NCBI RefSeq assembly: GCF_012848855.1
Contig: NZ_CP051630.1
Coordinates: 475,501-539,500 of the forward strand
Direction: 5' to 3'
DNA length: 64,000 nt
DNA from: Pyruvatibacter mobilis
GTDB lineage: Bacteria; Pseudomonadota; Alphaproteobacteria; CGMCC-115125
Shown here: piece after piece, positions 1 through 64,000 of the stretch
Layout: each line of letters begins with the position of its first letter
Position numbering within the stretch: the first letter of the stretch is position 1
Notes under the pieces: generated by a model
The model's input: the letters and a program-made list of their open reading frames with translations, nothing else
What the model was told of the DNA's origin: nothing
The model's database searches: none
Translations under genes and position numbers: made by a program

Positions 1-2
1 GT

Positions 3-1778
3 GACATTACAGCCGGGATGTCCGGGCAGTGGATCAAGCTGGCGGCCGACGCGCTTGAGGCGGAGATTGACCTGCCGGGCCTGCCGGGGCGGCTGGCGCT
101 GGCCAAGGGTGCGATTGCGCTTGAAGCGCCGGGGCTTGAGGGCGGAACCGGCACGCTGTCCGGTGATCTCCGCTTTGTGCGGCGGGACGGGGACGACCTG
201 CCGCTGCGGGAGGCGTCCGGACGTCTCGATATCGGGATGACCTATGATCAGGGTCTGCTGCGGCTGGCGCTTCCGGCGTGCAGCCGGGTCGATCTTGTCT
301 GGGACAGGGCGCAGCCGATCCGGGCGAAGTCCATTGATCTGTGTGCGGATGGCGGGCGCGACGTGGCCGGGCTGCGCCTTGGCCCGGCGGCGGGTGAGCC
401 TGCCTGGACGGTGCGGGCGCTGGCGGAGGTCGAGGGGTTTTCCTACGGCACGCTGGTGACCGGGCAGATGCCGGATCTTGCCATTGACGCGCGGCAGGAC
501 GCGGATCGCGGGCTGGTGGTGTCGGCGGATATGTCCGGCGGCAAGCTGCGGTTGCCGGGGCAGGGAATCGAGCTTGCGGGCCTGCGGGGGCGGGTGACGC
601 TGGCGCCGGGGCATGCGGGGGAGGCCGGGCGCCTGGACCTGACGCGGGCTGACATGCGCGATCTGCAGGCGGCCCCGCGGTTTGCGCCGGTGGTGGCATC
701 GGCTGACCTGTCGCTTGATGCGCTGGGCGAGGATGGCTGGACAAAGGGACGGATCAGCGGGCCGGTGCGTGTGGCGCTGCCTGCGGGGCAGTCGCTGGCG
801 CGCGGCACTGTCACTCATGATCTGCGCAGCGGGCGCGGGCGGCTGAGTTTCGGCACGGGGACATTGCTGTTTTCGGAGAAGGGCATGCAGCCGCAGGCGC
901 TGGCGCCTGTCCTGCGCGGGGTCGTGGCGGCGGTGAACGGGCAGGCGAGTGTGGATGGGTCGCTCAGCTGGACGCGGAACGGGGTGTCTGCCTCCGGGGC
1001 GACCGTCGAGATGGAGGGGCTTGGGCTGCAGGCGTCGGCGGCGCGCTTTGAGGGCATTTCGGGCACGCTTGAGTTTTCGAGCCTCGTGCCGGTGCGCACA
1101 AAGGGGCCGCAGGCGATCGCGATCGGCGTTGTCGATCCCGGCGTGCCGATTACCGGGGGTGTTGCCCTGGTGACGGTGGGTGACAACGGGGATGTGGTGA
1201 TCGAGAACGCGCAGTGGCCTTTTGCGGACGGGCAGCTGGTGCTGACATCGGGGGCGCTTAACACGCGGGCCAGCGTTCAGCATGCGGAACTTGCGGCGCT
1301 GCAGGTCAATCTCGCGACCCTGCTGACCCTGATCGACATGGATGGCCTGTCGGGCGAAGGGACGCTGGGGGGGCGGGTGCCGATCGAGATCCGCGACGGG
1401 ACGGTGTTCATCACCAAGGCGCGGCTGGCGGCGGAGCCGGGCGGCGTGCTGCGCTATTCCTCCGCCGGGACGGATGCCGCTGCCGAGCGCTCGGAAGGGG
1501 CGAATATCGCCTTCAAGGCACTTGAGAATTTCCGCTTCGAGGTGCTGAGCGTGGAGCTGGACGGGCCGATGGATGGCGACCTTGCGCTGACGGTGGAACT
1601 CAAGGGGGCCAATCCGGAGCTCCTGGAGGGCTATCCGGTGCATCTGACGATCCGCACGGAAGGCGCATTTCTGGAACTGTTGCGGCGTGGTACGGTTGGG
1701 TTCAGGGCGCTTGATGTTGTGCGGGGCACGGATCAAACCGGTGGTGTGACGATTGAACGGGTGCCGCCGGGCCCCTAG
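3..1778 (+). CDS. YdbH-like AsmA-family intermembrane transport protein, C-terminal part
   Basis: The reading frame is open from the window edge, so the gene starts upstream; about 590 residues are visible. The protein is a repetitive, beta-rich, Gly/Leu/Asp-rich chain without obvious enzymatic motifs. It ends in the region typical of YdbH proteins (IEIRDGTVFITKARLAAEPG, then a conserved segment and a short tail). In Enterobacteria YdbH is an inner-membrane-anchored AsmA-like protein that spans the periplasm and helps move phospholipids to the outer membrane, redundantly with TamB and YhdP. The identification is strengthened by the two downstream genes, which match the YnbE lipoprotein and YdbL partners. 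The N-terminal membrane anchor is outside the window. The orthology is inferred from gene order plus sequence character. Confidence 0.8.
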   Translation, partial: DITAGMSGQWIKLAADALEAEIDLPGLPGRLALAKGAIALEAPGLEGGTGTLSGDLRFVRRDGDDLPLREASGRLDIGMTYDQGLLRLALPACSRVDLVWDRAQPIRAKSIDLCADGGRDVAGLRLGPAAGEPAWTVRALAEVEGFSYGTLVTGQMPDLAIDARQDADRGLVVSADMSGGKLRLPGQGIELAGLRGRVTLAPGHAGEAGRLDLTRADMRDLQAAPRFAPVVASADLSLDALGEDGWTKGRISGPVRVALPAGQSLARGTVTHDLRSGRGRLSFGTGTLLFSEKGMQPQALAPVLRGVVAAVNGQASVDGSLSWTRNGVSASGATVEMEGLGLQASAARFEGISGTLEFSSLVPVRTKGPQAIAIGVVDPGVPITGGVALVTVGDNGDVVIENAQWPFADGQLVLTSGALNTRASVQHAELAALQVNLATLLTLIDMDGLSGEGTLGGRVPIEIRDGTVFITKARLAAEPGGVLRYSSAGTDAAAERSEGANIAFKALENFRFEVLSVELDGPMDGDLALTVELKGANPELLEGYPVHLTIRTEGAFLELLRRGTVGFRALDVVRGTDQTGGVTIERVPPGP

Positions 1779-1857
1779 GCTGATGCGCGCCGAGGCGCCA
1801 TTCAGGTGCGGTTCAGGCCTGTTCTGCTGGACTGGGCCGATGACATGGAAGGGTGAA

Positions 1858-2076
1858 ATGAACGGATCACTCAAAAACAGGCCGGGCAGGGCATCCGCCG
1901 CTGCTGGCATTGCGGCCGTGGCGCTGCTGGTTGCGGCCTGCACGCCGACGGTGAAGGTCCAGGCGCCGGACAAGCCCATCGAGATCAATCTCAATGTGAA
2001 GATCGAGCAGGAAGTGCGGATCAAGGTGGATCGCGAACTCGACAGCGTGATCGCCAACAATCCGGACCTGTTCTAG
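1858..2076 (+). CDS. YnbE-like outer-membrane lipoprotein
   Basis: A 72-residue protein. The start chosen at 1858 is preceded by an AAGG-type ribosome binding site; an in-frame upstream ATG at 1753 lies inside the preceding gene. Residues 1-28 form a lipoprotein signal peptide ending in a lipobox, LLVAAC, with lipidated Cys28 expected. The mature part contains the characteristic stretch IEINLNVKIEQEVRIKVDRE, consisting of short beta-strand repeats, and no enzyme motif. In E. coli YnbE multimerises and docks with YdbH to form an intermembrane bridge. The gene lies 79 bp after the ydbH-like gene and 10 bp before ydbL, so the three are probably co-transcribed. Confidence 0.85.
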   Translation: MNGSLKNRPGRASAAAGIAAVALLVAACTPTVKVQAPDKPIEINLNVKIEQEVRIKVDRELDSVIANNPDLF

Positions 2077-2086
2077 GAGACCCGTC

Positions 2087-2470
2087 ATGACAGCATTCAA
2101 CCGTTCCGTTGCCGCGCAGGCGTCAGCCCCGCTCCGCAGGTCTGGCCTGATTACCCTGATGGCGGCGACGATCCTCGTGGCCTTCGCGGCCCTGTCGCAG
2201 GCCATGGCGCTGACCCTGTCGGATGCCAAGTCCCAGGGGCTAATCGGCGAAATGGCGACGGGCTATGTGGGCTATCCCTCCGCGCCGTCGGCTGCGGTCA
2301 AGCAGCTGGGGGATGGGGTCAATCTCGGCCGCAAGTCGCATTACGCGGATATTGCTGCCAAGGAAGGCACGTCGCTGACGGTGGTGGAGCAGCTCGCCGG
2401 CAAGAAGCTGATCGAGCAGGCCCCGGCGGGGACCTATGTGAATGACGGCTCCGGCTGGCGGCGCAAGTAA
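2087..2470 (+). CDS. YdbL family (DUF1318) periplasmic protein
   Basis: A 127-residue protein starting with ATG 10 bp after the YnbE-like stop, behind an AGGAG-like site. Residues 20-45 form a hydrophobic signal sequence (LITLMAATILVAFAALSQAM). The mature domain begins ALTLSDAKSQGLIGEMATGYVG and contains the DUF1318 hallmarks: a segment marking residual processing potential, an NLGRKSHYADIAAKEGTSL motif and a C-terminal GTYVNDGSGWRRK. In E. coli YdbL is a periplasmic chaperone that prevents uncontrolled YnbE multimerisation. It is the last gene of the cluster and is followed by a hairpin. Confidence 0.85.
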   Translation: MTAFNRSVAAQASAPLRRSGLITLMAATILVAFAALSQAMALTLSDAKSQGLIGEMATGYVGYPSAPSAAVKQLGDGVNLGRKSHYADIAAKEGTSLTVVEQLAGKKLIEQAPAGTYVNDGSGWRRK

Positions 2471-2537
2471 GGCCGGCCGGCTGCACACAGACTTACCGAA
2501 ATTCTAATCACTGTTCCGTTTTCGGACAGGTTACGGG

Positions 2538-2561
2538 CCGGGGACATGGTGATGTCTCCGG
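2538..2561 (+). terminator. hairpin after ydbL
   Basis: CCGGGGACAT and ATGTCTCCGG can form a 10-bp stem with one G-U pair around a GGTG loop, 67 bp after the ydbL stop. There is no U-tract, so this may be a Rho-assisted end or an mRNA-stabilising hairpin. The rest of 2471-2896 shows no gene I can support. Confidence 0.4.
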
Positions 2562-2896
2562 CTCATGCGTATCTGCGGCCCGTTTCGGGGCGCCGGGGCG
2601 TGAAAAGCCACGGGTTCCGGTCTGGCATCCATGTTGCTCTGGTGAGGGTGCCGGCATATCGGGACACGAACTTGCCGGCGGATCCGCTCGCGCCACGCAG
2701 CGGATGGGCCGGCGCGGCTCCCCTCTTGTCGGGGGGCTTGGACGGGAGCCGCTGCCGGCCACTCTCCTTCATATGTGTGCGGAACAGCGTTGCGGGTCGG
2801 CGATACGGACCGCGTTGCGGACAGGCAGGCTGCGACCCTCTGCCCGAGAATTGGCGCAGGCGCTCTGCTTGCCCAACCCGCTGTGCGCGGGTAGAT

Positions 2897-2910
2897 TTGA
2901 CGCAGATCAA
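2897..2910 (+). promoter_or_regulatory. FNR box upstream of the FNR-type regulator gene
   Basis: TTGACGCAGATCAA differs from the FNR/Anr consensus TTGAT-N4-ATCAA at one base. It lies 25 bp before the chosen start codon at 2935, close enough to overlap the promoter or transcript start, which would suit negative autoregulation. It also argues against the longer open frame starting at 2704, which would place the box inside coding sequence. Confidence 0.7.
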
Positions 2911-2934
2911 ATCATCGGGCTGAAGGCATTTCCC

Positions 2935-3714
2935 ATGCAGGATTTTGCGACGGAGACGACCGCCATGCCGGGGGGAAGCGCAGCGGCGGATGCCTTGTCA
3001 CCCTCCCTGCCCAGGGATACGTCCATTCCCTGCGTCAGCTGCGATGTGCGCTCGCGGGCCGTGTGCGCCGTGATGTCGGACGATGAACTGGGGCGGCTGT
3101 CAAAACTCACTCAGAACCAGACCTATGCGCCCGGCGAAGCCCTGTTCTTTGAGGGGGACGAGGCGGGGGCCTGCTTCATCGTGCAGGATGGCGCGCTCAA
3201 GCTCTACAAGCTGCTGCCGGATGGCCGGCGCCAGATCACGGGCTTCCTGTTCAAGGGCGATTTTCTGGGCCTGAGCCCGAAGGAAGAATACGGCTTTACC
3301 GCGGAAGTGCTGGAAGAAGCGCATGCCTGTGTATTGCCGGCGGAGCGCATGGACGAGCTGATCGCCGATTACCCAAAGCTCTCAAACCGCCTGCTCAACC
3401 TGGCTTCCATGGAGCTTGCGTCGGCGCAGGAGCAGATGCTGCTGCTGGGGCGGAAGACAGCGCAGGAGCGCATTGCGTCCTTCCTGCTGTGGCTGTCGCA
3501 GCGGGCGGCTGACCGGGGGGAAGAGTCCAACCCCGTGCGGGTGCCGATGAGCCGCAGCGACATGGGCGACTATCTGGGCCTGACGGTGGAGACCGTAAGC
3601 CGGTCAATCACCAAGCTGAAGACCACCGGCGTCATCACGCTGAAGGAAGGCAACCGGATCGAGATCAATGATCCGGAGCTGATGACCGCAATTGCCGCGG
3701 GCGACGGCTGCTGA
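2935..3714 (+). CDS. FNR/FixK-type oxygen-responsive transcription factor
   Basis: A 259-residue Crp/Fnr-family regulator. The N-terminal cysteines Cys33, Cys36 and Cys44 form a CX2CX7C motif, and a further Cys occurs in the effector domain (EEAHACVLPAE). This is the ligand set expected for an oxygen-labile [4Fe-4S] cluster in alphaproteobacterial FnrL/FnrN/AadR proteins. A cyclic-nucleotide-binding-fold domain follows (about 60-170), then a long dimerisation helix and a winged helix with the recognition sequence ETVSR, which in FNR contacts TTGAT. The start at 2935 follows TGAAGG with good spacing and leaves the FNR box upstream. Expected role: switching on micro-oxic or anaerobic respiration. 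No target genes are adjacent; cysQ is convergent. Confidence 0.9.
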   Translation: MQDFATETTAMPGGSAAADALSPSLPRDTSIPCVSCDVRSRAVCAVMSDDELGRLSKLTQNQTYAPGEALFFEGDEAGACFIVQDGALKLYKLLPDGRRQITGFLFKGDFLGLSPKEEYGFTAEVLEEAHACVLPAERMDELIADYPKLSNRLLNLASMELASAQEQMLLLGRKTAQERIASFLLWLSQRAADRGEESNPVRVPMSRSDMGDYLGLTVETVSRSITKLKTTGVITLKEGNRIEINDPELMTAIAAGDGC

Positions 3715-3739
3715 CGTCGGGCCAGGCACCTCTACACAA

Positions 3740-4573
3740 TCAGTAGGCGGACGGATCGCCCTTGGCGATGAAGTAGGGGTTTGCCAGGTCGTCGGCGAGC
3801 TTGCCGTAGGTGAGGGGTGACCCGTCAAGGCGGGTGACGCTGCCGCCTGCTGCTGACAGCACGGCGTGGCCTGCGGCGGTGTCCCATTCCATGGTGCGGC
3901 CATGGCGGGGGTAGATGTCGGCCTCGCCGCGCGCGACCACGCAGAATTTCAGGGACGAGCCCGCCGCCACGATGTCGCGCACATTGTAGTGGTTGAGGAA
4001 TTCCTCGGTCTTGTGATCGCGGTGGCTGCGGCTGGCGATGGCGATGAGACCGTCTGACGGGCCCTTGCGCGTGGTGATGGTGCGGGGTGCCTCAGCATCC
4101 GCCTTGCGGTGGGCATCCACCTTTTTTTCAAAGGCACCGGTGCCCTCGGATCCGGCATAAAGCAGCGACAGGGCGGGAGCGTAGACGACGCCTGCGACCG
4201 GAACGCCGTTTTCGACCAGCGCGATGTTCACGGTGAATTCGCCGTTGCGCTTGATGTATTCGCGGGTGCCGTCCAGCGGGTCCACCAGGAAGAAACGGTC
4301 TCCGAAGGCGGGAATGTTGCCGGCGGCGGCTGCTTCCTCCGACACCACGGGAATGTCGGGCGCTGCCTGGGCGAGGCGGGCGAGGATGATGTCCTCGGCG
4401 GCCTGGTCGGCTTCCGTCACCGGTGACTTGTCGTCCTTCTCGGTTACCGCGATCGGCTTTTCATACAGCGTCATGATGCGGGCACCGGCGTCGATGGCGA
4501 TGTCGGTGATGGCGTTGAGAAGGGATGCGTCGGACACGGGAGAGGCCTCGTTCGGCTGTGCCGGCGCAGGCAC
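3740..4573 (-). CDS. cysQ: 3'(2'),5'-bisphosphate nucleotidase CysQ-like
   Basis: A 277-residue member of the inositol monophosphatase superfamily. Two metal-binding signatures are present: DPLDGTREYIKRNGEFTVNI near residue 98 and WDTAAGHAVLSAAGG near 230. An earlier acidic ESD-like motif appears as SEEAAA. In this subgroup the enzyme converts PAP to AMP and phosphate during sulfate assimilation and can also act on inositol phosphates. The start is uncertain: the longest frame begins with GTG at 4573, but a second GTG at 4537 removes a poorly conserved 12-residue leader, and neither has a convincing ribosome binding site. The gene is convergent with the FNR-type regulator and shows no linked sulfur genes, so its exact substrate is inferred. 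Confidence 0.85.
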   Translation of the reverse strand: MPAPAQPNEASPVSDASLLNAITDIAIDAGARIMTLYEKPIAVTEKDDKSPVTEADQAAEDIILARLAQAAPDIPVVSEEAAAAGNIPAFGDRFFLVDPLDGTREYIKRNGEFTVNIALVENGVPVAGVVYAPALSLLYAGSEGTGAFEKKVDAHRKADAEAPRTITTRKGPSDGLIAIASRSHRDHKTEEFLNHYNVRDIVAAGSSLKFCVVARGEADIYPRHGRTMEWDTAAGHAVLSAAGGSVTRLDGSPLTYGKLADDLANPYFIAKGDPSAY

Positions 4574-4703
4574 ATGCTGAGAGACGGCGCGCGGCGGGCA
4601 GGCGGGAAGGGCGCCCTTCTTTGCACGATTGGCTTTCGAAGTGTATCAAAAATGCGTGGGCCGAATCGGGCCACGGGAGCCGCTAATCGGGAGAAGCAGG
4701 CGC

Positions 4704-5441
4704 ATGACAGGCGAAATGTCGTTCGGTGAGACCCCCAGCAGCAATGATGCGGGCGGCGAGGGCGCTGCACCGGATGCTCACAAGCCGGACGAGCTGGAAT
4801 TCGCAGCGCTCCTGTGTTCGCGCGTGTGCCATGACGTGATCAGCCCGGTGGGCGCGATCGTCAACGGGCTGGAAGTGCTCGAGGAGGAAGAAGACGACGA
4901 GATGCGGGAGCACGCGCTGCTGCTGATCGCCAAGAGCGCGCTCCAGGCCTCCGCCAAACTGCAATTTGCCCGCCTTGCCTTTGGCGCATCCGGCTCAGCC
5001 GGGGCGATGATTGAGGTCGGGGATGCCATCAAGGCAGCCGACGGGCTGTTGAGCGGCGGCCGGGTGACGGCCTCCTGGGAAAGCAAGCCCGGGGCGCTGC
5101 ACAAGACCCGCCTCAAGCTCCTGATGAATGTGTTCCAGTTCGCTCTTGGTGCCATTCCGCGCGGCGGCGACCTCAAGGTCATCATCGAGGATGGCAATGA
5201 GGGCATGATGGTGGTTGCAACCGGAACGAAAGCCCGGATTCCCGAACATGCGGACCTCGCGCAGGGCGAAAAGCTGTCGTCCCTGCCCGACAGCCGTGCG
5301 GTGCAGCCTTACCTTATCGGCCTGCTGTGCCGGGCGGTTCATGCGAAGCTGTCCGTTGCGCAGGCGATGGAGGAAGGGCCGGTCACATTTACCATCACAT
5401 ACGGCCCGGACGCTGAACTCCCAGATGGTATGATCGGATAG
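4704..5441 (+). CDS. chpT: ChpT histidine phosphotransferase of the CckA-ChpT-CtrA relay
   Basis: A 245-residue protein. The start at 4704 follows GAGAAGCAGG. After a disordered acidic N terminus comes the DHp-like helix with LCSRVCHDVISPVGAIVNGL; His43 is the expected phosphorylated residue. A degenerate ATPase-like C-terminal domain follows, without the N and G boxes of true kinases. In Caulobacter and relatives ChpT passes phosphate from the hybrid kinase CckA to CtrA and CpdR, controlling cell cycle and motility. Here it directly precedes the chemotaxis operon and lies about 7 kb from ctrA. CckA itself is not in the window. Confidence 0.93.
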   Translation: MTGEMSFGETPSSNDAGGEGAAPDAHKPDELEFAALLCSRVCHDVISPVGAIVNGLEVLEEEEDDEMREHALLLIAKSALQASAKLQFARLAFGASGSAGAMIEVGDAIKAADGLLSGGRVTASWESKPGALHKTRLKLLMNVFQFALGAIPRGGDLKVIIEDGNEGMMVVATGTKARIPEHADLAQGEKLSSLPDSRAVQPYLIGLLCRAVHAKLSVAQAMEEGPVTFTITYGPDAELPDGMIG

Positions 5442-5579
5442 TTTGCGCGTTATGGTTGTTTAATTCAGCCAAGTGCACGCTATTTCACTGGTTTTTAAGG
5501 TTTCCAGCCAACACTCGCACTCCACTAGGCGGGTGTCCGTTGTGCGACCCCCGTCCTGCCATATCCGGGGTGGGGTAGC

Positions 5580-8396
5580 ATGGACGATCTTCTTCGCGAG
5601 TTTCTGACCGAAACCTTTGAGAGCCTTGATGTTGTGGACGTCGAACTGGTCAAGTTCGAGCAGGAGCCCAACAATCAGGCAATCCTGTCCAACATTTTCC
5701 GTCTGGTGCATACGGTTAAGGGCACCTGCGGGTTCCTTGGCCTGCCGCGCCTGGAAGCGCTGGCGCATGCGGCCGAGACCCTGATGGGCAAGTACCGCGA
5801 CGGTGCGGAAGTGACCGGTCAGGGGGTGACCGTCATTCTGCACACGCTGGACCGCATTAAAGAAATTCTGGGCGAGCTGGAAGCCACCGAGACCGAACCG
5901 GCCGGTGATGACAGCGACCTGATTTCGCAGCTTGAAGCTTTCTCCGAAGCTGCCGAGAACGGCGGCGCGCCCGCCGAGGCTGCCGAGGCAGCGCCTGCGG
6001 AAGAGGCTGCCGCACCAGCCGAAGACAAGCCGATCGAGGTGAAGGAGCCGGAACGCGACCTGCGTCCGGGTGAGGTGTCGCTGGAGGAACTCGAGCGCGC
6101 CTTCCAGGAAGCCGCCGGGCCGGAAGACGGTGCCGAGGCACCGCCGGATCCGACTGAAGGCTCCGAGGAAGCGCTGGCTGCCAAGGCTGCCGCCGCCGCC
6201 AAGGGCGACGAGAGCAAGCCGGCTGAAGCCAAGCCCGCTCCGAAGAAGGCCGAGGCTCCGGCAGCTGCCGGCAAGGCCACTGCGGCCAAGGGCGAAGACG
6301 CCCAGGCCCGCGAATCTTCCGTGGCGAACCAGTCGATCCGCGTGAACGTGGATACGCTGGAAAACCTGATGACCATGGTCTCCGAGCTGGTGCTGACCCG
6401 TAACCAGCTGATGGAAATGGTCCGCCGTCTTGACGATTCCGAGTTCAAGGTGCCGCTGCAGCGCCTGTCCAATGTGACGGCCGAGCTGCAGGAAGCGGTG
6501 ATGCAGACGCGCATGCAGCCGATCGGCAATGCATGGCAGAAGCTGCCGCGTATCGTGCGCGACCTGTCGAACGACCTGGGCAAGAAGATCGACCTCAACA
6601 TGGTGGGTGCCGATACGGAACTCGACCGCCAGGTGCTCGATCTGATCAAGGATCCGCTCACCCACATGGTGCGTAATTCCGCCGATCACGGCCTGGAGAT
6701 GCCGGAAGACCGCGTGGCCAATGGCAAGTCGGAAACCGGCACCATCACGCTGCGCGCCTATCATGAGGGCGGTCACATCATCATCGAGATCGCCGATGAC
6801 GGTCACGGCCTGAACACGGCGCGTATCCGCGAGAAGGTGATCGAGAACGGTCTGGCGACGCCGGCCGAGCTGGATGAAAAGACCGACGCGCAGATCCACA
6901 AATACATCTTCGCCGCCGGCTTCTCGACGGCTGCCGCCGTGACCAACGTGTCCGGCCGCGGCGTGGGCATGGATGTGGTGCGCACCAATATCGAACTGAT
7001 CGGCGGGTCCATCGACCTGGCATCGGTTGCCGGCAAGGGCACCACCTTCACCATCAAGATCCCGCTGACGCTGGCCATCGTGTCTTCGCTGATCGTGGAA
7101 TCGGGCGCGCAGCGCTTCGCCATTCCGCAGCTTGCGGTGGTGGAACTGGTCCGCGCCAAGCAGGGTTCGGACTCCCGCATCGAGCGGATCAACGACACGC
7201 CGGTGCTGCGCCTGCGCAACAACCTGCTGCCGCTGGTCTATCTCGACGAGTTGCTGCTGCTGAACAAGAACCGCAAGCCGGACGAGGAAGGCAATGTGCG
7301 CCCGTCTACGGCCGAACGCAGCGAGAGCTTCGTCATCGTGTCCCAGGTGGGCAATTCGACGTTCGGCATCGTGGTGGACACGGTCTTCGACACCGAGGAA
7401 ATCGTGGTCAAGCCGTCTTCGACCATGCTGCGCGATATCACCATGTTCTCGGGCAACACCATTCTTGGTGACGGCAGCGTGATCATGATCATCGACCCGA
7501 ACGGTATTGCCCAGTGCATCAACCGCGAGGTTGCCGACCAGCTGGAAGACGACATGGAAACCGAAGTCGCCCTCGGCGGTGATGAGCGCACGTCGCTGCT
7601 CATCTTCCGCGCCGGCAATGGCGAGCCGAAGGCCGTGCCGCTGTCGCTGGTCACGCGCCTTGAAGAAGTGGCGGTGGACGAGATCGAAATGTCCGATGGC
7701 AAGCCGGTGGTGCAGTATCGCGGCAAGCTGATGCCGCTGCAGAAGGTCATGCCGAGCCAGGAAATGCGCGACGCAGGCCGCCAGCCGGTGCTGGTGTTCA
7801 CCGATGACGGCCGCTCCATGGGCCTTGTGGTGGACGAGATCGTGGACGTCATCGACGCCAAGCTCGACCTCGACATCACGTCGCAGAGCCAGGGCATGCT
7901 GGGCAGCGCGATCGTGCGCGAGAAGGCCACCGAGATCATCGACGTGGCTCACTTCCTGACGCTTGCCTTCGAGGACTGGTTTGCCCGCGCGGACCAGCAG
8001 CGGGACGGCGCGCAGGAAAAGCGCCTGCTTCTGGTCGACGACAGCCCGTTCTTCCGCAACATGCTGGCGCCGCTCCTCAACGTGGCCGGCTACAAGGTGA
8101 CCACGGCGGCTGATCCGCATGAGGCCTTCCAGTTGCGCGATGCCGGTGCCCAGTTCGACGTCATCATCAGTGACATCGAGATGCCGGGCATGGACGGCTT
8201 CGACTTCGCCGAGGCGGTGAAGAGCGACAGCGCCTGGGGGCAGACCCCGATCGTGGCCATGTCCTCGCGTACCTCGCGTGAAGATATCGAACGCGGTCAC
8301 CAGGTCGGCTTCTCCGACTATGTGGCCAAGACGGATCGCGACGGTCTGATCGACGTATTGCGTGAAACTCTCGAAGGTAAAGGGGCAGCGGCATGA
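5580..8396 (+). CDS. cheA: hybrid chemotaxis histidine kinase CheA with C-terminal receiver
   Basis: A 938-residue soluble kinase that receives signals from chemoreceptors and phosphorylates CheY and CheB. Domain order: HPt (1-105, phosphorylated His44 in VHTVKGTCGF), an Ala/Glu/Pro/Lys-rich linker (130-245), a dimerisation helix pair (250-310), an HATPase domain (N box near 358, DDGHG near 406, GRGVGMD near 460), a first CheW-like domain (495-635), a second CheW-like region (660-805), and a receiver (815-935, Asp in SDIEMPGMDG). The double CheW-like part and fused receiver make it longer than classical CheA and resemble hybrid CheA proteins. It begins the cheA-W-Y-B-R operon and overlaps cheW by four bases (ATGA). 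Confidence 0.95.
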   Translation: MDDLLREFLTETFESLDVVDVELVKFEQEPNNQAILSNIFRLVHTVKGTCGFLGLPRLEALAHAAETLMGKYRDGAEVTGQGVTVILHTLDRIKEILGELEATETEPAGDDSDLISQLEAFSEAAENGGAPAEAAEAAPAEEAAAPAEDKPIEVKEPERDLRPGEVSLEELERAFQEAAGPEDGAEAPPDPTEGSEEALAAKAAAAAKGDESKPAEAKPAPKKAEAPAAAGKATAAKGEDAQARESSVANQSIRVNVDTLENLMTMVSELVLTRNQLMEMVRRLDDSEFKVPLQRLSNVTAELQEAVMQTRMQPIGNAWQKLPRIVRDLSNDLGKKIDLNMVGADTELDRQVLDLIKDPLTHMVRNSADHGLEMPEDRVANGKSETGTITLRAYHEGGHIIIEIADDGHGLNTARIREKVIENGLATPAELDEKTDAQIHKYIFAAGFSTAAAVTNVSGRGVGMDVVRTNIELIGGSIDLASVAGKGTTFTIKIPLTLAIVSSLIVESGAQRFAIPQLAVVELVRAKQGSDSRIERINDTPVLRLRNNLLPLVYLDELLLLNKNRKPDEEGNVRPSTAERSESFVIVSQVGNSTFGIVVDTVFDTEEIVVKPSSTMLRDITMFSGNTILGDGSVIMIIDPNGIAQCINREVADQLEDDMETEVALGGDERTSLLIFRAGNGEPKAVPLSLVTRLEEVAVDEIEMSDGKPVVQYRGKLMPLQKVMPSQEMRDAGRQPVLVFTDDGRSMGLVVDEIVDVIDAKLDLDITSQSQGMLGSAIVREKATEIIDVAHFLTLAFEDWFARADQQRDGAQEKRLLLVDDSPFFRNMLAPLLNVAGYKVTTAADPHEAFQLRDAGAQFDVIISDIEMPGMDGFDFAEAVKSDSAWGQTPIVAMSSRTSREDIERGHQVGFSDYVAKTDRDGLIDVLRETLEGKGAAA

Positions 8397-8899
8397 CCAT
8401 CGAGGCAGCAGAAGTTGTCGCCAAGAAGAGCCAGCAGGACATGGCTCATCTGGATGGTGACCTGATCGAATACATCACGGTGTTCGTGGGTGAACAGCTG
8501 TTCGGCATTCCGGTGACGGTGGTGCAGGACGTGTTCGAGGTGCAGCGCATGACTGCGGTTCCGATGTCGGTGCCGGAAGTGCGCGGTGTGCTCAACCTGC
8601 GCGGCCGCATCGTGACCGCCATCGACATGCGCGTGCGCCTGGGCCTGCCGGTGCCGGAAGACGATACGAGCCGCATGGCCGTGGGCATCGAGGAAAATGG
8701 CGAGGCCTTCGGTCTCATGGTCGACAGCGTCGGCGAAGTGCTGAGCCTGCCGGCCAGCGACGTCGAGCGTAGCCCGACCAACCTGCATCCGCGCTGGCAG
8801 CAGGTTGCCTGCGGTGTGCACCGGCTGGAGAAGGACCTGATGGTCGTTCTCGACGTGACCAAGGCACTTGAATTGCAGAATGCGGCGACTGCTGCCTGA
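8393..8899 (+). CDS. cheW: chemotaxis coupling protein CheW
   Basis: A 168-residue single-domain adaptor linking chemoreceptors to CheA. The CheW fold starts near residue 22 (YITVFVGEQLFGIPVTVVQDVFEV) and includes the conserved VRGVLNLRGRIVTAIDMR segment and the SVGEVLSLPASDVE region. The ATG overlaps the cheA stop as ATGA, implying translational coupling. A 75-bp gap to cheY follows. The family assignment is secure. Confidence 0.95.
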   Translation: MTIEAAEVVAKKSQQDMAHLDGDLIEYITVFVGEQLFGIPVTVVQDVFEVQRMTAVPMSVPEVRGVLNLRGRIVTAIDMRVRLGLPVPEDDTSRMAVGIEENGEAFGLMVDSVGEVLSLPASDVERSPTNLHPRWQQVACGVHRLEKDLMVVLDVTKALELQNAATAA

Positions 8900-8974
8900 G
8901 GGGGCAAGGCAGTAGCCAATTGAAACAGGCAGGCCCTGCCGTGGTCTGCCGCAAAGCAGAAGGCTAAGAGACCC

Positions 8975-9340
8975 ATGAAGACGTGTCTTGTCGTCGACGA
9001 CAGCCGGGTGATCCGCAAGGTGGCACGCCGGATTCTCGAGGAAATGAATTTCCAGATCGAGGAAGCGGCAGACGGTGCCCAGGCGCTTCAGGCCTGCGAA
9101 GCCAACATGCCGGACGCGGTCCTGCTGGACTGGAACATGCCGGTGATGAACGGGCTGGATTTCCTGATCGAGCTGCGCAAGCGCGAGGGCGGCGACAAGG
9201 TGATCGTCGTGTTCTGCTCGACGGAAAACGACATGCAGCACATCTCCGAGGCCATCAGTGCGGGGGCCAACGAGTACATCATGAAGCCGTTTGACCGCGA
9301 CATCATGCAGGCGAAGTTCTCCGAAGCAGGGCTGGTCTGA
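8975..9340 (+). CDS. cheY: CheY single-domain response regulator
   Basis: A 121-residue stand-alone receiver that is expected to be phosphorylated by CheA and bind the flagellar switch. The acid pocket (VVDDSR, Asp8/Asp9), phosphoacceptor Asp52 (LLDWNMPVMNGLDF), the Thr/Ser position in VFCSTEND and the Lys of EYIMKPFD are all present. There is no output domain. It lies between cheW and cheB, 6 bp before cheB, so it belongs to the same transcript. Confidence 0.95.
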   Translation: MKTCLVVDDSRVIRKVARRILEEMNFQIEEAADGAQALQACEANMPDAVLLDWNMPVMNGLDFLIELRKREGGDKVIVVFCSTENDMQHISEAISAGANEYIMKPFDRDIMQAKFSEAGLV

Positions 9341-9345
9341 CGCGA

Positions 9346-10515
9346 ATGGTACAGGCTGCTCCCTCAACCCAACCGACGCGGCCAGCCGCTGCCGGACCGG
9401 GCGCTGCTACCAGCGCCATCCAGGTGGTGATGGTGGATGACAGCGCGGTCATCCGCGGGCTGGTCAAGCGATGGATAGACGAGACAGACGGTCTCGAGAT
9501 CGCCGGGTCCTGTTCCAACGGCAAGCAGGCGATTGACGTTGCCGCCCGCGTAAAGCCTCATGTGATGATCCTGGATATCGAGATGCCGGAAATGGACGGC
9601 CTCGAAGCCTTGCCGGGCATCCTCAAGGCTTCGCCCGGCACCAAGGTCATCATGGCCTCGACGCTGACGCTGCGGAACGCGGATATCTCGCTCAAGGCGC
9701 TGTCGCTGGGGGCGACGGATTATGTGCCCAAGCCGGACAGCGCACGCGGCATTGCGGGCTCGAACGAGTTCCGCCGCGAGCTCCTGGTAAAGGTCAGGGC
9801 GCTTGGCACGACAGCCCGGCGCGCCATGCACGGCTCCGCGCCGCTGCCGACCCAGCGCGCCGCTGCATCCGCAGCTCCGGCCGCAGCGGTAGCGCCTGCG
9901 GCACAGCAGATTGCCCTGCGCAAGCCGTCCACCGTGCCGCCGCGCATTCTTGCAATCGGCTCTTCCACGGGCGGGCCGCAGGCCTTGTTCGATGTGTTCG
10001 AGAAGACGGGGGCGTCTCTCAAGGCGGTGCCGGTGGTGATCACCCAGCACATGCCGCCCTCCTTCACGAAAATCCTGGCGGAGAAGCTCGGCAAGCTGTC
10101 CGGGTTGCCGGCCAAGGAAGGCGAGCATGGGGAACGGTTGCAGGCAGGCCATATCTATGTGGCGCCCGGCGACTACCACATGCGCCTGAAAAAGGACGGT
10201 CCCAGCGTGGCGATCGCGCTGGATCAGGAACCGCCGGTCCATTTCTGCCGTCCGGCAGTGGACCCGATGTTTGAAAGCGTGGCGGCCATTTTCGGCGCGG
10301 CTTCGCTCGGAGTGGTGCTGACAGGCATGGGGCATGACGGGCGCGATGGCGGCCGTATCATCGCCGACGCCGGCGGTACGATTTATGCCCAGGATGAGGC
10401 AACCAGTGTCGTGTGGGGCATGCCCGGCGCATGTGCTCAGGCAGGCATCTGCTCAGGCGTCTATCCGCTGGAGAAGATCTGCTCGACGATCACGCGGCAG
10501 TTTGGAGGAAGATAG
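9346..10515 (+). CDS. cheB: CheB protein-glutamate methylesterase
   Basis: A 389-residue enzyme that demethylates or deamidates chemoreceptor glutamates for adaptation. An Ala/Pro-rich leader of about 25 residues precedes a receiver (VVMVDDSAVIRGL, phosphoacceptor in LDIEMPEMDG). An Ala-rich linker follows, and then the methylesterase domain with the catalytic triad elements Ser in AIGSSTGGPQAL, His in ITQHMPPSFT and Asp in TGMGHDGRDGG. The gene is 6 bp after cheY and 3 bp before cheR. Confidence 0.96.
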   Translation: MVQAAPSTQPTRPAAAGPGAATSAIQVVMVDDSAVIRGLVKRWIDETDGLEIAGSCSNGKQAIDVAARVKPHVMILDIEMPEMDGLEALPGILKASPGTKVIMASTLTLRNADISLKALSLGATDYVPKPDSARGIAGSNEFRRELLVKVRALGTTARRAMHGSAPLPTQRAAASAAPAAAVAPAAQQIALRKPSTVPPRILAIGSSTGGPQALFDVFEKTGASLKAVPVVITQHMPPSFTKILAEKLGKLSGLPAKEGEHGERLQAGHIYVAPGDYHMRLKKDGPSVAIALDQEPPVHFCRPAVDPMFESVAAIFGAASLGVVLTGMGHDGRDGGRIIADAGGTIYAQDEATSVVWGMPGACAQAGICSGVYPLEKICSTITRQFGGR

Positions 10516-10517
10516 AG

Positions 10518-11534
10518 ATGACACCAGAAGAGTTTGACTTCCTCTCCGGCCTCGTGCGCAAGCGCTCCGGCCTGGTTCTTTCGAACGACAAGACCTACCT
10601 GCTGGAAAGCCGGCTGACGCCGATTGCCCGCAAGAACAATCTTGGCGGTATCTCCGAGCTCGTGTCGGCGCTGCGCATGGGCAGCAACGAGGCGCTGGCG
10701 GCTGATGTGACGGAAGCGATGACGACCAACGAGTCGTTCTTCTTTCGCGACAAGACCCCGTTCGACATCTTCTCTGACCGCATCCTGCCGCACATGATGA
10801 AGACGCGGGCAGGGCAGCGGAAGCTGCGCGTGTGGAGTGCTGCGGCCTCCACGGGCCAGGAGATCTATTCGCTGGCGATGCTGATCGACAACAACCCGGC
10901 CACCACGGGCTGGACGTTCGATCTGCTCGGCACGGACCTGTCGCGTGAGGTTCTGGAGCGGGCGCGCCAGGGCATGTACACCCAGTTCGAGGTGCAGCGC
11001 GGCCTGCCGATCCAGCTTCTGATGAAGTATTTCACCCAGGTGGGCGAGACCTGGCAGATCGATGCCAAGATCCGCCGCATGGCGCAGTTCAAGGAGAACA
11101 ACCTGCTTGAGCCGCTGTCGCATCTGGGCCGCTTCGACATCATCTTCTGCCGTAACGTGCTGATCTATTTCGACCAGCCGACCAAGAAGATGATCCTCGA
11201 ACGGATGGCCGACATGATGCCGGATGACGGCTGCCTGCTGCTTGGCGCGGCGGAAACCGTGGTCGGCATCACGGATGCCTTCAAGCCGGTGCCTGGCGCG
11301 CGCGGCCTTTATGCCCGCAAGCCGGAAGCCCTGGGCGACGGCGCGGCCCCTGCCGCCGCGCCGCTGAAGGCGGCCGTCGGTGCGGGTGCTCCTGCGGCTC
11401 CGGCCGGGGCGGGCATGGGCACCACGGGTCTGGCCAGCCGGCCGGCGACCGGTGCCACCACCGGCGCAACGACCGGCACGGCGCCGCGTCCGTCCTTTAC
11501 GCCGACACGGCCGACATCAACATTCAACCGTTAG
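10518..11534 (+). CDS. cheR: CheR chemoreceptor glutamate methyltransferase
   Basis: A 338-residue SAM-dependent methyltransferase acting opposite CheB. The start at 10518 has a strong GGAGGAA site and begins MTPEEFDFLSGLVRKRSGL; a longer frame from 10413 overlaps cheB and is rejected. An alpha-helical N-terminal domain is followed by the SAM pocket (VWSAAASTGQEIYSLAM) and the IIFCRNVLIYFDQPTKK motif. Residues from about 278 to the end form an unusual Ala/Pro/Thr/Gly-rich tail of roughly 60 residues, absent from classical CheR, perhaps a flexible tether. It is the last gene of the che operon, followed by a terminator. Confidence 0.95.
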   Translation: MTPEEFDFLSGLVRKRSGLVLSNDKTYLLESRLTPIARKNNLGGISELVSALRMGSNEALAADVTEAMTTNESFFFRDKTPFDIFSDRILPHMMKTRAGQRKLRVWSAAASTGQEIYSLAMLIDNNPATTGWTFDLLGTDLSREVLERARQGMYTQFEVQRGLPIQLLMKYFTQVGETWQIDAKIRRMAQFKENNLLEPLSHLGRFDIIFCRNVLIYFDQPTKKMILERMADMMPDDGCLLLGAAETVVGITDAFKPVPGARGLYARKPEALGDGAAPAAAPLKAAVGAGAPAAPAGAGMGTTGLASRPATGATTGATTGTAPRPSFTPTRPTSTFNR

Positions 11535-11603
11535 GGTGCCGGGTGCCCTGTCCCGGACGGGGAGGGGCGCTGTGCTGACGGCACACGGCACATGAAACGA
11601 AAA

Positions 11604-11640
11604 GGGCGGCTGCTTCCCCAAGCAGCCGCCCTTGTTGTTG
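11604..11640. terminator. bidirectional Rho-independent terminator between cheR and ctrA
   Basis: GGGCGGCTGCTT pairs perfectly with AAGCAGCCGCCC across a CCCC loop, flanked by AAAA on the left and a TTGTTGTT run on the right. It ends the cheR transcript on the plus strand and, through the flanking A-run, the ctrA transcript on the minus strand. Confidence 0.85.
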
Positions 11641-11665
11641 CGGTGATGCGTATCCTGAAGGCGTG

Positions 11666-12373
11666 TCAGGCGGTTGCCGCCTCGGCCACTTCTTCCTCGA
11701 CCGGGTCGCGCAGCACATAGCCACGGCCCCAGACGGTTTCGATGTAGTGGTCTCCGCCGGTGGCGGCTGCCAGCTTCTTGCGCAGCTTGCAGATGAACAC
11801 GTCGATGATCTTGAGTTCCGGCTCGTCCATGCCGCCATACAGGTGGTTGAGGAACATTTCCTTGGTGAGCGTCGTTCCCTTGCGCAGGGAGAGCAGCTCG
11901 AGCATCTGGTATTCCTTGCCGGTGAGATGCACGCGCTGGTTTTCGACCTCGACGGTCTTGGTGTCGAGATTGACGGTCAGGCGGCCGGTGCGGATGACCG
12001 ACTGGCTGTGACCCTTGGAGCGGCGCACCACGGCGTGGATGCGGGCGACCAGCTCATCCTTGTGGAAGGGCTTGGTCATGTAGTCATCGGCGCCGAAGCC
12101 GAGGCCGCGGACCTTGTTCTCGATGCCGGCCATGCCGGAGAGAATCAGGATCGGCGTGCCGATTTTGCCCAGGCGCAGGGTCTTCAGGACCTCATAGCCG
12201 GACATGTCCGGCAGATTTAGGTCGAGAAGGATGATGTCGTAGTCATAGAGCTTGCCGAGGTCGATGCCTTCCTCGCCGAGATCTGTCGTGTAGATGTTGA
12301 AGCCTTCCGACTTGAGCATCAGTTCGATGCTCTGGGCGGTGGCGCTGTCGTCTTCAATGAGAAGAACCCGCAT
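11666..12373 (-). CDS. ctrA: CtrA master cell-cycle response regulator
   Basis: A 235-residue OmpR-type response regulator. The start at 12373 ([20 protein letters not shown]) is chosen because GGGGAG lies at the right distance; a TTG six codons earlier overlaps that site. The receiver carries Asp8/Asp9, phosphoacceptor Asp51 ([14 protein letters not shown]) and the [20 protein letters not shown] linker. The winged-helix output ends in [12 protein letters not shown] and the very conserved [11 protein letters not shown]. CtrA binds TTAA-N7-TTAA and controls replication, division and flagellar genes. The C terminus ends EAATA, related to the Ala-rich ClpXP tail known in Caulobacter. It is transcribed alone, with a 385-bp upstream region. 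Confidence 0.97.
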
Positions 12374-12500
12374 GTCCTTGCTCCCCTTCAAGCGGCGGTG
12401 GCCCGCTCATTAATGGGCCGATGTGTCAGATCGGTCCGGCGTCCGCTAGTGATTCGCCGCAACCCCAGTTAATCCCTGTTCGGACGGTAAGGGCAAATGG

Positions 12501-12514
12501 TTAACAAAGCTTAA
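12501..12514. promoter_or_regulatory. possible CtrA site in the ctrA upstream region
   Basis: TTAACAAAGCTTAA lies in an AT-rich pocket 128 bp upstream of ctrA. The two TTAA half-sites are separated by 6 rather than the canonical 7 bases, so binding is uncertain. Further TTAA-like halves follow at 12521-12534. CtrA autoregulates its own promoter in Caulobacter, so the location is plausible. Apart from this and the 12666 site, the 385-bp interval 12374-12758 shows nothing else recognisable. Confidence 0.3.
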
Positions 12515-12665
12515 TGGCGCTTACTTTTTTTAATGCGTCTTTCCGAAGCGTTGCGAAAATGGTTGGAAATCCGGGGTTTCCGGGTCGTTTTGATGCAATA
12601 TTTTTCACGATTTCCGTGATTGGCGGCCTGCAATCCGCAATTTTTGGCGTAACCGGTTGATAGGG

Positions 12666-12680
12666 TTTACCGGGTCTTAA
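12666..12680 (+). promoter_or_regulatory. candidate CtrA box upstream of fliI
   Basis: TTTA-N7-TTAA (one mismatch to TTAA-N7-TTAA) begins 93 bp upstream of the fliI start. Early flagellar genes are direct CtrA targets in Caulobacter, so the position is sensible. Binding is inferred from the motif only. Confidence 0.4.
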
Positions 12681-12758
12681 GCGGCTTGGCGTCAGACTTC
12701 ACCCCTCTCCGGCGGGCGTTTTGCCCCGGCCGGACCGAATTCCGGGGTCGCCATCTAC

Positions 12759-14129
12759 ATGAAGCCGCTGCTTGCCGAAATCGAGCGCCTGTCCTCCATC
12801 GAGCATTACGGCACGGTTGCCGCCGTGCGCGGGCTGATGGTCGAACTCGAAGGGCCGCTGACGGCGCTGAGCCTGGGCAGCCGCGTGGTTGTGCCCGGAG
12901 CGCGTGACCAGGCCGTGCCGTGTGAGGTGGTGGGCTTCAGGGACAACCGGGCACTGGCGATGCCGTTTGCGGCCATTGAAGGCCTGCGCATGGGAGCGCC
13001 TGCCAAGTTTGATGCGGCGGAACCTGTCATTCATCCGTCCCCGGCATGGCTGGGGCGGGTGGTGAATGCCATGGGCGAGCCCATCGACGGCAAGGGCCCG
13101 ATCGCCCAGGGCGGCGAGCCTTATCTGTTGCGCGCGCAGCCTCTGCCGGCCCATCAGCGGGCGCGGGTGGGGGAGCGGATCGATCTCGGGGTGCGGGCGC
13201 TCAATGCCTTCGCCACTGCGTGCCGTGGCCAGCGCATGGGTATTTTCGCAGGCTCCGGCGTGGGCAAGTCGGTGCTGCTGTCGATGCTGGCGCGCTATTC
13301 CTCCGCCGATGTGTCGGTGATCGGGCTGATCGGCGAACGCGGGCGCGAAGTTCAGGAATTCATTGAAGATGATCTGGGGCCGGAAGGCCTGGCGCGGAGC
13401 GTGGTGGTCGTGGCCACGTCAGATGAAAGCGCCCTGATGCGCCGGCAGGCGGCCTATCTGACGCTGACCCTGTCGGAATATTTCCGCGATCACGGGCTTG
13501 ATGCCCTGTGCCTGATGGACAGCCTGACGCGCTTTGCCATGGCGCAGCGTGAAATCGGGCTGTCGGGCGGTGAACCGCCGACGACGCGCGGCTACACGCC
13601 GACGGTCTTTTCGGAATTGCCGCGCCTGCTGGAACGGGCGGGGCCGGGCCGCGAGGGATCGGGCTCGATTACCGGGCTGTTCACCGTGCTGGTGGAAGGT
13701 GATGACCACAATGAGCCGGTGGCGGACGCGGTGCGCGGTATTCTCGACGGTCACATCGTGATGGAGCGCGCTATTGCAGAGCGCGGGCGCTACCCGGCGA
13801 TCAATGTTCTCAAATCCGTGTCGCGCACCATGCCCGGCTGCCAGTCGGAGGAGGAGTTTGCCCTCGTCCGCCGGGCGCGGGAGCTGATGTCTGCCTATAC
13901 GGACATGGAAGAGCTGATCCGCATCGGCGCCTACCGGCAGGGGTCGGACCCGCTGGTGGACGAGGCGGTGCAGCTGACGCCGCAATTCGATGCCTTCCTG
14001 TCTCAGCAGAAGGGCGAGGCTACGTCGCTTGAGGACGGGTTCGGCATGCTGGGCGGCATCCTCGGTGCTGCGTCCCGTGACATGGATATGGACATGCCGG
14101 AGGCGGGTGATGCCGGGCAGCATGAATAG
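12759..14129 (+). CDS. fliI: flagellar type III export ATPase FliI
   Basis: A 456-residue F1-beta-like ATPase that forms a hexamer at the flagellar export gate and promotes substrate unloading. After an N-terminal beta-barrel domain comes the Walker A motif GSGVGKS (about residue 165), [20 protein letters not shown], the Walker B region [19 protein letters not shown] and the [14 protein letters not shown] segment that separates FliI from F1-ATPase. The Met start at 12759 is supported by homologous length. fliJ follows after 24 bp. The rest of the export gate, except FlhA, is not in the window. Confidence 0.96.
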
Positions 14130-14153
14130 TCAGTTTGGTGTGGGGGAACGGTC

Positions 14154-14579
14154 ATGAAATCACGTACGTCACTGATCCGTGTACAGCGGTTTCAGGTTGA
14201 AGAGATCCAGCGGCGCGTGGCCGACCTGGAACGGATGCTGGATGACTTCCGCCGCGAGCAGGAAGACCTGGAAAAGCGCGTGCGCTATGAGCAGGAGAAG
14301 GCAGGCATCACGGATGAGGGGCATTTCGCCTATCCGACCTATGCCAAATATGCCTCCATGCGCCGGGACAATCTGAGCCAGTCGATCGACGAGCTGTCGC
14401 GGCAGGTGGAAGCGGAGCGGGCGCGGCTGGCGGATGCTTTCGAGGAACTGAAGAAGGTGGAGCTGGTGGACGAAAGCGCGCGCAACCGCGCCAAGGCCGA
14501 AAGCCGCCGCCGGGAACAGGCGGAGCTGGACGAGATGGCCATCGGCCTGCACCAGCGGCAGTCAGCCACGGCCAGCTGA
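14154..14579 (+). CDS. fliJ: FliJ flagellar export chaperone
   Basis: A 141-residue, almost entirely coiled-coil protein rich in Glu, Arg and Ala, immediately downstream of fliI. FliJ is the central stalk of the FliI ring, resembling the gamma subunit of ATP synthase, and escorts export chaperones. Sequence conservation in this family is low; the assignment rests on size, the two-helix coiled-coil pattern, the N-terminal RVQRFQVEEIQRRVADLERM segment and position. A terminator follows. Confidence 0.85.
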   Translation: MKSRTSLIRVQRFQVEEIQRRVADLERMLDDFRREQEDLEKRVRYEQEKAGITDEGHFAYPTYAKYASMRRDNLSQSIDELSRQVEAERARLADAFEELKKVELVDESARNRAKAESRRREQAELDEMAIGLHQRQSATAS

Positions 14580-14605
14580 GCCGGCAAGACCGCACGGACA
14601 AAACC

Positions 14606-14640
14606 AAAAAGGCCGCGGAGCGAAAGCGCCGCGGCCTTTG
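14606..14640 (+). terminator. terminator after fliJ
   Basis: AAAGGCCGCGG pairs with CCGCGGCCTTT across an AGCGAAAGCG loop, which can itself add an AGC/GCG pair. It sits 28 bp after the fliJ stop and, being flanked by A-runs, may also serve the convergent small membrane protein gene. Confidence 0.8.
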
Positions 14641-14661
14641 ATGTTTCCTGGTCCTGACGGA

Positions 14662-14988
14662 TCAGCCGCGAATAAGCAGCTTCTTCAGGATGTAGAACAC
14701 GGTGATGACCACCAGGTAGCCCACATAGAGCGTGGCCACATATTGCCACCAGCCAAGATCGGCCAGCGGCGGCAGCTTGAGTTCGGCACCCTGGATCACC
14801 GGCAGGGCCGTATCCACGACCACATGCACGATGGTGGCGATGAGTGCGACAACCAGAATGCGGGCATACCGGTTCAGCACGAAGGCTGCCAGCACACCGA
14901 TGATAATCCCCTGAATTGCATTGACCTGATTGAACCCAGCCGCGAAGAAATCCAGCACCGGCTGGATGTACTGCGTTGCGTCTTCCAT
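14662..14988 (-). CDS. small membrane protein of unknown function
   Basis: A 108-residue protein that I do not recognise. Three hydrophobic stretches, around residues 24-40 (AIQGIIIGVLAAFVL), 44-63 (ILVVALIATIVHVVVDTAL) and 84-104 (YVATLYVGYLVVITVFYILK), suggest three membrane-spanning helices and a basic C-terminal end (KKLLIRG). It lies on the minus strand after flhG, separated by 199 bp, and is convergent with fliJ, so it is unlikely to be part of the flhA-flhF-flhG operon. No catalytic motif is visible. Confidence 0.65.
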   Translation of the reverse strand: MEDATQYIQPVLDFFAAGFNQVNAIQGIIIGVLAAFVLNRYARILVVALIATIVHVVVDTALPVIQGAELKLPPLADLGWWQYVATLYVGYLVVITVFYILKKLLIRG

Positions 14989-15187
14989 TAAGAACCCCCC
15001 TTCAGGCTCACGACCTAGACGTTGCCGTTACCATGGCCCGGTTCTTTATCAGCCATGTGACCGGGCTTCCGTTTGGCGGGGAAAGACTACGCAACATTTT
15101 CAGGTTTGCACAGATGCTGTTGCGAGGATGCAACAAGCCCTGACTGCCGGAATGATGCGGGGGCGGAATATCCGCAGAAATCAGCGA

Positions 15188-16006
15188 TCAGCGCAGGAAA
15201 GCAGCAGCCATTTTTGCAATCGCCGCCCCGGCTGGTGCCTTGGGGCTGCGGGTGAGAAGCGGCGTCTGATGGCGGATGGCATCCCGCACAGCGGCGTCGC
15301 GCGGGACAATGCCGGCAAGGGCTGGCCTGATGCCGAGGAAGCTCGCGCAGGCGCGCGACAGGGCCTCATAGGTCTTGCGGCCGGCCTCGATGGTTTCGGC
15401 CATGTTGACCACCACGCGGATGTCGGCCGGGGGGGCGCCGTCGCGCACATTCATCGACGCGACCTTGATGAAGGCATAGGCGTCGGTGATGGAGGTGGGT
15501 TCGTCGGTGACCACCACGAGGGTGGGGCCTTCGATGGCTGCGAACATGGTGACCGCTGGGTCGATGCCCGCGGCGAGGTCTACCACCACATTGTCGTAAT
15601 GGGCGGAGATGAGCATGAGCCCCTGGCGCAGGCGGGCAAGTTCGGTGCGCGACAGGGAGCCAAGCGCGCCGGAGCCGGACGAGCCTGCCAGCACGTCGAA
15701 ACCGCCGCGACCCGCACCGTTGGCGTCGCCCGCGATGCGGGTCACTGCCTGCTCGAACGCCGTGTCACCGGCGACCACGCTTGTGAGGTCATGATCCGGT
15801 GTGATGCCCAACTGCACGTCCACATTGGCGAGGCCAAGATCGCAATCGACCAAGAGGGTGCGCGCCCCGATAAAGGCGAGGCTGTGGGCCAGGGTGGTGG
15901 AGATCATGGTCTTGCCGACACCGCCCTTGCCTGAGGCGATGGTGACGATCTTCTTGTGGCCGGCGGCGCTTGCCGGTGCGCGGGTGGAGGTGGGGGAGAT
16001 ACTCAT
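15188..16006 (-). CDS. flhG: MinD/ParA-like ATPase FlhG (FleN/YlxH)
   Basis: A 272-residue P-loop ATPase. The deviant Walker A motif SGKGGVGKT occupies residues 25-33, followed by the switch I/II-like segments LLVDCDLGLANVDVQLGI and VVVDLAAGIDP and the VTDEPTSITDAYAFIK motif typical of FlhG. FlhG counts flagella by restraining FlhF and, in some species, FleQ-like activators. The start overlaps the flhF stop by four bases, so the two are translationally coupled. A flhF-flhG pair points to polar flagellation with controlled number. Confidence 0.93.
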   Translation of the reverse strand: MSISPTSTRAPASAAGHKKIVTIASGKGGVGKTMISTTLAHSLAFIGARTLLVDCDLGLANVDVQLGITPDHDLTSVVAGDTAFEQAVTRIAGDANGAGRGGFDVLAGSSGSGALGSLSRTELARLRQGLMLISAHYDNVVVDLAAGIDPAVTMFAAIEGPTLVVVTDEPTSITDAYAFIKVASMNVRDGAPPADIRVVVNMAETIEAGRKTYEALSRACASFLGIRPALAGIVPRDAAVRDAIRHQTPLLTRSPKAPAGAAIAKMAAAFLR

Positions 16007-17160
16007 GCTGGTGTCGACTCCGATGGGCCGAAAAGATCGCCCGATGTGTCAGCCTCCGTATCGCCGAGGGGGCGACGGGGCAGGATATTGGGCCGGGGGG
16101 CGCTGGTGGCGGATTTCGTGATGGCAAGCGTGGCCAGGCGGCGCGGCGTTGCGGCGGCGAGGCCGCCTGCGAGATAGGGCTTGATGCCGAACTCGGCAGC
16201 CGCCAGCCGGGCGGTAGCCAGTGCAGCAAGGGTGCCGCCCAGGCGGCGGGTCGCATCCGTACGGGTGATGATCACCCGGCGGCAGCCGAGCTGGGCGAAG
16301 TACTGCGCGGCTTCGGTCATATCGTCGATGTCGCCACCTGCGGCCAGCACGCCGACCGGCTCAACGATGTTGTCGGGCGTGGCGCTTCGGCCGGCGACCA
16401 CGAGGCGGGCGGTATGATCGAGTTCGGCGCGGTCATGCAGGTTTGTGGCAGGCGTGTCGATGATGCAGGGGCGGGCGCGGCCCAGTTCGGCGCGAGTGTC
16501 GAGCATCAGGGCCAGCTCGTCAGGCCCGCGCACATCCGCCACGTCCTGGTTCAGCACATCCGCATAGGCCTTGAACTGGGCCAGCGCACCGGAGCGCACC
16601 GCGTCGGTTGTGATGAAGTCCACCTGCTGGCCTGCCAGCACGGCGCGGGCGGCAAGCTTGGCGGCGGTCACGGTCTTGCCGGCACCTGGCGTGCCTATGA
16701 GCATGATGGAGCCGGGCAGCTTTTCGCCCATGGGCTGGAAGCTCAGGACCATGCCGAGGGCATGGGCGAAGGCGGCCTCGGCATCGTCACCGTCATGGGC
16801 GGAGGCCGCGTTCAGCAGGCGCTCGGACATGGGCTCGGGGATGCGCTGATCCTGCAGGATGGCGGCAAGGTCGGCGCTGACGAAGCCGTGGCCGCGCGCG
16901 GTGCCGTCAGCGCGGGCTTCCCCGCGCCGGCGTGCCTTGAGGCGCATTTCAAGCTGGTCGCGCACGGGGCTGAAGGCTGTGTCTTCGGTCTGTCTGCGGT
17001 CCGTGGATGTGTCCTTACGGCGCTCGGAGGCAGCGGTGACCTCAACGCGGCCATCGGGCAGGTCTTCGGTGGAGATGATGATGGCGGTTTCGCCCATCTC
17101 CTCGCGCAGGCGGGCCATGGCCTCGCGCATATTGGCGGCTTTGAAACGGCGGAGACGCAT
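16003..17160 (-). CDS. flhF: FlhF SRP-type GTPase, polar flagellum placement factor
   Basis: A 385-residue protein. The basic N-terminal B-domain starts MRLRRFKAANMREAMARLRE. An NG domain like FtsY/Ffh follows: P-loop GTPGAGKT at 156-163, a G2-like FITTDAVRSGALAQFKAYAD, a G3 position reading IIDTPATN instead of the usual DTAG, and a G4 position reading ITRTDATRRLGG instead of TKLD. FlhF marks the cell pole at which the first flagellar parts assemble. The substitutions at G3 and G4 are common in alphaproteobacterial FlhF-like proteins, but GTP hydrolysis may be altered. The gene is 21 bp downstream of flhA and overlaps flhG. Confidence 0.9.
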   Translation of the reverse strand: MRLRRFKAANMREAMARLREEMGETAIIISTEDLPDGRVEVTAASERRKDTSTDRRQTEDTAFSPVRDQLEMRLKARRRGEARADGTARGHGFVSADLAAILQDQRIPEPMSERLLNAASAHDGDDAEAAFAHALGMVLSFQPMGEKLPGSIMLIGTPGAGKTVTAAKLAARAVLAGQQVDFITTDAVRSGALAQFKAYADVLNQDVADVRGPDELALMLDTRAELGRARPCIIDTPATNLHDRAELDHTARLVVAGRSATPDNIVEPVGVLAAGGDIDDMTEAAQYFAQLGCRRVIITRTDATRRLGGTLAALATARLAAAEFGIKPYLAGGLAAATPRRLATLAITKSATSAPRPNILPRRPLGDTEADTSGDLFGPSESTPA

Positions 17161-17181
17161 ACTGATTATTCCTGCTCCACC

Positions 17182-19326
17182 CTAGATCTGGGCCAGGGTC
17201 TTGAGGCGTGCCTGCGGGTGCACCTCGGCCTGGCTCATGACCACGGTCTGCGGCCGGACGCGCTCAACGACCGAGCGCACATAGGGGCGGTTGCCCGGGC
17301 TTACGAGCAGCACCGGCACATCGCCCGACGCCGCGGCCTGGTCGAACGCCATGCGCAGGGCCTGGATGAAGTCCTGGAGGTCGCTCGGCGGCATGGCGAG
17401 CTGCTTGTCCTCGCCATTGCCGATGAGCGCGTTGGCGAAGGCGTCTTCCCACTGCGGTGACAGGGCAACGAGGGGCAGATAGCCCGCATAGCTCTGATGG
17501 GCGTGGCAGATCTGGCGGGCGAGGCGGGTGCGCACATGCTCGACGATCTGGGTGATGCTCTGGGTGTAGCCGACGGCCTCGCCGATGGCTTCCAGAATGG
17601 TGGGCAGGTCGCGGATGGAGACGCGCTCGGTGAGGAGCTGCTGCAGCACGCGCTGGACGGTGGTGACCGAGACGCGGTCGGGCACGAGGTCTTCGACCAG
17701 CTTCTTGTTGGCGTCGCCGATATCGTCGAGCAGCTTCTGCACCTCGCCATAGGACAGGAGCTCGGCCATGTGCGACTTGATGATCTCGGTGATGTGGGTC
17801 GTCAGCACGGTGGCCGGATCGACGACCGTCAGGCCGCGGAAGGCGGCTTCCTCGCGCTGGGTCTGGTCCACCCAGGTGGCGGGCAGGCCGAAGGTGGGTT
17901 CGGTGGTGTGTTCGCCCGGCAGGTCGACCGGGGCACCCATGGGGTCCATGACCATGAACTTGCCCGGATAAAGCTCGCCGGCACCGGCTTCGACTTCCTT
18001 CACGCGGACCACGTAGGCGGTGGATTCCAGCTGCATGTTGTCGAGGATGCGCAGGGACGGCATGACGAAGCCCATGTCCTGGGCGATCTGGCGGCGCAGG
18101 GCCTTTACCTGTTCGGTCAGGGTGTGGCCTTCGCCGTCGCCTTCCAGCAGGGGCAGGAGGCCGAAGCCAAGCTCGAGGCGCAGTTCGTCCATGGCCAGCG
18201 CCGTGGAGATCGGCTCCTCCGCAGGCGGGGCTGCGGCTTCCTCGGCGGCGGCGGCCGCTTCGATGGCTTCCTGTTCTTCGACCTTCTTCTGGGCATCCCG
18301 TGTGAGATACCAGGCGGCACCGCCGCTGAGGCCGCCGAGGAGCAGGAAGGGGATCATGGGAATGCCCGGCAGCATGGCCATGACGACCATGACACCCGAC
18401 GACATGCCGAGCGCCTGGGGGTAGCCGGAGAGCTGACCGAAGAGGGCTTCGTCGGCGGCGCCGTCAACGCCTGCCTTTGACACGAGGAGGCCCGCGGCGG
18501 TGGACACGATGAGGGCGGGAATCTGGGAGACGAGGCCGTCACCGACGGTCAGCAGGGTGTAGGTGGTGGAGGCGTCGGCGAAGGACATCTCCATCTGCGC
18601 GACACCGACGATGACACCGGCAATGACGTTGATGAAGGTGATGAGCAGGCCCGCGATGGCGTCGCCGCGGACAAACTTGGAGGCACCATCCATGGAGCCG
18701 TAAAAGGCGCTTTCGGCTTCAAGCTCGGCGCGGCGGTTGCGGGCGGTTTCCTCGTCGATGAGACCGGCGGAGAGATCGGCATCGATTGCCATCTGCTTGC
18801 CGGGCATGGCGTCGAGGGAGAAGCGGGCAGCCACTTCGGCGATGCGGCCCGAGCCCTTGGTGATGACCACGAAGTTCACGATCACCAGGATGGCGAAGAC
18901 GATGATGCCGATGACGAAGTTGCCCTGCATCACGAAATTGCCGAACGCCTCGATCACAGCACCGGCGGCATGGGTGCCCTCGTGACCGTCGGAGAGGATG
19001 AGGCGCGTGGAGGCAAGGTTGAGCGCCAGCCGCAGCATGGTGGCGATCAGCAGCACCGTGGGGAAAGACGAGAATTCGAGCGGCTTGCGGATGAACAGGG
19101 CGGTCATCATCACCAGCACCGAGAAGGTGATGGAGATGGCGAGCGCGAAGTCGAGCATCCAGGACGGCATCGGCAGGATGAGGACAACGATGATCGTCAT
19201 CACGCCAAGCGCCAGCGCCAGCTCGGAGCGCGCACCAATGGCGGCGCCGATGCTGTTGAGCGACAGGCCTGCGAAAAGGCCGCCGCCTGCGGCGGGTGCT
19301 TCGGATGTCTGGGATGCGTCGGACAT
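17182..19326 (-). CDS. flhA: flagellar export gate protein FlhA
   Basis: A 714-residue type III export gate component. The N-terminal half has about eight transmembrane helices, beginning near residue 35 with LALALGVMTIIVVLILPMP, and carries the FHIPEP-family signature region (VITKGSGRIAEVAARFSLDAMPGKQMAIDADLSAGLIDE). The large cytoplasmic ring domain that docks chaperones begins near residue 350 after an acidic, Ala-rich linker. FlhA couples proton flow to export. Length and motifs are normal. It sits between flbD and flhF on one likely transcript. Confidence 0.96.
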   Translation of the reverse strand: MSDASQTSEAPAAGGGLFAGLSLNSIGAAIGARSELALALGVMTIIVVLILPMPSWMLDFALAISITFSVLVMMTALFIRKPLEFSSFPTVLLIATMLRLALNLASTRLILSDGHEGTHAAGAVIEAFGNFVMQGNFVIGIIVFAILVIVNFVVITKGSGRIAEVAARFSLDAMPGKQMAIDADLSAGLIDEETARNRRAELEAESAFYGSMDGASKFVRGDAIAGLLITFINVIAGVIVGVAQMEMSFADASTTYTLLTVGDGLVSQIPALIVSTAAGLLVSKAGVDGAADEALFGQLSGYPQALGMSSGVMVVMAMLPGIPMIPFLLLGGLSGGAAWYLTRDAQKKVEEQEAIEAAAAAEEAAAPPAEEPISTALAMDELRLELGFGLLPLLEGDGEGHTLTEQVKALRRQIAQDMGFVMPSLRILDNMQLESTAYVVRVKEVEAGAGELYPGKFMVMDPMGAPVDLPGEHTTEPTFGLPATWVDQTQREEAAFRGLTVVDPATVLTTHITEIIKSHMAELLSYGEVQKLLDDIGDANKKLVEDLVPDRVSVTTVQRVLQQLLTERVSIRDLPTILEAIGEAVGYTQSITQIVEHVRTRLARQICHAHQSYAGYLPLVALSPQWEDAFANALIGNGEDKQLAMPPSDLQDFIQALRMAFDQAAASGDVPVLLVSPGNRPYVRSVVERVRPQTVVMSQAEVHPQARLKTLAQI

Positions 19327-19367
19327 GGGCCGCGGGCGCTCCGGTTAGCGGGTCAGCAAGGGCTGGG

Positions 19368-20741
<1,374 letters not shown>

Positions 20742-20753
20742 CGGTGTTTCTCC

Positions 20754-21527
20754 TTAACGCGAATACTGGACGCGCTCGGCTTCGGGCAGCAGCGCGTTGA
20801 GAGTGTGTTCGACCTGGCGGGGGTGATCCTTGCGGCCGATGGCGGCAGCCCCGGCGGCGTAGATGGCGAGCAGGTCGCGTTCATCGCTCGAGACGCGCTC
20901 GAGCTTGGCGGCGAGGGGGGCGAGCACCACGGTGCCCAGGACCGCGCCGTAGAATGTGGTGAGCAGGGCCACGGCCATGGCCGGGCCGATGGCCGACGGA
21001 TCGTTAAGCTGGCCGAGCATCTGGACGAGACCCACAAGGGTGCCGATGAGGCCCATGGCCGGCGCGATGTCCGCGGCACGGCGCAGGATCTCTGCACTGT
21101 CGAGACGGCGCTGGACGGTGGCGCGGCGCTCATCCTCCAGCATGCGCTCGACTTCGGTGACGGTGATGCCATCCACCAGCATGCCCAGGGCGCGCTTGAG
21201 GAAGGGGTCGCGGCGGAGCTGCGGCAGCACGCGCTCGACGGCGAGGAGACCGTCCTTGCGGGAGCGTTCGGCAATCTTGAGCATCCGGTCGGCGGCGGCG
21301 CGGCGGTCCGCGCGGGCGGTGTTGAGGGCGGAGCCTGTTTCGCGCATCGCCATGATCACTTCCGCGGGGGAAAACGAGATCATGGTCACAGCCAAGGTGC
21401 CGCCAAGCACGATCAGCGCCGCGCGGGCGTCGAGGAACGCACCGGCATTGCCCTCAAGGGTGAGGGCCGCGGCCAGCAGACCGAAGCTGGCGAGAAGGGC
21501 TGCGAATGTGGTGAGCGAAGCGCGCAT
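20754..21527 (-). CDS. MotA/TolQ/ExbB-type proton channel protein, flagellar stator-like
   Basis: A 257-residue MotA-family protein with four hydrophobic segments: two near the N terminus (8-24 and 36-56) and two following IAPAMGLIGTLVGLVQML (about 170-215). The long cytoplasmic loop between helices 2 and 3 contains the charged region (RRDPFLKRALGMLVDG) used for rotor contact. It lies 12 bp upstream of flbD and 24 bp downstream of fliN. It probably forms a stator ring with a MotB-like partner, but no motB gene is present in the window. It could also be a PomA-like accessory stator. Confidence 0.85.
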   Translation of the reverse strand: MRASLTTFAALLASFGLLAAALTLEGNAGAFLDARAALIVLGGTLAVTMISFSPAEVIMAMRETGSALNTARADRRAAADRMLKIAERSRKDGLLAVERVLPQLRRDPFLKRALGMLVDGITVTEVERMLEDERRATVQRRLDSAEILRRAADIAPAMGLIGTLVGLVQMLGQLNDPSAIGPAMAVALLTTFYGAVLGTVVLAPLAAKLERVSSDERDLLAIYAAGAAAIGRKDHPRQVEHTLNALLPEAERVQYSR

Positions 21528-21551
21528 GTGGATGTGTTTCCGGTCCGGGCC

Positions 21552-21956
21552 CTAGGCCGCGTTTCCGCCCTTGATGATTTCGGTCATGGTCACGCCCAGG
21601 CGCTCATCGACAACCACCACTTCGCCGCGGGCAACGAGACGGTTGTTGACGTAGATGTCGATGGCCTCACCGACCTTGCGGTCGAGTTCCACGACAGCGC
21701 CACGGCCGAGCTTGAGAAGCTGGCTGACTTCCATATGCGTCTTGCCAAGCACGGCAGAGACGTTCACAGGCACATCGAACACAGCTTCCAGGTCCGACGC
21801 ATAGCGCTGCTGGGTGCCGTCTTCGCTTCCTTCCCCGTCCATGGCCGCATCGTCGGCGGGTACGGGTAGTTCGGCGTCTGAGGGCGTGAAGGGCTGGGCC
21901 TCGGTCTCGCCGCCAGCGGCAAGCTCGTCCAGCTCCATATCAGTCTCGTCACTCAT
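21552..21956 (-). CDS. fliN: flagellar switch protein FliN
   Basis: A 134-residue protein. An acidic, disordered N-terminal half of about 55 residues precedes the SpoA/FliN domain: VFDVPVNVSAVLGKTHMEVS, LLKLGRGAVVELDRKVGEAI, DIYVNNRLVARGEVVVVDE and a C-terminal VTEI-like end. FliN forms the lower C-ring and binds CheY-P and FliH. fliM, its usual partner, is not in the window. Position between fliH and the stator-like gene matches the Caulobacter fliF operon order. Confidence 0.95.
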   Translation of the reverse strand: MSDETDMELDELAAGGETEAQPFTPSDAELPVPADDAAMDGEGSEDGTQQRYASDLEAVFDVPVNVSAVLGKTHMEVSQLLKLGRGAVVELDRKVGEAIDIYVNNRLVARGEVVVVDERLGVTMTEIIKGGNAA

Positions 21957-22016
21957 TCACTTTCTCCTCGGGTCCGTCCCGTGCGGCGGCTGATGCCGTC
22001 CGCGCAGGCAGGGGTG

Positions 22017-22709
22017 TTACTGTTTGCCCAACAGGGCGAAGAAATCCGTCTGGCCGTTGTCGTCTGTTCCCGGTGCGCTCAGATAGGTGCGCACGATGGT
22101 TTCGATCTCGCTGTCCAGGGCCGGCGTGTCGCGCGTGATGTGGCCCTTGCTCCATTCGATGCGGACGTCGCCCAGGGCGATCTCCTCATCCACGCGCACG
22201 ATGAGGCGGCCTTCAAAGCCGTGCTCGGACGCGATTTCGTTGATGCGCGGCTCAAGCAGGTCGAGCTGATCCGGCGTCACGTGGACGACGACGCGGGGCT
22301 CGTCGCGCAGCAGCGCAAAGGCGTGGACCAGCACGTTTTCAATTTCGGCAGCGGGTGCCGTGTCTATGAGCGCAGGCACCAGCTTGCGGGCGATGGTGAG
22401 GGCGATGTCGGCTGCTTCCTCACGCAGATGGGCGCGCTCGCTGCGCAGGTTCTCAAGCAGCTTGCCGAGTTGGTCGGCCACAAGGTTGGCGCCTGCGGCG
22501 ATCTGCCGGGACAGTTCGAGCTCCTCGTCAGCGCGGGCAGCCTCGCTGCCGGCGGCATAGGCTTCGGCACGGACCTGCTCGACCTGCTCTTCGGAGAAGG
22601 TTTTCTTCTCTTCCTGCTTCTTCGGCTTTTCATCCGGGCCTGCGGCAAGGTCGCGATCAAAGCTGAATCGCGTGGCTTCCTGCAGTTTGATGATGGCGGG
22701 ATTGCTCAT
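22017..22709 (-). CDS. fliH: FliH/FlbE-like flagellar export ATPase regulator
   Basis: A 230-residue protein with a charged Lys/Glu N-terminal coiled-coil region (about 25-100) and a C-terminal domain containing DIALTIARKLVPALIDTAPA and VHVTPDQLDLLEPRINEIA, followed by LGDVRIEWSKGHITRD, typical of FliH/YscL C-terminal domains. FliH holds FliI in check and tethers it to FliN at the C-ring. It lies between fliG and fliN, the place occupied by flbE in Caulobacter. Sequence identity in this family is weak, so the name relies partly on position. Confidence 0.85.
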   Translation of the reverse strand: MSNPAIIKLQEATRFSFDRDLAAGPDEKPKKQEEKKTFSEEQVEQVRAEAYAAGSEAARADEELELSRQIAAGANLVADQLGKLLENLRSERAHLREEAADIALTIARKLVPALIDTAPAAEIENVLVHAFALLRDEPRVVVHVTPDQLDLLEPRINEIASEHGFEGRLIVRVDEEIALGDVRIEWSKGHITRDTPALDSEIETIVRTYLSAPGTDDNGQTDFFALLGKQ

Positions 22710-22748
22710 GGCTTCCGGTCCGCTGTGTCTTTCTCATCCGTGTCCGGA

Positions 22749-23771
22749 TCAGTAGATCAGCTCGTCCTCCGATCCGCCTTCCGCCAGCATGATCTCGCCC
22801 TTGTTGGCGAGGTCCTTGGCGATGTTGACCATCATCATCTGGGCTTCGTCGACGTCCTTGAGGCGGACGGGGCCCATCATCTCCATGTCTTCACGCAGCA
22901 TCTTGGCGGCGCGCTCGGTCATGTTGGACAGGAACAGGTCGCGCAGGGTGTCGGAGGCGCCCTTGAGGCCGAGGGCCAGCTTGTCCTTCTCGACAGCGCG
23001 CAGGAGCGTTTGAACGGAACCCGGGTCTAGCTTGGCAAGATCCTCGAAGGTGAACATGAGGGCCTTGATGCGCTCGGCGGCGTCGCGGTTGCGCTCTTCC
23101 AGCGCGGTCATGAAGCGGTTTTCGGTCTGGCGGTCGAAATTGTTGAAGATCTCGGCCATCGACTCATGGCTGTCGCGGCGGTTGGTGCGGGCCAGGTTCG
23201 ACATGAATTCCTGGCGCAGGGTGTGTTCGACCTTGTCGAGAATGTCCTTCTGCACGCTTTCCATGCGCAACATGCGGTTGACGACTTCCATGGAGAAGTC
23301 CTCGGGCAGGGCGCCGAGCACGTTGGCAGCGTGGTCGGCGCGGATCTTCGACAGCACAACGGCCACCGTCTGCGGGTATTCGTTCTTAAGGTAGTTGGCG
23401 AGCACCACCTCGTTCACATTGCCGAGCTTGTCCCACATGGTGCGGCCCGCGGGGCCGCGGATTTCTTCCATCACCATGTTCACGCGATCTTCCGGCAGGA
23501 AGCGGGTGAGCAGGCGCTCGGTTGAATCATAGGTGCCTACAAGGGCGCCGGTGGACGACATCTTGGAGACGAATTCAAGGATCAGCTGCTCGACGAGGTC
23601 AGCCTCAACCGTGCCCAGGGTCGACATGGACATGGAGAGTTCACGAATTTCGTCATCGTCGAACATTTCCCACAGCTGGGCGCCGTGCTCTTCGCCGAGG
23701 GCGAGCAGCATGACCGCGGCCTTGTCGGGCCCGCTCAGCTTGGTCAGATCAGCTTTGTTCTTCGTAGCCAT
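22749..23771 (-). CDS. fliG: flagellar rotor/switch protein FliG
   Basis: A 340-residue C-ring protein that transmits stator torque. The N domain begins with [20 protein letters not shown]. The middle domain carries EHPQT-like sequence [21 protein letters not shown]. The C-terminal torque domain contains [22 protein letters not shown] and the charged segment [29 protein letters not shown]. It is 18 bp after fliF's stop in the direction of transcription, and length is standard. Confidence 0.97.
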
Positions 23772-23789
23772 TATCTGTTTCCGTCAGTC

Positions 23790-25529
23790 TCAGGCGGTTT
23801 CGTGGAGCCAGCCGCGCAGGATCGAAAGCGACTCTTCCGGGTGGTTCTGGACGAGCTCACCGATCTTGCGGATGGAGCTTTCGCGCACCTGGCCTTCGAT
23901 CTGGGCGATGTCGATCATGGCGCTGGTCTCGTCTTCGAGGGCGAGGGCGGCCTGCTGCTCGGGTGTCGGGTTGGCGAGCGCGATGGGCTCGCCGTCGGGG
24001 CCGCGGATGACTTCCTGACCGTCGGCGACCGCCTGTTCGAGAATGGCCTTCATGTCGGGGCTGGGCAGCTGCGGTGTGCCGGCGGGCGCGCCGCCTGCGA
24101 TGGCTGCGGGGCCTGCTTCCTGCACGCCGGGGGTCGTCAGCCGCGCGATCAGCGGGCGGGCCACCAGGAAGATGGCAAGGATGGTGACGATCAGCAGGGC
24201 GCCGAGTTCAGCCAGCCGCATGGGATCAAGGTTCGCCATCAGGCCGTCAACGAAGCCCTGCTCGGCGTCATCGGCGCTCAGGGGATCAATGGCGTTGGCG
24301 TTAAGCTGAAGGTTGACCACTTCGACCTTGTCGCCGCGGGTCTCGTCGAAGCCGATTGCCGAGCGCACGAGGCGGCCGATCAGTTCGAGTTCTTCCTGGG
24401 TGCGGGCGGTGTAGGTCTGGGTGCCGTCTTCAGCGGTTTCATAAAGGCCGTCCACCAGCACAGCGACGGAGAGGCGCTTGATGCGGCCTGCTTCTACGAC
24501 CTCGGTGGTGGTGGTACGGGAGATTTCGTAATTGACCGTTTCCTCGACGCGGGCGGCGCTTTCGGAATTGGTGGCGTTGTTCTCGCCGCCGCCCTGGCCG
24601 ATGGCGTCGGGCAGGTTGTTGCCGACGGTGACGCCTGCCTCGGGGTCGCGCTCGGTGGCGGAGGAGGATTCTTCAACGGTCTGCGTTGACCGAACCACCT
24701 GGCCTTCGGGGTCGAAGGTCTCGGAATTGCGGGTGATGCGGTTGAAGTCCATCTCCGCGGCGACCTGGATGCGGGCGCGGTTGGAACCGACGACGCTGGT
24801 GACGATGTCAGCGACCTGGCGGCGCAGGCGGTTTTCATATTCGCGCTGGCGCTCGTCGAGGGAGGCGGAGCCGCCGGCATCGCCCTCGATGCCGCCTGCG
24901 ATCATCACGCCGGTCTCGTCGATGATGGAGACGTTGGAGGGGATCAGCCCCTCGACGGCAGAGGCGACAAGGAACTGGATGCCCTTGGCCTGGCTGCGGG
25001 CGAGGCCGCCGCGCGACTTGATGACGATGGAGGCGGTGGGGTCCTGGCGTTCGCGGGTGAACAGCTCGCGCTCGGGCATGACCAGATGCACACGGGCCGC
25101 CTGCACGCTGTCGAGCGCGCGGATGGTGCGGGCCAGCTCGCCCTCAAGCGCGCGCAGGTGATTCATGTTCTGCACGAAGCTGGTGGTGCCCAGCGCGCTG
25201 GTGTTGTCGAAGATCTCGTAGCCGACGGAGCCGCCGGACGGCAGGCCCGCCTGGGCCATGGACATGCGCAGGCGCAGGGCTTCGTCCTTGGGCACCAAGA
25301 TGGTGGTGCCGTCGCCCTTGAGCTCATAGGGGATGTTCAGGCCGTCGAGCTTGGCAATGATCTCGGCGCTGTCGCTCACCGACAGGTCGCTGTAGAGCAG
25401 CGACATTGTGGGCGAGGAGACGCGCATCATGATGACGGCAAAAAAGGCAATGAGCGCGATGGTAACACTGCCCAAAGCCAAAAGCCGCATGGGGCCAAGC
25501 CCCCTTAAAAAACCCAAAGTGCCGTCCAC
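23790..25529 (-). CDS. fliF: flagellar MS-ring protein FliF
   Basis: A 579-residue protein if translation begins at the GTG at 25529; this gives a short cytoplasmic N-terminal segment and then transmembrane helix 1 (RLLALGSVTIALIAFFAVIMM). The frame is open up to 25634 but the extra 35 residues look unlike FliF. The periplasmic ring domains include SLLYSDLSVSDSAEIIAKLD, VHLVMPERELFTRERQDPTA and ASVIIKSRGG-type sequence. Transmembrane helix 2 lies near residue 435 (LGALLIVTILAIFLVARPL) and the FliG-binding tail is at the C terminus. It heads the long flagellar operon and has a candidate CtrA box upstream. Confidence 0.95.
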   Translation of the reverse strand: MDGTLGFLRGLGPMRLLALGSVTIALIAFFAVIMMRVSSPTMSLLYSDLSVSDSAEIIAKLDGLNIPYELKGDGTTILVPKDEALRLRMSMAQAGLPSGGSVGYEIFDNTSALGTTSFVQNMNHLRALEGELARTIRALDSVQAARVHLVMPERELFTRERQDPTASIVIKSRGGLARSQAKGIQFLVASAVEGLIPSNVSIIDETGVMIAGGIEGDAGGSASLDERQREYENRLRRQVADIVTSVVGSNRARIQVAAEMDFNRITRNSETFDPEGQVVRSTQTVEESSSATERDPEAGVTVGNNLPDAIGQGGGENNATNSESAARVEETVNYEISRTTTTEVVEAGRIKRLSVAVLVDGLYETAEDGTQTYTARTQEELELIGRLVRSAIGFDETRGDKVEVVNLQLNANAIDPLSADDAEQGFVDGLMANLDPMRLAELGALLIVTILAIFLVARPLIARLTTPGVQEAGPAAIAGGAPAGTPQLPSPDMKAILEQAVADGQEVIRGPDGEPIALANPTPEQQAALALEDETSAMIDIAQIEGQVRESSIRKIGELVQNHPEESLSILRGWLHETA

Positions 25530-25698
25530 GGCGCACCCCCGGTAACCTGTTCGGGATTGCGCGACAATTCCGGCTCGTCCTGGGCCATGCGGATTATCGC
25601 GCCGGATAGTGAAACCGGGCGCGGCATCCGCCATGTCCTTGGCGGTGTTCGTCCGTGTCCGGTGTAATCCAGCTAGGCAAGATTTACCGCGTGACCGC

Positions 25699-25713
25699 TA
25701 AACAAGCTCTTAA
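25699..25713 (-). promoter_or_regulatory. candidate CtrA box upstream of fliF
   Basis: Read on the minus strand this is TTAA-N7-TTTA, one mismatch from TTAA-N7-TTAA, 170 bp upstream of the fliF start and downstream of the sciP terminator. fliF is a classical direct CtrA target in Caulobacter. A neighbouring inverted pair (CCGGCAAAAATTGCCGG, 25734-25750) may add an mRNA hairpin. Confidence 0.45.
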
Positions 25714-25782
25714 CGCAATCATCAACCCCGGCAAAAATTGCCGGGTTGCCGAGATTTTTCGGCCGGGGCGGAGCGACGGGCA

Positions 25783-25822
25783 CAAAAGAAAGCGCCGGAG
25801 AGTGGTGTCACTCCCCGGCGCT
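25783..25822 (-). terminator. strong Rho-independent terminator after sciP
   Basis: In the minus direction AGCGCCGG, an A/C mismatch, GAGTG, a four-base loop and the complementary arm form a 13-pair stem followed by TTTCTTTT. It lies about 100 bp after the sciP stop and separates sciP from fliF, so sciP is probably monocistronic. Confidence 0.85.
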
Positions 25823-25919
25823 CCGGCGCACAAGTACGCAAGCATCTAAGCTATCTTGGGGCCGATCCGAAAATCAGATCAGGATGTTGTGGCCCTGGGT
25901 GATCAATGCACCCGAAAAT

Positions 25920-26201
25920 CTACTGGTGGTCGCGGTACTGCTGAACGCGCGTGGCGCGCAGGCCGGGCAGGCCGTGACGCTCGATGGAGCGCTGCCAGCT
26001 CAGAAATTCCTCAACGGTCAGCGTGTAGCGCTGGCAGGCTTCTTCCAGCGAGAGCAGGCCGCCGCGCACGGCCGCCACCACTTCTGCCTTGCGCCGGATG
26101 ACCCAGCGCTTGGTTTCAGGCGGCGGCAGGTCCGCGATCGTGAGCGGGCTTCCGTCCGGCCCGATCACGTAGCTGACCCGCGATTGATACTGAATGCTCA
26201 T
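25920..26201 (-). CDS. sciP: SciP (DUF1153) CtrA antagonist
   Basis: A 93-residue helix-turn-helix protein. The start at 26201 (MSIQYQSRVSYVIGPDGSPL) is preferred to a longer frame from 26267 because the conserved family start is here. The family hallmark LPPPETKRWVIRRKAEVVAAV and the following GGLLSLEEACQRYTLTVEEF are fully conserved. In Caulobacter SciP is made in G1, binds DNA and CtrA and stops CtrA from recruiting RNA polymerase. Here it lies between flgD and fliF, all on the minus strand. Confidence 0.95.
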   Translation of the reverse strand: MSIQYQSRVSYVIGPDGSPLTIADLPPPETKRWVIRRKAEVVAAVRGGLLSLEEACQRYTLTVEEFLSWQRSIERHGLPGLRATRVQQYRDHQ

Positions 26202-26345
26202 GTCAAGCAGTTCCCGAATTCCAATCGAACGCTTTCTGCGTGTTCGCGGAGAGTAGGCCGGGGCCATTTAAGGAAGGGCTAAACGCCGTGGTGAATGTGG
26301 ACTTAAACTGCACGGGTCTATCTGTCCCTTAATGGGCCACCTTGC

Positions 26346-27032
26346 TTACGAGCCTGTGGTTGCCGCGGGCTTGTCGCGGACGGTGACGACATCACTGAGC
26401 AGCACGCCGGAGCCGTTGACGGTGAGGACCGGGCTGTCGCTGTCGAATTCGACGGCGGTGACGGTGCCGGTCTGGCGCATCTTCACATCGAGTTCGTTCT
26501 CGTTGGCGTCGATGGCGATGACACGGAGGCTGTAGGTGCCATCGGCCAGCTGGCGGCCATTGGCGTCCTTGCCGTCCCAGGCAAAGCTGTTGGTGCCGCT
26601 CTGGGTGCCCTTCTCCTCGGTGTGGACGAGGCGTCCGGCGCTGTCGGTGACAAAGAGCTGCACCTTGTCGGCGGTGCCGTCGATCTCGTAGCCCCAGTTG
26701 ACGTTGCCTTCGGTCAGCACCGCGTTGGGGCTCTCGGCCACCACTTCCTTGCCGATATAGCCGACCGCGTCGGTGGCGAAATTGGCGAAGGTGAGGTTCA
26801 GCAGCTGCTCGAGATTGCGGTTGGTGGCAATCGTCTGTTCCACATTCGAGAACTGGACGAGCTGGTTGGTGAACTCCTGGCTCTTCAGGGGCTCAAGCGG
26901 GTCCTGGTTCTGAAGCTGAGTGGTGAGCAGCGTCAGGAAGGTGTCGAAGTTCTGGTTGAGGGTCGCGGAGGCGTTGGAAGACGCCGCGGTCTGGTCGGCC
27001 GGCGACGACACACCTGAAATGGCTGTGGGCAT
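26346..27032 (-). CDS. flgD: flagellar hook capping protein FlgD
   Basis: A 228-residue scaffold needed for hook polymerisation. The N-terminal signature NQNFDTFLTLLTTQLQNQDP and EFTNQLVQFSNVEQTI is fully conserved. Next come a FlgD Ig-like part with the FAWDGKDANGRQLADGTYSLRV repeat-like segment and a Tudor-like C-terminal region. It follows fliK after 9 bp and is the second gene of a fliK-flgD transcript. The hook gene flgE is not in the window. Confidence 0.95.
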   Translation of the reverse strand: MPTAISGVSSPADQTAASSNASATLNQNFDTFLTLLTTQLQNQDPLEPLKSQEFTNQLVQFSNVEQTIATNRNLEQLLNLTFANFATDAVGYIGKEVVAESPNAVLTEGNVNWGYEIDGTADKVQLFVTDSAGRLVHTEEKGTQSGTNSFAWDGKDANGRQLADGTYSLRVIAIDANENELDVKMRQTGTVTAVEFDSDSPVLTVNGSGVLLSDVVTVRDKPAATTGS

Positions 27033-27041
27033 GACTAGCTC

Positions 27042-28706
27042 CTAGATGCGGATGTCGACGCCGGTGCCGGAGCCGGCCTTCAGGGCATAGACGTGCTGGA
27101 CGGCGGCAAGGTCGGCTGCAAGTTCCTCATCGCCCTGGGGGCGGGAGAGGGCGTCAGCGTCACCTCGGCCGGAGGGGAAATCGCGCTGGCTGCCGTCATC
27201 GCGCAGGGAATAGCCGAGGCTGCCCTGCTCCATGTCGAGGCCGGCATCGGCCAGGGCCTTTTCAAGCGACTTGGCATCGCGCTGGAGCATTTCCAGAGTT
27301 TCCGGCTTTTCGACAGTCAGATGGGCCTGGACGCGGCCATCGGCGCCAAGCTCCATGCGCACATCGATGCGGCCGAGCTCTGCCGGGTCGAGGCGGATCT
27401 CGAAGCGGTTGGTGCCGTTGGCGAGATTGCGCTGCATGGTGACGGCGATGTCACGGGCCGGGGTCTGCGGCTGGGCCGGTGTGCCCGGCTGGGCGGTGGC
27501 GGTCACGATGGCGCGAAGGGTGGTGCTCGGCTGCGGGGCGGCGCCGTCCGCAGACTGAGCAAGCGTACCTGAGGCGGCATCGGCACCGGCAGCCTGGCCT
27601 TCAAGACCCGCGGCAGGTGCTGCGGGGCGGGTGAGGGCAGCCTGAAGGGCGATCTCGGACGCTGCTGAGCGCTGGGCGGCAGCGGGCGTCGTGCCCGGCT
27701 GCTGAGTGCGGTCAGCGCTTGCGGCCTGCTCCGGCGTGGCCGGGCGGGCGGTATCACCTGCGGGGCGGGCCTCGCTGCGGTTCTCGGACAGGCTTTCGGC
27801 GGCTGCAAAGCCGAGGCCGCGCTTCTGGCCGCCTGCCGCGGCCTTGGCGGCAAGGCCATTGTCAGCGGCGACATCCGCGTCCTGCGGTGCGGCGGCAGCA
27901 TCGCGGAGGGCTGCGTCAGCACGCGCTGCGTCGGACTTGCCGGTCTGGGCGGCCTGGGTGGCGGTGAGCCGGGAGGCGGCATCGTCGGCAGGCGTTGCGG
28001 CCTGGGCGGTGCCTGCGGCGGCGGCGGTCTGCTGCGCGGCGGTGGCGGCCGCGTTCGCGGACGCGCCGGTATTGGACGTTGCAGCAGCAGTGGTGGTGCC
28101 GGTGGGCTGACCGTCCGTGCCGACCGTTGCGGGGGCGGCGGCTTGGGTGCCGGCCTGGGCCTCGGCGGCCTGGGCGGGTGTGCCCGGCTGGCCGTTGGCG
28201 TCTGTCTGCGCCTGATCCGCGGCGGGCTGGCCGGCCTGGGCTGCGTCATCGCCTGCAATGATGTCAAAGACCGGTGCGGTGTCAGCCGGTGCGCCGTCGG
28301 CGGCAGCGGCCGCGGTGGTGGATGATGCGTCAGCCGCAGCCTCTGCGGTGTCCTCGCCCGTCGTGTCATCGTTCGCGTCGCGGCCTGACTGCTCGTCGTT
28401 ACGGGCATCGGCGCGGGCACGATCCTCAGCGGCGCGGTCTTCCGCCGCGCGCTCTTCAGCAGCGCGGTCAGCAGCGGCACGGTCATCAGCCGCGCGGTCG
28501 TCTGCTGCGCGGGCCTGGGCGGCGTCGGTGCGGGCGGCCTTGGCCTCGCGGGCATCATCCGCGCGGGCGGCGCGCAGCTCGTCGGCAAAGCGCTGGTCAT
28601 CGGCAGCGCTGCGCGGCCGGTCGCCGGTCCTGGACGCGGCCTGGGCCGCGCGCGCCGCATCCACCTTGATGGACGGGTTGGCAATGAAGGCGTCGCTCGT
28701 GGTCAT
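27042..28706 (-). CDS. fliK: flagellar hook-length control protein FliK-like
   Basis: A 554-residue protein from the ATG at 28706; upstream extension of the frame to 28895 gives Pro/Arg-rich sequence unlike a protein start. The first 400 residues are low complexity. Residues about 45-105 consist of repeated RAADDRAAEDRA-type units predicted as a charged helix, followed by long Ala/Thr/Gln/Pro-rich stretches. The C-terminal Flg_hook domain (about 440-530) carries NGTNRFEIRLDPAELGRIDV and GRVQAHLTVEKPETLEMLQR, which identify it. FliK is a secreted ruler that switches export from hook to filament. The extremely Ala-rich ruler is unusual but the family varies widely there. Confidence 0.9.
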   Translation of the reverse strand: MTTSDAFIANPSIKVDAARAAQAASRTGDRPRSAADDQRFADELRAARADDAREAKAARTDAAQARAADDRAADDRAAADRAAEERAAEDRAAEDRARADARNDEQSGRDANDDTTGEDTAEAAADASSTTAAAAADGAPADTAPVFDIIAGDDAAQAGQPAADQAQTDANGQPGTPAQAAEAQAGTQAAAPATVGTDGQPTGTTTAAATSNTGASANAAATAAQQTAAAAGTAQAATPADDAASRLTATQAAQTGKSDAARADAALRDAAAAPQDADVAADNGLAAKAAAGGQKRGLGFAAAESLSENRSEARPAGDTARPATPEQAASADRTQQPGTTPAAAQRSAASEIALQAALTRPAAPAAGLEGQAAGADAASGTLAQSADGAAPQPSTTLRAIVTATAQPGTPAQPQTPARDIAVTMQRNLANGTNRFEIRLDPAELGRIDVRMELGADGRVQAHLTVEKPETLEMLQRDAKSLEKALADAGLDMEQGSLGYSLRDDGSQRDFPSGRGDADALSRPQGDEELAADLAAVQHVYALKAGSGTGVDIRI

Positions 28707-28787
28707 CCGGTTCGATCCCCGTGTCTCGTCGTGATGGTCCGTCCGGGGGCCTTGCGGGCGCTGGACGGAAAAACTCAGGCGGATATG

Positions 28788-28803
28788 AGCAAGGGAGGGG
28801 CCA
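28788..28803 (-). promoter_or_regulatory. candidate sigma-54 promoter for fliK-flgD
   Basis: On the minus strand TGGCCCC-N4-TTGCT keeps the invariant GG and GC with exactly 10 bp between them and mismatches TGGCACG-N4-TTGCW at two positions. It lies 82 bp upstream of the fliK start. FlbD, the sigma-54 activator of hook genes, is encoded nearby. Confidence 0.5.
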
Positions 28804-28955
28804 AGTGCCGGGCCGGGGGGAAGGCGTTGAAATACAAGGGTTTTCAATTTCGGCGGTCCCGGCGGGCGGGCGCCGGGGCGCGGTTTGCCGGGCAAAAACT
28901 GCCGGGTACAGGGCGGGTCTTGCCGGGGCGCGCGGCAGCGCTATAGTCGCGCGCC

Positions 28956-30170
28956 ATGATGCCAGCGCTACCAGATATCGCCCCTGATTTCACCCTGCCG
29001 ACGGTCATTGCCGGCAAGGCGCCCGCCGATACGCGGGTTGTTGTCGCCATGTCCGGCGGGGTGGACAGCTCCGTCACCGCCGCGCTGTACGCACAGGCGG
29101 GCTATGACGTGGTGGGCATTACGCTGCAGCTCTATGACCACGGGGCCGCCGTAAAGCGCAAGGGCGCCTGCTGCGCGGGCCAGGACATTCACGATGCCCG
29201 GCGGGTGGCCGAGAAGCTGGACATTCCCCATTACGTGCTGGATTACGAAGGCCGGTTCCAGGACTCGGTGATGCTTGATTTTGCCGACGCCTATGCGCGC
29301 GGCGAGACGCCCATTCCCTGCGTGCGCTGCAATGAGCGGGTGAAGTTCCGCGACCTGCTGGCAACCGCGCGCGACCTTGGGGCCGACGCGCTGGCGACCG
29401 GGCATTACGTGCAGCGTTTCGAGGGCGCGGGCGGGGCGGAGCTGCACCGGGCGGTGGATGACAGCCGGGACCAGAGCTACTTCATGTTCACCACCACGCC
29501 GGAGCAGCTTGAGTTCCTGCGCTTTCCCCTCGGCGGCCTGCCGAAGGACGAGACGCGGGCGATTGCCCAGCGGCTGGGGCTGGAGGTGGCGGCCAAGCCG
29601 GACAGCCAGGACATCTGCTTCGTGCCTGACGGGAAATATGCGGCGGTGGTGGAACGGCTGCGGCCGGAAGCCGCCGAGCCGGGCGACATCGTGCATCTGG
29701 ACGGGCGGGTGCTCGGCCGCCATGACGGCATTATCCGCTACACGATCGGCCAGCGGCGGGGGCTGGGGATCAGCGACACGGATGCGGGCGGCGAGAACGC
29801 CGAGCCGCTGTTCGTGGTGCGGCTGGACCCGGCCAGGCGGCAGGTGATTGTCGGCCCGCGGTCGGCGCTTGGGGTGACCGACATCATGCTGAGCGACGTG
29901 AACTGGCTGGGGGACACGCCCCTGTCGGCCAATCCGCTGCCGGTGCTGGTGAAGGTGCGGTCAACCGGGCGCGTGCTGAAGGCCGTGGTGGCCGCATCGG
30001 ATAGCGGGACGGTCAGCGCGGTGAAGAGCGGGGCTGTCGTCAGCCTGGCGGAACCGGAAGAGGGCGTGTCGCCCGGGCAGGCCTGCGTCTTCTATGACCC
30101 GGCGGATGGGGGTGCCGGGCCGGCCAGCCGGGTGCTGGGCGGCGGCTGGATCCGCGGCACGGCCCGGTAG
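28956..30170 (+). CDS. mnmA: tRNA-specific 2-thiouridylase MnmA
   Basis: A 404-residue enzyme that forms 2-thiouridine at position 34 of tRNA-Lys, -Glu and -Gln. It has the PP-loop [18 protein letters not shown], the first catalytic cysteine in [14 protein letters not shown], the second in [12 protein letters not shown], and the GHYVQ and [11 protein letters not shown] motifs. A roughly 25-residue N-terminal extension precedes the PP-loop. It is divergent from fliK and stands alone. Confidence 0.96.
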
Positions 30171-30404
30171 GCCACTTGCTTTCAGGCGATTTCTCTCAGG
30201 TCACGGCATCTTTGATCCGCATGCACATATAGGTGGTGCACGATTGCAACAGGTGCAGTTCGTCCGGAAAATGCAACCGAAATTAACCTAGATGCACACT
30301 TCTGGGTGTGTAGAAGTTGTCTCAGATGCCCACAGAATCGGCATTTGAGGGGGCCGGTACGGCGATGCGTATCTGGCCGATAAAACAAGTCAGGGGAATT
30401 CGGA

Positions 30405-31019
30405 ATGTTGAAGTCCAAACTCGCAGCTGCAACGGCAGCTGTTGCTCTGGTGATGGGGGCGCCGGCCGCCTTTGCTGAAGAAGGCGCCAATGATGGCGGC
30501 TTCTATGTGTCCGCCGGCGGCGGCATCAACTGGATCTCGGATATGAAGAACAATGGTCTCACTCTCGATCTTGAGAGTGGTGCGACCTATGCCGCCAGCG
30601 TCGGCTATGACTTCGGCGAGAATGCCAGCGGCGGTGCCTTCCGGGTCGAAGCGGAATACAGCCGGACCAAGAACGATTTGGGGTCGATCAGCAATGGTGT
30701 GACCAGCGTGTCACTCAGCGGCGATCTCACGCAGAACCTCTACATGGTTCACCTGATCTATGATTTCTGGGCGAATGACACCTTCACGCCGTATGTCGGT
30801 GTTGGTGCCGGTATTGCGGACATCGAGGTCTCCGCGACGGCTGCCGGTGTGACCAGCACGGGCAGCAACACGGAAGAGGCCTATCGTGGCCTGGTTGGTG
30901 TGACCGCGGATGTGTCCGAGAACTTCGCGCTTGATCTCGGCTTCCGTTTCACGAGCGTCGAGACGCAGGAATCGACGGAGAATTCCGCGATCGTCGGCAA
31001 GGTGCGCTTTACGTTCTAA
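30405..31019 (+). CDS. outer membrane beta-barrel protein
   Basis: A 204-residue secreted protein: signal peptide about 1-23 (LAAATAAVALVMGAPAAFAEE), then an eight-strand-like beta-barrel domain with alternating hydrophobic residues. Recognisable parts are FYVSAGGGINWISD, VGYDFGEN, TPYVGVGAGIADIE, AYRGLVGVTADVSEN and a final strand ending in KVRFTF, a typical outer-membrane insertion signal with C-terminal Phe. It resembles OmpW/Opa-like porin-family proteins, but specificity cannot be read. The neighbouring gene at 31162 is a paralogue in the opposite orientation. The 234-bp upstream interval (30171-30404) is AT-richer than its surroundings and shows no gene. Confidence 0.88.
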   Translation: MLKSKLAAATAAVALVMGAPAAFAEEGANDGGFYVSAGGGINWISDMKNNGLTLDLESGATYAASVGYDFGENASGGAFRVEAEYSRTKNDLGSISNGVTSVSLSGDLTQNLYMVHLIYDFWANDTFTPYVGVGAGIADIEVSATAAGVTSTGSNTEEAYRGLVGVTADVSENFALDLGFRFTSVETQESTENSAIVGKVRFTF

Positions 31020-31049
31020 GCGCACGACACTTCATCTGTCGCTTCGGGG

Positions 31050-31083
31050 GAGGGGATGCTTCAGGGCATCCCCTTTTCTTTTG
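31050..31083 (+). terminator. Rho-independent terminator of the first barrel gene
   Basis: GGGGATGC and GCATCCCC form a perfect 8-bp stem around TTCAGG and are followed by TTTTCTTTT, 32 bp after the stop codon at 31019. Confidence 0.93.
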
Positions 31084-31106
31084 AGTACGGCCGCTGCATG
31101 GCCCAA

Positions 31107-31140
31107 CAAAAAGGGCGCCCCCGGGAGGGGCGCCCTTTCA
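31107..31140 (-). terminator. terminator of the second barrel gene
   Basis: AAAGGGCGCCCC and GGGGCGCCCTTT form a perfect 12-bp stem around CGGGA. Reading on the minus strand the stem is followed by TTGTTGGG; it lies 22 bp beyond the stop of the gene at 31162. Confidence 0.85.
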
Positions 31141-31161
31141 ACATCTGCAGCGTGCGATGGC

Positions 31162-31764
31162 CTAGAGGCCGAAGCGCACCTGGGCGATGACGGTGTTGTT
31201 GCCGAAATCGTCATTGTCGCCGGTCACGCGGGTGTGGCGGTAGCCGAGGTCGAGCGTGGTGTTCTCGCCGAGGCCGATGCCGACACCGACAAGGCCGCGA
31301 TAGGCGAACTCGGTGCTGTTACCGCTGACCGTCACGCCGGCGCGGTTGAGCTCGGTCTCGCCGTCAACGACGCCGAGGCCGGCACCGATATACGGACGGA
31401 ACGTGCTGCCGGGCATGAAGTCATACAGGGCGTTCATCATGAAGCCCCACTGCTCGGTGTCGCCGCCGATATTGGCGTTCACACCGTTGATGGTGACCTG
31501 GTCGACGTCGTTCTTCGTCCAGCTGATTTCACCTTCGACGCGGAAGGAGCCGGTTTCGGAATCGCCGAAATCGTAGCCCACGGCGCCGAGCACGGTGTAG
31601 CCGGCGTCATAATCAGCGGTCACGCCGTTGCTGGACTGGTCGCCGATCCAGTTGGCGCCGCCGCCGGCGCTCACATACCAGTTGCCGTCTTCGGCCTGGG
31701 CGGCGTTTGCGCCCAGAAGCGCTGCGGCTGCAATGGCGGCTGCTGCGAAGTTTGTCTTCTTCAT
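31162..31764 (-). CDS. outer membrane beta-barrel protein, paralogue
   Basis: A 200-residue protein with signal peptide 1-24 (AAAAIAAAALLGANAAQAED), then the same pattern as its neighbour: WYVSAGGGANWIGD, VGYDFGDSETGSFRVEGEIS, WTKNDVDQV, PYIGAGLGVVDGE, FAYRGLVGVGIGLGEN, and a last strand VIAQVRFGL. The two genes face each other tail to tail and share much of this pattern, so they arose by an inverted duplication. The last residue is Leu, less usual than the Phe of the first copy. Function is unknown beyond an outer membrane barrel of the OmpW/Opa-like type. Confidence 0.88.
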   Translation of the reverse strand: MKKTNFAAAAIAAAALLGANAAQAEDGNWYVSAGGGANWIGDQSSNGVTADYDAGYTVLGAVGYDFGDSETGSFRVEGEISWTKNDVDQVTINGVNANIGGDTEQWGFMMNALYDFMPGSTFRPYIGAGLGVVDGETELNRAGVTVSGNSTEFAYRGLVGVGIGLGENTTLDLGYRHTRVTGDNDDFGNNTVIAQVRFGL

Positions 31765-32172
31765 GGTTGTAATCCCACCTCAGATACATGTGCGGCACCG
31801 CAGAGACACGCGGGCCGCCCCCTCTTTTTGAATCGGTCCGGGACGGACTGACGGTTACACCCCTAACCTGTCCGGATACGTGCATAAATCGGAATTGTGA
31901 TTGTGGTGCCTAGAATTCAGGCACTCTGTTACGGAACTGCAACAAAAATGTCGTTTTCCGGCCGGGCCATGAGGGCGGACAAGGTCAGGGGAGGGGCCGT
32001 GAAATCGGGTGCGGAAACAGGGGGCTTGGCGGGCCGGGATGAGCGCTTGACACCCCCTGACCGGAGTGTCTATATCGCCGCCTTCCTTGGGTTTGGCGCG
32101 GTTTGCGCAGGCGGAGTCCCGCCTGTTGCAGGGGCTGAACCCTGAGACCGGGGCCTCGGCCCGCCGGTCCGG
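31765..32172. other. intergenic region before tRNA-Met, no gene seen
   Basis: About 400 bp. The left part must hold the promoter of the minus-strand barrel gene. At 31906-31924 an inverted repeat GTGCCT and AGGCAC flanks AGAATTC. The 82-codon open frame at 31897-32145 lacks a ribosome site and recognisable sequence and is not called. The right end must hold the tRNA promoter. Confidence 0.5.
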
Positions 32173-32249
32173 GGCGGAGTAGCTCAGCTGGTTAGAGCAG
32201 CGGAATCATAATCCGCGTGTCGGGGGTTCGAGTCCCTCCTCCGCTACCA
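32173..32249 (+). tRNA. tRNA-Met (CAT), elongator
   Basis: A 77-nt cloverleaf with encoded CCA. Acceptor GGCGGAG pairs with CTCCGCT with a terminal G-U. The D arm is GCTC...GAGC. The anticodon stem GCGGA/TCCGC encloses the loop ATCATAA, giving CAT. The T arm GGGGG-TTCGAGT-CCCTC is regular. The first acceptor base can pair, unlike initiator tRNA, and the sequence matches alphaproteobacterial elongator tRNA-Met rather than the lysidine tRNA-Ile(CAT). Confidence 0.97.
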
Positions 32250-32370
32250 CTTTTCCTTGTTTCACGACCTGTCATCGCGTGCCTGTGGACCCGCCGGCGC
32301 GTATTTTCCGTGTGCTGGGGCGGGCGGGGCATTTTTTGACCCAAGGCGCATTTTCTGCGTGATTTGTTAT

Positions 32371-32385
32371 TGCGAATTATTCGCA
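32371..32385. promoter_or_regulatory. perfect Fur-like 7-1-7 palindrome with no protein gene downstream
   Basis: TGCGAATTATTCGCA is a perfect 7-1-7 palindrome. The same core (TGCGA...ATTCGCA) precedes bfd at 45241 and the gene at 50311 here, so it is probably the iron-regulator (Fur) site of this genome. A weak promoter, TTGCGA-N17-TACACA (32370-32398), overlaps it. No open reading frame follows on the plus strand before the convergent gene ending at 32708. Confidence 0.65.
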
Positions 32386-32399
32386 TATTGGCTACACAT

Positions 32400-32604
32400 T
32401 CTCTCGATGCTCTTGCATCGCTCTAGGGGAGAGCGTGAGCTGGTCGGCGGGCCCTGAACCTCCAGGTCTGTCGGCGGCTGTGGCACGGATCCCGCCACGC
32501 TCCGCCGGATACATCAGCGCGTCGCACCGCGTATCCCGGCCGGCTCACACCCCTCCCTGCGGGGACAGATGATTTTCAGGATCGTCCTGTCGTCGCGACG
32601 ATCG
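32400..32604 (+). ncRNA. candidate structured small RNA downstream of the Fur-like box
   Basis: Starting about where transcription from the boxed promoter would begin, stems are packed almost end to end. Hairpin 1 pairs CGATGC with GCATCG (32405-32420). Hairpin 2 pairs GCTCT with AGAGC (32420-32434). A closing stem of 13 pairs with two G-U joins 32435-32447 to 32536-32548. Inside it lie a nested hairpin (CGGCGG/CCGCCG at 32472/32502, GTGGC/GCCAC at 32480/32494) and a GATAC/GTATC stem (32508/32531). CCCC/GGGG at 32550-32564 and GATCGTC/GACGATC at 32580-32603, followed by a TTCTTCTCT tract, could end it. It does not match RNase P, tmRNA, 4.5S or 6S signatures that I know. Transcription is inferred only. 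Confidence 0.4.
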
Positions 32605-32707
32605 TTCTTCTCTCAGGTCCCTCTCTCACATTCAGCCCTGCCTGGGCGTCCCGCGCGTATCGGGGCGCGGGCAGGTGCGTTTGTGCTGTTGAGCAGGGGC
32701 GGGGCGG

Positions 32708-34138
32708 TCAGAGGATCAGCGGGACATAGGTTTCGCCGCGCTCGGGGAGCTGGACCTGCCAGCCAAGGCGGTTTGTCATTTCGTCTGCCAGGGCGCGGGA
32801 GGCGCCGGGTTCGCCGTGCATCACGAAGGTCTGGGCGGGCGGGGCGGTGAAGCCGCCCATCCAGTCCAGCAGGGCGCGGCGGTCGGCATGGGCGGAGAAG
32901 CCGCCCAGGGTGTGGACGCCGGCGCGGACGGAGACGTCCTGACCGAAGATGCGGACGCGGGTGGCGCCGTCCACCAGGCGGCGGCCGAGGGTGCCCTCGG
33001 CCTGGAAGCCCGTGATGATGACGGCGTTGCGCGGGTTGGGCAGGCCGTGGCGCAGATGGTGCTTGATGCGGCCGGCGGTGCACATGCCGCTGGCGGCAAT
33101 GATGATGGCACCGCTCTCGATGCTGTTGAGCGCGCGGCTTTCATCAACGCTGCCGGTGAAGGTGACCTGCGGCACGCCGTGGCCGTTCTCCTGCCATTCG
33201 GCGAGGCTGCGGGCCTGAGCGTCGAACAGCTCCAGATGCTCCATGGTGAGGCGCGTCACGGCTGTTGCCATGGGCGAATCCACGAAGATGCGGAGATTGC
33301 CGAGTTTTCCCTCGCGGGTGAGCTGGTGGAAATAGAACAGCAGCTCCTGGGTGCGGCCGACGGCGAAGGCGGGGATGATGATGTTGCCTTCGAGGTCATC
33401 CAGCGTGTGGGTCACCACGTCGACAAGTTCGGTGACGGTGTCGCCGAGATTCTTGTGGTCGCGGTCGCCATAGGTGGATTCGGTGAACAGGATGTCGGCG
33501 GTGCCGATGCGCGTGGGGTCGCACAAAATGGGCCGGCCGGGCTGGCCAAGATCACCGGAGAAGACCAGCTTGCGCTCGCCCTGGGGCGTGGTGATCCAGG
33601 CCTCGATGATGGCGGAGCCGAGGATGTGGCCCGCGTCGCGCAGTTGCACGCGGACGCTTTCATGGGGGCTGAAGGGGGTGTCGTAGTCGTGGCCGCGCAC
33701 GCGCTTCAGGACGGCTTCCACATCATCGAGGGAATAGATCGGCTCGACGGGCTTGCGGTCGCGGTGGTGCTTCTTGCCGCGGTGTTTGTGGCTGGGCTTG
33801 CGGCGGTTCTCGCGCTCGGCCTCGGTTTCCTGGATGTGGGCGCTGTCGCGCAGCATGATCTCCAGCAGGTCGCCGGTGGCGGTGCCGGTGTGGACGGGGC
33901 CGCGAAAGCCCTGGGCCCAGAGGCGCGGGAGCAGGCCGCTGTGATCGATATGGGCGTGGGTTAGCAGTACGAAATCGATGCCGGCGGGATCAAAGGCGAA
34001 GGGGGCGCGGTTCTTGGCGTTTTCCGTGCGGCCGCCCTGGAACATGCCGCAATCAACGAGGAAGCGGACGCTGCCGGTATCGATCAGGGTGCAGGAGCCG
34101 GTGACTTCCTGCGCGGCGCCGTGGAAGGTGATTTTCAT
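32708..34138 (-). CDS. beta-CASP metallo-beta-lactamase-fold ribonuclease-like protein
   Basis: A 476-residue protein of the CPSF-73/YsgA-like branch of the metallo-beta-lactamase fold. Zn-binding motif 2 reads LLTHAHIDHSGLLPRL. Further motifs are RDAGHILGSAIIE and FSGDLGQPGRPIL, then the beta-CASP part (IIIPAFAVGRTQELLF, IFVDSPMATAVT, IIIAASGMCTAGRIKHHL). A C-terminal RMMBL-like end contains LGGFSAHADRRALLDWM. A His/Lys/Arg-rich insert near residue 115-130 (HKHRGKKHHRDRK) is unusual and may bind nucleic acid. Members act as endo/exonucleases on RNA. It overlaps the LOG-family gene by four bases, so the two are co-translated. Confidence 0.9.
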   Translation of the reverse strand: MKITFHGAAQEVTGSCTLIDTGSVRFLVDCGMFQGGRTENAKNRAPFAFDPAGIDFVLLTHAHIDHSGLLPRLWAQGFRGPVHTGTATGDLLEIMLRDSAHIQETEAERENRRKPSHKHRGKKHHRDRKPVEPIYSLDDVEAVLKRVRGHDYDTPFSPHESVRVQLRDAGHILGSAIIEAWITTPQGERKLVFSGDLGQPGRPILCDPTRIGTADILFTESTYGDRDHKNLGDTVTELVDVVTHTLDDLEGNIIIPAFAVGRTQELLFYFHQLTREGKLGNLRIFVDSPMATAVTRLTMEHLELFDAQARSLAEWQENGHGVPQVTFTGSVDESRALNSIESGAIIIAASGMCTAGRIKHHLRHGLPNPRNAVIITGFQAEGTLGRRLVDGATRVRIFGQDVSVRAGVHTLGGFSAHADRRALLDWMGGFTAPPAQTFVMHGEPGASRALADEMTNRLGWQVQLPERGETYVPLIL

Positions 34139-34989
34139 GGGGTCTCGTCCGCGCCGGGCTGCCTGTAGAAGTCCGAGATGATGTCCACGGCTTCGGCGGC
34201 GGTCTCGACGATGCTGAACAGCTCGATGCAGTCATGGTCGAGCATCAGCTCGTCCACCAGGAATTCGAAATCGATGGCGCGTTGCCAGAACTCTTTGCCG
34301 ATAAGAACAATCGGCATGCGGATGATCTTGCGGGTTTGCACCAGGGTCAGCACCTCGAACAATTCGTCCATGGTGCCGTAGCCGCCGGGGAAGGCAACGA
34401 GCGCGCGGGCGCGGAGCAGGAAGTGCATCTTGCGGATGGCGAAGTAGCGGAACTGGAAGCTCAGCTCCGGGGAGGCATAGGCGTTGGGGTGCTGTTCGTG
34501 CGGCAGGGTGATGTTGAAGCCGACGCTGCGGCGTCCGGCTTCCTGCGCGCCGCGATTGGCTGCTTCCATGATGCCGGGCCCGCCGCCGGTGACGATCACG
34601 AAGTCATGGCCGCCATTGCTGTCGAGTTTCTCGGCCACGAGCTTCGAGAAGGTGACGGCTTCGGTGTAGTAGCGCGCATTCGCCACCTGCTTGCGCGCCC
34701 GGGCGAGGGCGGCTTCGTCAGCGCTGCCGGCTTCCAGCTCGGCAAGGCGGGCTGTGGCCACGTCGGGCGGCAGGATGCGGGCGCCGCCGAAGACGGCGAT
34801 GGTGGAGTTTATCTGCTCGCGCCGCAGGAACAGCTCGGGCTTGAGCAGCTCAAGCTGGAGGCGGACGGCCCGCAGATCGTCCGAGGCCAGAAAATCAACG
34901 TCGCGGGAGGCTAGCGTATAGGCCTCGTTGCGGTGGCCTTTGGTGGCGCCGGCCGGTGCGGGGGGCTGTGTTTCGGGGGGCGTTGTCAT
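34135..34989 (-). CDS. LOG-family Rossmann-fold nucleotide phosphoribohydrolase-like protein
   Basis: A 284-residue member of the lysine decarboxylase-like/LOG family. The central Rossmann part contains VTGGGPGIMEAANRGAQEAG and the family signature FPGGYGTMDELFEVLTLVQT. Related proteins hydrolyse nucleoside 5'-monophosphates (cytokinin-activating LOG, PpnN). An N-terminal extension of about 90 residues precedes the core. Its stop overlaps the start of the beta-CASP nuclease gene, hinting at a shared role in nucleotide or RNA turnover; that link is inference. Confidence 0.88.
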   Translation of the reverse strand: MTTPPETQPPAPAGATKGHRNEAYTLASRDVDFLASDDLRAVRLQLELLKPELFLRREQINSTIAVFGGARILPPDVATARLAELEAGSADEAALARARKQVANARYYTEAVTFSKLVAEKLDSNGGHDFVIVTGGGPGIMEAANRGAQEAGRRSVGFNITLPHEQHPNAYASPELSFQFRYFAIRKMHFLLRARALVAFPGGYGTMDELFEVLTLVQTRKIIRMPIVLIGKEFWQRAIDFEFLVDELMLDHDCIELFSIVETAAEAVDIISDFYRQPGADETP

Positions 34990-35110
34990 GGGGCGGATTA
35001 TCCGTTGCGGGACGAAGGCGGCTGGAACAGTGACACATTTACCGGGGCTGCGGCGGGGCGCAATGGCTGCGTCATGAGGTTGTCTGGTGAGGGTGTGCCG
35101 GGTGCGCTAT

Positions 35111-35127
35111 ATTCCAGTAACTGGAAT
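35111..35127. promoter_or_regulatory. CueR-type operator upstream of the MerR-family gene
   Basis: ATTCCAG-TAA-CTGGAAT is a perfect 7-bp inverted repeat. Its core TTCCAG...CTGGAA matches operators reported for CueR/HmrR copper regulators. It lies 47 bp upstream of the cueR-like start, consistent with autoregulation. Confidence 0.65.
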
Positions 35128-35173
35128 GTTGGGCCTTGCCTCAGGCGGGGCGGTTGGACGGGAGGCAGGCATC

Positions 35174-35563
35174 ATGATGACCATCGGCGAAGTTGCGGCG
35201 GCGGCGGATCTGCCGACCAAGACCGTGCGGTATTACGCGGATATCGGCCTTGTGACGCCGGGCGGACGGTCGGAGGCGGGCTACCGGCTTTACGGGACGG
35301 ATGAGCTGGCGCGGCTGGTGTTCGTGCGCCGGGCGCGGAGTTTCGGCTTTTCCGTCGATGCGTGCCGCGACCTGCTGGGGCTTTATGGCGACCGGGCTCG
35401 GTCGAGCCGGGACGTGAAGGCGCTGGCGCTGGAGCGGCTGGCGGAGATCGATGCGCGGATGGCGGAGCTGGAAGCGCTGCGGGCGGAGCTGGCGCGGCTG
35501 GCGACCGCATGCCAGGGCGATGACCGGCCTGACTGTCCCATCCTGGAGACGCTGGCGACTTAG
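35174..35563 (+). CDS. MerR-family copper-responsive regulator, CueR/HmrR-like
   Basis: A 129-residue regulator (start 35174, with a second Met immediately after). The N-terminal winged helix reads MTIGEVAAAADLPTKTVRYY and is followed by a dimerisation helix. The metal loop near the C terminus has Cys113 and Cys121 in CQGDDRPDCPIL, the CX7C spacing used by CueR for Cu(I). A Ser at the position equivalent to Ser77 in CueR is plausible within RARSSRD. CueR activates copper exporters, but no copA, copZ or oxidase gene lies next to it, so its targets must be elsewhere. Confidence 0.87.
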   Translation: MMTIGEVAAAADLPTKTVRYYADIGLVTPGGRSEAGYRLYGTDELARLVFVRRARSFGFSVDACRDLLGLYGDRARSSRDVKALALERLAEIDARMAELEALRAELARLATACQGDDRPDCPILETLAT

Positions 35564-35708
35564 TTACCGGCTGCGACCTGCGGGCACCTTATCCTGCGGG
35601 GTGAATATGATAGGTTGGGCGTCGAACTGATTTGAAGTGACGCCTGCCGGGATGTGCGGGGCGGGCGGCTCCTGACCGGGGCCGAGGGGCATACGGGGAC
35701 AGTAGTAG

Positions 35709-36653
35709 ATGACCATCGAAGACCATCCGCAGGGGGAGAAAGCTTCTCCGGCCGTTACCGGACTCAAGTCCGCCATCACCTGGACCGCATGGCCTGGGCT
35801 GATGACCCTGTGCATCGCGATCACCGCTTACGGGATGGCAAATGACGAGCCGATCCTCGGGTTCAATTCCGCCTATCTGCTGCTGGGGGTGACGCTGATC
35901 CTGCTGGAGCGGTGGATGCCTTACGAGAAGACCTGGCTTGAGAATGACGGCCAGACCTTTGCCAATATCGCGCATACGCTTCTCAACAAGGGCATGGTGC
36001 AGGCGGCAGCCGCAGTGACCACGCTGATCATCGTGGTGGATGTGGTGGAGCCGGAAGCCGGGGCCCTGTGGCCGACCGACTGGCCGCAATGGGCGCAGAT
36101 CGTGCTCGGGCTTCTGATCGCGGAATTCGGATTTTACTGGGCGCACCGGCTGGCGCATGAGGTGCCGTGGCTGTGGCCGTTCCACGCGGTGCATCACTCG
36201 GTGACCCGGCTGTGGGTGATCAATACGGGGCGCTTCCACTTTGTGGATACGGCGCTGAGCGTGGCGCTGAGCCAGCCGCTGCTCTACCTCGCCGGGGCGC
36301 CGGTGGAGGTGTTCATGTGGGTGGGCGGCATCACGGCCTTCAGCGGTCTGTTGACCCACACCAATGTGGTGATGCGTGCGGGCTGGCTGAACTATGTGTT
36401 CAACACGCCTGAGCTGCACCGGTGGCACCATTCCAAGGTGGTGGAAGAGGGCAACACGAATTACGGCGAAGTGCTGATGGTCTATGACCTGCTTTTCGGC
36501 ACCTGGTTCCTGCCGGACCGGCGTCCGCCCGCGGGCATCGGCATCAGCGAGGAAATGCCTGCGTCCTTCGCAGGGCAGCTGGCGCATCCGTTCCGTACCC
36601 TGAGCGCCATGCGGCGGGAACGGGCAGCGGCGAACGTCATTGCCGGTGACTGA
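35709..36653 (+). CDS. fatty acid hydroxylase/sterol desaturase superfamily protein
   Basis: A 314-residue membrane di-iron enzyme. Several hydrophobic segments (about 22-40, 55-72, 96-112, 118-140, 195-220) surround the His-box set: HRLAHE near residue 147, HAVHHS near 162 and HRWHHS near 237. The family adds hydroxyl or double-bond functions to lipids such as sterols, carotenoids or fatty acids. It points toward tetR1, and a second family member lies beyond that gene, so the three genes may form one lipid-modification unit. The substrate is unknown. Confidence 0.87.
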   Translation: MTIEDHPQGEKASPAVTGLKSAITWTAWPGLMTLCIAITAYGMANDEPILGFNSAYLLLGVTLILLERWMPYEKTWLENDGQTFANIAHTLLNKGMVQAAAAVTTLIIVVDVVEPEAGALWPTDWPQWAQIVLGLLIAEFGFYWAHRLAHEVPWLWPFHAVHHSVTRLWVINTGRFHFVDTALSVALSQPLLYLAGAPVEVFMWVGGITAFSGLLTHTNVVMRAGWLNYVFNTPELHRWHHSKVVEEGNTNYGEVLMVYDLLFGTWFLPDRRPPAGIGISEEMPASFAGQLAHPFRTLSAMRRERAAANVIAGD

Positions 36654-36691
36654 CAGAGGCCGGTGAACCGGGGTGGGGCTTTCGGCTGTGT

Positions 36692-37282
36692 TCAGTCGCT
36701 GCCGCCCCTGGCAATCAGACCTTCCACATGCAGGGCCAGCGTCTCAACGGCGCCGGCCCTGTTCTGTTTGGTGGGACTGATGGCGGTGAGCAGGCCGATG
36801 CCGTTGATGGCGCCCATGAGGATGCGGGCTTCGTGACCGGCGTCACAGCCGGGCGCGACATCGGCGATGAGGGCTGCGAGCGCATCCACCCAGGCCTCGG
36901 TCTGGATCGCGTTCTCGCGGGCGAGCTGCGGGTCGGAGGCGGCGGCGGTCCAGAAGGCGATCCACACTTTCCATTCGCGCTGGCGCTGCTTGTCGAGGGG
37001 CAGGCCTTCCTCAACGCATTTCTGAAGGCGGGCGCGAGGCGGCAGGTCTTTTGCCAGCAGGGCCGTGGTGCGCGCCTTGGCGGCCTCATTGGCGGCGCGC
37101 AGGGCGGCCAGGACCAGGGCCTCACGATCCGGGAAATAATGGGTGATGCGGCCAGTGGTGCAGCCGGCGGCTGAGGCCACCTTGCGCATGGTGAGGCCAT
37201 CCAGACCCTCGGTCTCGATGACCTTCCAGCTTGCTTCCACCAGCTCCGCCCGGCGGGCCTTGTGATCGACGATTTTCGGCAT
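36692..37282 (-). CDS. TetR-family regulator next to sterol desaturase genes
   Basis: A 196-residue regulator. The N-terminal helix-turn-helix (RRAELVEASWKVIETEGLDG, GLTMRKVASAAGCTTGRITH, YFPDREALV) is typical. The C-terminal ligand domain resembles BetI-type TetR proteins (KVWIAFWTAAASDPQLARENA). It is divergent from the second sterol desaturase gene, and the shared 119-bp spacer holds a duplicated operator-like sequence, so repression of that gene and itself is likely. The ligand is unknown. Confidence 0.9.
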   Translation of the reverse strand: MPKIVDHKARRAELVEASWKVIETEGLDGLTMRKVASAAGCTTGRITHYFPDREALVLAALRAANEAAKARTTALLAKDLPPRARLQKCVEEGLPLDKQRQREWKVWIAFWTAAASDPQLARENAIQTEAWVDALAALIADVAPGCDAGHEARILMGAINGIGLLTAISPTKQNRAGAVETLALHVEGLIARGGSD

Positions 37283-37313
37283 GGGGTGAAGCTAGGGCAG
37301 TTGTCCCGGCTTT

Positions 37314-37365
37314 ACAAAACAAATGTTGTGCAATAGCGTGTTTTTCACAAAACAAATGTTGTGCA
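37314..37365. promoter_or_regulatory. tandem operator between tetR1 and the sterol desaturase gene
   Basis: The 19-mer ACAAAACAAATGTTGTGCA occurs twice, at 37314-37332 and 37347-37365, 33 bp apart start to start, about three helical turns. Each copy contains ACAA-N8-TTGT inverted arms. The position between divergent starts fits two TetR dimers. Confidence 0.75.
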
Positions 37366-37401
37366 TTAGGCGCGGCCACGGATGTGCCGGGAGGAGGGGA
37401 G

Positions 37402-38307
37402 ATGCTGGAGTTTCTGCAGGGATTGCTGGCGATTCGCGACGTCGATCAGCTCTGGCTGCTGATCGGCTTCATCGGCGTGGAAGTGGCGCTGACCTGGGTG
37501 CTGCGGAAAAAGTTCTATGCGGCAACCGACAGCCTGTGTTCGGTGACGCTCGGTATTGCCTATGCGGTGGTGATCGCGCTGTCGGCGGCGACGGTTCTGG
37601 CGGTCTATTACTGGACGGCGCAATTCGCGGTGCTGGAATTTGACTGGGCGGGCAGCGTTGTTGGGATCCTGGGCGCCTATGTGCTGGTCGATTTCCTGTT
37701 CTACTGGTACCACCGGGCCATCCATGAAATGCGCGTGGGGTGGGCGGCGCATGTGGTGCACCACTCAAGCCAGTTCCTGAATGCGGGGACGGCGCTCAGG
37801 TCGTCCTTCGTGGAGGCCTGGATCGAGCCGCTGTTCCTGCTGCCTGCCATCCTGCTGGGGGTGGACCCGCTGATGGTGGTGGCGCTGATCTCGCTCAACC
37901 ACCTTTACCAGTACTGGCTGCACACCCGGCTGATCCCGAAGCTGGGGCCGGTGGAATGGGTGTTCAACACGCCGTCGCACCACCGGGTGCATCACGCGTC
38001 CAACCTGCGCTATTGCGACAAGAATTATGCGGGCACGTTGATCATCTGGGACCGGCTGTTCGGCACCTTTGAAGCGGAGCGGGCGGACGAGCCCTGCATC
38101 TTTGGCATCCGTCACCCGCTGGAGAGCCGCAATCCGCTGACGGCAACCTTTCATGAATGGGGGGCGCTTGTCCGCGACATGCGGGCTGCCCCCTCGATCG
38201 GCGCGGCGCTGGGTCATCTGGTCCATGCGCCGGGCTGGTCTCCGCACGGGGACGGGGAGACTACCCGTGCCCTGCAGGCGCGCGCCCGGGCAGGGGGGGC
38301 GCTCTAG
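37402..38307 (+). CDS. sterol desaturase family protein
   Basis: A 301-residue membrane protein; the start at 37402 has a strong GGGAGGAGGGGAG site, and the operator pair lies just upstream. Histidine boxes are HRAIHE near residue 104, HVVHHS near 119 and HHRVHH near 197, with hydrophobic segments around 17-35, 52-74, 80-100 and 150-175. The C-terminal part NYAGTLIIWDRLFGTF is typical of the family. The substrate is unknown. Together with the gene at 35709 it brackets tetR1; this one is the more probable direct target. Confidence 0.9.
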   Translation: MLEFLQGLLAIRDVDQLWLLIGFIGVEVALTWVLRKKFYAATDSLCSVTLGIAYAVVIALSAATVLAVYYWTAQFAVLEFDWAGSVVGILGAYVLVDFLFYWYHRAIHEMRVGWAAHVVHHSSQFLNAGTALRSSFVEAWIEPLFLLPAILLGVDPLMVVALISLNHLYQYWLHTRLIPKLGPVEWVFNTPSHHRVHHASNLRYCDKNYAGTLIIWDRLFGTFEAERADEPCIFGIRHPLESRNPLTATFHEWGALVRDMRAAPSIGAALGHLVHAPGWSPHGDGETTRALQARARAGGAL

Positions 38308-38315
38308 CGCCTGAT

Positions 38316-38353
38316 GGTCCGGCCCGGCGCGGAGGAGGAGCGCCGGCCGGACC
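38316..38353 (+). terminator. hairpin after the sterol desaturase gene
   Basis: GTCCGGCC-C-GGCGC pairs with GCGCCGGCCGGAC with a single bulged C around GGAGGAGGA. No U-tract follows. The remaining part of the 328-bp gap up to 38635 holds no gene that I can support. Confidence 0.5.
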
Positions 38354-38635
38354 TGGCAGGCCGTGCCCGGTGTCGACGATTCAGCGAACAGAGTTTCGGC
38401 AGGACTGGAGCCGGGGAGGCGGCGTCAGGCGGCCGCTGCGGTGCGGCCTGACGGTCACTCGCCCTGATGGTGTGCCCAGCTGTCCCGATGCGTGTATCAT
38501 TCGTTGCCGCACTACACGCGCATGGCGGCGGTACAACCAATAATATATGTAAGGTTACAATTCAGAATGCTAGACAGTGCGTGTATTAGTGCTGCCTGAC
38601 AGTAGTGCACGGCCAACCCGGATGGAGTCCGGCTC

Positions 38636-39184
38636 ATGTCCTCGTTCGACAGATCCAGTCAACTTTCGATTGATAGTTTCCCGCCGATAGAAATCGATCC
38701 GTCTCTCGATTTTCAGCACAAGATCACCAAGCTCGGCTTCGAACACTGGACCGAAAAAGCGGCCGGGCGGGCAATGCCGGACCGCGCGGACATCGACCCG
38801 CGCGCCTTCGGGCCCTATCTGGGTCACCTGACCCTGTTCAACATCAGGTTCAATGACGGTGCCGTGGACGGGCTTGTGCCGCGCATTGTCGGCAGCGATT
38901 TCGAAAGCGTGTTCGGCGACCTCAAGAGCGTGCCGCTGGAGGAAAAACTGCCGTCTGCCATCTATGACCGCTGGCGCCTTGTGGTGACCGGCATGATGGA
39001 GGCGGGCGGGCCGGTGCGGGCAACGGGGCCGATCGTCTACAAGGGCAAGGAGCACCTTGTGGCCGAGCTGGTGGTTGCTCCCCTCAGCAGCGGCGGAGAA
39101 GCGAATTCAGTTCTGTATGTGGTGTCGGTGTTTTTGCCGGGCACGCCGGATGACGGGTTGCCGGACGGGGTAAGCACCGCCTGA
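38636..39184 (+). CDS. PAS_5-type PAS domain protein
   Basis: A 182-residue single-domain protein of the PAS_5 group common in Alphaproteobacteria. Recognisable features are the MPDRADIDPRAFGPYLGHLTL segment, where the residues RADIDP and LP/LGHL are typical, then IVGSDFESVFGDL and the sensor-like strand pair ending VLYVVSVFLP. There is no output domain, so it may sense a small ligand and act through a partner, or act in signalling scaffolds. A GGAG site precedes the start. Two related sequences lie at 39946 and 40564. Confidence 0.8.
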   Translation: MSSFDRSSQLSIDSFPPIEIDPSLDFQHKITKLGFEHWTEKAAGRAMPDRADIDPRAFGPYLGHLTLFNIRFNDGAVDGLVPRIVGSDFESVFGDLKSVPLEEKLPSAIYDRWRLVVTGMMEAGGPVRATGPIVYKGKEHLVAELVVAPLSSGGEANSVLYVVSVFLPGTPDDGLPDGVSTA

Positions 39185-39194
39185 CCGGTGCCCG

Positions 39195-39923
39195 CTAGAA
39201 CGGGACGGGGGCGAAGAAGCTCATGGGCGTGCCGCCCGTAGGGTGGCGCAGCGTCAGCGCGAAGGCGTGGAGCTGCAGGCGGCCTGCAGCGGCCAACACA
39301 TGATCGTCCGCATAGAAATTATCACCCAGGATCGGATGGCCGAGGGCCAAAAGATGCACTCTGAGCTGGTGGGAGCGGCCTGTCTCCGGACGCAGGAGCA
39401 GGCGCGTGGCGCCTGACGGGAGTGTGTCCGTCGCCGGTTCGCGCGCGGTCACCTGCCAGTGGGTGACGGCGCTGCGGCCATGCTCGTGGTCCACCTTCTG
39501 CTTGGGGCGCTGATCGGGGTCGGTGCCGAGCGGCAGGTCTATGGTGCCGCTGTCATCGCGCAGGTGACCGGCGACGCGGGCGACATAGAGTTTGGAGAGG
39601 CGGCGTTTTTCGAACTGGCGGCCGAGATGGCGCTGGGCACGGTGATGCAGGCCCATGATGCAGACGCCCGAGGTGTCCTTGTCGAGCCGGTGCACGAGGC
39701 TTGCGTGGCGGTGATGGGCCCTGGCGCGGGCGGTGAGGCAATCCTCGAGGCCGGGGCGGTTGCCGGGCACCATGAGAAGCCCGCTCTGCTTGTCGAGCAC
39801 GAGGATGTCCTCGTCCTCATGGAGAATGTCCAGATAGGGCTCCATGGGCGGCGCGTAATCGAAGCCGCGCAGGCCGGGGGACGTCTCGGAGGAAGTCTGG
39901 GGAGGGGGAGCGGTGTCGGTCAT
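39195..39923 (-). CDS. RluA-family pseudouridine synthase
   Basis: A 242-residue RNA pseudouridine synthase. The catalytic aspartate lies in VHRLDKDTSGVCIMGLH; other family motifs are LDKQSGLLMVPG, KLYVARVAGH, LRPETGRSHQLRVHLLALGHPILGD and a C-terminal LHAFALTLRHP. It lacks an S4 domain, like RluA, which modifies 23S rRNA position 746 and tRNA position 32; the exact target here is inferred. It is convergent with the PAS_5 gene. Confidence 0.92.
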   Translation of the reverse strand: MTDTAPPPQTSSETSPGLRGFDYAPPMEPYLDILHEDEDILVLDKQSGLLMVPGNRPGLEDCLTARARAHHRHASLVHRLDKDTSGVCIMGLHHRAQRHLGRQFEKRRLSKLYVARVAGHLRDDSGTIDLPLGTDPDQRPKQKVDHEHGRSAVTHWQVTAREPATDTLPSGATRLLLRPETGRSHQLRVHLLALGHPILGDNFYADDHVLAAAGRLQLHAFALTLRHPTGGTPMSFFAPVPF

Positions 39924-39945
39924 GGGCCTTCATAGCCCAGCCGGG

Positions 39946-40473
39946 TCAGTCGTTGAAGAACAGACCGCCGAGGATCCAGATGGTGCGTTCGTCATTGCCG
40001 AGCATGGGCAGATGCACGATCTCGAAGGTCAGGAATTCCCGGTCGATGCCGTGGAAGCTGCCCGTGGTGATGTGCGGTGCGCGCGACGTGGCGACGCCCG
40101 AATAGGAAACCGCGTTGCGGCTGACCTGGGTCGGCTCGTAAATCTCGGAAATGCACAGGCCGGTGGGGTCCGCGCCGAGGCGGGCGGTGATGCCATGGCC
40201 GACGAGGCGGAAGCGCCAGTCGGTCATGTCTTCGCCGGTGGGTTCCAGCATGAAGAAGAAGGGCAGGACCGGCAGCAGGTCGCGGTGCGGCAGGTCCGTG
40301 CGGCTGGGCAGGGTATCGGCGCGCTGTTTGCCGGCGAAGAAGGCCAGCATCATGCGGGCGAGCGGATGATGGGCGTCGGCTGCGGGCGTCACCTTGATGT
40401 CGAGCTTGTGGCCGCCCCGGATGAGTGCATCCGGCGGCAACGACCTGTCCGATCCTGGCGGCAGCATGCCCAT
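39946..40473 (-). CDS. PAS_5-type PAS domain protein
   Basis: A 175-residue PAS_5 protein: an N-terminal helix region (HPLARMMLAFFAGKQRADTL) is followed by LPSRTDLPHRDLLPVLPFFF, FRLVGHGITARLGADPTGLC, and a C-terminal strand pair ending ERTIWILGGLFFND. It lacks an output domain. A short palindrome TTTACC-AA-GGTAAA lies 15 bp upstream of the start (40488-40501). A decayed relative follows upstream at 40564. Confidence 0.8.
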   Translation of the reverse strand: MGMLPPGSDRSLPPDALIRGGHKLDIKVTPAADAHHPLARMMLAFFAGKQRADTLPSRTDLPHRDLLPVLPFFFMLEPTGEDMTDWRFRLVGHGITARLGADPTGLCISEIYEPTQVSRNAVSYSGVATSRAPHITTGSFHGIDREFLTFEIVHLPMLGNDERTIWILGGLFFND

Positions 40474-40487
40474 GGGGGAGGGGTTCC

Positions 40488-40501
40488 TTTACCAAGGTAA
40501 A
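40488..40501. promoter_or_regulatory. short inverted repeat upstream of the PAS_5 gene
   Basis: TTTACC and GGTAAA separated by AA. It could be an operator, or a hairpin loop in the leader. Weak evidence. Confidence 0.3.
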
Positions 40502-40563
40502 GAAGAACCATAGGCAGCCGCAGTTAATGAATGCTTTGAAAATGGACGATCTGCATGGGTTTA

Positions 40564-40737
40564 TCAGATGAGTGTGCGGATCAGATCCCCGAAGAAGACG
40601 CCGCCCATCATCCATTTGCTCTGCCCGTCCGGCAGTCGGGGGGGGCATAAACCTTGCCGGTCGTGATGCTGAGCCAGCGCCGTGCCGCCACATCCCGGCA
40701 GATGGTTGCCTGATGGGGCGGTCCGGCCTCACCATGA
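40564..40737 (-). pseudogene. frameshifted C-terminal remnant of a PAS_5 protein
   Basis: On the minus strand the last part reads LPDGQSKWMMGGVFFGDLIR and stops at 40564; this resembles the end ERTIWILGGLFFND of the neighbouring intact protein. One frame upstream the sequence reads ARRWLSITTGKVYAPP, the expected preceding segment. The two frames are joined at a run of eight G at 40638-40645, so a single-base slip in this homopolymer explains the break. The N-terminal two thirds are missing. A sequencing error in the run could restore only this short fragment, not the gene. Confidence 0.6.
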
Positions 40738-40805
40738 ATGGTTCGCCGTGAAGCCAGACACACCGGTGTTCAGACAGTTCGGGAACAATCAGCGAGCGGG
40801 CGGGG

Positions 40806-41270
40806 TCAGAAGACGCCTGCGTCGAGGCCCGCGGCCAGAGCCATGCCGGTCTCGCGGCAGGTGTCGAGGAAGGCCTCGTCCCAGTCGCCGCGGCAGGTGA
40901 CGGGCTCCCGCACCTGCTTCCAGCGCAGGCCGGTGAGGATGGTGTCGAGCGCGCGGCGGGTGCCGGTGCCGTCATGGCCGGCACGGATGATCAGCGCGCA
41001 GGGCAGGCCCTGTTTTTCCTCGAGCACGGGGTAATAGGTGCGGTCGAAGAAATCCTTCATGGCGCCTGCCATGTAGCCGAGATTTTCCGTGGTCAGAAGA
41101 ATGATGCCGTCCGCCGCCATCACCTCGTCGGGGCCCACGTCGAAGGGGGAGCGGAGGTCTGCGGTGACGCCGTCGATATCCTCATGCCGGGCGCCTGCCA
41201 GCACCGCTTCTGCCATCGCCGTTGTGTTGGGCGAGGGCGTGTGGGCGATGATGAGCAGGCGCTTGGTCAT
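40806..41270 (-). CDS. flavodoxin-like FMN reductase
   Basis: A 154-residue flavodoxin-fold protein: MTKRLLIIAHTPSPNTTAMA forms the FMN-phosphate loop, TTENLGYMAGAMKDFFDRTY the second flavin-contact loop. It resembles NADPH-dependent FMN reductase/quinone reductase proteins. It lies 9 bp after the thiolase gene in transcription direction, so it is the last gene of a tetR2-thiolase-flavoprotein operon. The physiological partner is unknown. Confidence 0.85.
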   Translation of the reverse strand: MTKRLLIIAHTPSPNTTAMAEAVLAGARHEDIDGVTADLRSPFDVGPDEVMAADGIILLTTENLGYMAGAMKDFFDRTYYPVLEEKQGLPCALIIRAGHDGTGTRRALDTILTGLRWKQVREPVTCRGDWDEAFLDTCRETGMALAAGLDAGVF

Positions 41271-41279
41271 GGGGCGGGA

Positions 41280-42494
41280 CTATTCAGCGCGTTCGAAGAT
41301 GGCGGCGATGCCCTGGCCGATGCCGATGCACATGGTGACCAGGGCGTATTTCTTGTCCTGCTCCTCAAGGGCGCGGATAGCGGTGAGGGCGAGGCGGGCG
41401 CCGGAGGCACCGAGCGGGTGACCGATGGCGATGGCGCCGCCATGGGGGTTCACGCGCGGGTCGTCATAGGCGACGCCCATCTGGTTGAGGCAGCCGAGCA
41501 CCTGGGCAGCGAAGGCCTCGTTGAGCTCGAGCACATCCATCTGGTCCAGCGTCAGCCCGGCGCGGTCGAGGGCCTTTTTGGAGGCATCCACCGGGCCGAG
41601 ACCCATGACGCGCGGTTCGACGCCGGCGATGGCGGCTGAGACGAGGCGGGCGCGGGGCGTGAGGCCGAATGCCTTGCCCTTGGCTTCGTCGCCGATGATG
41701 AGGGCAGCGGCGCCGTCATTGATGCCGGAGGCGTTGGCGGCGGTCACAACACCGCCGTCGCCGTGGATCGGCTTCAGGCCTGAAATGCCTTCGACGGTGG
41801 TGCCGGGGCGGGGGCCTTCATCGGCGTTGCAGATTTCCGGCGGGGCCTTGCGCTTGGCGGCGGGGACTTCGAGATCCATGATCTCGCCCTTGAAGAACCC
41901 GCTGGCGAGGGCTGCTTCATATTTCTGGTGCGAGGCGGCGGCGAAGGTGTCGGATTCCTCGCGGGTGATGCCGATGCGCTCGGCGACGTTCTCCGCCGTC
42001 TGGGGCATGGTGTCGTTGCCGATATGCTGGAGCAGCGCCTTGTTGGGGAAGCGCCAGCCGATGGTGGAGTCCTCGATCTGCTGGCCGCGGTCAAAGGCGC
42101 TGGTGGCCTTGGACATGACCAGCGGGGCGCGGCTCATGCTCTCGACGCCGCCGGCGATGAACATGTCGCCCTCACCGCAGCGGATGGCGCGGCCTGCGTC
42201 CATTACAGCGGCGAGGCCCGAGCCGCACAGGCGGTTGACTGTGAGGCCGCCGACCTTCTGCGGCAATCCCGCGATCAGCGCGGCGTTCCGCGCCACGTTG
42301 CGGCTGTCTTCACCGGCCTGGTTGGTGTCGCCGAGGATCACGTCTTCCACTTCGCTGCCGTCAAGGCCGGAGCGCTTCAGCACTTCGCGGATCGGGGCTG
42401 CGGCCAGTTCGTCCACGCGCAGGCGGGACATGGCGCCGCCATGGCGGCCGAAGGGGGTGCGGGCACCCTCGAAGATGACGGGATTTGCTGACAT
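41280..42494 (-). CDS. acetyl-CoA C-acyltransferase (thiolase)
   Basis: A 404-residue thiolase that splits 3-ketoacyl-CoA with CoA or condenses two acyl-CoAs. The nucleophilic cysteine is in NRLCGSGLAAVMDA; the second half contains VLELNEAFAAQ, NPHGGAIAIGHPLGASGAR and a C-terminal TMCIGIGQGIAAIF with the second active-site Cys. The overall pattern resembles beta-ketoadipyl-CoA thiolase (PcaF) and FadA-like enzymes; pathway is not certain. Its upstream gene encodes tetR2 and its downstream gene a flavodoxin-fold reductase, forming a small degradation operon. Confidence 0.94.
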   Translation of the reverse strand: MSANPVIFEGARTPFGRHGGAMSRLRVDELAAAPIREVLKRSGLDGSEVEDVILGDTNQAGEDSRNVARNAALIAGLPQKVGGLTVNRLCGSGLAAVMDAGRAIRCGEGDMFIAGGVESMSRAPLVMSKATSAFDRGQQIEDSTIGWRFPNKALLQHIGNDTMPQTAENVAERIGITREESDTFAAASHQKYEAALASGFFKGEIMDLEVPAAKRKAPPEICNADEGPRPGTTVEGISGLKPIHGDGGVVTAANASGINDGAAALIIGDEAKGKAFGLTPRARLVSAAIAGVEPRVMGLGPVDASKKALDRAGLTLDQMDVLELNEAFAAQVLGCLNQMGVAYDDPRVNPHGGAIAIGHPLGASGARLALTAIRALEEQDKKYALVTMCIGIGQGIAAIFERAE

Positions 42495-42536
42495 GGGACC
42501 GGGTCCTTTGGCTCAACGGGAATTTTGAGTGTTGGC

Positions 42537-43226
42537 TTAGGCCGGATCAATGGCCTGTGCAAGCCAGCGGGCCTCGCGGCGCATCAGCTTTTCGAGACGG
42601 CTGCGATGAGGCTCGATCGCGCAGGCTGCGGTGGCGGCGAAATAGCCGTGCAGGGCCTGGGCGAGGAAGGCGTCATCATTAATGCGGCCGCCGGCCCACA
42701 TGGCCATGGCACCGACGAATGACATGAAGATCTGACGGCCCAGCACCAGGGGAGATGTGCCGCGCACCAGCATGCCATCGCGGGCGGCTTCTTGCATGAG
42801 GTTGATCTGGACGGTATCGGGCGTTGCGTCCGGGTAGGGGGCAGCGACACCAGCAGCCCCGCCGAGGCGGAGGATGATGTCGCGATAGAGCCGCGGGCGG
42901 GCGGTGAAGAGGCCCGCGCAGATGCGGACGGCCTGGGCGCCGCGCTCAAGCGGCGTGCCGGTTTCAAGCGCCTCGACATCGGTGCGGAAACGATCCATGG
43001 CGCGGACCATGAGGGCGGTCAGCAGCTCTTCGCGGGTGCCGGCCAGATTGTAGACCGTGGGTGTGGAGACCCCGGCCTCCTCGGCGATGGCTTCGGCGGT
43101 GACCACGCTTTCGCCGTGGCGGTCGATGAGCTTCTCGGCGGCAGCCAGAATGCGGTCAAGCCGCTGGGCCTTCTGCTGGGCGCGGAGGCCTGTGTCGGTA
43201 GGGGGTTGCGAAAGTGCGCGGGGCAT
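42537..43226 (-). CDS. TetR-family regulator divergent from haloalkane dehalogenase
   Basis: A 229-residue TetR protein. The N-terminal part (RLDRILAAAEKLIDRHGESV, VTAEAIAEEAGVSTPTVYNL, AGTREELLTALM) is the DNA-binding domain. The ligand domain is poorly conserved. It is divergent from the haloalkane dehalogenase gene with a perfect 20-bp palindrome between them, and 42 bp upstream of the thiolase gene in the same direction. It probably controls both transcripts. Confidence 0.9.
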   Translation of the reverse strand: MPRALSQPPTDTGLRAQQKAQRLDRILAAAEKLIDRHGESVVTAEAIAEEAGVSTPTVYNLAGTREELLTALMVRAMDRFRTDVEALETGTPLERGAQAVRICAGLFTARPRLYRDIILRLGGAAGVAAPYPDATPDTVQINLMQEAARDGMLVRGTSPLVLGRQIFMSFVGAMAMWAGGRINDDAFLAQALHGYFAATAACAIEPHRSRLEKLMRREARWLAQAIDPA

Positions 43227-43249
43227 GGTTGACTTATAGCGTGATAAAA

Positions 43250-43269
43250 ACTTTTATAGCAATAAAAGT
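43250..43269. promoter_or_regulatory. TetR operator between tetR2 and the haloalkane dehalogenase gene
   Basis: Perfect inverted arms ACTTTTAT and ATAAAAGT separated by AGCA. The site lies 23 bp from the tetR2 start and 50 bp from the dehalogenase start, in an AT-rich pocket, an ideal spot to control both divergent promoters. Confidence 0.8.
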
Positions 43270-43319
43270 AAGGCCGATGCCGCCGGGGTCGGCCCCACGA
43301 GGATGACCAGGAGACAGTG

Positions 43320-44240
43320 ATGGAATTCATTCGGACACCGGACGCGCAGTTTGACGCCCTGGAGGATTGGCCCTACGCGCCGCATTACCTCGAATGGGAG
43401 GGGCTGCGGGTGCACCATGTGGATGAAGGGCCGAAAGACGCGCCGGTGGCTTTGTTGCTGCACGGGGAGCCGACCTGGGCCTATCTGTCGCGCAAGATGA
43501 TCCCGCCGCTCCTGGATCTCGGCTTCCGGGTGATTGCACCGGACCTTGCGGGGTTCGGGCGCTCGGACAAGCCGGTGGATGACAACTGGTATGTGATCGA
43601 GCGGCATTGCGAGCGGCTGCGGCATCTGATCGAGACGCTGGACCTCACGGACATCACGCTGTTTGTGCAGGACTGGGGCGGGCCGACGGGGCTGCGGCAG
43701 GCGGTGGATATGCCGGAGCGATTCTCGCGGCTGGTGATCATGAATACCTGGCTGCACCATGCGGGCTATGAATACTCAGATGGCATCAAGTTCTGGCGCG
43801 ACAGCGCGTGCAACCCGCTGTGGCTTGCGGCGATGGAGGGTTTTTTCCCATCAGGTGCCATCGTGGCCTTGTCCATGCAGCGACCGGATGCGGACCGGGC
43901 AGCCATCAAGACGGCGTATGAGGCGCCGTTCCTTGAGGGCGGGGCCAGCAGGGCGGGGACACGGCGGTTTCCCTGGTGCATTCCGAACTGGGAATATGAG
44001 GCGGGGAACGGTCCGGACCAGGAGCGTCTGTTTGAGGCACTGAAGACGCCTGGCAAGCCAGTGCATGTCATCTTCGGTGACAGTGACGGGGTGTTTACGG
44101 CGGATTGGGGCAAGCAATGGGCCGGGATGATCGAGGGGGCGACCTTCGACACCGTTCCGCAGGCCGGGCATTTCGTGCAGGAAGAAGCGGGCGATGAAGT
44201 GATTGAGATCTTCGCGCGGCGGGCGGGGCTGAAAGGCTAA
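43320..44240 (+). CDS. haloalkane dehalogenase, subfamily I (DhlA-like)
   Basis: A 306-residue alpha/beta hydrolase (DhlA is 310). The start ATG at 43320 follows AGGAG. The oxyanion segment reads LLLHGEPTW (HGE at 48-50), the nucleophile elbow VQDWGGPTG puts nucleophile Asp118 next to halide-binding Trp119, and the general-base His lies in PQAGHFVQEE. These replace the Ser elbow of esterases and are diagnostic of haloalkane dehalogenases of the DhlA-type. The enzyme hydrolyses carbon-halogen bonds to alcohol and halide. It is regulated by the divergent TetR, whose operator lies between. Natural substrate unknown. Confidence 0.88.
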   Translation: MEFIRTPDAQFDALEDWPYAPHYLEWEGLRVHHVDEGPKDAPVALLLHGEPTWAYLSRKMIPPLLDLGFRVIAPDLAGFGRSDKPVDDNWYVIERHCERLRHLIETLDLTDITLFVQDWGGPTGLRQAVDMPERFSRLVIMNTWLHHAGYEYSDGIKFWRDSACNPLWLAAMEGFFPSGAIVALSMQRPDADRAAIKTAYEAPFLEGGASRAGTRRFPWCIPNWEYEAGNGPDQERLFEALKTPGKPVHVIFGDSDGVFTADWGKQWAGMIEGATFDTVPQAGHFVQEEAGDEVIEIFARRAGLKG

Positions 44241-44382
44241 GAGAGCAAGATCCGCGTGCTCTAATAGTTATTCTCAGTCGCCAAGATAGTCCTTCGTCTG
44301 CTGCGGCAATTCCACTAGGTTCCGACTTAGTGGATGCGCCGAGTCACCGGTGCGAATGGCAGCGAGCAGGAGGGCCAGCGGC

Positions 44383-44868
44383 ATGAAGGGCGAGAAGGTC
44401 ATCATTGATCACCTCAACAAGATCCTCAAGAACGAGCTGACGGCGATCAACCAGTACTTCCTGCATTCGCGGATGCTGGGCGACTGGGGGCTGTCGAAGC
44501 TCGAGGAGCATGAATACGACGCCTCCATCGACGAGATGAAGCATGCGGACGAGATCATGAAGCGCGTGCTGTTTCTCGAAGGCCTGCCCAATCTGCAGGA
44601 TCTCGGGCGGCTGCGGATCGGCGAGAATGTCGAAGAGATCATCAAGGCCGATCTCGCGGTGGAGACCGAGGCCGTTACCGATCTGAAGGCGGCGATCGCT
44701 GATTGCGAGAAGCTGCAGGATTACGTGACGCGGGATCTTTTCGTGCACATCCTCGAAAGCGAGGAAGAGCATATCGACTGGCTGGAGACCCAGCAGAGCC
44801 TTATCGAGAAGATGGGGCTGCAGAACTATGTGCAGCTTCATACGGAATCGAAGGGGCCCGAGGCCTGA
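44383..44868 (+). CDS. bfr: bacterioferritin
   Basis: A 161-residue heme-containing iron-storage ferritin. Ferroxidase ligands Glu18, Glu51 and His54 and the heme ligand Met52 are in place ([17 protein letters not shown]); the second half of the site is in [11 protein letters not shown]. The chosen start follows AGGAGG; a longer frame from 44350 is not needed. It is convergent with bfd. A weak imperfect TAATAGTTATTCTCA sequence (44262-44276) upstream resembles an iron-regulator half-site but is not convincing. Confidence 0.96.
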
Positions 44869-44987
44869 CCGCTTGCGGGTGTTCCGCCGGCTGACCTGAC
44901 GGTTTCAGCTTTTCCGAGCCGCGTTGTCCATCATGGGCTGCGCGGCTCAGGCTTTTGTGCAGCTGTGCGCGCCAGAGGAACATGGGG

Positions 44988-45197
44988 TCAGGCCAGGGTC
45001 TTGGCCGGGAGGGCGGTGTCGCGCGCATCGGCCGCGCCGCGCACCTGCTGGACGATGTCCTCAGCCGTATCAAGACAGCAGCCGCAATTGGGCCCGTTGC
45101 CGAGCGCCTCATAGGCCTCGCAGGCTGAACGCGCGCCATTGCGGGCGGCGTCGGCGATTTCGCTGTCGCGGTAGGCGTTGCAGATGCAGACAAACAT
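44988..45197 (-). CDS. bfd: bacterioferritin-associated ferredoxin Bfd
   Basis: A 69-residue [2Fe-2S] protein. Cys4 and Cys6 (MFVCICNAYRD) plus Cys38 and Cys41 (PNCGCCLDTAED) match the cluster ligands of E. coli Bfd; Cys26 and Cys40 are extra. Bfd passes electrons into bacterioferritin to release stored iron during iron shortage. It faces bfr tail to tail and has a Fur-like box upstream, consistent with induction under iron limitation. Confidence 0.94.
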   Translation of the reverse strand: MFVCICNAYRDSEIADAARNGARSACEAYEALGNGPNCGCCLDTAEDIVQQVRGAADARDTALPAKTLA

Positions 45198-45213
45198 GGC
45201 GCTGTGACCCTTG

Positions 45214-45230
45214 GTCTATCCTCGATAGAC
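45214..45230. promoter_or_regulatory. second palindrome between the Fur-like box and bfd
   Basis: GTCTATC and GATAGAC around CTC form a perfect inverted repeat 17 bp upstream of the bfd start. In RNA it would be a hairpin in the leader; in DNA an operator for another regulator. Unassigned. Confidence 0.5.
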
Positions 45231-45238
45231 AGAACAAT

Positions 45239-45257
45239 AATGCGAGCCATTCGCATT
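45239..45257. promoter_or_regulatory. Fur-like box upstream of bfd
   Basis: AATGCGAGCCATTCGCATT has 7-bp inverted arms and shares TGCGA...ATTCGCA with two other sites in the window. It lies about 42-60 bp upstream of bfd, a gene commonly iron-repressed. Confidence 0.7.
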
Positions 45258-45300
45258 TTCAAGGGGTTTCAGGCGGTCAGCTTGCCGCAGGCAGTGCGGC

Positions 45301-45531
45301 TCAGGCCTCGTCGACAGCGGTCTTCACGAAGGTGGCGGCGTAATACATGTCGCCGTCGAACAGAATGTCCGGGTCGCCGAGACCGTCGGTCACCTGGAAC
45401 TGGCGCGGGGTGATGCCGCCCTCGAGGCGGTAGCCCTTTTCAGCCATGTGGCGGCGGTGGAACTCCATCGCGGCCGGCGTGAATTCCTTGGCCAGAACGG
45501 TGATGCGGTCGGGCATGTTGTCGTCGGACAT
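45301..45531 (-). CDS. small conserved-looking protein of unknown function
   Basis: A 76-residue acidic protein (MSDDNMPDRITVLAKEFTPA at the start, GDMYYAATFVKTAVDEA at the end) with no signal peptide or membrane segment. A central charged helix (AMEFHRRHMAEKGYRLEG) is followed by beta-like segments. I do not recognise the family. It stands alone between bfd and tetR3; about 130 bp of empty sequence lie upstream. Confidence 0.6.
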   Translation of the reverse strand: MSDDNMPDRITVLAKEFTPAAMEFHRRHMAEKGYRLEGGITPRQFQVTDGLGDPDILFDGDMYYAATFVKTAVDEA

Positions 45532-45664
45532 CTGGTAAGCACCCTGTGAAAATAGGCGTCGGTATAAGCGCCGCGATTATGGAGAAGGGCGGCCGGATTG
45601 TCGATGGTTCGGGTGGTCGCGCGACGGTGGCGGGAAGCGGCCATGCAGGGCTGCGGGAGCCCTG

Positions 45665-46315
45665 TCAGCTTTGGGTGAAACCCGCGATGAGCGCGCGGAT
45701 TGTGTGGTCCACCACAGCGGATTCATCGGCCCAGTCATATTCGGGAATGGTGATGAGATTGAGGGCCAGCCCGTTGACGGCGGCGACAAGGGCGCTGGCG
45801 ATGAGCTGCGCTGTGCCCGCCTCCATGCGGCCTGCCGCGACGGCATCTTCTGCAGCGTCCTCGATCAGGGCGAGATTGGCGACGGCAGGCGAGGTGGTGG
45901 CGAAGTAGCTGTTGTCGGTGGCGGCCGGCTGATCCTCGATGAGGAAGATGGCGCGGAAATCATCCGGCCGCTGGAGCCAGAATCGCGTCATGGCGATGCC
46001 GAGGGCTTCAAGGCGGGCGACCGGGTTTTCGTGCGCGCGGGCCGTGTCCTGCATGAGGGCGGCGAGATCGGCGAAGACCCCTTCCCAGACCACATGGAGC
46101 ACGGCGCGCTTGTTGGGGAAGACGCTGTAGAGCGCGGCGGGCGCGCAGCCGGCTTCGTCCGCCAGCTTGCGCATGGAGACGCCTTCATAGCCGTTGCGGG
46201 CGAACAGGTTGCGGGCGGCCTGGGTGATGCGGGCGCGCAGATCGTCGGCTTCGGCCTGGGTGCGGCGCGGGCGGCCGCGGGTGGTCTTCGGCGGTGTGGT
46301 GCTGTCTGATGCCAT
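45665..46315 (-). CDS. TetR-family regulator divergent from flavin amine oxidase
   Basis: A 216-residue TetR protein with a basic N-terminal tail (RGRPRRTQAEADDLRARI), helix-turn-helix (NLFARNGYEGVSMRKLADEA, GCAPAALYSVFPNKRAVL) and a TetR_C-type ligand domain (ALGIAMTRFWLQRPDDFRAI). It is divergent from the amine oxidase gene with a short AT-rich spacer containing an operator-like sequence. The ligand is unknown. Confidence 0.9.
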   Translation of the reverse strand: MASDSTTPPKTTRGRPRRTQAEADDLRARITQAARNLFARNGYEGVSMRKLADEAGCAPAALYSVFPNKRAVLHVVWEGVFADLAALMQDTARAHENPVARLEALGIAMTRFWLQRPDDFRAIFLIEDQPAATDNSYFATTSPAVANLALIEDAAEDAVAAGRMEAGTAQLIASALVAAVNGLALNLITIPEYDWADESAVVDHTIRALIAGFTQS

Positions 46316-46325
46316 GCTTGATTAA

Positions 46326-46345
46326 AATAAACGCGTTCGTTAAAT
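46326..46345. promoter_or_regulatory. possible TetR operator between tetR3 and the amine oxidase gene
   Basis: AACG and CGTT separated by CGTT, extended by TAA on both sides, form an imperfect inverted repeat 11-30 bp upstream of the tetR3 start, typical of TetR operators in composition. Weaker than the other two TetR sites. Confidence 0.45.
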
Positions 46346-46427
46346 TATCCAGTCTGAGGTGATCGGATATGCGGGCCTGTCGGTGTGGCCGCGCAAGGGG
46401 AAGCTGGAGCATGAGCGAGGTTAGACC

Positions 46428-47795
46428 ATGAGCACTGCCGAGGGTGCAATCGACCGGTCCGTGGACGTTGCCGTGGTGGGCGCGGGCATGGCGGGGCTGA
46501 AGACGGCGCTGGAGCTGGAGGCGCGCGGGCAGGATGTGTGCGTGCTGGAAGCGCGCGACCGGGTGGGCGGGCGATTGAAGCCCGGGCACATTGCGGGCCA
46601 CAGAATCGACAAGGGCGGCCAGTGGGTGGGGCCGCAGCAGACGCTGCTGCTGGCGCAGGCGGCGGATGTGGGCGTTGAGTCCTATGACCAGTTCAACACC
46701 GGCCGCTCGGTGCTGCATTTCAATGACCGGGTGAAGACGTCGCGCTCGGAAATCCCGAAGATGCCGTTTCTGTCGCTGCTGGAGCTGCAGCGCGTGGTGT
46801 CACGCCTCGACAGAATGGCGTTCTCGCTGCCGCCGGACGCACCGTGGGCCGGGCCAAACGCCAAGGCGCTGGACAGCCAGACCTTCGAGACATGGATCAC
46901 GCAGAATGTGCGCACCCATGCGGCGCAGGAATTCCTGCGGCTCGTAACGCGCTCGGTGTTCTGCTGCGAGCCGCAGCATGTGTCGCTGCTCTATTTCCTC
47001 GACTATGTGCGCGGCGGTGAGGGAATCGACGTGCTGACCGGCGTGTCCGGCGGGGCGCAGGAAGCAAAGTTCCGCGGCGGGGCGCACCAGATCACCGAGC
47101 TGATGGCGGCGAAGCTCAAGACGCCGGTCATGCATGACGCGCCGGTGCGGGCGGTGCTGCAGCATGATGACGGGGTGGTGGTGCGCACCGATCGCGGTGA
47201 CGTGCGGGCCAAGCGCGTGGTGATGGCGGTGCCGCCGGCGCTGGCGAACCAGATCGACTTTGCCAACAGCCTGCCAGCCAAGCGCGTGCACCTGATGCAG
47301 CGGATGCCGATGGGCACGGTCATCAAGGTGCATGTGGCCTATGAGCGGCCGTTCTGGCGCGACAGGGGCCTGTCCGGCATGGCGGTGAGTGACAGCCTGC
47401 CGTGCAATGTGCTGTTTGATCAGAGCCCGGAGGATCTGTCCTGCGGGATTCTGGTGGGGTTCTTCGACGCGGACGCGGCCGTTGATTTCACGTCGGCCGG
47501 CGACAATGCGCGGCGGGACGCGGTGGTAGAAGCCGCCAAGACTTTTTTCGGGCCGGAGGCGGCGAGCCCCATCGACTATGTGGACAATGACTGGCTGGCG
47601 GAGGAATGGAGCCGGGGCTGCTATGTGGCGCATATGGCGCCGGGGGTGATGACCACTTTCGGTGACGCGTTGCGGGAGCCGTGCGGTCGCGTGCATTGGG
47701 CCGGGACGGAAACGGCAACGAAATGGCAGGGCTATATGGATGGCGCCCTGCAATCGGGCATCAGGGCCGCGGGCGAGGTGGCGGACAGGCTGTGA
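46428..47795 (+). CDS. flavin monoamine oxidase family protein
   Basis: A 455-residue FAD-dependent amine oxidase. The N-terminal dinucleotide-binding motif VAVVGAGMAGLKTALELEAR is followed by LEARDRVGGRLKPG and GGQWVGPQQ; the C-terminal FAD site reads GRVHWAGTETATKWQGYMDG. Family members oxidise primary or secondary amines to aldehydes with H2O2. The substrate is not evident. It is controlled from the divergent tetR3 region and is followed, convergently, by metE. Confidence 0.92.
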   Translation: MSTAEGAIDRSVDVAVVGAGMAGLKTALELEARGQDVCVLEARDRVGGRLKPGHIAGHRIDKGGQWVGPQQTLLLAQAADVGVESYDQFNTGRSVLHFNDRVKTSRSEIPKMPFLSLLELQRVVSRLDRMAFSLPPDAPWAGPNAKALDSQTFETWITQNVRTHAAQEFLRLVTRSVFCCEPQHVSLLYFLDYVRGGEGIDVLTGVSGGAQEAKFRGGAHQITELMAAKLKTPVMHDAPVRAVLQHDDGVVVRTDRGDVRAKRVVMAVPPALANQIDFANSLPAKRVHLMQRMPMGTVIKVHVAYERPFWRDRGLSGMAVSDSLPCNVLFDQSPEDLSCGILVGFFDADAAVDFTSAGDNARRDAVVEAAKTFFGPEAASPIDYVDNDWLAEEWSRGCYVAHMAPGVMTTFGDALREPCGRVHWAGTETATKWQGYMDGALQSGIRAAGEVADRL

Positions 47796-47816
47796 GCCTG
47801 CCCGCCATGCCGTCAG

Positions 47817-50111
47817 TTATGCGCTGAGCTGCGCGCGGGCGGCCTTGGCAGCCGTCACCATGTTGGTGAGGGAGGCTTCCACCTCCGGCCAGCCGCGGGT
47901 CTTGAGGCCGCAATCGGGGTTGATCCAGAGCTGGGCCGGATCGATGACTTCGGCGGCCTTGCCGATCAACCGTTCGATTTCATCCGCGTCCGGCACGCGC
48001 GGGGAGTGGATGTCCCAGATGCCGGGGCCGATGTCGTTGGGGTACCGGAAGTTGCTGAACACCGACAGCAGTTCCATGTCCGAGCGCGAAGTCTCGATGG
48101 AGATCACGTCGGCATCGAAAGCGGCGATGGAGTCCATGATGTCGTTGAACTCCGAGTAGCACATATGGGTGTGGATCTGCGTCCTGTCCTCGACACCTGA
48201 CGCGGAGAGGCGGAAGCAGCCGACGGCCCAGTCGAGATAGGCTTGCTGGTCCTTTTGGCGCAGGGGCAGGCCTTCGCGCACCGCCGGTTCATCGATCTGG
48301 ATGATGCGGATGCCGGCGGCTTCGAGGTCCACCACCTCGTCGCGGATGGCCAGGGCAATCTGCTTGCAGGTATCGGCGCGCGGCTGGTCATCACGCACGA
48401 ATGACCAGTGCAGAATGGTGATGGGCCCCGTGAGCATGCCCTTGACCGGCTTGCCGGTGAGGCTCTGGGCGTAGCGTGCCCAGTCCACCGTCATCGGGGC
48501 CGGGCGGCTGACATCGCCGAAGATCACCGGCGGGCGGACGCAGCGGGAGCCGAAGCTCTGCACCCAGCCATTGCCGGTGAAGGCGAAGCCTTCAAGCTTC
48601 TCGCCGAAATATTCCACCATGTCGGTGCGCTCGAACTCGCCATGCACAAGCACGTCGATGCCGAGCTGTTCCTGGCGGCGGATGGTGGCCTCGGTCTCCT
48701 GCTTGAGGAAGGCGTCATAGGCGTCATCGCTCATGTCGCCCCGGCGATGGGCGGCGCGGGCCTTGCGGACATCGCCGGTCTGCGGGAAGGAGCCGATGGT
48801 GGTCGTCGGCAGCGGCGGCAGGCCAAGATCGGCCTGGGCCGTGCGGCGTCGGGCGAAGGGCGAGGCGCGGTGCCAGGCGCTGTCGTCAAGACCCTTGAGG
48901 CGGGCGCGGACATCCGGGTTGGTGGTGTACGGACTATCAGCGCGGGCGCGGGCCGCCTCGGTGCTGGCGGCGAGAGCGGCCGAGATCGTGTCCGAGCCGT
49001 CGCGCAGGCCACGGGCGAGGGTGGAGACTTCGTCCAGCTTCTGGGTGGCGAAGGCGAGCCAGCTCTGCAGCTCGGGGTCGAGCTTCTTTTCCAGGCTCAG
49101 ATCCACCGGCACATGCAGGAGCGAGCAGCTGGTGGCGATTTCAATATCGCCGTCATGGGCCCCGGCGAGCTTGCGGGCGGTGGCGAGCTGGCGCTCGAGA
49201 TCGGTGCGCCAGATGTTGCGGCCATCGACGAGGCCGAGAGACAGGGTCTTCGCGCCGTCGAGCCGTTCGGCGATGTAGGGCGCGTCGCTTGCGCCGCGCA
49301 GGCAATCAAGATGCAGGCCCGCGACCGGCAGGTCGGCTGCGAGGTCGAGATTGTCGCCCAGCCTGTCGAAATAGGTGGTGAGCATGATCTTCGGCGCGGC
49401 CGGTGCGAGCGTTTCATAGGCGGTGCGGAAGGCGTCGGCCGCGCCGTCGGGCAGGTCGGTCACCAGGATGGGCTCGTCGATCTGCACCCAGTCAACGCCG
49501 GCGCCCTTGAGAGCCGCCAGCAGCTTTTCATAGACCGGCAGCAGGCGGGGGAGCAGGGACAGGGGCTCGACGCCTTCGGTCTTGCTCTTGCCGAGCAGCA
49601 GGAAGGTGAGCGGGCCGATGAGGACGGGGCGTGTGTCGATGCCCAGCGCCTTGGCCTCGCGCCACATGTTGAGCGGGGTCTGGCGGGCGAGGCTGAAGGC
49701 GGTCGCGTCGTCAAACTCCGGGACGATGTAGTGGTAGTTGGTGTCGAACCACTTGGTCATTTCCATTGCGGGCGCCGTGTCGGTGCCGCGGGCGCAGGCG
49801 AAATAGGTCTTGTGGTCGACCGGCTGGCCGGGGCGCCAGCCATAGCGCTGCGGGATGGCGCCGAGCAGTGCGATCATGTCGAGCATCTGGTCGTAGAAGG
49901 AAAAATCATTCGACGGGATCACGTCGATGCCGCGCTGGCGCATGGCGCGCCAGTGGCGGGTGCGGAGCTGGGCGGCGATATCATCCAGCGCGGTGTCATC
50001 GCTGTCGCCGCGCCAGAAGGCCTCGGCAGCGAATTTGAGCTCGCGGCGGGCGCCGATGCGCGGGAAGCCGAGCACGGCGGAACGGATTTGGCGGTGGTGG
50101 TCATGTGTCAT
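47817..50111 (-). CDS. metE: cobalamin-independent methionine synthase MetE
   Basis: A 764-residue two-barrel enzyme transferring a methyl group from 5-methyl-tetrahydropteroyltri-Glu to homocysteine. The N-terminal barrel begins LGFPRIGARRELKFAAEAFW. The C-terminal barrel carries the zinc ligands His and Cys in IHTHMCYSEF, Glu in ISIETSRS and Cys in NPDCGLKTRGW, plus LPTTTIGSFPQTGDVRKAR. Length is normal. The start has a GGGAGG site at the end of a highly structured leader, and a large palindrome lies further upstream. Confidence 0.97.
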   Translation of the reverse strand: MTHDHHRQIRSAVLGFPRIGARRELKFAAEAFWRGDSDDTALDDIAAQLRTRHWRAMRQRGIDVIPSNDFSFYDQMLDMIALLGAIPQRYGWRPGQPVDHKTYFACARGTDTAPAMEMTKWFDTNYHYIVPEFDDATAFSLARQTPLNMWREAKALGIDTRPVLIGPLTFLLLGKSKTEGVEPLSLLPRLLPVYEKLLAALKGAGVDWVQIDEPILVTDLPDGAADAFRTAYETLAPAAPKIMLTTYFDRLGDNLDLAADLPVAGLHLDCLRGASDAPYIAERLDGAKTLSLGLVDGRNIWRTDLERQLATARKLAGAHDGDIEIATSCSLLHVPVDLSLEKKLDPELQSWLAFATQKLDEVSTLARGLRDGSDTISAALAASTEAARARADSPYTTNPDVRARLKGLDDSAWHRASPFARRRTAQADLGLPPLPTTTIGSFPQTGDVRKARAAHRRGDMSDDAYDAFLKQETEATIRRQEQLGIDVLVHGEFERTDMVEYFGEKLEGFAFTGNGWVQSFGSRCVRPPVIFGDVSRPAPMTVDWARYAQSLTGKPVKGMLTGPITILHWSFVRDDQPRADTCKQIALAIRDEVVDLEAAGIRIIQIDEPAVREGLPLRQKDQQAYLDWAVGCFRLSASGVEDRTQIHTHMCYSEFNDIMDSIAAFDADVISIETSRSDMELLSVFSNFRYPNDIGPGIWDIHSPRVPDADEIERLIGKAAEVIDPAQLWINPDCGLKTRGWPEVEASLTNMVTAAKAARAQLSA

Positions 50112-50116
50112 GGCGG

Positions 50117-50200
50117 GAGCCCTCCCTTGGGCCCTGCCGGACAGCGCGCTTCGCCGTTGCCTCTCGTGGAGGCGGCACGGCAGACGGCACCAGGCAGGGC
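50117..50200 (-). promoter_or_regulatory. structured 5' leader of metE
   Basis: Three nested stems stack just upstream of metE: GCCCTGCC/GGCAGGGC (50131-50138 with 50193-50200, perfect), GCCGT/ACGGC (50153 with 50177) and GCCTC/GAGGC (50159 with 50169). Next to the start, GGGAG/CTCCC (50115-50127) can pair across the ribosome binding site. It lacks the B12 box and does not match SAM riboswitch classes that I know. Either attenuation or simple GC-rich structure is possible. Confidence 0.4.
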
Positions 50201-50238
50201 GGCATCATCAATGCGGCGCAGCCTAGTGCGAGTCTATT

Positions 50239-50266
50239 CATGATATCAAGATATCTTTATATCATG
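50239..50266. promoter_or_regulatory. 28-bp palindromic operator upstream of metE
   Basis: Outer arms CATGATAT and ATATCATG are perfect inverted repeats, and between them AAGATATCTT is itself a perfect palindrome; only one position pair is mismatched. It lies about 128 bp upstream of metE. AT-rich ATATC/GATAT palindromes resemble sites proposed for ArsR-type regulators of methionine/SAH metabolism (SahR), a recollection that needs checking. Confidence 0.7.
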
Positions 50267-50310
50267 ACTCTGTGATTTGTGATGTTGGTGGGTCGTGGGC
50301 GATCCCGGGG

Positions 50311-50790
50311 CTATTGGCGCGTGTGCTGGTGCACATAGAGGCCGGCCCGGCCCATCTGGCGGGCCAGGGTGAGGGCGGCGTCGCAGGCAAGGCGGGCGGT
50401 GGCGGGCGGCAGCCATGTGTCGAGGGCCGCTTCGCCGCCGGCCACGGCTTCCTCCTGGAAGGCGGCGATGACCCTCAGAAGAGCGAGTTCATCAACGGCG
50501 ACCTGGCGGGGATGGGAGGCGAAATCAAGGTGGCGGCAGGCGCCGTGCAGGGCCATCAGCATCAGCTCATCAAACGCCGCATCGGCGCCGGGGCAGCGCG
50601 CGAGGGTGAAGGCCTGGGAAATGAGGCGGCGGCTGCCTTGGTCATTGCCGCGGTCCGACCACCAGGCGCGCGCCGCCCAGACGAGCAGGCGCGGGGCGAA
50701 GGGCAGGGCGTCGAGATAGGCGGTTTCAGCAGCGGGGCGCGGGGCCGTGGCGGCGGTGCCGGCAGGCTGGGTTTCAGGGATGTTGCGCAT
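50311..50790 (-). CDS. hypothetical protein with an upstream Fur-like box
   Basis: A 159-residue soluble, alpha-helical, Ala/Leu/Trp-rich protein (DALPFAPRLLVWAARAWWSD; DELMLMALHGACRHLDFASH; LDTWLPPATARLACDAALTL) with two conserved-looking Cys and no signal peptide. I do not recognise the family. A 23-bp Fur-like palindrome lies 51-73 bp upstream of its start, so it should respond to iron. It sits alone between metE and rraA. Confidence 0.7.
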   Translation of the reverse strand: MRNIPETQPAGTAATAPRPAAETAYLDALPFAPRLLVWAARAWWSDRGNDQGSRRLISQAFTLARCPGADAAFDELMLMALHGACRHLDFASHPRQVAVDELALLRVIAAFQEEAVAGGEAALDTWLPPATARLACDAALTLARQMGRAGLYVHQHTRQ

Positions 50791-50840
50791 GAGAGAGATC
50801 CGTTCGGGCTGGTGGCGAGTCCTTGGGTCTCTTGTATCCG

Positions 50841-50863
50841 TTATTGCGAGTCATTCGCAATAA
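50841..50863. promoter_or_regulatory. Fur-like box upstream of the unknown gene at 50311
   Basis: Perfect 9-bp arms TTATTGCGA and TCGCAATAA surround GTCAT. This is the longest of the three related palindromes in the window. Confidence 0.7.
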
Positions 50864-50977
50864 ATAAATGGAGATGGGGGTGTTGGCCGGAATGAGGGAG
50901 TGGGGCAAGCGGCCCCTGGACCTCGGATCGGGTCCGGGATGACGCGCGAGAGTGGGGGGCGCGCCCCTTTTCCGTGT

Positions 50978-51107
50978 CCCTCCGGCTTGACCGGAGGGTC
51001 TACTCTCGGGGCGGCTTGCCGCAGGGCATGGGGGAGCTGCGGGGCGTTGGCCGCCGGTGTTTTGCCCAATCGCCGATGCGAGTGGGCCCTCCGGTCAAGC
51101 CGGAGGG
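50978..51107. repeat. BIME-like palindrome-pair repeat, copy A
   Basis: A 130-bp unit. At each end CCCTCCGG and CCGGAGGG flank a 5-bp centre, TTGA-type on the left and TCAA-type on the right, so the two ends are also inverted repeats of each other. The inner sequence begins TCTACTCTCGGGGC and ends GCGAGTGG before the second palindrome. Copy B at 55167 has the same length and boundaries. Confidence 0.85.
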
Positions 51108-51140
51108 CTACGGATTTTTTGGGGCGGGCGGCGGGGAGGC

Positions 51141-51626
51141 CTACAGTTCCTTGTCGGCGATGACGATGCCGTCGCGGTCGGCGTAGAGCCAGTCGCCGGG
51201 GCGGATGGTGTGGCCGGCGAAGGTGACGGGGACGTCGTATTTGCCGCCGTCGGCTTTCACGGATTTCTTCGGGTGGGTGGCGAGCGCTTTCATGCCGATG
51301 TCGAAGGTCTCGATCTCGGCGACGTCGCGGATGCAGCCATAAACGACGACCCCGGCCCAGCCGTTCTTCTCGGCGAGTTCGGCGAGGTTGCCGCCGAACA
51401 GCGCGCAGCGTTCGGAGCCGCCGCCATCGACCACCAGCACCTGGCCATTGCCCGGCCCCTCAACGGCCTCGCGCACCTTGGCATTGTCCTCGAAGCATTT
51501 GAGCGTCTTGACGGGGCCATGGAACGCGTCGCGGCTTCCGAAATCCGCAAAGATCGGGTCCAGCACGCGGACGGCGTCGCCATGATCGTCGGACAGGTCG
51601 GTGGTGGCGGGGCTCTCGGTGGTCAT
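51141..51626 (-). CDS. rraA: RraA-family protein (ribonuclease E regulator or aldolase-like)
   Basis: A 161-residue protein with the complete RraA pattern: VKTLKCFEDNAKVREAVEGP, VLVVDGGGSERCALFGGNLA, VVVYGCIRDVAEIETFDIGM and the final DWLYADRDGIVIADKEL. E. coli RraA binds RNase E and inhibits it; structurally identical relatives are 4-hydroxy-4-methyl-2-oxoglutarate aldolases, which share GG and D residues, so enzymatic activity is possible. It is divergent from the monooxygenase gene. The repeat copy A lies just downstream. Confidence 0.88.
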   Translation of the reverse strand: MTTESPATTDLSDDHGDAVRVLDPIFADFGSRDAFHGPVKTLKCFEDNAKVREAVEGPGNGQVLVVDGGGSERCALFGGNLAELAEKNGWAGVVVYGCIRDVAEIETFDIGMKALATHPKKSVKADGGKYDVPVTFAGHTIRPGDWLYADRDGIVIADKEL

Positions 51627-51696
51627 GAACGGCTCTCCCGGATCATCAAAGAAGAATGGCTTTGGCCACTGGTAGCATAGGGGTGCCCCTGTCTTC

Positions 51697-51729
51697 TATC
51701 CGCGAACAGGGCTTTGCGGATCGCGGATA
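51697..51729. promoter_or_regulatory. palindrome between rraA and the monooxygenase gene
   Basis: TATCCGCGA and TCGCGGATA are perfect 9-bp inverted arms 15 bp apart. A third related half, TTTGCGGA (51713-51720), lies between, giving three spaced copies of a TCCGCRA unit. This suggests an operator for a regulator not encoded here, probably for the monooxygenase gene starting 100 bp away. Confidence 0.55.
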
Positions 51730-51829
51730 CGCGTTATGCTGACTCCCGAAACAGACACGGGCTTTCGACCGACGGGCGGCGCCAAATGACTGTCCGCACG
51801 GAAGCACCGGGAACAACCGGGAGGACATC

Positions 51830-53356
51830 ATGGCTTCGGTGCATGATCTGACGGCCTATCGCGCGCAGGCGGCGGGGACGGGGGAGCCGTTCCACGTGGC
51901 GATCATCGGTGCGGGCGTGGCGGGTATCTGCCAGGCGATCAAGCTGCAAGAGGCGGGGATCGCCTTCACCATCTTCGAGAAGGCCGACGATATCGGCGGG
52001 ACCTGGCGGGACAATACCTATCCGGGCTGTTCCTGCGACGTGCCGCTGCATCTTTATCAGTATTCCTTCGAGATGAGCCCGGAGTGGCGCAACAAGTTTG
52101 CCGACCACAAGCAGATCAAGGCCTATCTCGACCGGGTGGTGGAGAAATACGGTCTTGGGCCGGACATCCGGCTGAGCACGCCCGTGGCATCGGCCGAGTT
52201 CGATGAGGCGGCAGGGCTGTGGCGGATTACCACGGAAGCGGGCGAGGAGATCGACGCCAATGTGCTGGTGGCAGGCACGGGACAGCTGAACCGGCCGCAG
52301 CTTCCGGATATTCCGGGCAGGGACGATTTCAAGGGGGAAGCGTGGCACTCGGCGACGTGGAACCATGAGGTGGACCTCAAGGGCAAGCGGATCGGCGTGA
52401 TCGGCAACGGGGCGAGCGCCATTCAGTTTGTGCCGGAGATCGCCAAGGTGGCGGGGGAGGTGACAATCTTCCAGCGCTCGGCGAGCTGGGTGCTGCCGCG
52501 CCCGGAGCGGCAGTTCTTTGAATGGGAAAAGAGCCTCTACCGCGCCATGCCGTGGCTGATGTGGATCCAGCGGACGCGCATGTGGCTCAATGGTGAGCAG
52601 CTGCTGCTGAGCTTCCGGCATATGGGCTGGGCGCTGAGCAAGGCGCACCGCAAGGAAGCGGAGACCTATGTGGCGGACCCGGAAAAGCGCGCCAAGCTGG
52701 AGCCGGACTATGATCCGGGCTGCAAGCGGGTGCTGTTTTCCAATGACTGGTGGCCGGCCATGGGCCGCGACAACGTGGTGATCGAGACCGGCGGCATCGA
52801 GTGCATTACCGAAACCGGCATCCGCACGAAGGACGGTGAGGAGCACGCGCTTGACGTGATCGTCTATGCGACGGGCTTTGACACGACGCATTTTCTGGGC
52901 CCTGTGGATGTGAAGGGGCTTGGCGGGCGTGACTTGCGCACGGAGTGGCAGGGCGGCGCGACGGCGCATCTGGGCATCGGCGTTGCGGGCTATCCGAATT
53001 TCTATCTGCTGTACGGGCCCAACACCAATCTTGGCCATAACTCGATCATCTACATGATCGAATGCCAGACGGCCTATGTGACCCAGATCGCGCGGAAGAT
53101 GATCGCCGACAATCTGGCCTATGTGGATGTGCGGCCCCAGGCGCAGGCAGCGTGGGATCGGGGCGTGCAGGCGGACAATGCGAAGAGCGTTTTCGCCTCC
53201 GGCTGCACCAGCTGGTACAAGACGGCGGATGGGCGCATCACCAATAATTGGCCCAACTCGACGCTCACCTATTGGCGCAAGACAAAGCGGGTGGACTGGG
53301 ACGACTATGCCGTTGTGGCGCGCGGACAGACCCGGGCGCGGGCGGCGGCGGAGTGA
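51830..53356 (+). CDS. FAD-dependent Baeyer-Villiger monooxygenase
   Basis: A 508-residue class B flavoprotein monooxygenase. The first Rossmann motif is VAIIGAGVAGICQAIKL (about residue 24). The long BVMO motif appears as GGTWRDNTYPGCSCD. The diagnostic fingerprint FxGxxxHxxxW reads FKGEAWHSATW. The NADPH-binding second Rossmann motif is GVIGNGASA, and a C-terminal ATGFDTTHF follows. Such enzymes insert oxygen next to a ketone to give an ester or lactone, or oxidise sulfides and amines. A GFA-domain gene follows after 33 bp and an esterase-like gene is convergent, matching a ketone-to-ester-to-acid route, which is inference. Confidence 0.93.
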   Translation: MASVHDLTAYRAQAAGTGEPFHVAIIGAGVAGICQAIKLQEAGIAFTIFEKADDIGGTWRDNTYPGCSCDVPLHLYQYSFEMSPEWRNKFADHKQIKAYLDRVVEKYGLGPDIRLSTPVASAEFDEAAGLWRITTEAGEEIDANVLVAGTGQLNRPQLPDIPGRDDFKGEAWHSATWNHEVDLKGKRIGVIGNGASAIQFVPEIAKVAGEVTIFQRSASWVLPRPERQFFEWEKSLYRAMPWLMWIQRTRMWLNGEQLLLSFRHMGWALSKAHRKEAETYVADPEKRAKLEPDYDPGCKRVLFSNDWWPAMGRDNVVIETGGIECITETGIRTKDGEEHALDVIVYATGFDTTHFLGPVDVKGLGGRDLRTEWQGGATAHLGIGVAGYPNFYLLYGPNTNLGHNSIIYMIECQTAYVTQIARKMIADNLAYVDVRPQAQAAWDRGVQADNAKSVFASGCTSWYKTADGRITNNWPNSTLTYWRKTKRVDWDDYAVVARGQTRARAAAE

Positions 53357-53389
53357 TGTGTCTCCGCCGGCAAGGCGGAGGTGCGCGTG

Positions 53390-53854
53390 ATGTCTGATTT
53401 CACTCTCGAGGGCGGCTGCCAGTGCGGGGCAATTCGGTACCGGCTGACGGCGCCGCCGCTGATGGCCTATGCGTGCCATTGCTCGGAATGCCGCCGGACC
53501 ACGGCGAGCGCGTTCGGCGTCTCCTGCGCTGTCTTGCAGGACACGATGGAGATCACCAGGGGCACGCTCAAGCGGATCGACTGGGAGGTCGAGAGCGGGG
53601 CGCATCGCTATGGCGAGTTCTGCGGGGCGTGCGGCAGCCGCATCCGCAATGGGGACGTGCCGTCGCGCGGGGTTTTCAGCCTGCGGGCGGGCACGCTGGA
53701 TGACCAGCAATGGGCCGAACCCGTGGCGCATACATGGCTGTCAAGCAAGGTCGGCTGGTTCAGCGTGCCGGACGACGCGCTGACATTCGATGCTCAGCCC
53801 ACGGATTATACGCCGATCATCGAGGCCTATCAGAAGCGGCGCGGACTGGCGTAG
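53390..53854 (+). CDS. GFA-domain zinc protein (glutathione-dependent formaldehyde-activating family)
   Basis: A 154-residue protein of the GFA/Mss4-like fold. Conserved zinc-binding cysteines are visible in GGCQCGAIRY, ACHCSECRRTTASAF and EFCGACGSRIRNG. Related proteins are annotated as formaldehyde-activating, but most have no proven activity. The start at 53390 is preferred over 53381 because of the family start. It lies 33 bp after the monooxygenase gene and shares its direction, so the two are probably co-transcribed. Confidence 0.87.
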   Translation: MSDFTLEGGCQCGAIRYRLTAPPLMAYACHCSECRRTTASAFGVSCAVLQDTMEITRGTLKRIDWEVESGAHRYGEFCGACGSRIRNGDVPSRGVFSLRAGTLDDQQWAEPVAHTWLSSKVGWFSVPDDALTFDAQPTDYTPIIEAYQKRRGLA

Positions 53855-53879
53855 CTGTCCGCGCCGCTTCTGCCGGGCG

Positions 53880-55001
53880 TCAGATGCAGGCGAAGGCAGC
53901 CGTTGCGAGGGCGAGGGAGCGGGGGTCGCCGACGACGGCGGCGCCCATCCTGTTCATGACATAGCCGATGGCAAGGCCCGCTTCGGGGTCGAGGCATCCG
54001 AAGGCGCCGCCCCAGCCGGTATGGCCGAAGGCGCGGTCGTTGGGGCCGTACATGTTGAAGCCGTTCATCGCCATGCCGGAGCCCCAGCGGACCGGTACGC
54101 CGAGGACGAGGTCTTCGTTCTGGATACGGACGGTCCGCAGGGCTTCCATGGTGGGTCGCGAAATGAGCGGTGTGCCGCCGGGGGCTGTGCCTTCGTCGAG
54201 CAGGGCATAGAGCCTGGCGAGGGCGGACGCGGTGCCGAGACCGCCTGCGGCGGGGAGTTCGGCTGCGCGCCAGGCGCGGTCATTGGGGGCCGTCTGCGGA
54301 ATGGCCGGGTTGGCGAAGGTGAGCTGCTGGACCTCGCTCGCGGCGGCGAGGGGCTGGAGGCCCGGCGCCTCGATGAGCGGGGCGACGCGCGGCTCTTCGC
54401 TGTCCGGCAGGCCGATGAAGAAGTCGATGCCGTGGGGCTTGCCGATCTCATCCTGCAGGAAGGTGCCGAGGCTCCTGCCGGTGACGCGCTTTACGATTTC
54501 GCCGGCGAGGAAGCCATAGGTGAAGGCGTGGTAGCCGGAGCGGGTGCCAGGTTCCCATAGAGGCTCCTGCGCGGCGAGGCGGGCGGCGATGAGGTCGTGG
54601 TCATAGACCTCGGCAAGCGTTGTCGGTTCGCGCAGGCCGGAGAGGCCGGACTGATGGGAGAGCATCTGGGCGATGGTGATGTCGCCCTTGCCGTGGGCTG
54701 CGAAGTCCGGCCAGTGGGCGGCGACCTTGTCGTCATAGGAAAGCTCGCCGCGATCAACCAGCAGGGCGATGCAGATGGCGGCAACGCCCTTGGTGGTGGA
54801 CCAGACATTGGCGATGGTGTCGCGCTGCCAGGGCGTGGTGCCGTCTGCGTCTTTGGTGCCGGCCCAGAGATCAACCACCATCTCGCCCTTGTACATGACG
54901 GCGTAGGACGCGCCGGTTTCCTCGCCTGTTTCGAAGTGTTTGGCGAACTGGTCGCGGGCGGCTTCAAAGCCTGGTGCGACGGTGCCGTGGATCTCGGTCA
55001 T
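53880..55001 (-). CDS. serine hydrolase, class C beta-lactamase/EstB-like
   Basis: A 373-residue protein of the beta-lactamase fold. The SxxK motif is at Ser68-Lys71 (NVWSTTKGVA); the YxN-like second motif lies in GYHAFTYGFLAGEIVKRVTG, and a third motif occurs at GHTGWGGAFGCLDPEAGLAI. There is no signal peptide, so it is a cytoplasmic esterase such as EstB or a lipase-like hydrolase, rather than an antibiotic-resistance enzyme. It is convergent with the BVMO-GFA genes and could hydrolyse their ester products; this is inference. Confidence 0.88.
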   Translation of the reverse strand: MTEIHGTVAPGFEAARDQFAKHFETGEETGASYAVMYKGEMVVDLWAGTKDADGTTPWQRDTIANVWSTTKGVAAICIALLVDRGELSYDDKVAAHWPDFAAHGKGDITIAQMLSHQSGLSGLREPTTLAEVYDHDLIAARLAAQEPLWEPGTRSGYHAFTYGFLAGEIVKRVTGRSLGTFLQDEIGKPHGIDFFIGLPDSEEPRVAPLIEAPGLQPLAAASEVQQLTFANPAIPQTAPNDRAWRAAELPAAGGLGTASALARLYALLDEGTAPGGTPLISRPTMEALRTVRIQNEDLVLGVPVRWGSGMAMNGFNMYGPNDRAFGHTGWGGAFGCLDPEAGLAIGYVMNRMGAAVVGDPRSLALATAAFACI

Positions 55002-55166
55002 GGTTTCCCCCTGATTTTATCTGTGTTCGGAGGGAAGGCTATGGGCGGGGGCAGGCGGGGTCAAAGGGTTTTGCCCCGGGGAGGAGCGGGAGCGTGCCCT
55101 TGTCATTGTATTACCCGGCGACGTGAGTGCGGAATGACAAGAGGATATTCAGAAAATCATCCGTAT

Positions 55167-55296
55167 CCCTCCGGCTTGACCGGAGGGTCTACTCTCGGGG
55201 CTGCTTGCCGCAGCGCGAGCGGAAACGGCACAGCAGGAGCCGCGCAGCCTGTGCCCAACAGCGGAGGCGAGTGGGCCCTCCGGTCAAGCCGGAGGG
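55167..55296. repeat. BIME-like palindrome-pair repeat, copy B
   Basis: A 130-bp unit with the same two palindromes (CCCTCCGG/CCGGAGGG arms), inverted relative to one another, and inner sequence TCTACTCTCGGGGCTGCTTG ... GCCCAACAGCGGAGGCGAGT. Part of the 1285-bp gene-free interval 55002-56286. Confidence 0.85.
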
Positions 55297-55673
55297 ATGC
55301 GGTGGCGTGTGGAATGTGAGGGTGAGATTTCCCCGGCCCCTGCCACCTGCCGCATACTCTCTGCATGACCTCCCGCCACACGGGCAGCCGGGCCGACCGG
55401 ACCTGGGCGGGAGGGCGGATGCCCGGAAGGCCGGGCGAAAGGCGGCCCCTTGGGAACGTGGGGTGCGCGCGTTTGGCCGCGATGCGCAAGTAACGGGTGC
55501 GCATTAGATGGGCGGTGGTGTCCCGAACCCGGTCACGCCCTGAAAAAGCTGGCCCTACCGCGTCCAGGCCCGTTCCAAAGTGTGGAGGGTGGAAGCAGGG
55601 TTCGCGGGGAACGGATCAGCAGGGTAATGCCTGCCCCGCCCCGGTCCGGCCACCGCTGGCAGCCATCCGCGCG

Positions 55674-55746
55674 GGACGCGCCCGAGGCTTGCGACCCAAA
55701 TCTGTTTATTGCTCCTACCGGCGCCGCGTGAGCGCCGGGCGCGTCC
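55674..55746. other. long inverted repeat in a gene-free region
   Basis: GGACGCGCCCG and CGGGCGCGTCC are perfect 11-bp arms. They enclose a TTTATTGCTCC-containing unpaired segment and an inner GGCGC/GCGCC hairpin. Nothing else in 55297-55820 could be assigned: no coding frame with a ribosome site and no rRNA, RNase P, tmRNA or 4.5S signature. The stretch may hold an unrecognised RNA. Confidence 0.4.
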
Positions 55747-55820
55747 TGCTCTCCCCTGTGCCCGTGACGGCCATGCCGTGTGCGGAGGGTTTGGCGTGGG
55801 TGTTGCCCACCTCTCCGTAT

Positions 55821-55949
55821 CCCTCCGGCTTGACCGGAGGGTCTACTCTCAGCGCTGCTTGCCGCAGTGTGTGAGGGGAGGGCACGGCGGGAGCCGCGCG
55901 CCATGTGGCCAACTGCCAATGCGAGTGGACCCCGGATCAAGTCCGGGGT
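55821..55949. repeat. BIME-like repeat, copy C with a divergent right palindrome
   Basis: The left palindrome and the following TCTACTCTC are identical to copies A and B; the right palindrome reads ACCCCGGA and TCCGGGGT around TCAAG but keeps the GCGAGTGG flank. Total length 129 bp, nearly the same as A and B. Confidence 0.8.
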
Positions 55950-55981
55950 GGCGGGGAAGAGACAAGGAATGAGCAGAGTTA

Positions 55982-56076
55982 CCTCTCCCCTTGGGGGAGA
56001 GGGGATGTTGGGGCGAAAGCCGCCGGCCCTGTGCCCAACAGCGGAGGCGAGTGGGCCCTCCGGTCAAGCCGGAGGG
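55982..56076. repeat. BIME-like repeat, copy D
   Basis: The right half (TGTGCCCAACAGCGGAGGCG followed by the CCCTCCGG palindrome and GGATGCGG) is identical to copy B over about 55 bp. The left palindrome is replaced by another, CCTCTCCCC/GGGGAGAGG around TT. Confidence 0.75.
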
Positions 56077-56117
56077 ATGCGGGGTGTTGTTCGGGAGGGG
56101 GGCGAGGGAGCGCTTGC

Positions 56118-56170
56118 TGTGCCCAATAGCGGAGGAGAGTGGGGCATTCGGTCGGGCTGGAGGGATGCGG
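56118..56170. repeat. degenerate half of the BIME-like repeat, copy E
   Basis: TGTGCCCAATAGCGGAGGAG is followed by a worn palindrome (GGGCATTCGGTCGGGCTGGA) and GGATGCGG. It is clearly derived from the right half of copies B and D. Confidence 0.6.
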
Positions 56171-56225
56171 CGGATTGGTTGCGGAGGAGAACGGGATGAT
56201 TTGGGGCTGTTGAAGGCGCAAAAGG

Positions 56226-56253
56226 AAAGGCCGCGGATTGCTCCGCGGCCTTT
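56226..56253 (-). terminator. terminator of aceA
   Basis: AAAGGCCGCGGA and TCCGCGGCCTTT are perfect 12-bp arms around TTGC, 34 bp beyond the aceA stop on the minus strand, followed on that strand by TTTCCTTTT. Confidence 0.9.
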
Positions 56254-56286
56254 GGTGTCGTCAGGGTGCTGAATAAGCCTTTTGGC

Positions 56287-57582
56287 TTACTCGGCAGCGT
56301 CGTTCTTGAACTGAGCGGCTTCGGTCGAGTCGCCCAGGGCAGTGGTGGAGCTTTCGCCGCCGCCGGCTGCGATGGAGACCATGTCGAAGTAGCCGGTGCC
56401 CACTTCGCGCTGGTGACGGGTGGCGGTGTAGCCATCCTTCTCGGACGCGAATTCGGCCTGCTGCAGCTCGGAGTAGGCGCCCATGCCGCGATCCCGGTAG
56501 CCGGATGCGAGCTGGAACATGCCGTGGTTGAGCTGGTGGAAGCCGGCCAGGGTCACGAACTGGTACTTGTAGCCCATTGCCGCGATTTCCTGCTGGAAGG
56601 TCTCGATGGTGTCCTTATCGAGGTTGGCTTCCCAGTTGAAGGACGGCGAGCAGTTGTAGGCCAGCATCTGGTCCGGGTATTCCTTCTTGATGGCTTCCGC
56701 GAAGCGGCGGGCGTCATCAAGGTTCGGCTTGGAGGTTTCCCACCACAGCAGGTCGGCGTACGGCGCGAAGGCCAGACCGCGCTTGATGCAGTGATCAACG
56801 CCGGTGCCCGGCTTCAGACGGTAGAAGCCTTCCGGGGTGCGGCCGGCATCGAAGTCGATGAACTCGTGGTCGCGCTCGTCGATGTCGGACGTGATCAGGT
56901 TGGCGGACTCGGCGTCCGTGCGGGCCATGATCATGGTCGGCACGCCCATCACGTCGGCGCCGAGGCGCGCGGCGTTGAGGTTGCGCTCATGGGCCTTGGT
57001 CGGGATCAGCACCTTGCCGCCCAGGTGACCGCACTTCTTTTCAGAAGCAAGCTGGTCTTCGTAGTGGACGCCAGCGGCACCGGCCTCGATGTAGGCCTTC
57101 ATGATCTCGAAGCAGTTGAGCGGGCCACCGAAGCCGGCTTCGGCGTCTGCCACGATCGGCAGGAACCAGTCGCGCTTGGCGCCGCCTTCGGAGTGCTCGA
57201 TCTCGTCGGCACGCTTCAGGGTGCGGTTGATCTTGCGGGCCAGTTCCGGGCCGGAGTTCGCCGGGTACAGCGACTGGTCCGGGTAGGTGGTGCCGGCGGT
57301 GTTGTTGTCAGCGGCAACCTGCCAACCGGAGAGGTAGATGGCCTTGAGACCAGCGCGGGCCATCTGCATGGCCTGGTTGCCGGACAGGGCGCCGAGGGAG
57401 TGCACGCGCTCTTCGGTGTGCAGCAGGTCCCACAGCTTGTTGGCGCCACGGGTGGCAAGCGTGTAGTCGATCGGGAAGGAGCCGCGCAGCTTTTCCACGT
57501 CTTCGACGGTGTAGTTGCGCTTCACGTTGTCGAAGCGGCCCTTCGGGGCGGACGGAATGATGTCGTAGAAGCTCTTGCTCAT
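56287..57582 (-). CDS. aceA: isocitrate lyase AceA
   Basis: A 431-residue glyoxylate-cycle enzyme that splits isocitrate to glyoxylate and succinate. The active-site loop appears as [15 protein letters not shown]; other motifs are [31 protein letters not shown] and [14 protein letters not shown]. It allows growth on acetate or fatty acids. No malate synthase gene is adjacent. It is divergent from a RamB/ScfR-type regulator with 450 bp between, the arrangement expected for direct control, and is followed by a strong terminator. Confidence 0.97.
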
Positions 57583-57994
57583 ACGAAGTTCCTTCTCTCT
57601 GCGTTTTGGCGCTGCCCTGTCACATTCGTCAGGCAGCGCGCGGGGGTAAATTTATCCTCAGCAAGCCCTGTCCCGGAGTTATGGGGAGGGGCTGTTGAGA
57701 CAGCGAGGATGTCGACGAATTCCTGAACCAGGTGGTCCCTGTGTTTCTCAATCTCGGTGCCGAACCCGACACGCGGCCCTTGAGGGCGCGGCGTCCGGCG
57801 CGGGGTGGGTTTACCCGCCGGAGGCCCATGAGTCCATGGCGTCCACCGGCTATTTTCCGTCGGGTCAGGCTGCGGCCGCACCGGCCGTCCGGGCTGCCCC
57901 GCTGGATGGCGCACACAATTGACAAGATGAGCGGCCCTGTCCAGAACCCGTTGAAAACATTCGGGTGAACGTGTTGACACTTGTGTGGTGCTGG

Positions 57995-58020
57995 TTTGTA
58001 AATGAGTAAATTTTGTAAAT
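57995..58020 (+). promoter_or_regulatory. direct repeat before the RamB/ScfR-type regulator gene
   Basis: TTTGTAAAT occurs twice, 17 bp apart, 13 bp upstream of the regulator start. RamB-type regulators recognise TTTGCAAA-like sequences, so this may be its own site. The remaining intergenic interval 57583-57994 shows no gene that I can support. Confidence 0.45.
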
Positions 58021-58032
58021 CAGTAGGTCAGT

Positions 58033-59559
58033 ATGGCTGCCAAATCCACGACAGGTGTGACAACGAGGTCCGGTGGGGGCTCGGGCACGGGGGCCGGTGC
58101 CGGGGGCAGGGGCAAGAAAGTCTTTGCGGGCCCTAGGCTTAGACGGTTAAGGCGCGAGCAGGGGCTGACCCAGGCGGGGATGGCGGAGCAGCTGGGCATC
58201 TCGGCCAGCTACCTCAATCTGGTGGAGCGCAACCAGCGGCCGGTGAGTGCGCAGCTGCTGCTGAAGCTGGCGGAGAGCTTTGACCTTGATGTGCGGGCGC
58301 TGGCGGGGGACCAGGAGGCGCGGGCCTTTGCGGAGCTCAACGAGGTGTTCGCCGACCCGCTGTTCCAGAATGCCGGCCTGTCGCGGCAGGATGTGCAGGA
58401 TGTGGCCTCGGCGAGCCCGAATGTGGCGGATGCCATCACGGCGCTGTACCAGGCCTATCGGGAGCAGCTGGCGGGGCAGGGGCTGGGGCTCGGCCCCGTG
58501 GCGCCGACGGAGATCATCGCTGACCGGGACAAGAGCGACCATCTGGACGTGATGAAGTTCCCGGTGGAGGAGGTGCGCGACTATATCCACGCCAACCGCA
58601 ACCATTTCGGCGAACTCGACGAGGCCGCCGAGGCGCTGCATGAATATGGCGGGTTCGCACAGGACGAGCTTTATATCGGTCTCAGGCGGCACCTGGCGGA
58701 TGCGCACGGGCTGCGGGTCAAGGTGATGCCGGTGGAGGTGATGGGCTCGACGGTGCGGCGCTATGACCGGCACGGCAAGCGCATCCTGCTGTCAGAGGTG
58801 CTGGACGCGCCGGCGCGGACGTTTCAGCTGGCCTATCAGATTGCCTATCTGGAGCAGGCGGATTTGATCGACAGCATGGTCAAGGCGTCGTCGCTGAAGG
58901 GCGAGGAGACGCTGCGGCTGGCGCGGGTGAGCCTAGCCAATTATTTCGCCGCGGCGCTGATCATGCCCTATGGGCGCTTCCACAAGGCGGCGGAAGACAG
59001 CGGCTATGACATCGAGCTGCTGGCGCGGCGCTTCGGCACCTCGTTCGAGCAGACCTGCCACCGGCTGACCACACTGCAGCGGGCAGGGGCGCGGGGCATT
59101 CCGTTCTTCCTGATCCGGGTGGACGGGGCGGGCAATGTGTCGAAGCGGTTTGCCGCGGCGGGGTTTCACTTCTCGCGCTTCGGCGGCACCTGCCCGCGCT
59201 GGAACCTGCATGACGCGTTCCGCTCACCGGGCAAGATCATCACGCAGATTGTTCAGCTCCCGGACGATACGACCTATTTTTCGATCGCGCGCACGGTCAG
59301 GCGGCCGGGGGCAGGCGTGCTGGCGCCGGAGCAGGAGCTGGCGATCGGCCTTGGCTGCGAGCTGACCGATGCCTCGCGGCTGACCTATGCGAAAGGGTTG
59401 GACTTGAAAGCGCCGGAGGCTGTGACGCCCATCGGCGTCAATTGCCGCCTGTGCGAGCGGCCGGACTGTGCCGAGCGGGCGTTCCCGCCGATCAACCGCA
59501 AGCTCATCGTGGATGAGCAGGCGCGGGGGCTGTCGAGCTTTACGTTTCAGAATGTGTGA
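58033..59559 (+). CDS. XRE-family regulator with IrrE-like domain, RamB/ScfR type
   Basis: A 508-residue regulator. A Gly/Ser-rich leader of about 35 residues is followed by a Cro/CI helix-turn-helix (LRREQGLTQAGMAEQLGISA, SYLNLVERNQRPVSAQLLLK), an ImmA/IrrE-like middle part (about 220-330) and a C-terminal short-chain-fatty-acid-regulator domain with conserved Cys (CRLCERPDCAERAFPPINRK). RamB in Corynebacterium represses aceA/aceB; alphaproteobacterial relatives control acyl-CoA metabolism. Divergence from aceA supports this role. The HEXXH motif of active IrrE metalloproteases is not evident. Confidence 0.9.
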   Translation: MAAKSTTGVTTRSGGGSGTGAGAGGRGKKVFAGPRLRRLRREQGLTQAGMAEQLGISASYLNLVERNQRPVSAQLLLKLAESFDLDVRALAGDQEARAFAELNEVFADPLFQNAGLSRQDVQDVASASPNVADAITALYQAYREQLAGQGLGLGPVAPTEIIADRDKSDHLDVMKFPVEEVRDYIHANRNHFGELDEAAEALHEYGGFAQDELYIGLRRHLADAHGLRVKVMPVEVMGSTVRRYDRHGKRILLSEVLDAPARTFQLAYQIAYLEQADLIDSMVKASSLKGEETLRLARVSLANYFAAALIMPYGRFHKAAEDSGYDIELLARRFGTSFEQTCHRLTTLQRAGARGIPFFLIRVDGAGNVSKRFAAAGFHFSRFGGTCPRWNLHDAFRSPGKIITQIVQLPDDTTYFSIARTVRRPGAGVLAPEQELAIGLGCELTDASRLTYAKGLDLKAPEAVTPIGVNCRLCERPDCAERAFPPINRKLIVDEQARGLSSFTFQNV

Positions 59560-59589
59560 GGGAGCTGGCGGCCTCTCCCAGCCCGCTTA

Positions 59590-59662
59590 TCCTCCGGCAT
59601 GACCGGAGGATCTCTTAGAGGCTCGGGCATGGGGGCCAAGACCCTCCGGTCAAGCCGGAGGG
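59590..59662. repeat. BIME-like repeat, short copy F
   Basis: Two palindromes again: TCCTCCGG/CCGGAGGA around CATGA at 59590-59610 and the standard CCCTCCGG/CCGGAGGG palindrome at 59642-59662. The inner segment is only 31 bp and unrelated to copies A-C. Confidence 0.75.
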
Positions 59663-59715
59663 ATTGCGGGGGAGGGGGCGTCGTCGGACTAAGAAAAGAA
59701 GAGCGGACATGCGAA

Positions 59716-59740
59716 AGCCCCGGAGGGGTGCTCCGGGGCT
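59716..59740 (-). terminator. terminator of the acyl-CoA dehydrogenase operon
   Basis: AGCCCCGGAG and CTCCGGGGCT are perfect 10-bp arms around GGGTG, with a TTTCGC tail on the minus strand, 63 bp beyond the stop of the gene at 59803. Confidence 0.65.
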
Positions 59741-59758
59741 CTGCCATATTGGATGAGA

Positions 59759-59779
59759 TCCTCCGATCAAGTCGGAGGA
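59759..59779. repeat. isolated palindrome related to the BIME-like repeats, copy G
   Basis: TCCTCCGA and TCGGAGGA surround TCAAG, the same centre as in the right-hand palindromes of the other copies. Only one palindrome is present here, 24 bp before the end of the acyl-CoA dehydrogenase gene. Confidence 0.6.
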
Positions 59780-59802
59780 TGGAAGGCTCTTGAGCCTTTG
59801 GC

Positions 59803-60942
59803 TCAATAGCCTTCCAGCTCGGCGTAGCGCTGGCTGTGGAAGGCGACGTTGCCGAAGGTGGCGTCGGCGACGCGGGCGCGCTTCAGGAAGAAGCCGATCT
59901 CGTATTCGTCGGTGACGCCGATGCCGCCATGCATCTGGACGGCTTCGGACGAGATCTCGTTGAAGGCCGCGCCGACGCGGGCCTTGGCGAGCGACGCTGC
60001 CTGGGCGATGTCGTTGCGGCGTTCGTCGATGGCGTCGAGCGCGTCGGCGACCACGGATTTGCAGAGCTCGATGTCGCAGAACATCTTGGCGGCGCGGTGC
60101 TTGAGGCCCTGGAAGGAGCCGATGACGACGCCGAACTGCTTGCGCTCCTTCAGATACTCGATGGTGCGCTCATAGGCTTCCTGCAGGCTGCCGAGCATTT
60201 CGGCGGCAAGGCCGATGCGGGCGCGGTCGAGGGTTTCGCTGAGGATCTCGAAGCCGTTGTCGGCCCGGCCCAGCACGTCGCCCGCGGCCACCTTCACATC
60301 CTTCAGGGTGATCTCGGCGGCGTTACGGCTGTCCACCATGATGTGGCGCTTGCGGGTGACGCCGGCGGCATCGCCATCGACGATGAACAGGGTGAGGCCG
60401 GAGGTGTTGCCCCGGGCACCGGAGGTGCGGGCGGCAACGATGAGCTTGCCGGCCACATGGCCGTCGAGCACGAAGGACTTGGTGCCGTTGAGAACGTAGC
60501 CGTCGCCATCCTTGGCAGCGCTGGCCTCGATATTGGCCGGGTTGTGGTGGGCGCCTTCATCCATGGCGAGGGCCATGACGAGATTGCCGGAGGCGATTTC
60601 CGGCAGCAGGGCCTTCTTCTGGTCTTCGGAGCCGCCGATGAGCAGGGCCGAGGCACAGAGCAGGGACGTGGAGACGAGCGGGGAGGCTGCGAGCGTGCGG
60701 CCCGCCTCCTCGAGCACGAGGCCGAGGCCGCGATAGCCGAAGCCGGCGCCGCCATATTCTTCCGGGATGATGATGCCGGCGAAGCCCATTTCGGCCATCT
60801 GGGACCACAGGCCGGTGTCGAAGCCGTTTTCGTCATTGCTGTCGCGCAGGCGGCGAAGTTCGGTCACCGGAGATTTCTCGGCGATGAAGCCCTTGGCGCT
60901 GTCGCGCAGGATCTGTTGTTCTTCCGTGAGGACGAAGCCCAT
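59803..60942 (-). CDS. acyl-CoA dehydrogenase, non-catalytic-type partner subunit
   Basis: A 379-residue acyl-CoA dehydrogenase-fold protein. Conserved segments include FAGIIIPEEYGGAGFGYRGL, LALDEGAHHNP-like sequence and AEMLGSLQEAYERTIEYLKE, QMHGGIGVTDEYEIGFFLKR near the C terminus. The C-terminal motif that normally holds the catalytic Glu (EGT/EGG) is replaced by VADATFGNVAF, so this copy probably lacks its own base. It lies 56 bp after another dehydrogenase gene that has the Glu. Such pairs form alpha2beta2 enzymes, as known for sterol side-chain degradation. Substrate unknown. Confidence 0.9.
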   Translation of the reverse strand: MGFVLTEEQQILRDSAKGFIAEKSPVTELRRLRDSNDENGFDTGLWSQMAEMGFAGIIIPEEYGGAGFGYRGLGLVLEEAGRTLAASPLVSTSLLCASALLIGGSEDQKKALLPEIASGNLVMALAMDEGAHHNPANIEASAAKDGDGYVLNGTKSFVLDGHVAGKLIVAARTSGARGNTSGLTLFIVDGDAAGVTRKRHIMVDSRNAAEITLKDVKVAAGDVLGRADNGFEILSETLDRARIGLAAEMLGSLQEAYERTIEYLKERKQFGVVIGSFQGLKHRAAKMFCDIELCKSVVADALDAIDERRNDIAQAASLAKARVGAAFNEISSEAVQMHGGIGVTDEYEIGFFLKRARVADATFGNVAFHSQRYAELEGY

Positions 60943-60998
60943 TGGGGTGTCTCCCTTAGTCAGTATGTCGTGAGCGCTGAAAATGCGTGGGGGCGGAC

Positions 60999-62195
60999 CT
61001 AGTCCGGCAGCCCCAGCACGCGCTTGGCAATGATGTTGAGCTGCACTTCGGAGGTGCCGCCCTCGATGGAGTTGGCCTTGGAGCGCAGCCAGGCGCGGGT
61101 GTTGCCGATCTCGGCCGCGTCATAGGTGTCGTCCGGCTCCCAGCCGAGCATCTTGGTGCCCATGCTCTCGATCAGCAGCTCGTATTTGCGCTTGTTGAGC
61201 TCGGTGCCGAAATATTTGAACACGGAGGATGTGGCGCTCACATCGTTGGCGGCCTTGGCCTCTTCCTGGGCGCGGCGCATGGTCAGCGCGAAGGCCTTGG
61301 AGTCCATGTTGTGCTGGGTGATGTGCTGGCGCACGACCGGGTCCGCCACGCGGCCATTGTCTTCGCCCAGATATTCCTTCGCGGCACCGGCGAGCGTCTG
61401 GCCCGTTGCGCCGGACAGCGCACCGCCGAGACCCATGCCGGAAATCATCGACCGCTCGTGCTGGAGCAGGCGCTTGGCGATGGTCCAGCCCTTGTTGAGT
61501 TCACCGACCAGCTGATCGGCCGGCACCTTCACGTCGTCGAAGAAGGTCTCGCAGAAGGGCGAGTAGCCGGAGATGAGACGGATCGGCTTGGTGGAGACGC
61601 CCGGCGTCGTCATGTCGAACAGCAGGAACGAGATGCCGTCATGCTTCACGGTCTTGTCGGTGCGCACCAGGCAGAAGATCCAGTCGGCCTTGTCGGCGTA
61701 GGAGGTCCAGACCTTCTGGCCGTTGACCACGTAGTGGTCGCCCTCGAGCACGGCGCTGGTCTGCAGGCCAGCGAGGTCGGAGCCGGCACCCGGTTCGGAA
61801 TAGCCCTGGCACCAGCGGATTTCACCGCGCACGATCGGCGGGATGAACTTCTTCTTCTGTTCTTCACTGGCGAATTCGAGCAGGGCCGGGCCAAGCATCC
61901 AGATGCCGAAGGAGTTCAGCGCCGGGCGGGCGCGGATGGCGCGCAGCTCCTGCTGCAGGACGATGTTCTCTTCCTTGGATAGGCCGCCGCCGCCATATTC
62001 TTTCGGCCAGGTCGGCGCGGTCCAGCCCTTGGCGCCCATGGCATCGAGCCACTTCTTGCTGTCGGGATTCTTGAACTTGGCGTTGCGGCCGCCCCAGACC
62101 ACTTCATCCTCCGGCATCGGTGTGCGCATGGAGGGGGGGCAGTTTTCTTCAAGCCAGGCTTGAACGTCTTTGCGGAAGGCTTCGAGATCGGCCAT
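60999..62195 (-). CDS. acyl-CoA dehydrogenase, catalytic-type subunit
   Basis: A 398-residue acyl-CoA dehydrogenase. FAD and substrate segments are RWCQGYSEPGAGSDLAGLQT, QKVWTSYADKADWIFCLVRT and CETFFDDVKVPADQLVGELN; the C-terminal SIEGGTSEVQLNIIAKRVLG holds the expected catalytic Glu. The N-terminal start MADLEAFRKDVQAWLEENCP is normal. It introduces a double bond into acyl-CoA during beta-oxidation. It is the first gene of the two-gene operon and probably pairs with the protein encoded at 59803. Confidence 0.94.
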   Translation of the reverse strand: MADLEAFRKDVQAWLEENCPPSMRTPMPEDEVVWGGRNAKFKNPDSKKWLDAMGAKGWTAPTWPKEYGGGGLSKEENIVLQQELRAIRARPALNSFGIWMLGPALLEFASEEQKKKFIPPIVRGEIRWCQGYSEPGAGSDLAGLQTSAVLEGDHYVVNGQKVWTSYADKADWIFCLVRTDKTVKHDGISFLLFDMTTPGVSTKPIRLISGYSPFCETFFDDVKVPADQLVGELNKGWTIAKRLLQHERSMISGMGLGGALSGATGQTLAGAAKEYLGEDNGRVADPVVRQHITQHNMDSKAFALTMRRAQEEAKAANDVSATSSVFKYFGTELNKRKYELLIESMGTKMLGWEPDDTYDAAEIGNTRAWLRSKANSIEGGTSEVQLNIIAKRVLGLPD

Positions 62196-62324
62196 TTGGT
62201 GTCTCCCTGACAGCTTCAGGTGAATTTTTCGATTTTCTGGCCGAGAATATAAAGGCTGAGGGAGACATGGCGAGTCTTGAATCGGGCACGCCGATTTGCC
62301 TAGGCGCAGAACGCAAGGTCCGCC

Positions 62325-63401
62325 TCAGAAACGCTGCGGCGGGCGGCCGAAGCGGTCCCCGTCGCGCGGGCCGCCGGGGCGGGCAGGCCTGTTTCCGTCC
62401 CGGTTTCCGTCCACCCGCCCCCCGGCGCGCGCGGGGCGCATGGCGCTGAAACTCTCGGACGGTGTGCCTGCGAAGCAGCGGGGAATGACCGGCCAGTCAC
62501 GGGTGAGGAAATAGGCGTAGGTGCCTTCGGGGTGGTCTGGCGTGACGGTGAAGGTGCCGTTGCACTCATCCAGCGTGCCCTGGCCTTCGACATAGGTGTA
62601 GTCGGCCACAAAGGTGCCGTCGTAATAGCCGCCGGGCGTGGGGGCGTCTGCAAAGCGGCCGCGGGCCTCCACCGGCTCGCGACGGCCCTGCTTGAGGCGG
62701 TAGCCGGAGCTGTGCTCGATGATGGGCGAGGCGGGGTCCGCGCCGTCGAGATGGCCATACAGGGCATAGATGGGAAAGCCGTCCGCCGCCCAGCCGATGA
62801 GAGGGGAGTGGGTGTCCCGCGAGACGCCGAGCTGCGCCATCAGCCCTTCGGGCAGGCCATGATAATGATAGGCGCCGCTGGGCTGGACATGGGCATTGTT
62901 GGCGTCAAGCCCGAGGGGCACGGCGCCGGACAGCGGTTCATACTGCCAGGGGCCTGGGCGGCCCTGATACCACTCTGCGGCCCCGGGATCGAACACCACA
63001 CCGTTGAGCGCGATGCCGAAGGGGTAACCGCGCGCCGGGGTGGTGCGGCCTGCCTTCTGCGGGGTCGCATCAAGCGTGATCCGGTAATTCTGTACGCGGA
63101 TTGAATGCGGGTTGCCGCTGTTGGGGAAGCGGCCGACCGCATGGCCGGGCATGCCGCTGGCGATGATGATCCGCTGATCCCCTTCCACGGTCGCCGTGAC
63201 GCTTTGCGTGCCGGGAGCCTGGCTGGTGGCGGGCAGCCGGTCCGGTGTGCCGTCTGACTGGAGGGTGGTGTGGGCGCGGCTGCGCGGGCCCATCTGGGCG
63301 GCAGCGGTCGCGGCCATGCCGATGGCGAGAATGACTGCGATGGCGGGCATCACCCCGGCGCGGGCTGTGGTGCTGAGCGAGCGATAGGGTACATGGCGCA
63401 T
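62325..63401 (-). CDS. YHYH-domain secreted protein
   Basis: A 358-residue exported protein. The N-terminal signal (about 1-35) contains AGVMPAIAVILAIGMAATAA. The YHYH domain (about 120-300) includes PFGIALNGVVFDPGAAEWYQ, NAHVQPSGAYHYHGLPEGLM and WAADGFPIYALYGH, with the eponymous YHYH motif. The C terminus (about 315-358) is Pro/Gly/Arg-rich, suggesting a flexible tail. The family is common in environmental bacteria and of unknown role. Confidence 0.88.
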   Translation of the reverse strand: MRHVPYRSLSTTARAGVMPAIAVILAIGMAATAAAQMGPRSRAHTTLQSDGTPDRLPATSQAPGTQSVTATVEGDQRIIIASGMPGHAVGRFPNSGNPHSIRVQNYRITLDATPQKAGRTTPARGYPFGIALNGVVFDPGAAEWYQGRPGPWQYEPLSGAVPLGLDANNAHVQPSGAYHYHGLPEGLMAQLGVSRDTHSPLIGWAADGFPIYALYGHLDGADPASPIIEHSSGYRLKQGRREPVEARGRFADAPTPGGYYDGTFVADYTYVEGQGTLDECNGTFTVTPDHPEGTYAYFLTRDWPVIPRCFAGTPSESFSAMRPARAGGRVDGNRDGNRPARPGGPRDGDRFGRPPQRF

Positions 63402-63477
63402 GGTGGGCGCTCCACGAGATTGCTGTCCTATTGCCCTTGAACGGTGCCAGGGGCGTTGATCCGTCGCGGGGACCAGT

Positions 63478-64000
63478 CTAGCCGAAGACGAGCAGGCCGA
63501 TACCGCCTGTGACGCAGGCTGCGGCGACGATGCGGCGGCCGGCGAAGGGCTCCTTCATCAGTAGTGTCCCCGCAAGAGCTGCGAAAATGGCACTCGTCTC
63601 TCGGGTTGCGGTGACGGTGGCGAGCGGCAGCAGGGTCATGGCCCATAAGACGATGGCATAGGAGACGGTGCTGCCGATGCCAAGAACGAACCCCCGCTGG
63701 GCGGCGGGGCTTGGCAGATAGGCAACCACATGGGTGCGGCGGCGGTAGACAGCAAAGGCGATGAAGGGTGCGCAGGTGAGCAGTTCAAGCCAGGCGGCAT
63801 AGCCGATGATGGTGCCTGCCTCGCGGACGCCGATGCCGCCCAGCAGCGAATAGGATGCAATCGACAGCCCGGTCAGCAGGGCAAAGCCAATGGCGTGAAG
63901 GTTCTGCCGGAAGGCACCAGTCCCGGCGATGATGATACCCAGCGAAATGACCACGACGCCTATTAGGCCAAGGGGGGTGGGCGTTTCGCCAAGTGCGAGG
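63478..64000 (-). CDS. EamA/DMT-family transporter, C-terminal part
   Basis: The frame is open to the window edge, so the 5' end lies beyond it; about 174 residues are visible. Four or five hydrophobic helices can be seen (GLIGVVVISLGIIIAGTGAF; AIGFALLTGLSIASYSLLGG; TIIGYAAWLELLTCAPFIAF; ALAGTLLMKEPFAGRRIVAA; ACVTGGIGLLVFG), with the typical GE/KEP of the last EamA repeat (LLMKEPF). It would move small metabolites across the inner membrane; substrate unknown. Confidence 0.85.
   Translation of the reverse strand, partial: LALGETPTPLGLIGVVVISLGIIIAGTGAFRQNLHAIGFALLTGLSIASYSLLGGIGVREAGTIIGYAAWLELLTCAPFIAFAVYRRRTHVVAYLPSPAAQRGFVLGIGSTVSYAIVLWAMTLLPLATVTATRETSAIFAALAGTLLMKEPFAGRRIVAAACVTGGIGLLVFG

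Follow-up and report, generated by a model that had tools for sequence, protein, structure and literature searches.

The candidate RNA locus and its predicted fold

Within the window, the stretch of 64,000 nucleotides from a marine bacterium analyzed here, a locus without a protein gene lies beside tRNA-Met and faces a convergent gene (32708-34138) for an MBL/beta-CASP/RMMBL nuclease. On the plus strand, this locus holds a Fur-type operator, a candidate promoter, a series of predicted stems and a candidate intrinsic terminator (Table 1). No recognizable protein gene was found downstream of the box on that strand, as a first, sequence-only reading of this DNA had stated. The transcript would be expected to start near 32404, judging from the position of the candidate promoter, and to begin with a short hairpin (P0), followed by a long closing stem (P1) that encloses the inner hairpins P2, P3 and P4.

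Table 1. Features of the putative RNA gene and the Fur-type boxes of the window (positions in window coordinates; G001 and G002 are related genomes)
Feature	Position	Strand	Basis or remark
Fur-type operator	32369-32391	+	Perfect core TGCGAATTATTCGCA at 32371-32385
Candidate promoter, TTGCGA (32370) - 17 nt - TACACA (32393)	32370-32398	+	By eye; operator overlaps
Start hairpin P0 (CGATGC-TCTT-GCATCG)	32405-32420	+	Sequence; kept in G001 and G002
Closing stem P1, 5′ arm	32426-32447	+	19/22 pairs with 32536-32557
Closing stem P1, 3′ arm	32536-32557	+	Pairs with 32426-32447
Inner hairpin P2, exposed AACCUC (AACCTCC at 32457-32463)	32448-32470	+	Unpaired in predicted ensemble
Inner hairpin P3, GGAUCC loop at 32487-32492	32472-32506	+	Predicted fold; in G002, the canonical CCUCC loop lies here
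Inner hairpin P4	32517-32532	+	Predicted fold
Candidate intrinsic terminator (GATCGTC ... GACGATC, then GTTCTTCTCTC)	32580-32615	+	Sequence; scanner site 32588-32600
Fur-type box before bfd (44988-45197, minus)	45239-45261	-	Profile score
Fur-type box before uncharacterized gene (50311-50790, minus)	50843-50865	-	Profile score

The sequence-only reading had made a 13-pair closing stem its main argument. This stem exists (32435-32447 with 32536-32548) and is in fact the core of the longer P1. Taken alone, however, it is unremarkable, with 13 of 200 dinucleotide shuffles holding a stem of at least 13 pairs; the caution that GC-rich DNA folds easily was justified, and it is the homologues described below that carry the argument. 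The region 32395-32620 as a whole folds better than its shuffles (z = -3.2). Two hairpins had also been proposed at 32405-32434, of which the first (32405-32420) is conserved as a hairpin; the remainder fits better as the outer part of P1.

The Fur-type operator and the candidate promoter

The perfect palindrome TGCGAATTATTCGCA claimed earlier is present, and relatives of this core occur in the window at 45241, before bfd (two mismatches), and at 50845, before an uncharacterized gene (one mismatch). Counting mismatches to the bare 15-mer is uninformative, because three sites with at most three mismatches were found in the window where 3.0 are expected by chance. A Fur-site profile was built from 20 Fur-type boxes, all from genomes other than this one and taken from upstream of a 160-174-aa gene family or of the group RNAs described below. 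Its top three sites in the 64-kb window are the operator at 32369 (25.5 bits) and the boxes at 50843 (25.2 bits) and 45239 (21.8 bits); the next site in the window scores 15.3 bits, and the best site in any of 20 random windows reached 14.9 bits. The cores before bfd and the uncharacterized gene, which the sequence-only reading had called the same, are weaker relatives of the one at 32371-32385.

Under the box, the weak promoter proposed earlier can be made out by eye and is placed as in relatives, several of which (loci L108, L093 and L092) carry TTGCRA and, after 16 nt, a TATAAT-like element in the same register; a promoter scanner, however, found no consensus sigma-70 promoter at this locus. 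The genome (hereafter G000; 3.33 Mb in one contig) has genes for three Fur-family proteins. One of these, taken as the Fur of G000, is 71% identical to a Fur encoded next to one of the RNA copies, in a Henriciella relative, and the remaining two look like Irr and Zur. An operator over the promoter and Fur in the genome are, at the level of sequence, the make-up of a Fur-regulated small RNA (sRNA).

Homologues in Candidatus Phaeomarinobacter

In the set of genomes analyzed, the host family comprises one genus, Candidatus Phaeomarinobacter, of which four genomes were compared (G000 and G001-G003), and two of the three others, G001 and G002, carry a homologous RNA. Searching with 32340-32660 by blastn gave a single weak best match (80% across ~42 nt), at a site in G001 that lies directly behind an acyl-CoA dehydrogenase gene and has the same tRNA-Met ~1.6 kb upstream. 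Here, the Fur-type box GATAATGATTATCGATAAC is followed by GATGCTTTTGCATC, a 20-pair closing stem (20/20) and inner hairpins, and ATCAGCGCGTCGCA, at 32514-32527 in the window, is identical. Used as a DNA query across the whole class, the G001 RNA returned weak matches of 20-40 nt, of which G002 alone was taken further; its box, TATTGCGAATTATTATCGATAA, occupies the same place as the G000 operator, with a start hairpin, a closing stem of 19/20 pairs and inner hairpins behind it. All three RNAs have a Fur-type box, P0 and a long P1 with inner hairpins. The P1 arms are very different in sequence, and own arms pair at 86-100% while foreign arms pair at 61-85%; the check proposed earlier, whether stems hold across relatives, finds P1 pairing retained in G001 and G002 despite the different arms. 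That the locus is well-folding GC-rich DNA beside a chance palindrome, a reading in keeping with the frequency of 13-pair stems among the shuffles, is very improbable: two sister species carry homologues of the box, P0 and P1, which largely refutes it, and the operator scores far above the random windows.

The genomes differ in what follows the RNA. In G001 and G002, an uncharacterized 174-aa gene begins ~40 nt past the stem, and in G002 a siderophore-interacting protein gene also precedes the RNA. No close homologue of the 174-aa gene was found in G000 or G003, and G000 has its candidate terminator where G001 and G002 have this gene. At the corresponding place in G003, the cassette is absent, and the acyl-CoA dehydrogenase and P450 genes, between which it lies in G001, nearly touch. 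The box and RNA had been called orphans, which is true of G000 in that it lacks the 174-aa gene, but the RNA precedes such a gene in two sister species; the orphan state may be derived in this genome.

A wider group of Fur-linked hairpins

A wider group was reached through the 174-aa gene family, which was followed into genomes of Henriciella and of further Alphaproteobacteria. The group comprises 21 copies in other Alphaproteobacteria, and the usual order, at most RNA loci, is a Fur-type box, a ~60-aa protein gene, the hairpin and a ~160-aa gene. The hairpin stem comprises 12-16 pairs, U runs follow it in part of the copies, and the loop has UUCCUCCC or a near variant. In a MAFFT alignment of five sequences, which was not fitted to the stem, five of 14 stem pairs changed on both sides and 91% were paired, and sliding the arms as a control lowered pairing to 29-51%. 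An alignment of 20 sequences, fitted to the stem and so biased toward it, has 96.3% of stem cells pairing and double changes in 11 of 14 pairs, against 31-55% pairing with slid arms. Covariance model R2, run over 105 genomes of Henriciella's family, matched in 15 of them. Held-out members were recovered, G002 by R2 (E 0.012) and L093 by a second model, R3, built later with G002 included (E 3.9e-5). The RNAs of G000 and G001 match neither model; the G000 RNA is tied to the wider group via G001 and G002, a connection that appears good within the genus and moderate beyond it.

Placement next to genes bears on how the element would work. Besides G001 and G002, eleven loci have the hairpin before a ~160-174-aa gene, for which reason a cis leader is left with roughly a quarter of the weight: a Fur-controlled 5′ UTR or intergenic element that would tune translation or transcription termination of that gene, the G000 copy being a relic left after gene loss. 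The short distance from stem to gene, 16-65 nt in several loci besides G001 and G002, fits such a leader, but we consider it unlikely, as nine copies (in about eight or nine genomes) have no 160-aa gene behind the RNA, G000 retains an intact operator and its 19/22 closing stem, and the loop, judged by eye, suits general Shine-Dalgarno sites better than the weak ones of those genes themselves. Action in trans is favored because of the nine gene-less copies. These sit behind the small gene, which in four cases follows a TonB-receptor-like gene in turn. Most of them face a gene on the opposite strand, in one case fur itself.

U runs behind the stem at L057, L059, L090, L091, L109 and L113-L115 would also suit a mere terminator, or a hairpin protecting the 3′ ends of Fur-controlled mRNAs, without any regulatory role. 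Termination, however, does not need the conserved UUCCUCCC loop, and CCUCC is present in 19 of the 21 group copies, mostly unpaired (mean unpaired probabilities of 0.70-1.0, the L089 value concerning another CCUCC, outside the loop). In G000, moreover, no gene lies upstream in the same transcript and a separate terminator stands behind the RNA, so that we regard a purely structural role as rather improbable.

A ~60-65-aa family is encoded ~200 nt before the hairpin (L107-L115, L054, L055 and L089; example pattern MCLPMDD..MVCWL..QVRVL.AWREELA) and had no match in Pfam; by Pfam it is not DUF1127. An AlphaFold2 model of the 174-aa family is all-helical (pLDDT 84), and no fold match was found for it in the PDB. 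Fur-like boxes precede many divergent members of this family, at whose loci the hairpin had no match. In the window, the uncharacterized 159-aa gene at 50311-50790 (minus strand) is a distant relative of the ~160-174-aa family (hhalign E 1.3e-4, probability 54%). At L115, the RNA (1501-1568) lies behind a TonB-receptor-like gene and the small gene, facing fur (1615-2031) on the other strand.

The loop and the aR8 seed

The 10-mer UUUCCUCCCU of the aR8 RNAs is an experimentally supported anti-Shine-Dalgarno seed, which SisA uses in Caulobacter to repress the mRNA of a TonB receptor (PMC12559287). As a single-stranded element, this 10-mer is absent from the G000 and G001 RNAs, and the wider group has UUUCCUCCC or a near variant. 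The inner loop of G002 at the place of P3, UUGGAUCCUCCCGC, retains UCCUCCCGCU, which is almost the GUUUCCUCCCGCU of L092; G000 and G001 carry GGAUCCCG at that inner-loop place, the canonical seed having been lost in both. When R3 was run across the class, it returned many RNAs sharing GCGUUUCCUCCCUAGACUUGGG. These were rejected as further group members, since the 17 matches inspected outside the group mostly had the aR8 loop, and five of the six tested were Rfam RF00519 (suhB/MmgR). The seed is common to aR8, yet the group RNA is distinct, because the RF00519 model found no match in the window, in 32340-32720 or, even at E 5, in seven wider-group loci, and because a separate canonical RF00519 mmgR/suhB sRNA gene with GUUUCCUCCCU is present in all four Phaeomarinobacter genomes (G000:C1:349778-349841, locus L152, and L151, L153 and L154).

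Relation to known RNAs

Rfam searches of the window and of 32340-32720 returned tRNA only, with nothing credible at E 1, and no Rfam family matched the group when its relatives were searched; the earlier statement that the RNA does not resemble RyhB or PrrF is in line with this. Like the Fur-regulated sRNAs RyhB, PrrF, NrrF and FsrA, the G000 RNA is noncoding and has its candidate promoter covered by a Fur-type operator, but it matches them in neither sequence nor Rfam family and has another fold, in another clade.

In logic, the aR8 and cuckoo RNAs are nearest to the G000 RNA. The aR8 RNAs (MmgR of Sinorhizobium, SisA-D of Caulobacter, RF00519 suhB) have the anti-Shine-Dalgarno 10-mer seed in common with the group loop (U)UUCCUCCC, many copies of which have a terminator hairpin; the stems, size and promoter of the aR8 RNAs, however, are unlike those of the wider group, and the G000 RNA is without the 10-mer. 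A constant anti-Shine-Dalgarno loop on varying stems is likewise a trait of the cuckoo RNAs (ar14/NfeR1, and CcsR, whose partner is the small DUF1127 protein CcaF1), and the small-protein gene next to the RNA in the wider group recalls CcaF1/CcsR. In contrast to them, the wider group has one long hairpin rather than several, a small protein without a Pfam match, a Fur-type box in place of sigma-factor control, and no Rfam match. The cuckoo loop motif CCUCCUCCC was not found, the UUCCUCCC of the group loops being a shorter overlap.

RusT of Caulobacter is, as would be the G000 RNA, an alphaproteobacterial RNA tied to iron shortage, but this 118-nt RNA, whose gene is flanked by lolA and xth, is under the control of NtrYX and lacks a Fur box (PMC11005374). 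Two sRNAs were at one time suggested to arise in Caulobacter from the Fur-repressed "CC0682-sRNA1-CC0681-sRNA2" region (PMC3751524); we do not equate this region with the group, because it overlaps a bacteriocin cluster described later (PMC5380434). Matches in a plasmid collection covered 47 nt only, in five Paracoccus records, and were taken as chance. To our knowledge, no Fur-linked hairpin group of this kind has been described, although subscription literature lay outside the search, so that its absence is unproven. The group thus appears previously undescribed, in a mode that resembles known anti-Shine-Dalgarno sRNAs and Fur-regulated sRNAs.

Proposed role of the RNA

With confidence slightly better than even, we propose that the locus encodes a noncoding RNA of ~205 nt, repressed by Fur and acting in trans, that is an offshoot of the wider Fur-linked hairpin group; it is most likely a Fur-repressed RNA of iron starvation. 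With iron, Fur on the promoter-covering box would keep the RNA off. Under iron shortage, the compact RNA, with its start hairpin, P1 and inner hairpins, would be made from 32404 to about 32612, ending at its own terminator. It would act in trans, and the likeliest means is base-pairing between an exposed pyrimidine-rich loop and the ribosome-binding sites of target mRNAs. In the wider group, the hairpin would usually serve as a terminator or lie between genes, downstream of a small-protein gene under Fur control, and its loop carries (U)UUCCUCCC, the aR8 anti-Shine-Dalgarno seed; the G000 RNA would be a stand-alone offshoot of this form. Counting against this proposal are the lack of an R2 or R3 match and of the canonical seed in the G000 RNA, the leader-like position before a gene in G001 and G002, a G003 genome without the cassette, and the want of a consensus promoter. 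The arrangement of an iron-responsive sRNA that the sequence-only reading saw is partly supported, in that homologues back the operator, the noncoding locus and the conserved multibranched fold, but the wider group is mostly an mRNA 3′-end or intergenic hairpin with an aR8-type anti-Shine-Dalgarno loop, not a RyhB-like transcript.

More tentatively, and at somewhat short of even confidence, Alphaproteobacteria could possess a widespread family of Fur-controlled anti-Shine-Dalgarno hairpins, which would be released from the ends of iron-regulated mRNAs for small proteins or receptors and would form an iron-sparing sRNA arm not yet known in this class; the G000 RNA would then have become a separate sRNA gene with its own seed. 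If true, a Fur-linked RNA sharing its anti-Shine-Dalgarno seed with aR8 would supply the missing iron-sparing sRNA arm of Alphaproteobacteria and would tie iron control to the carbon and transport sRNA network. As a guess, the AACCUC in P2 may be the new seed of the G000 RNA. Separately, the palindrome GGAUCC is found in the P3 loop of the G000, G001 and G002 RNAs and could let two copies kiss.
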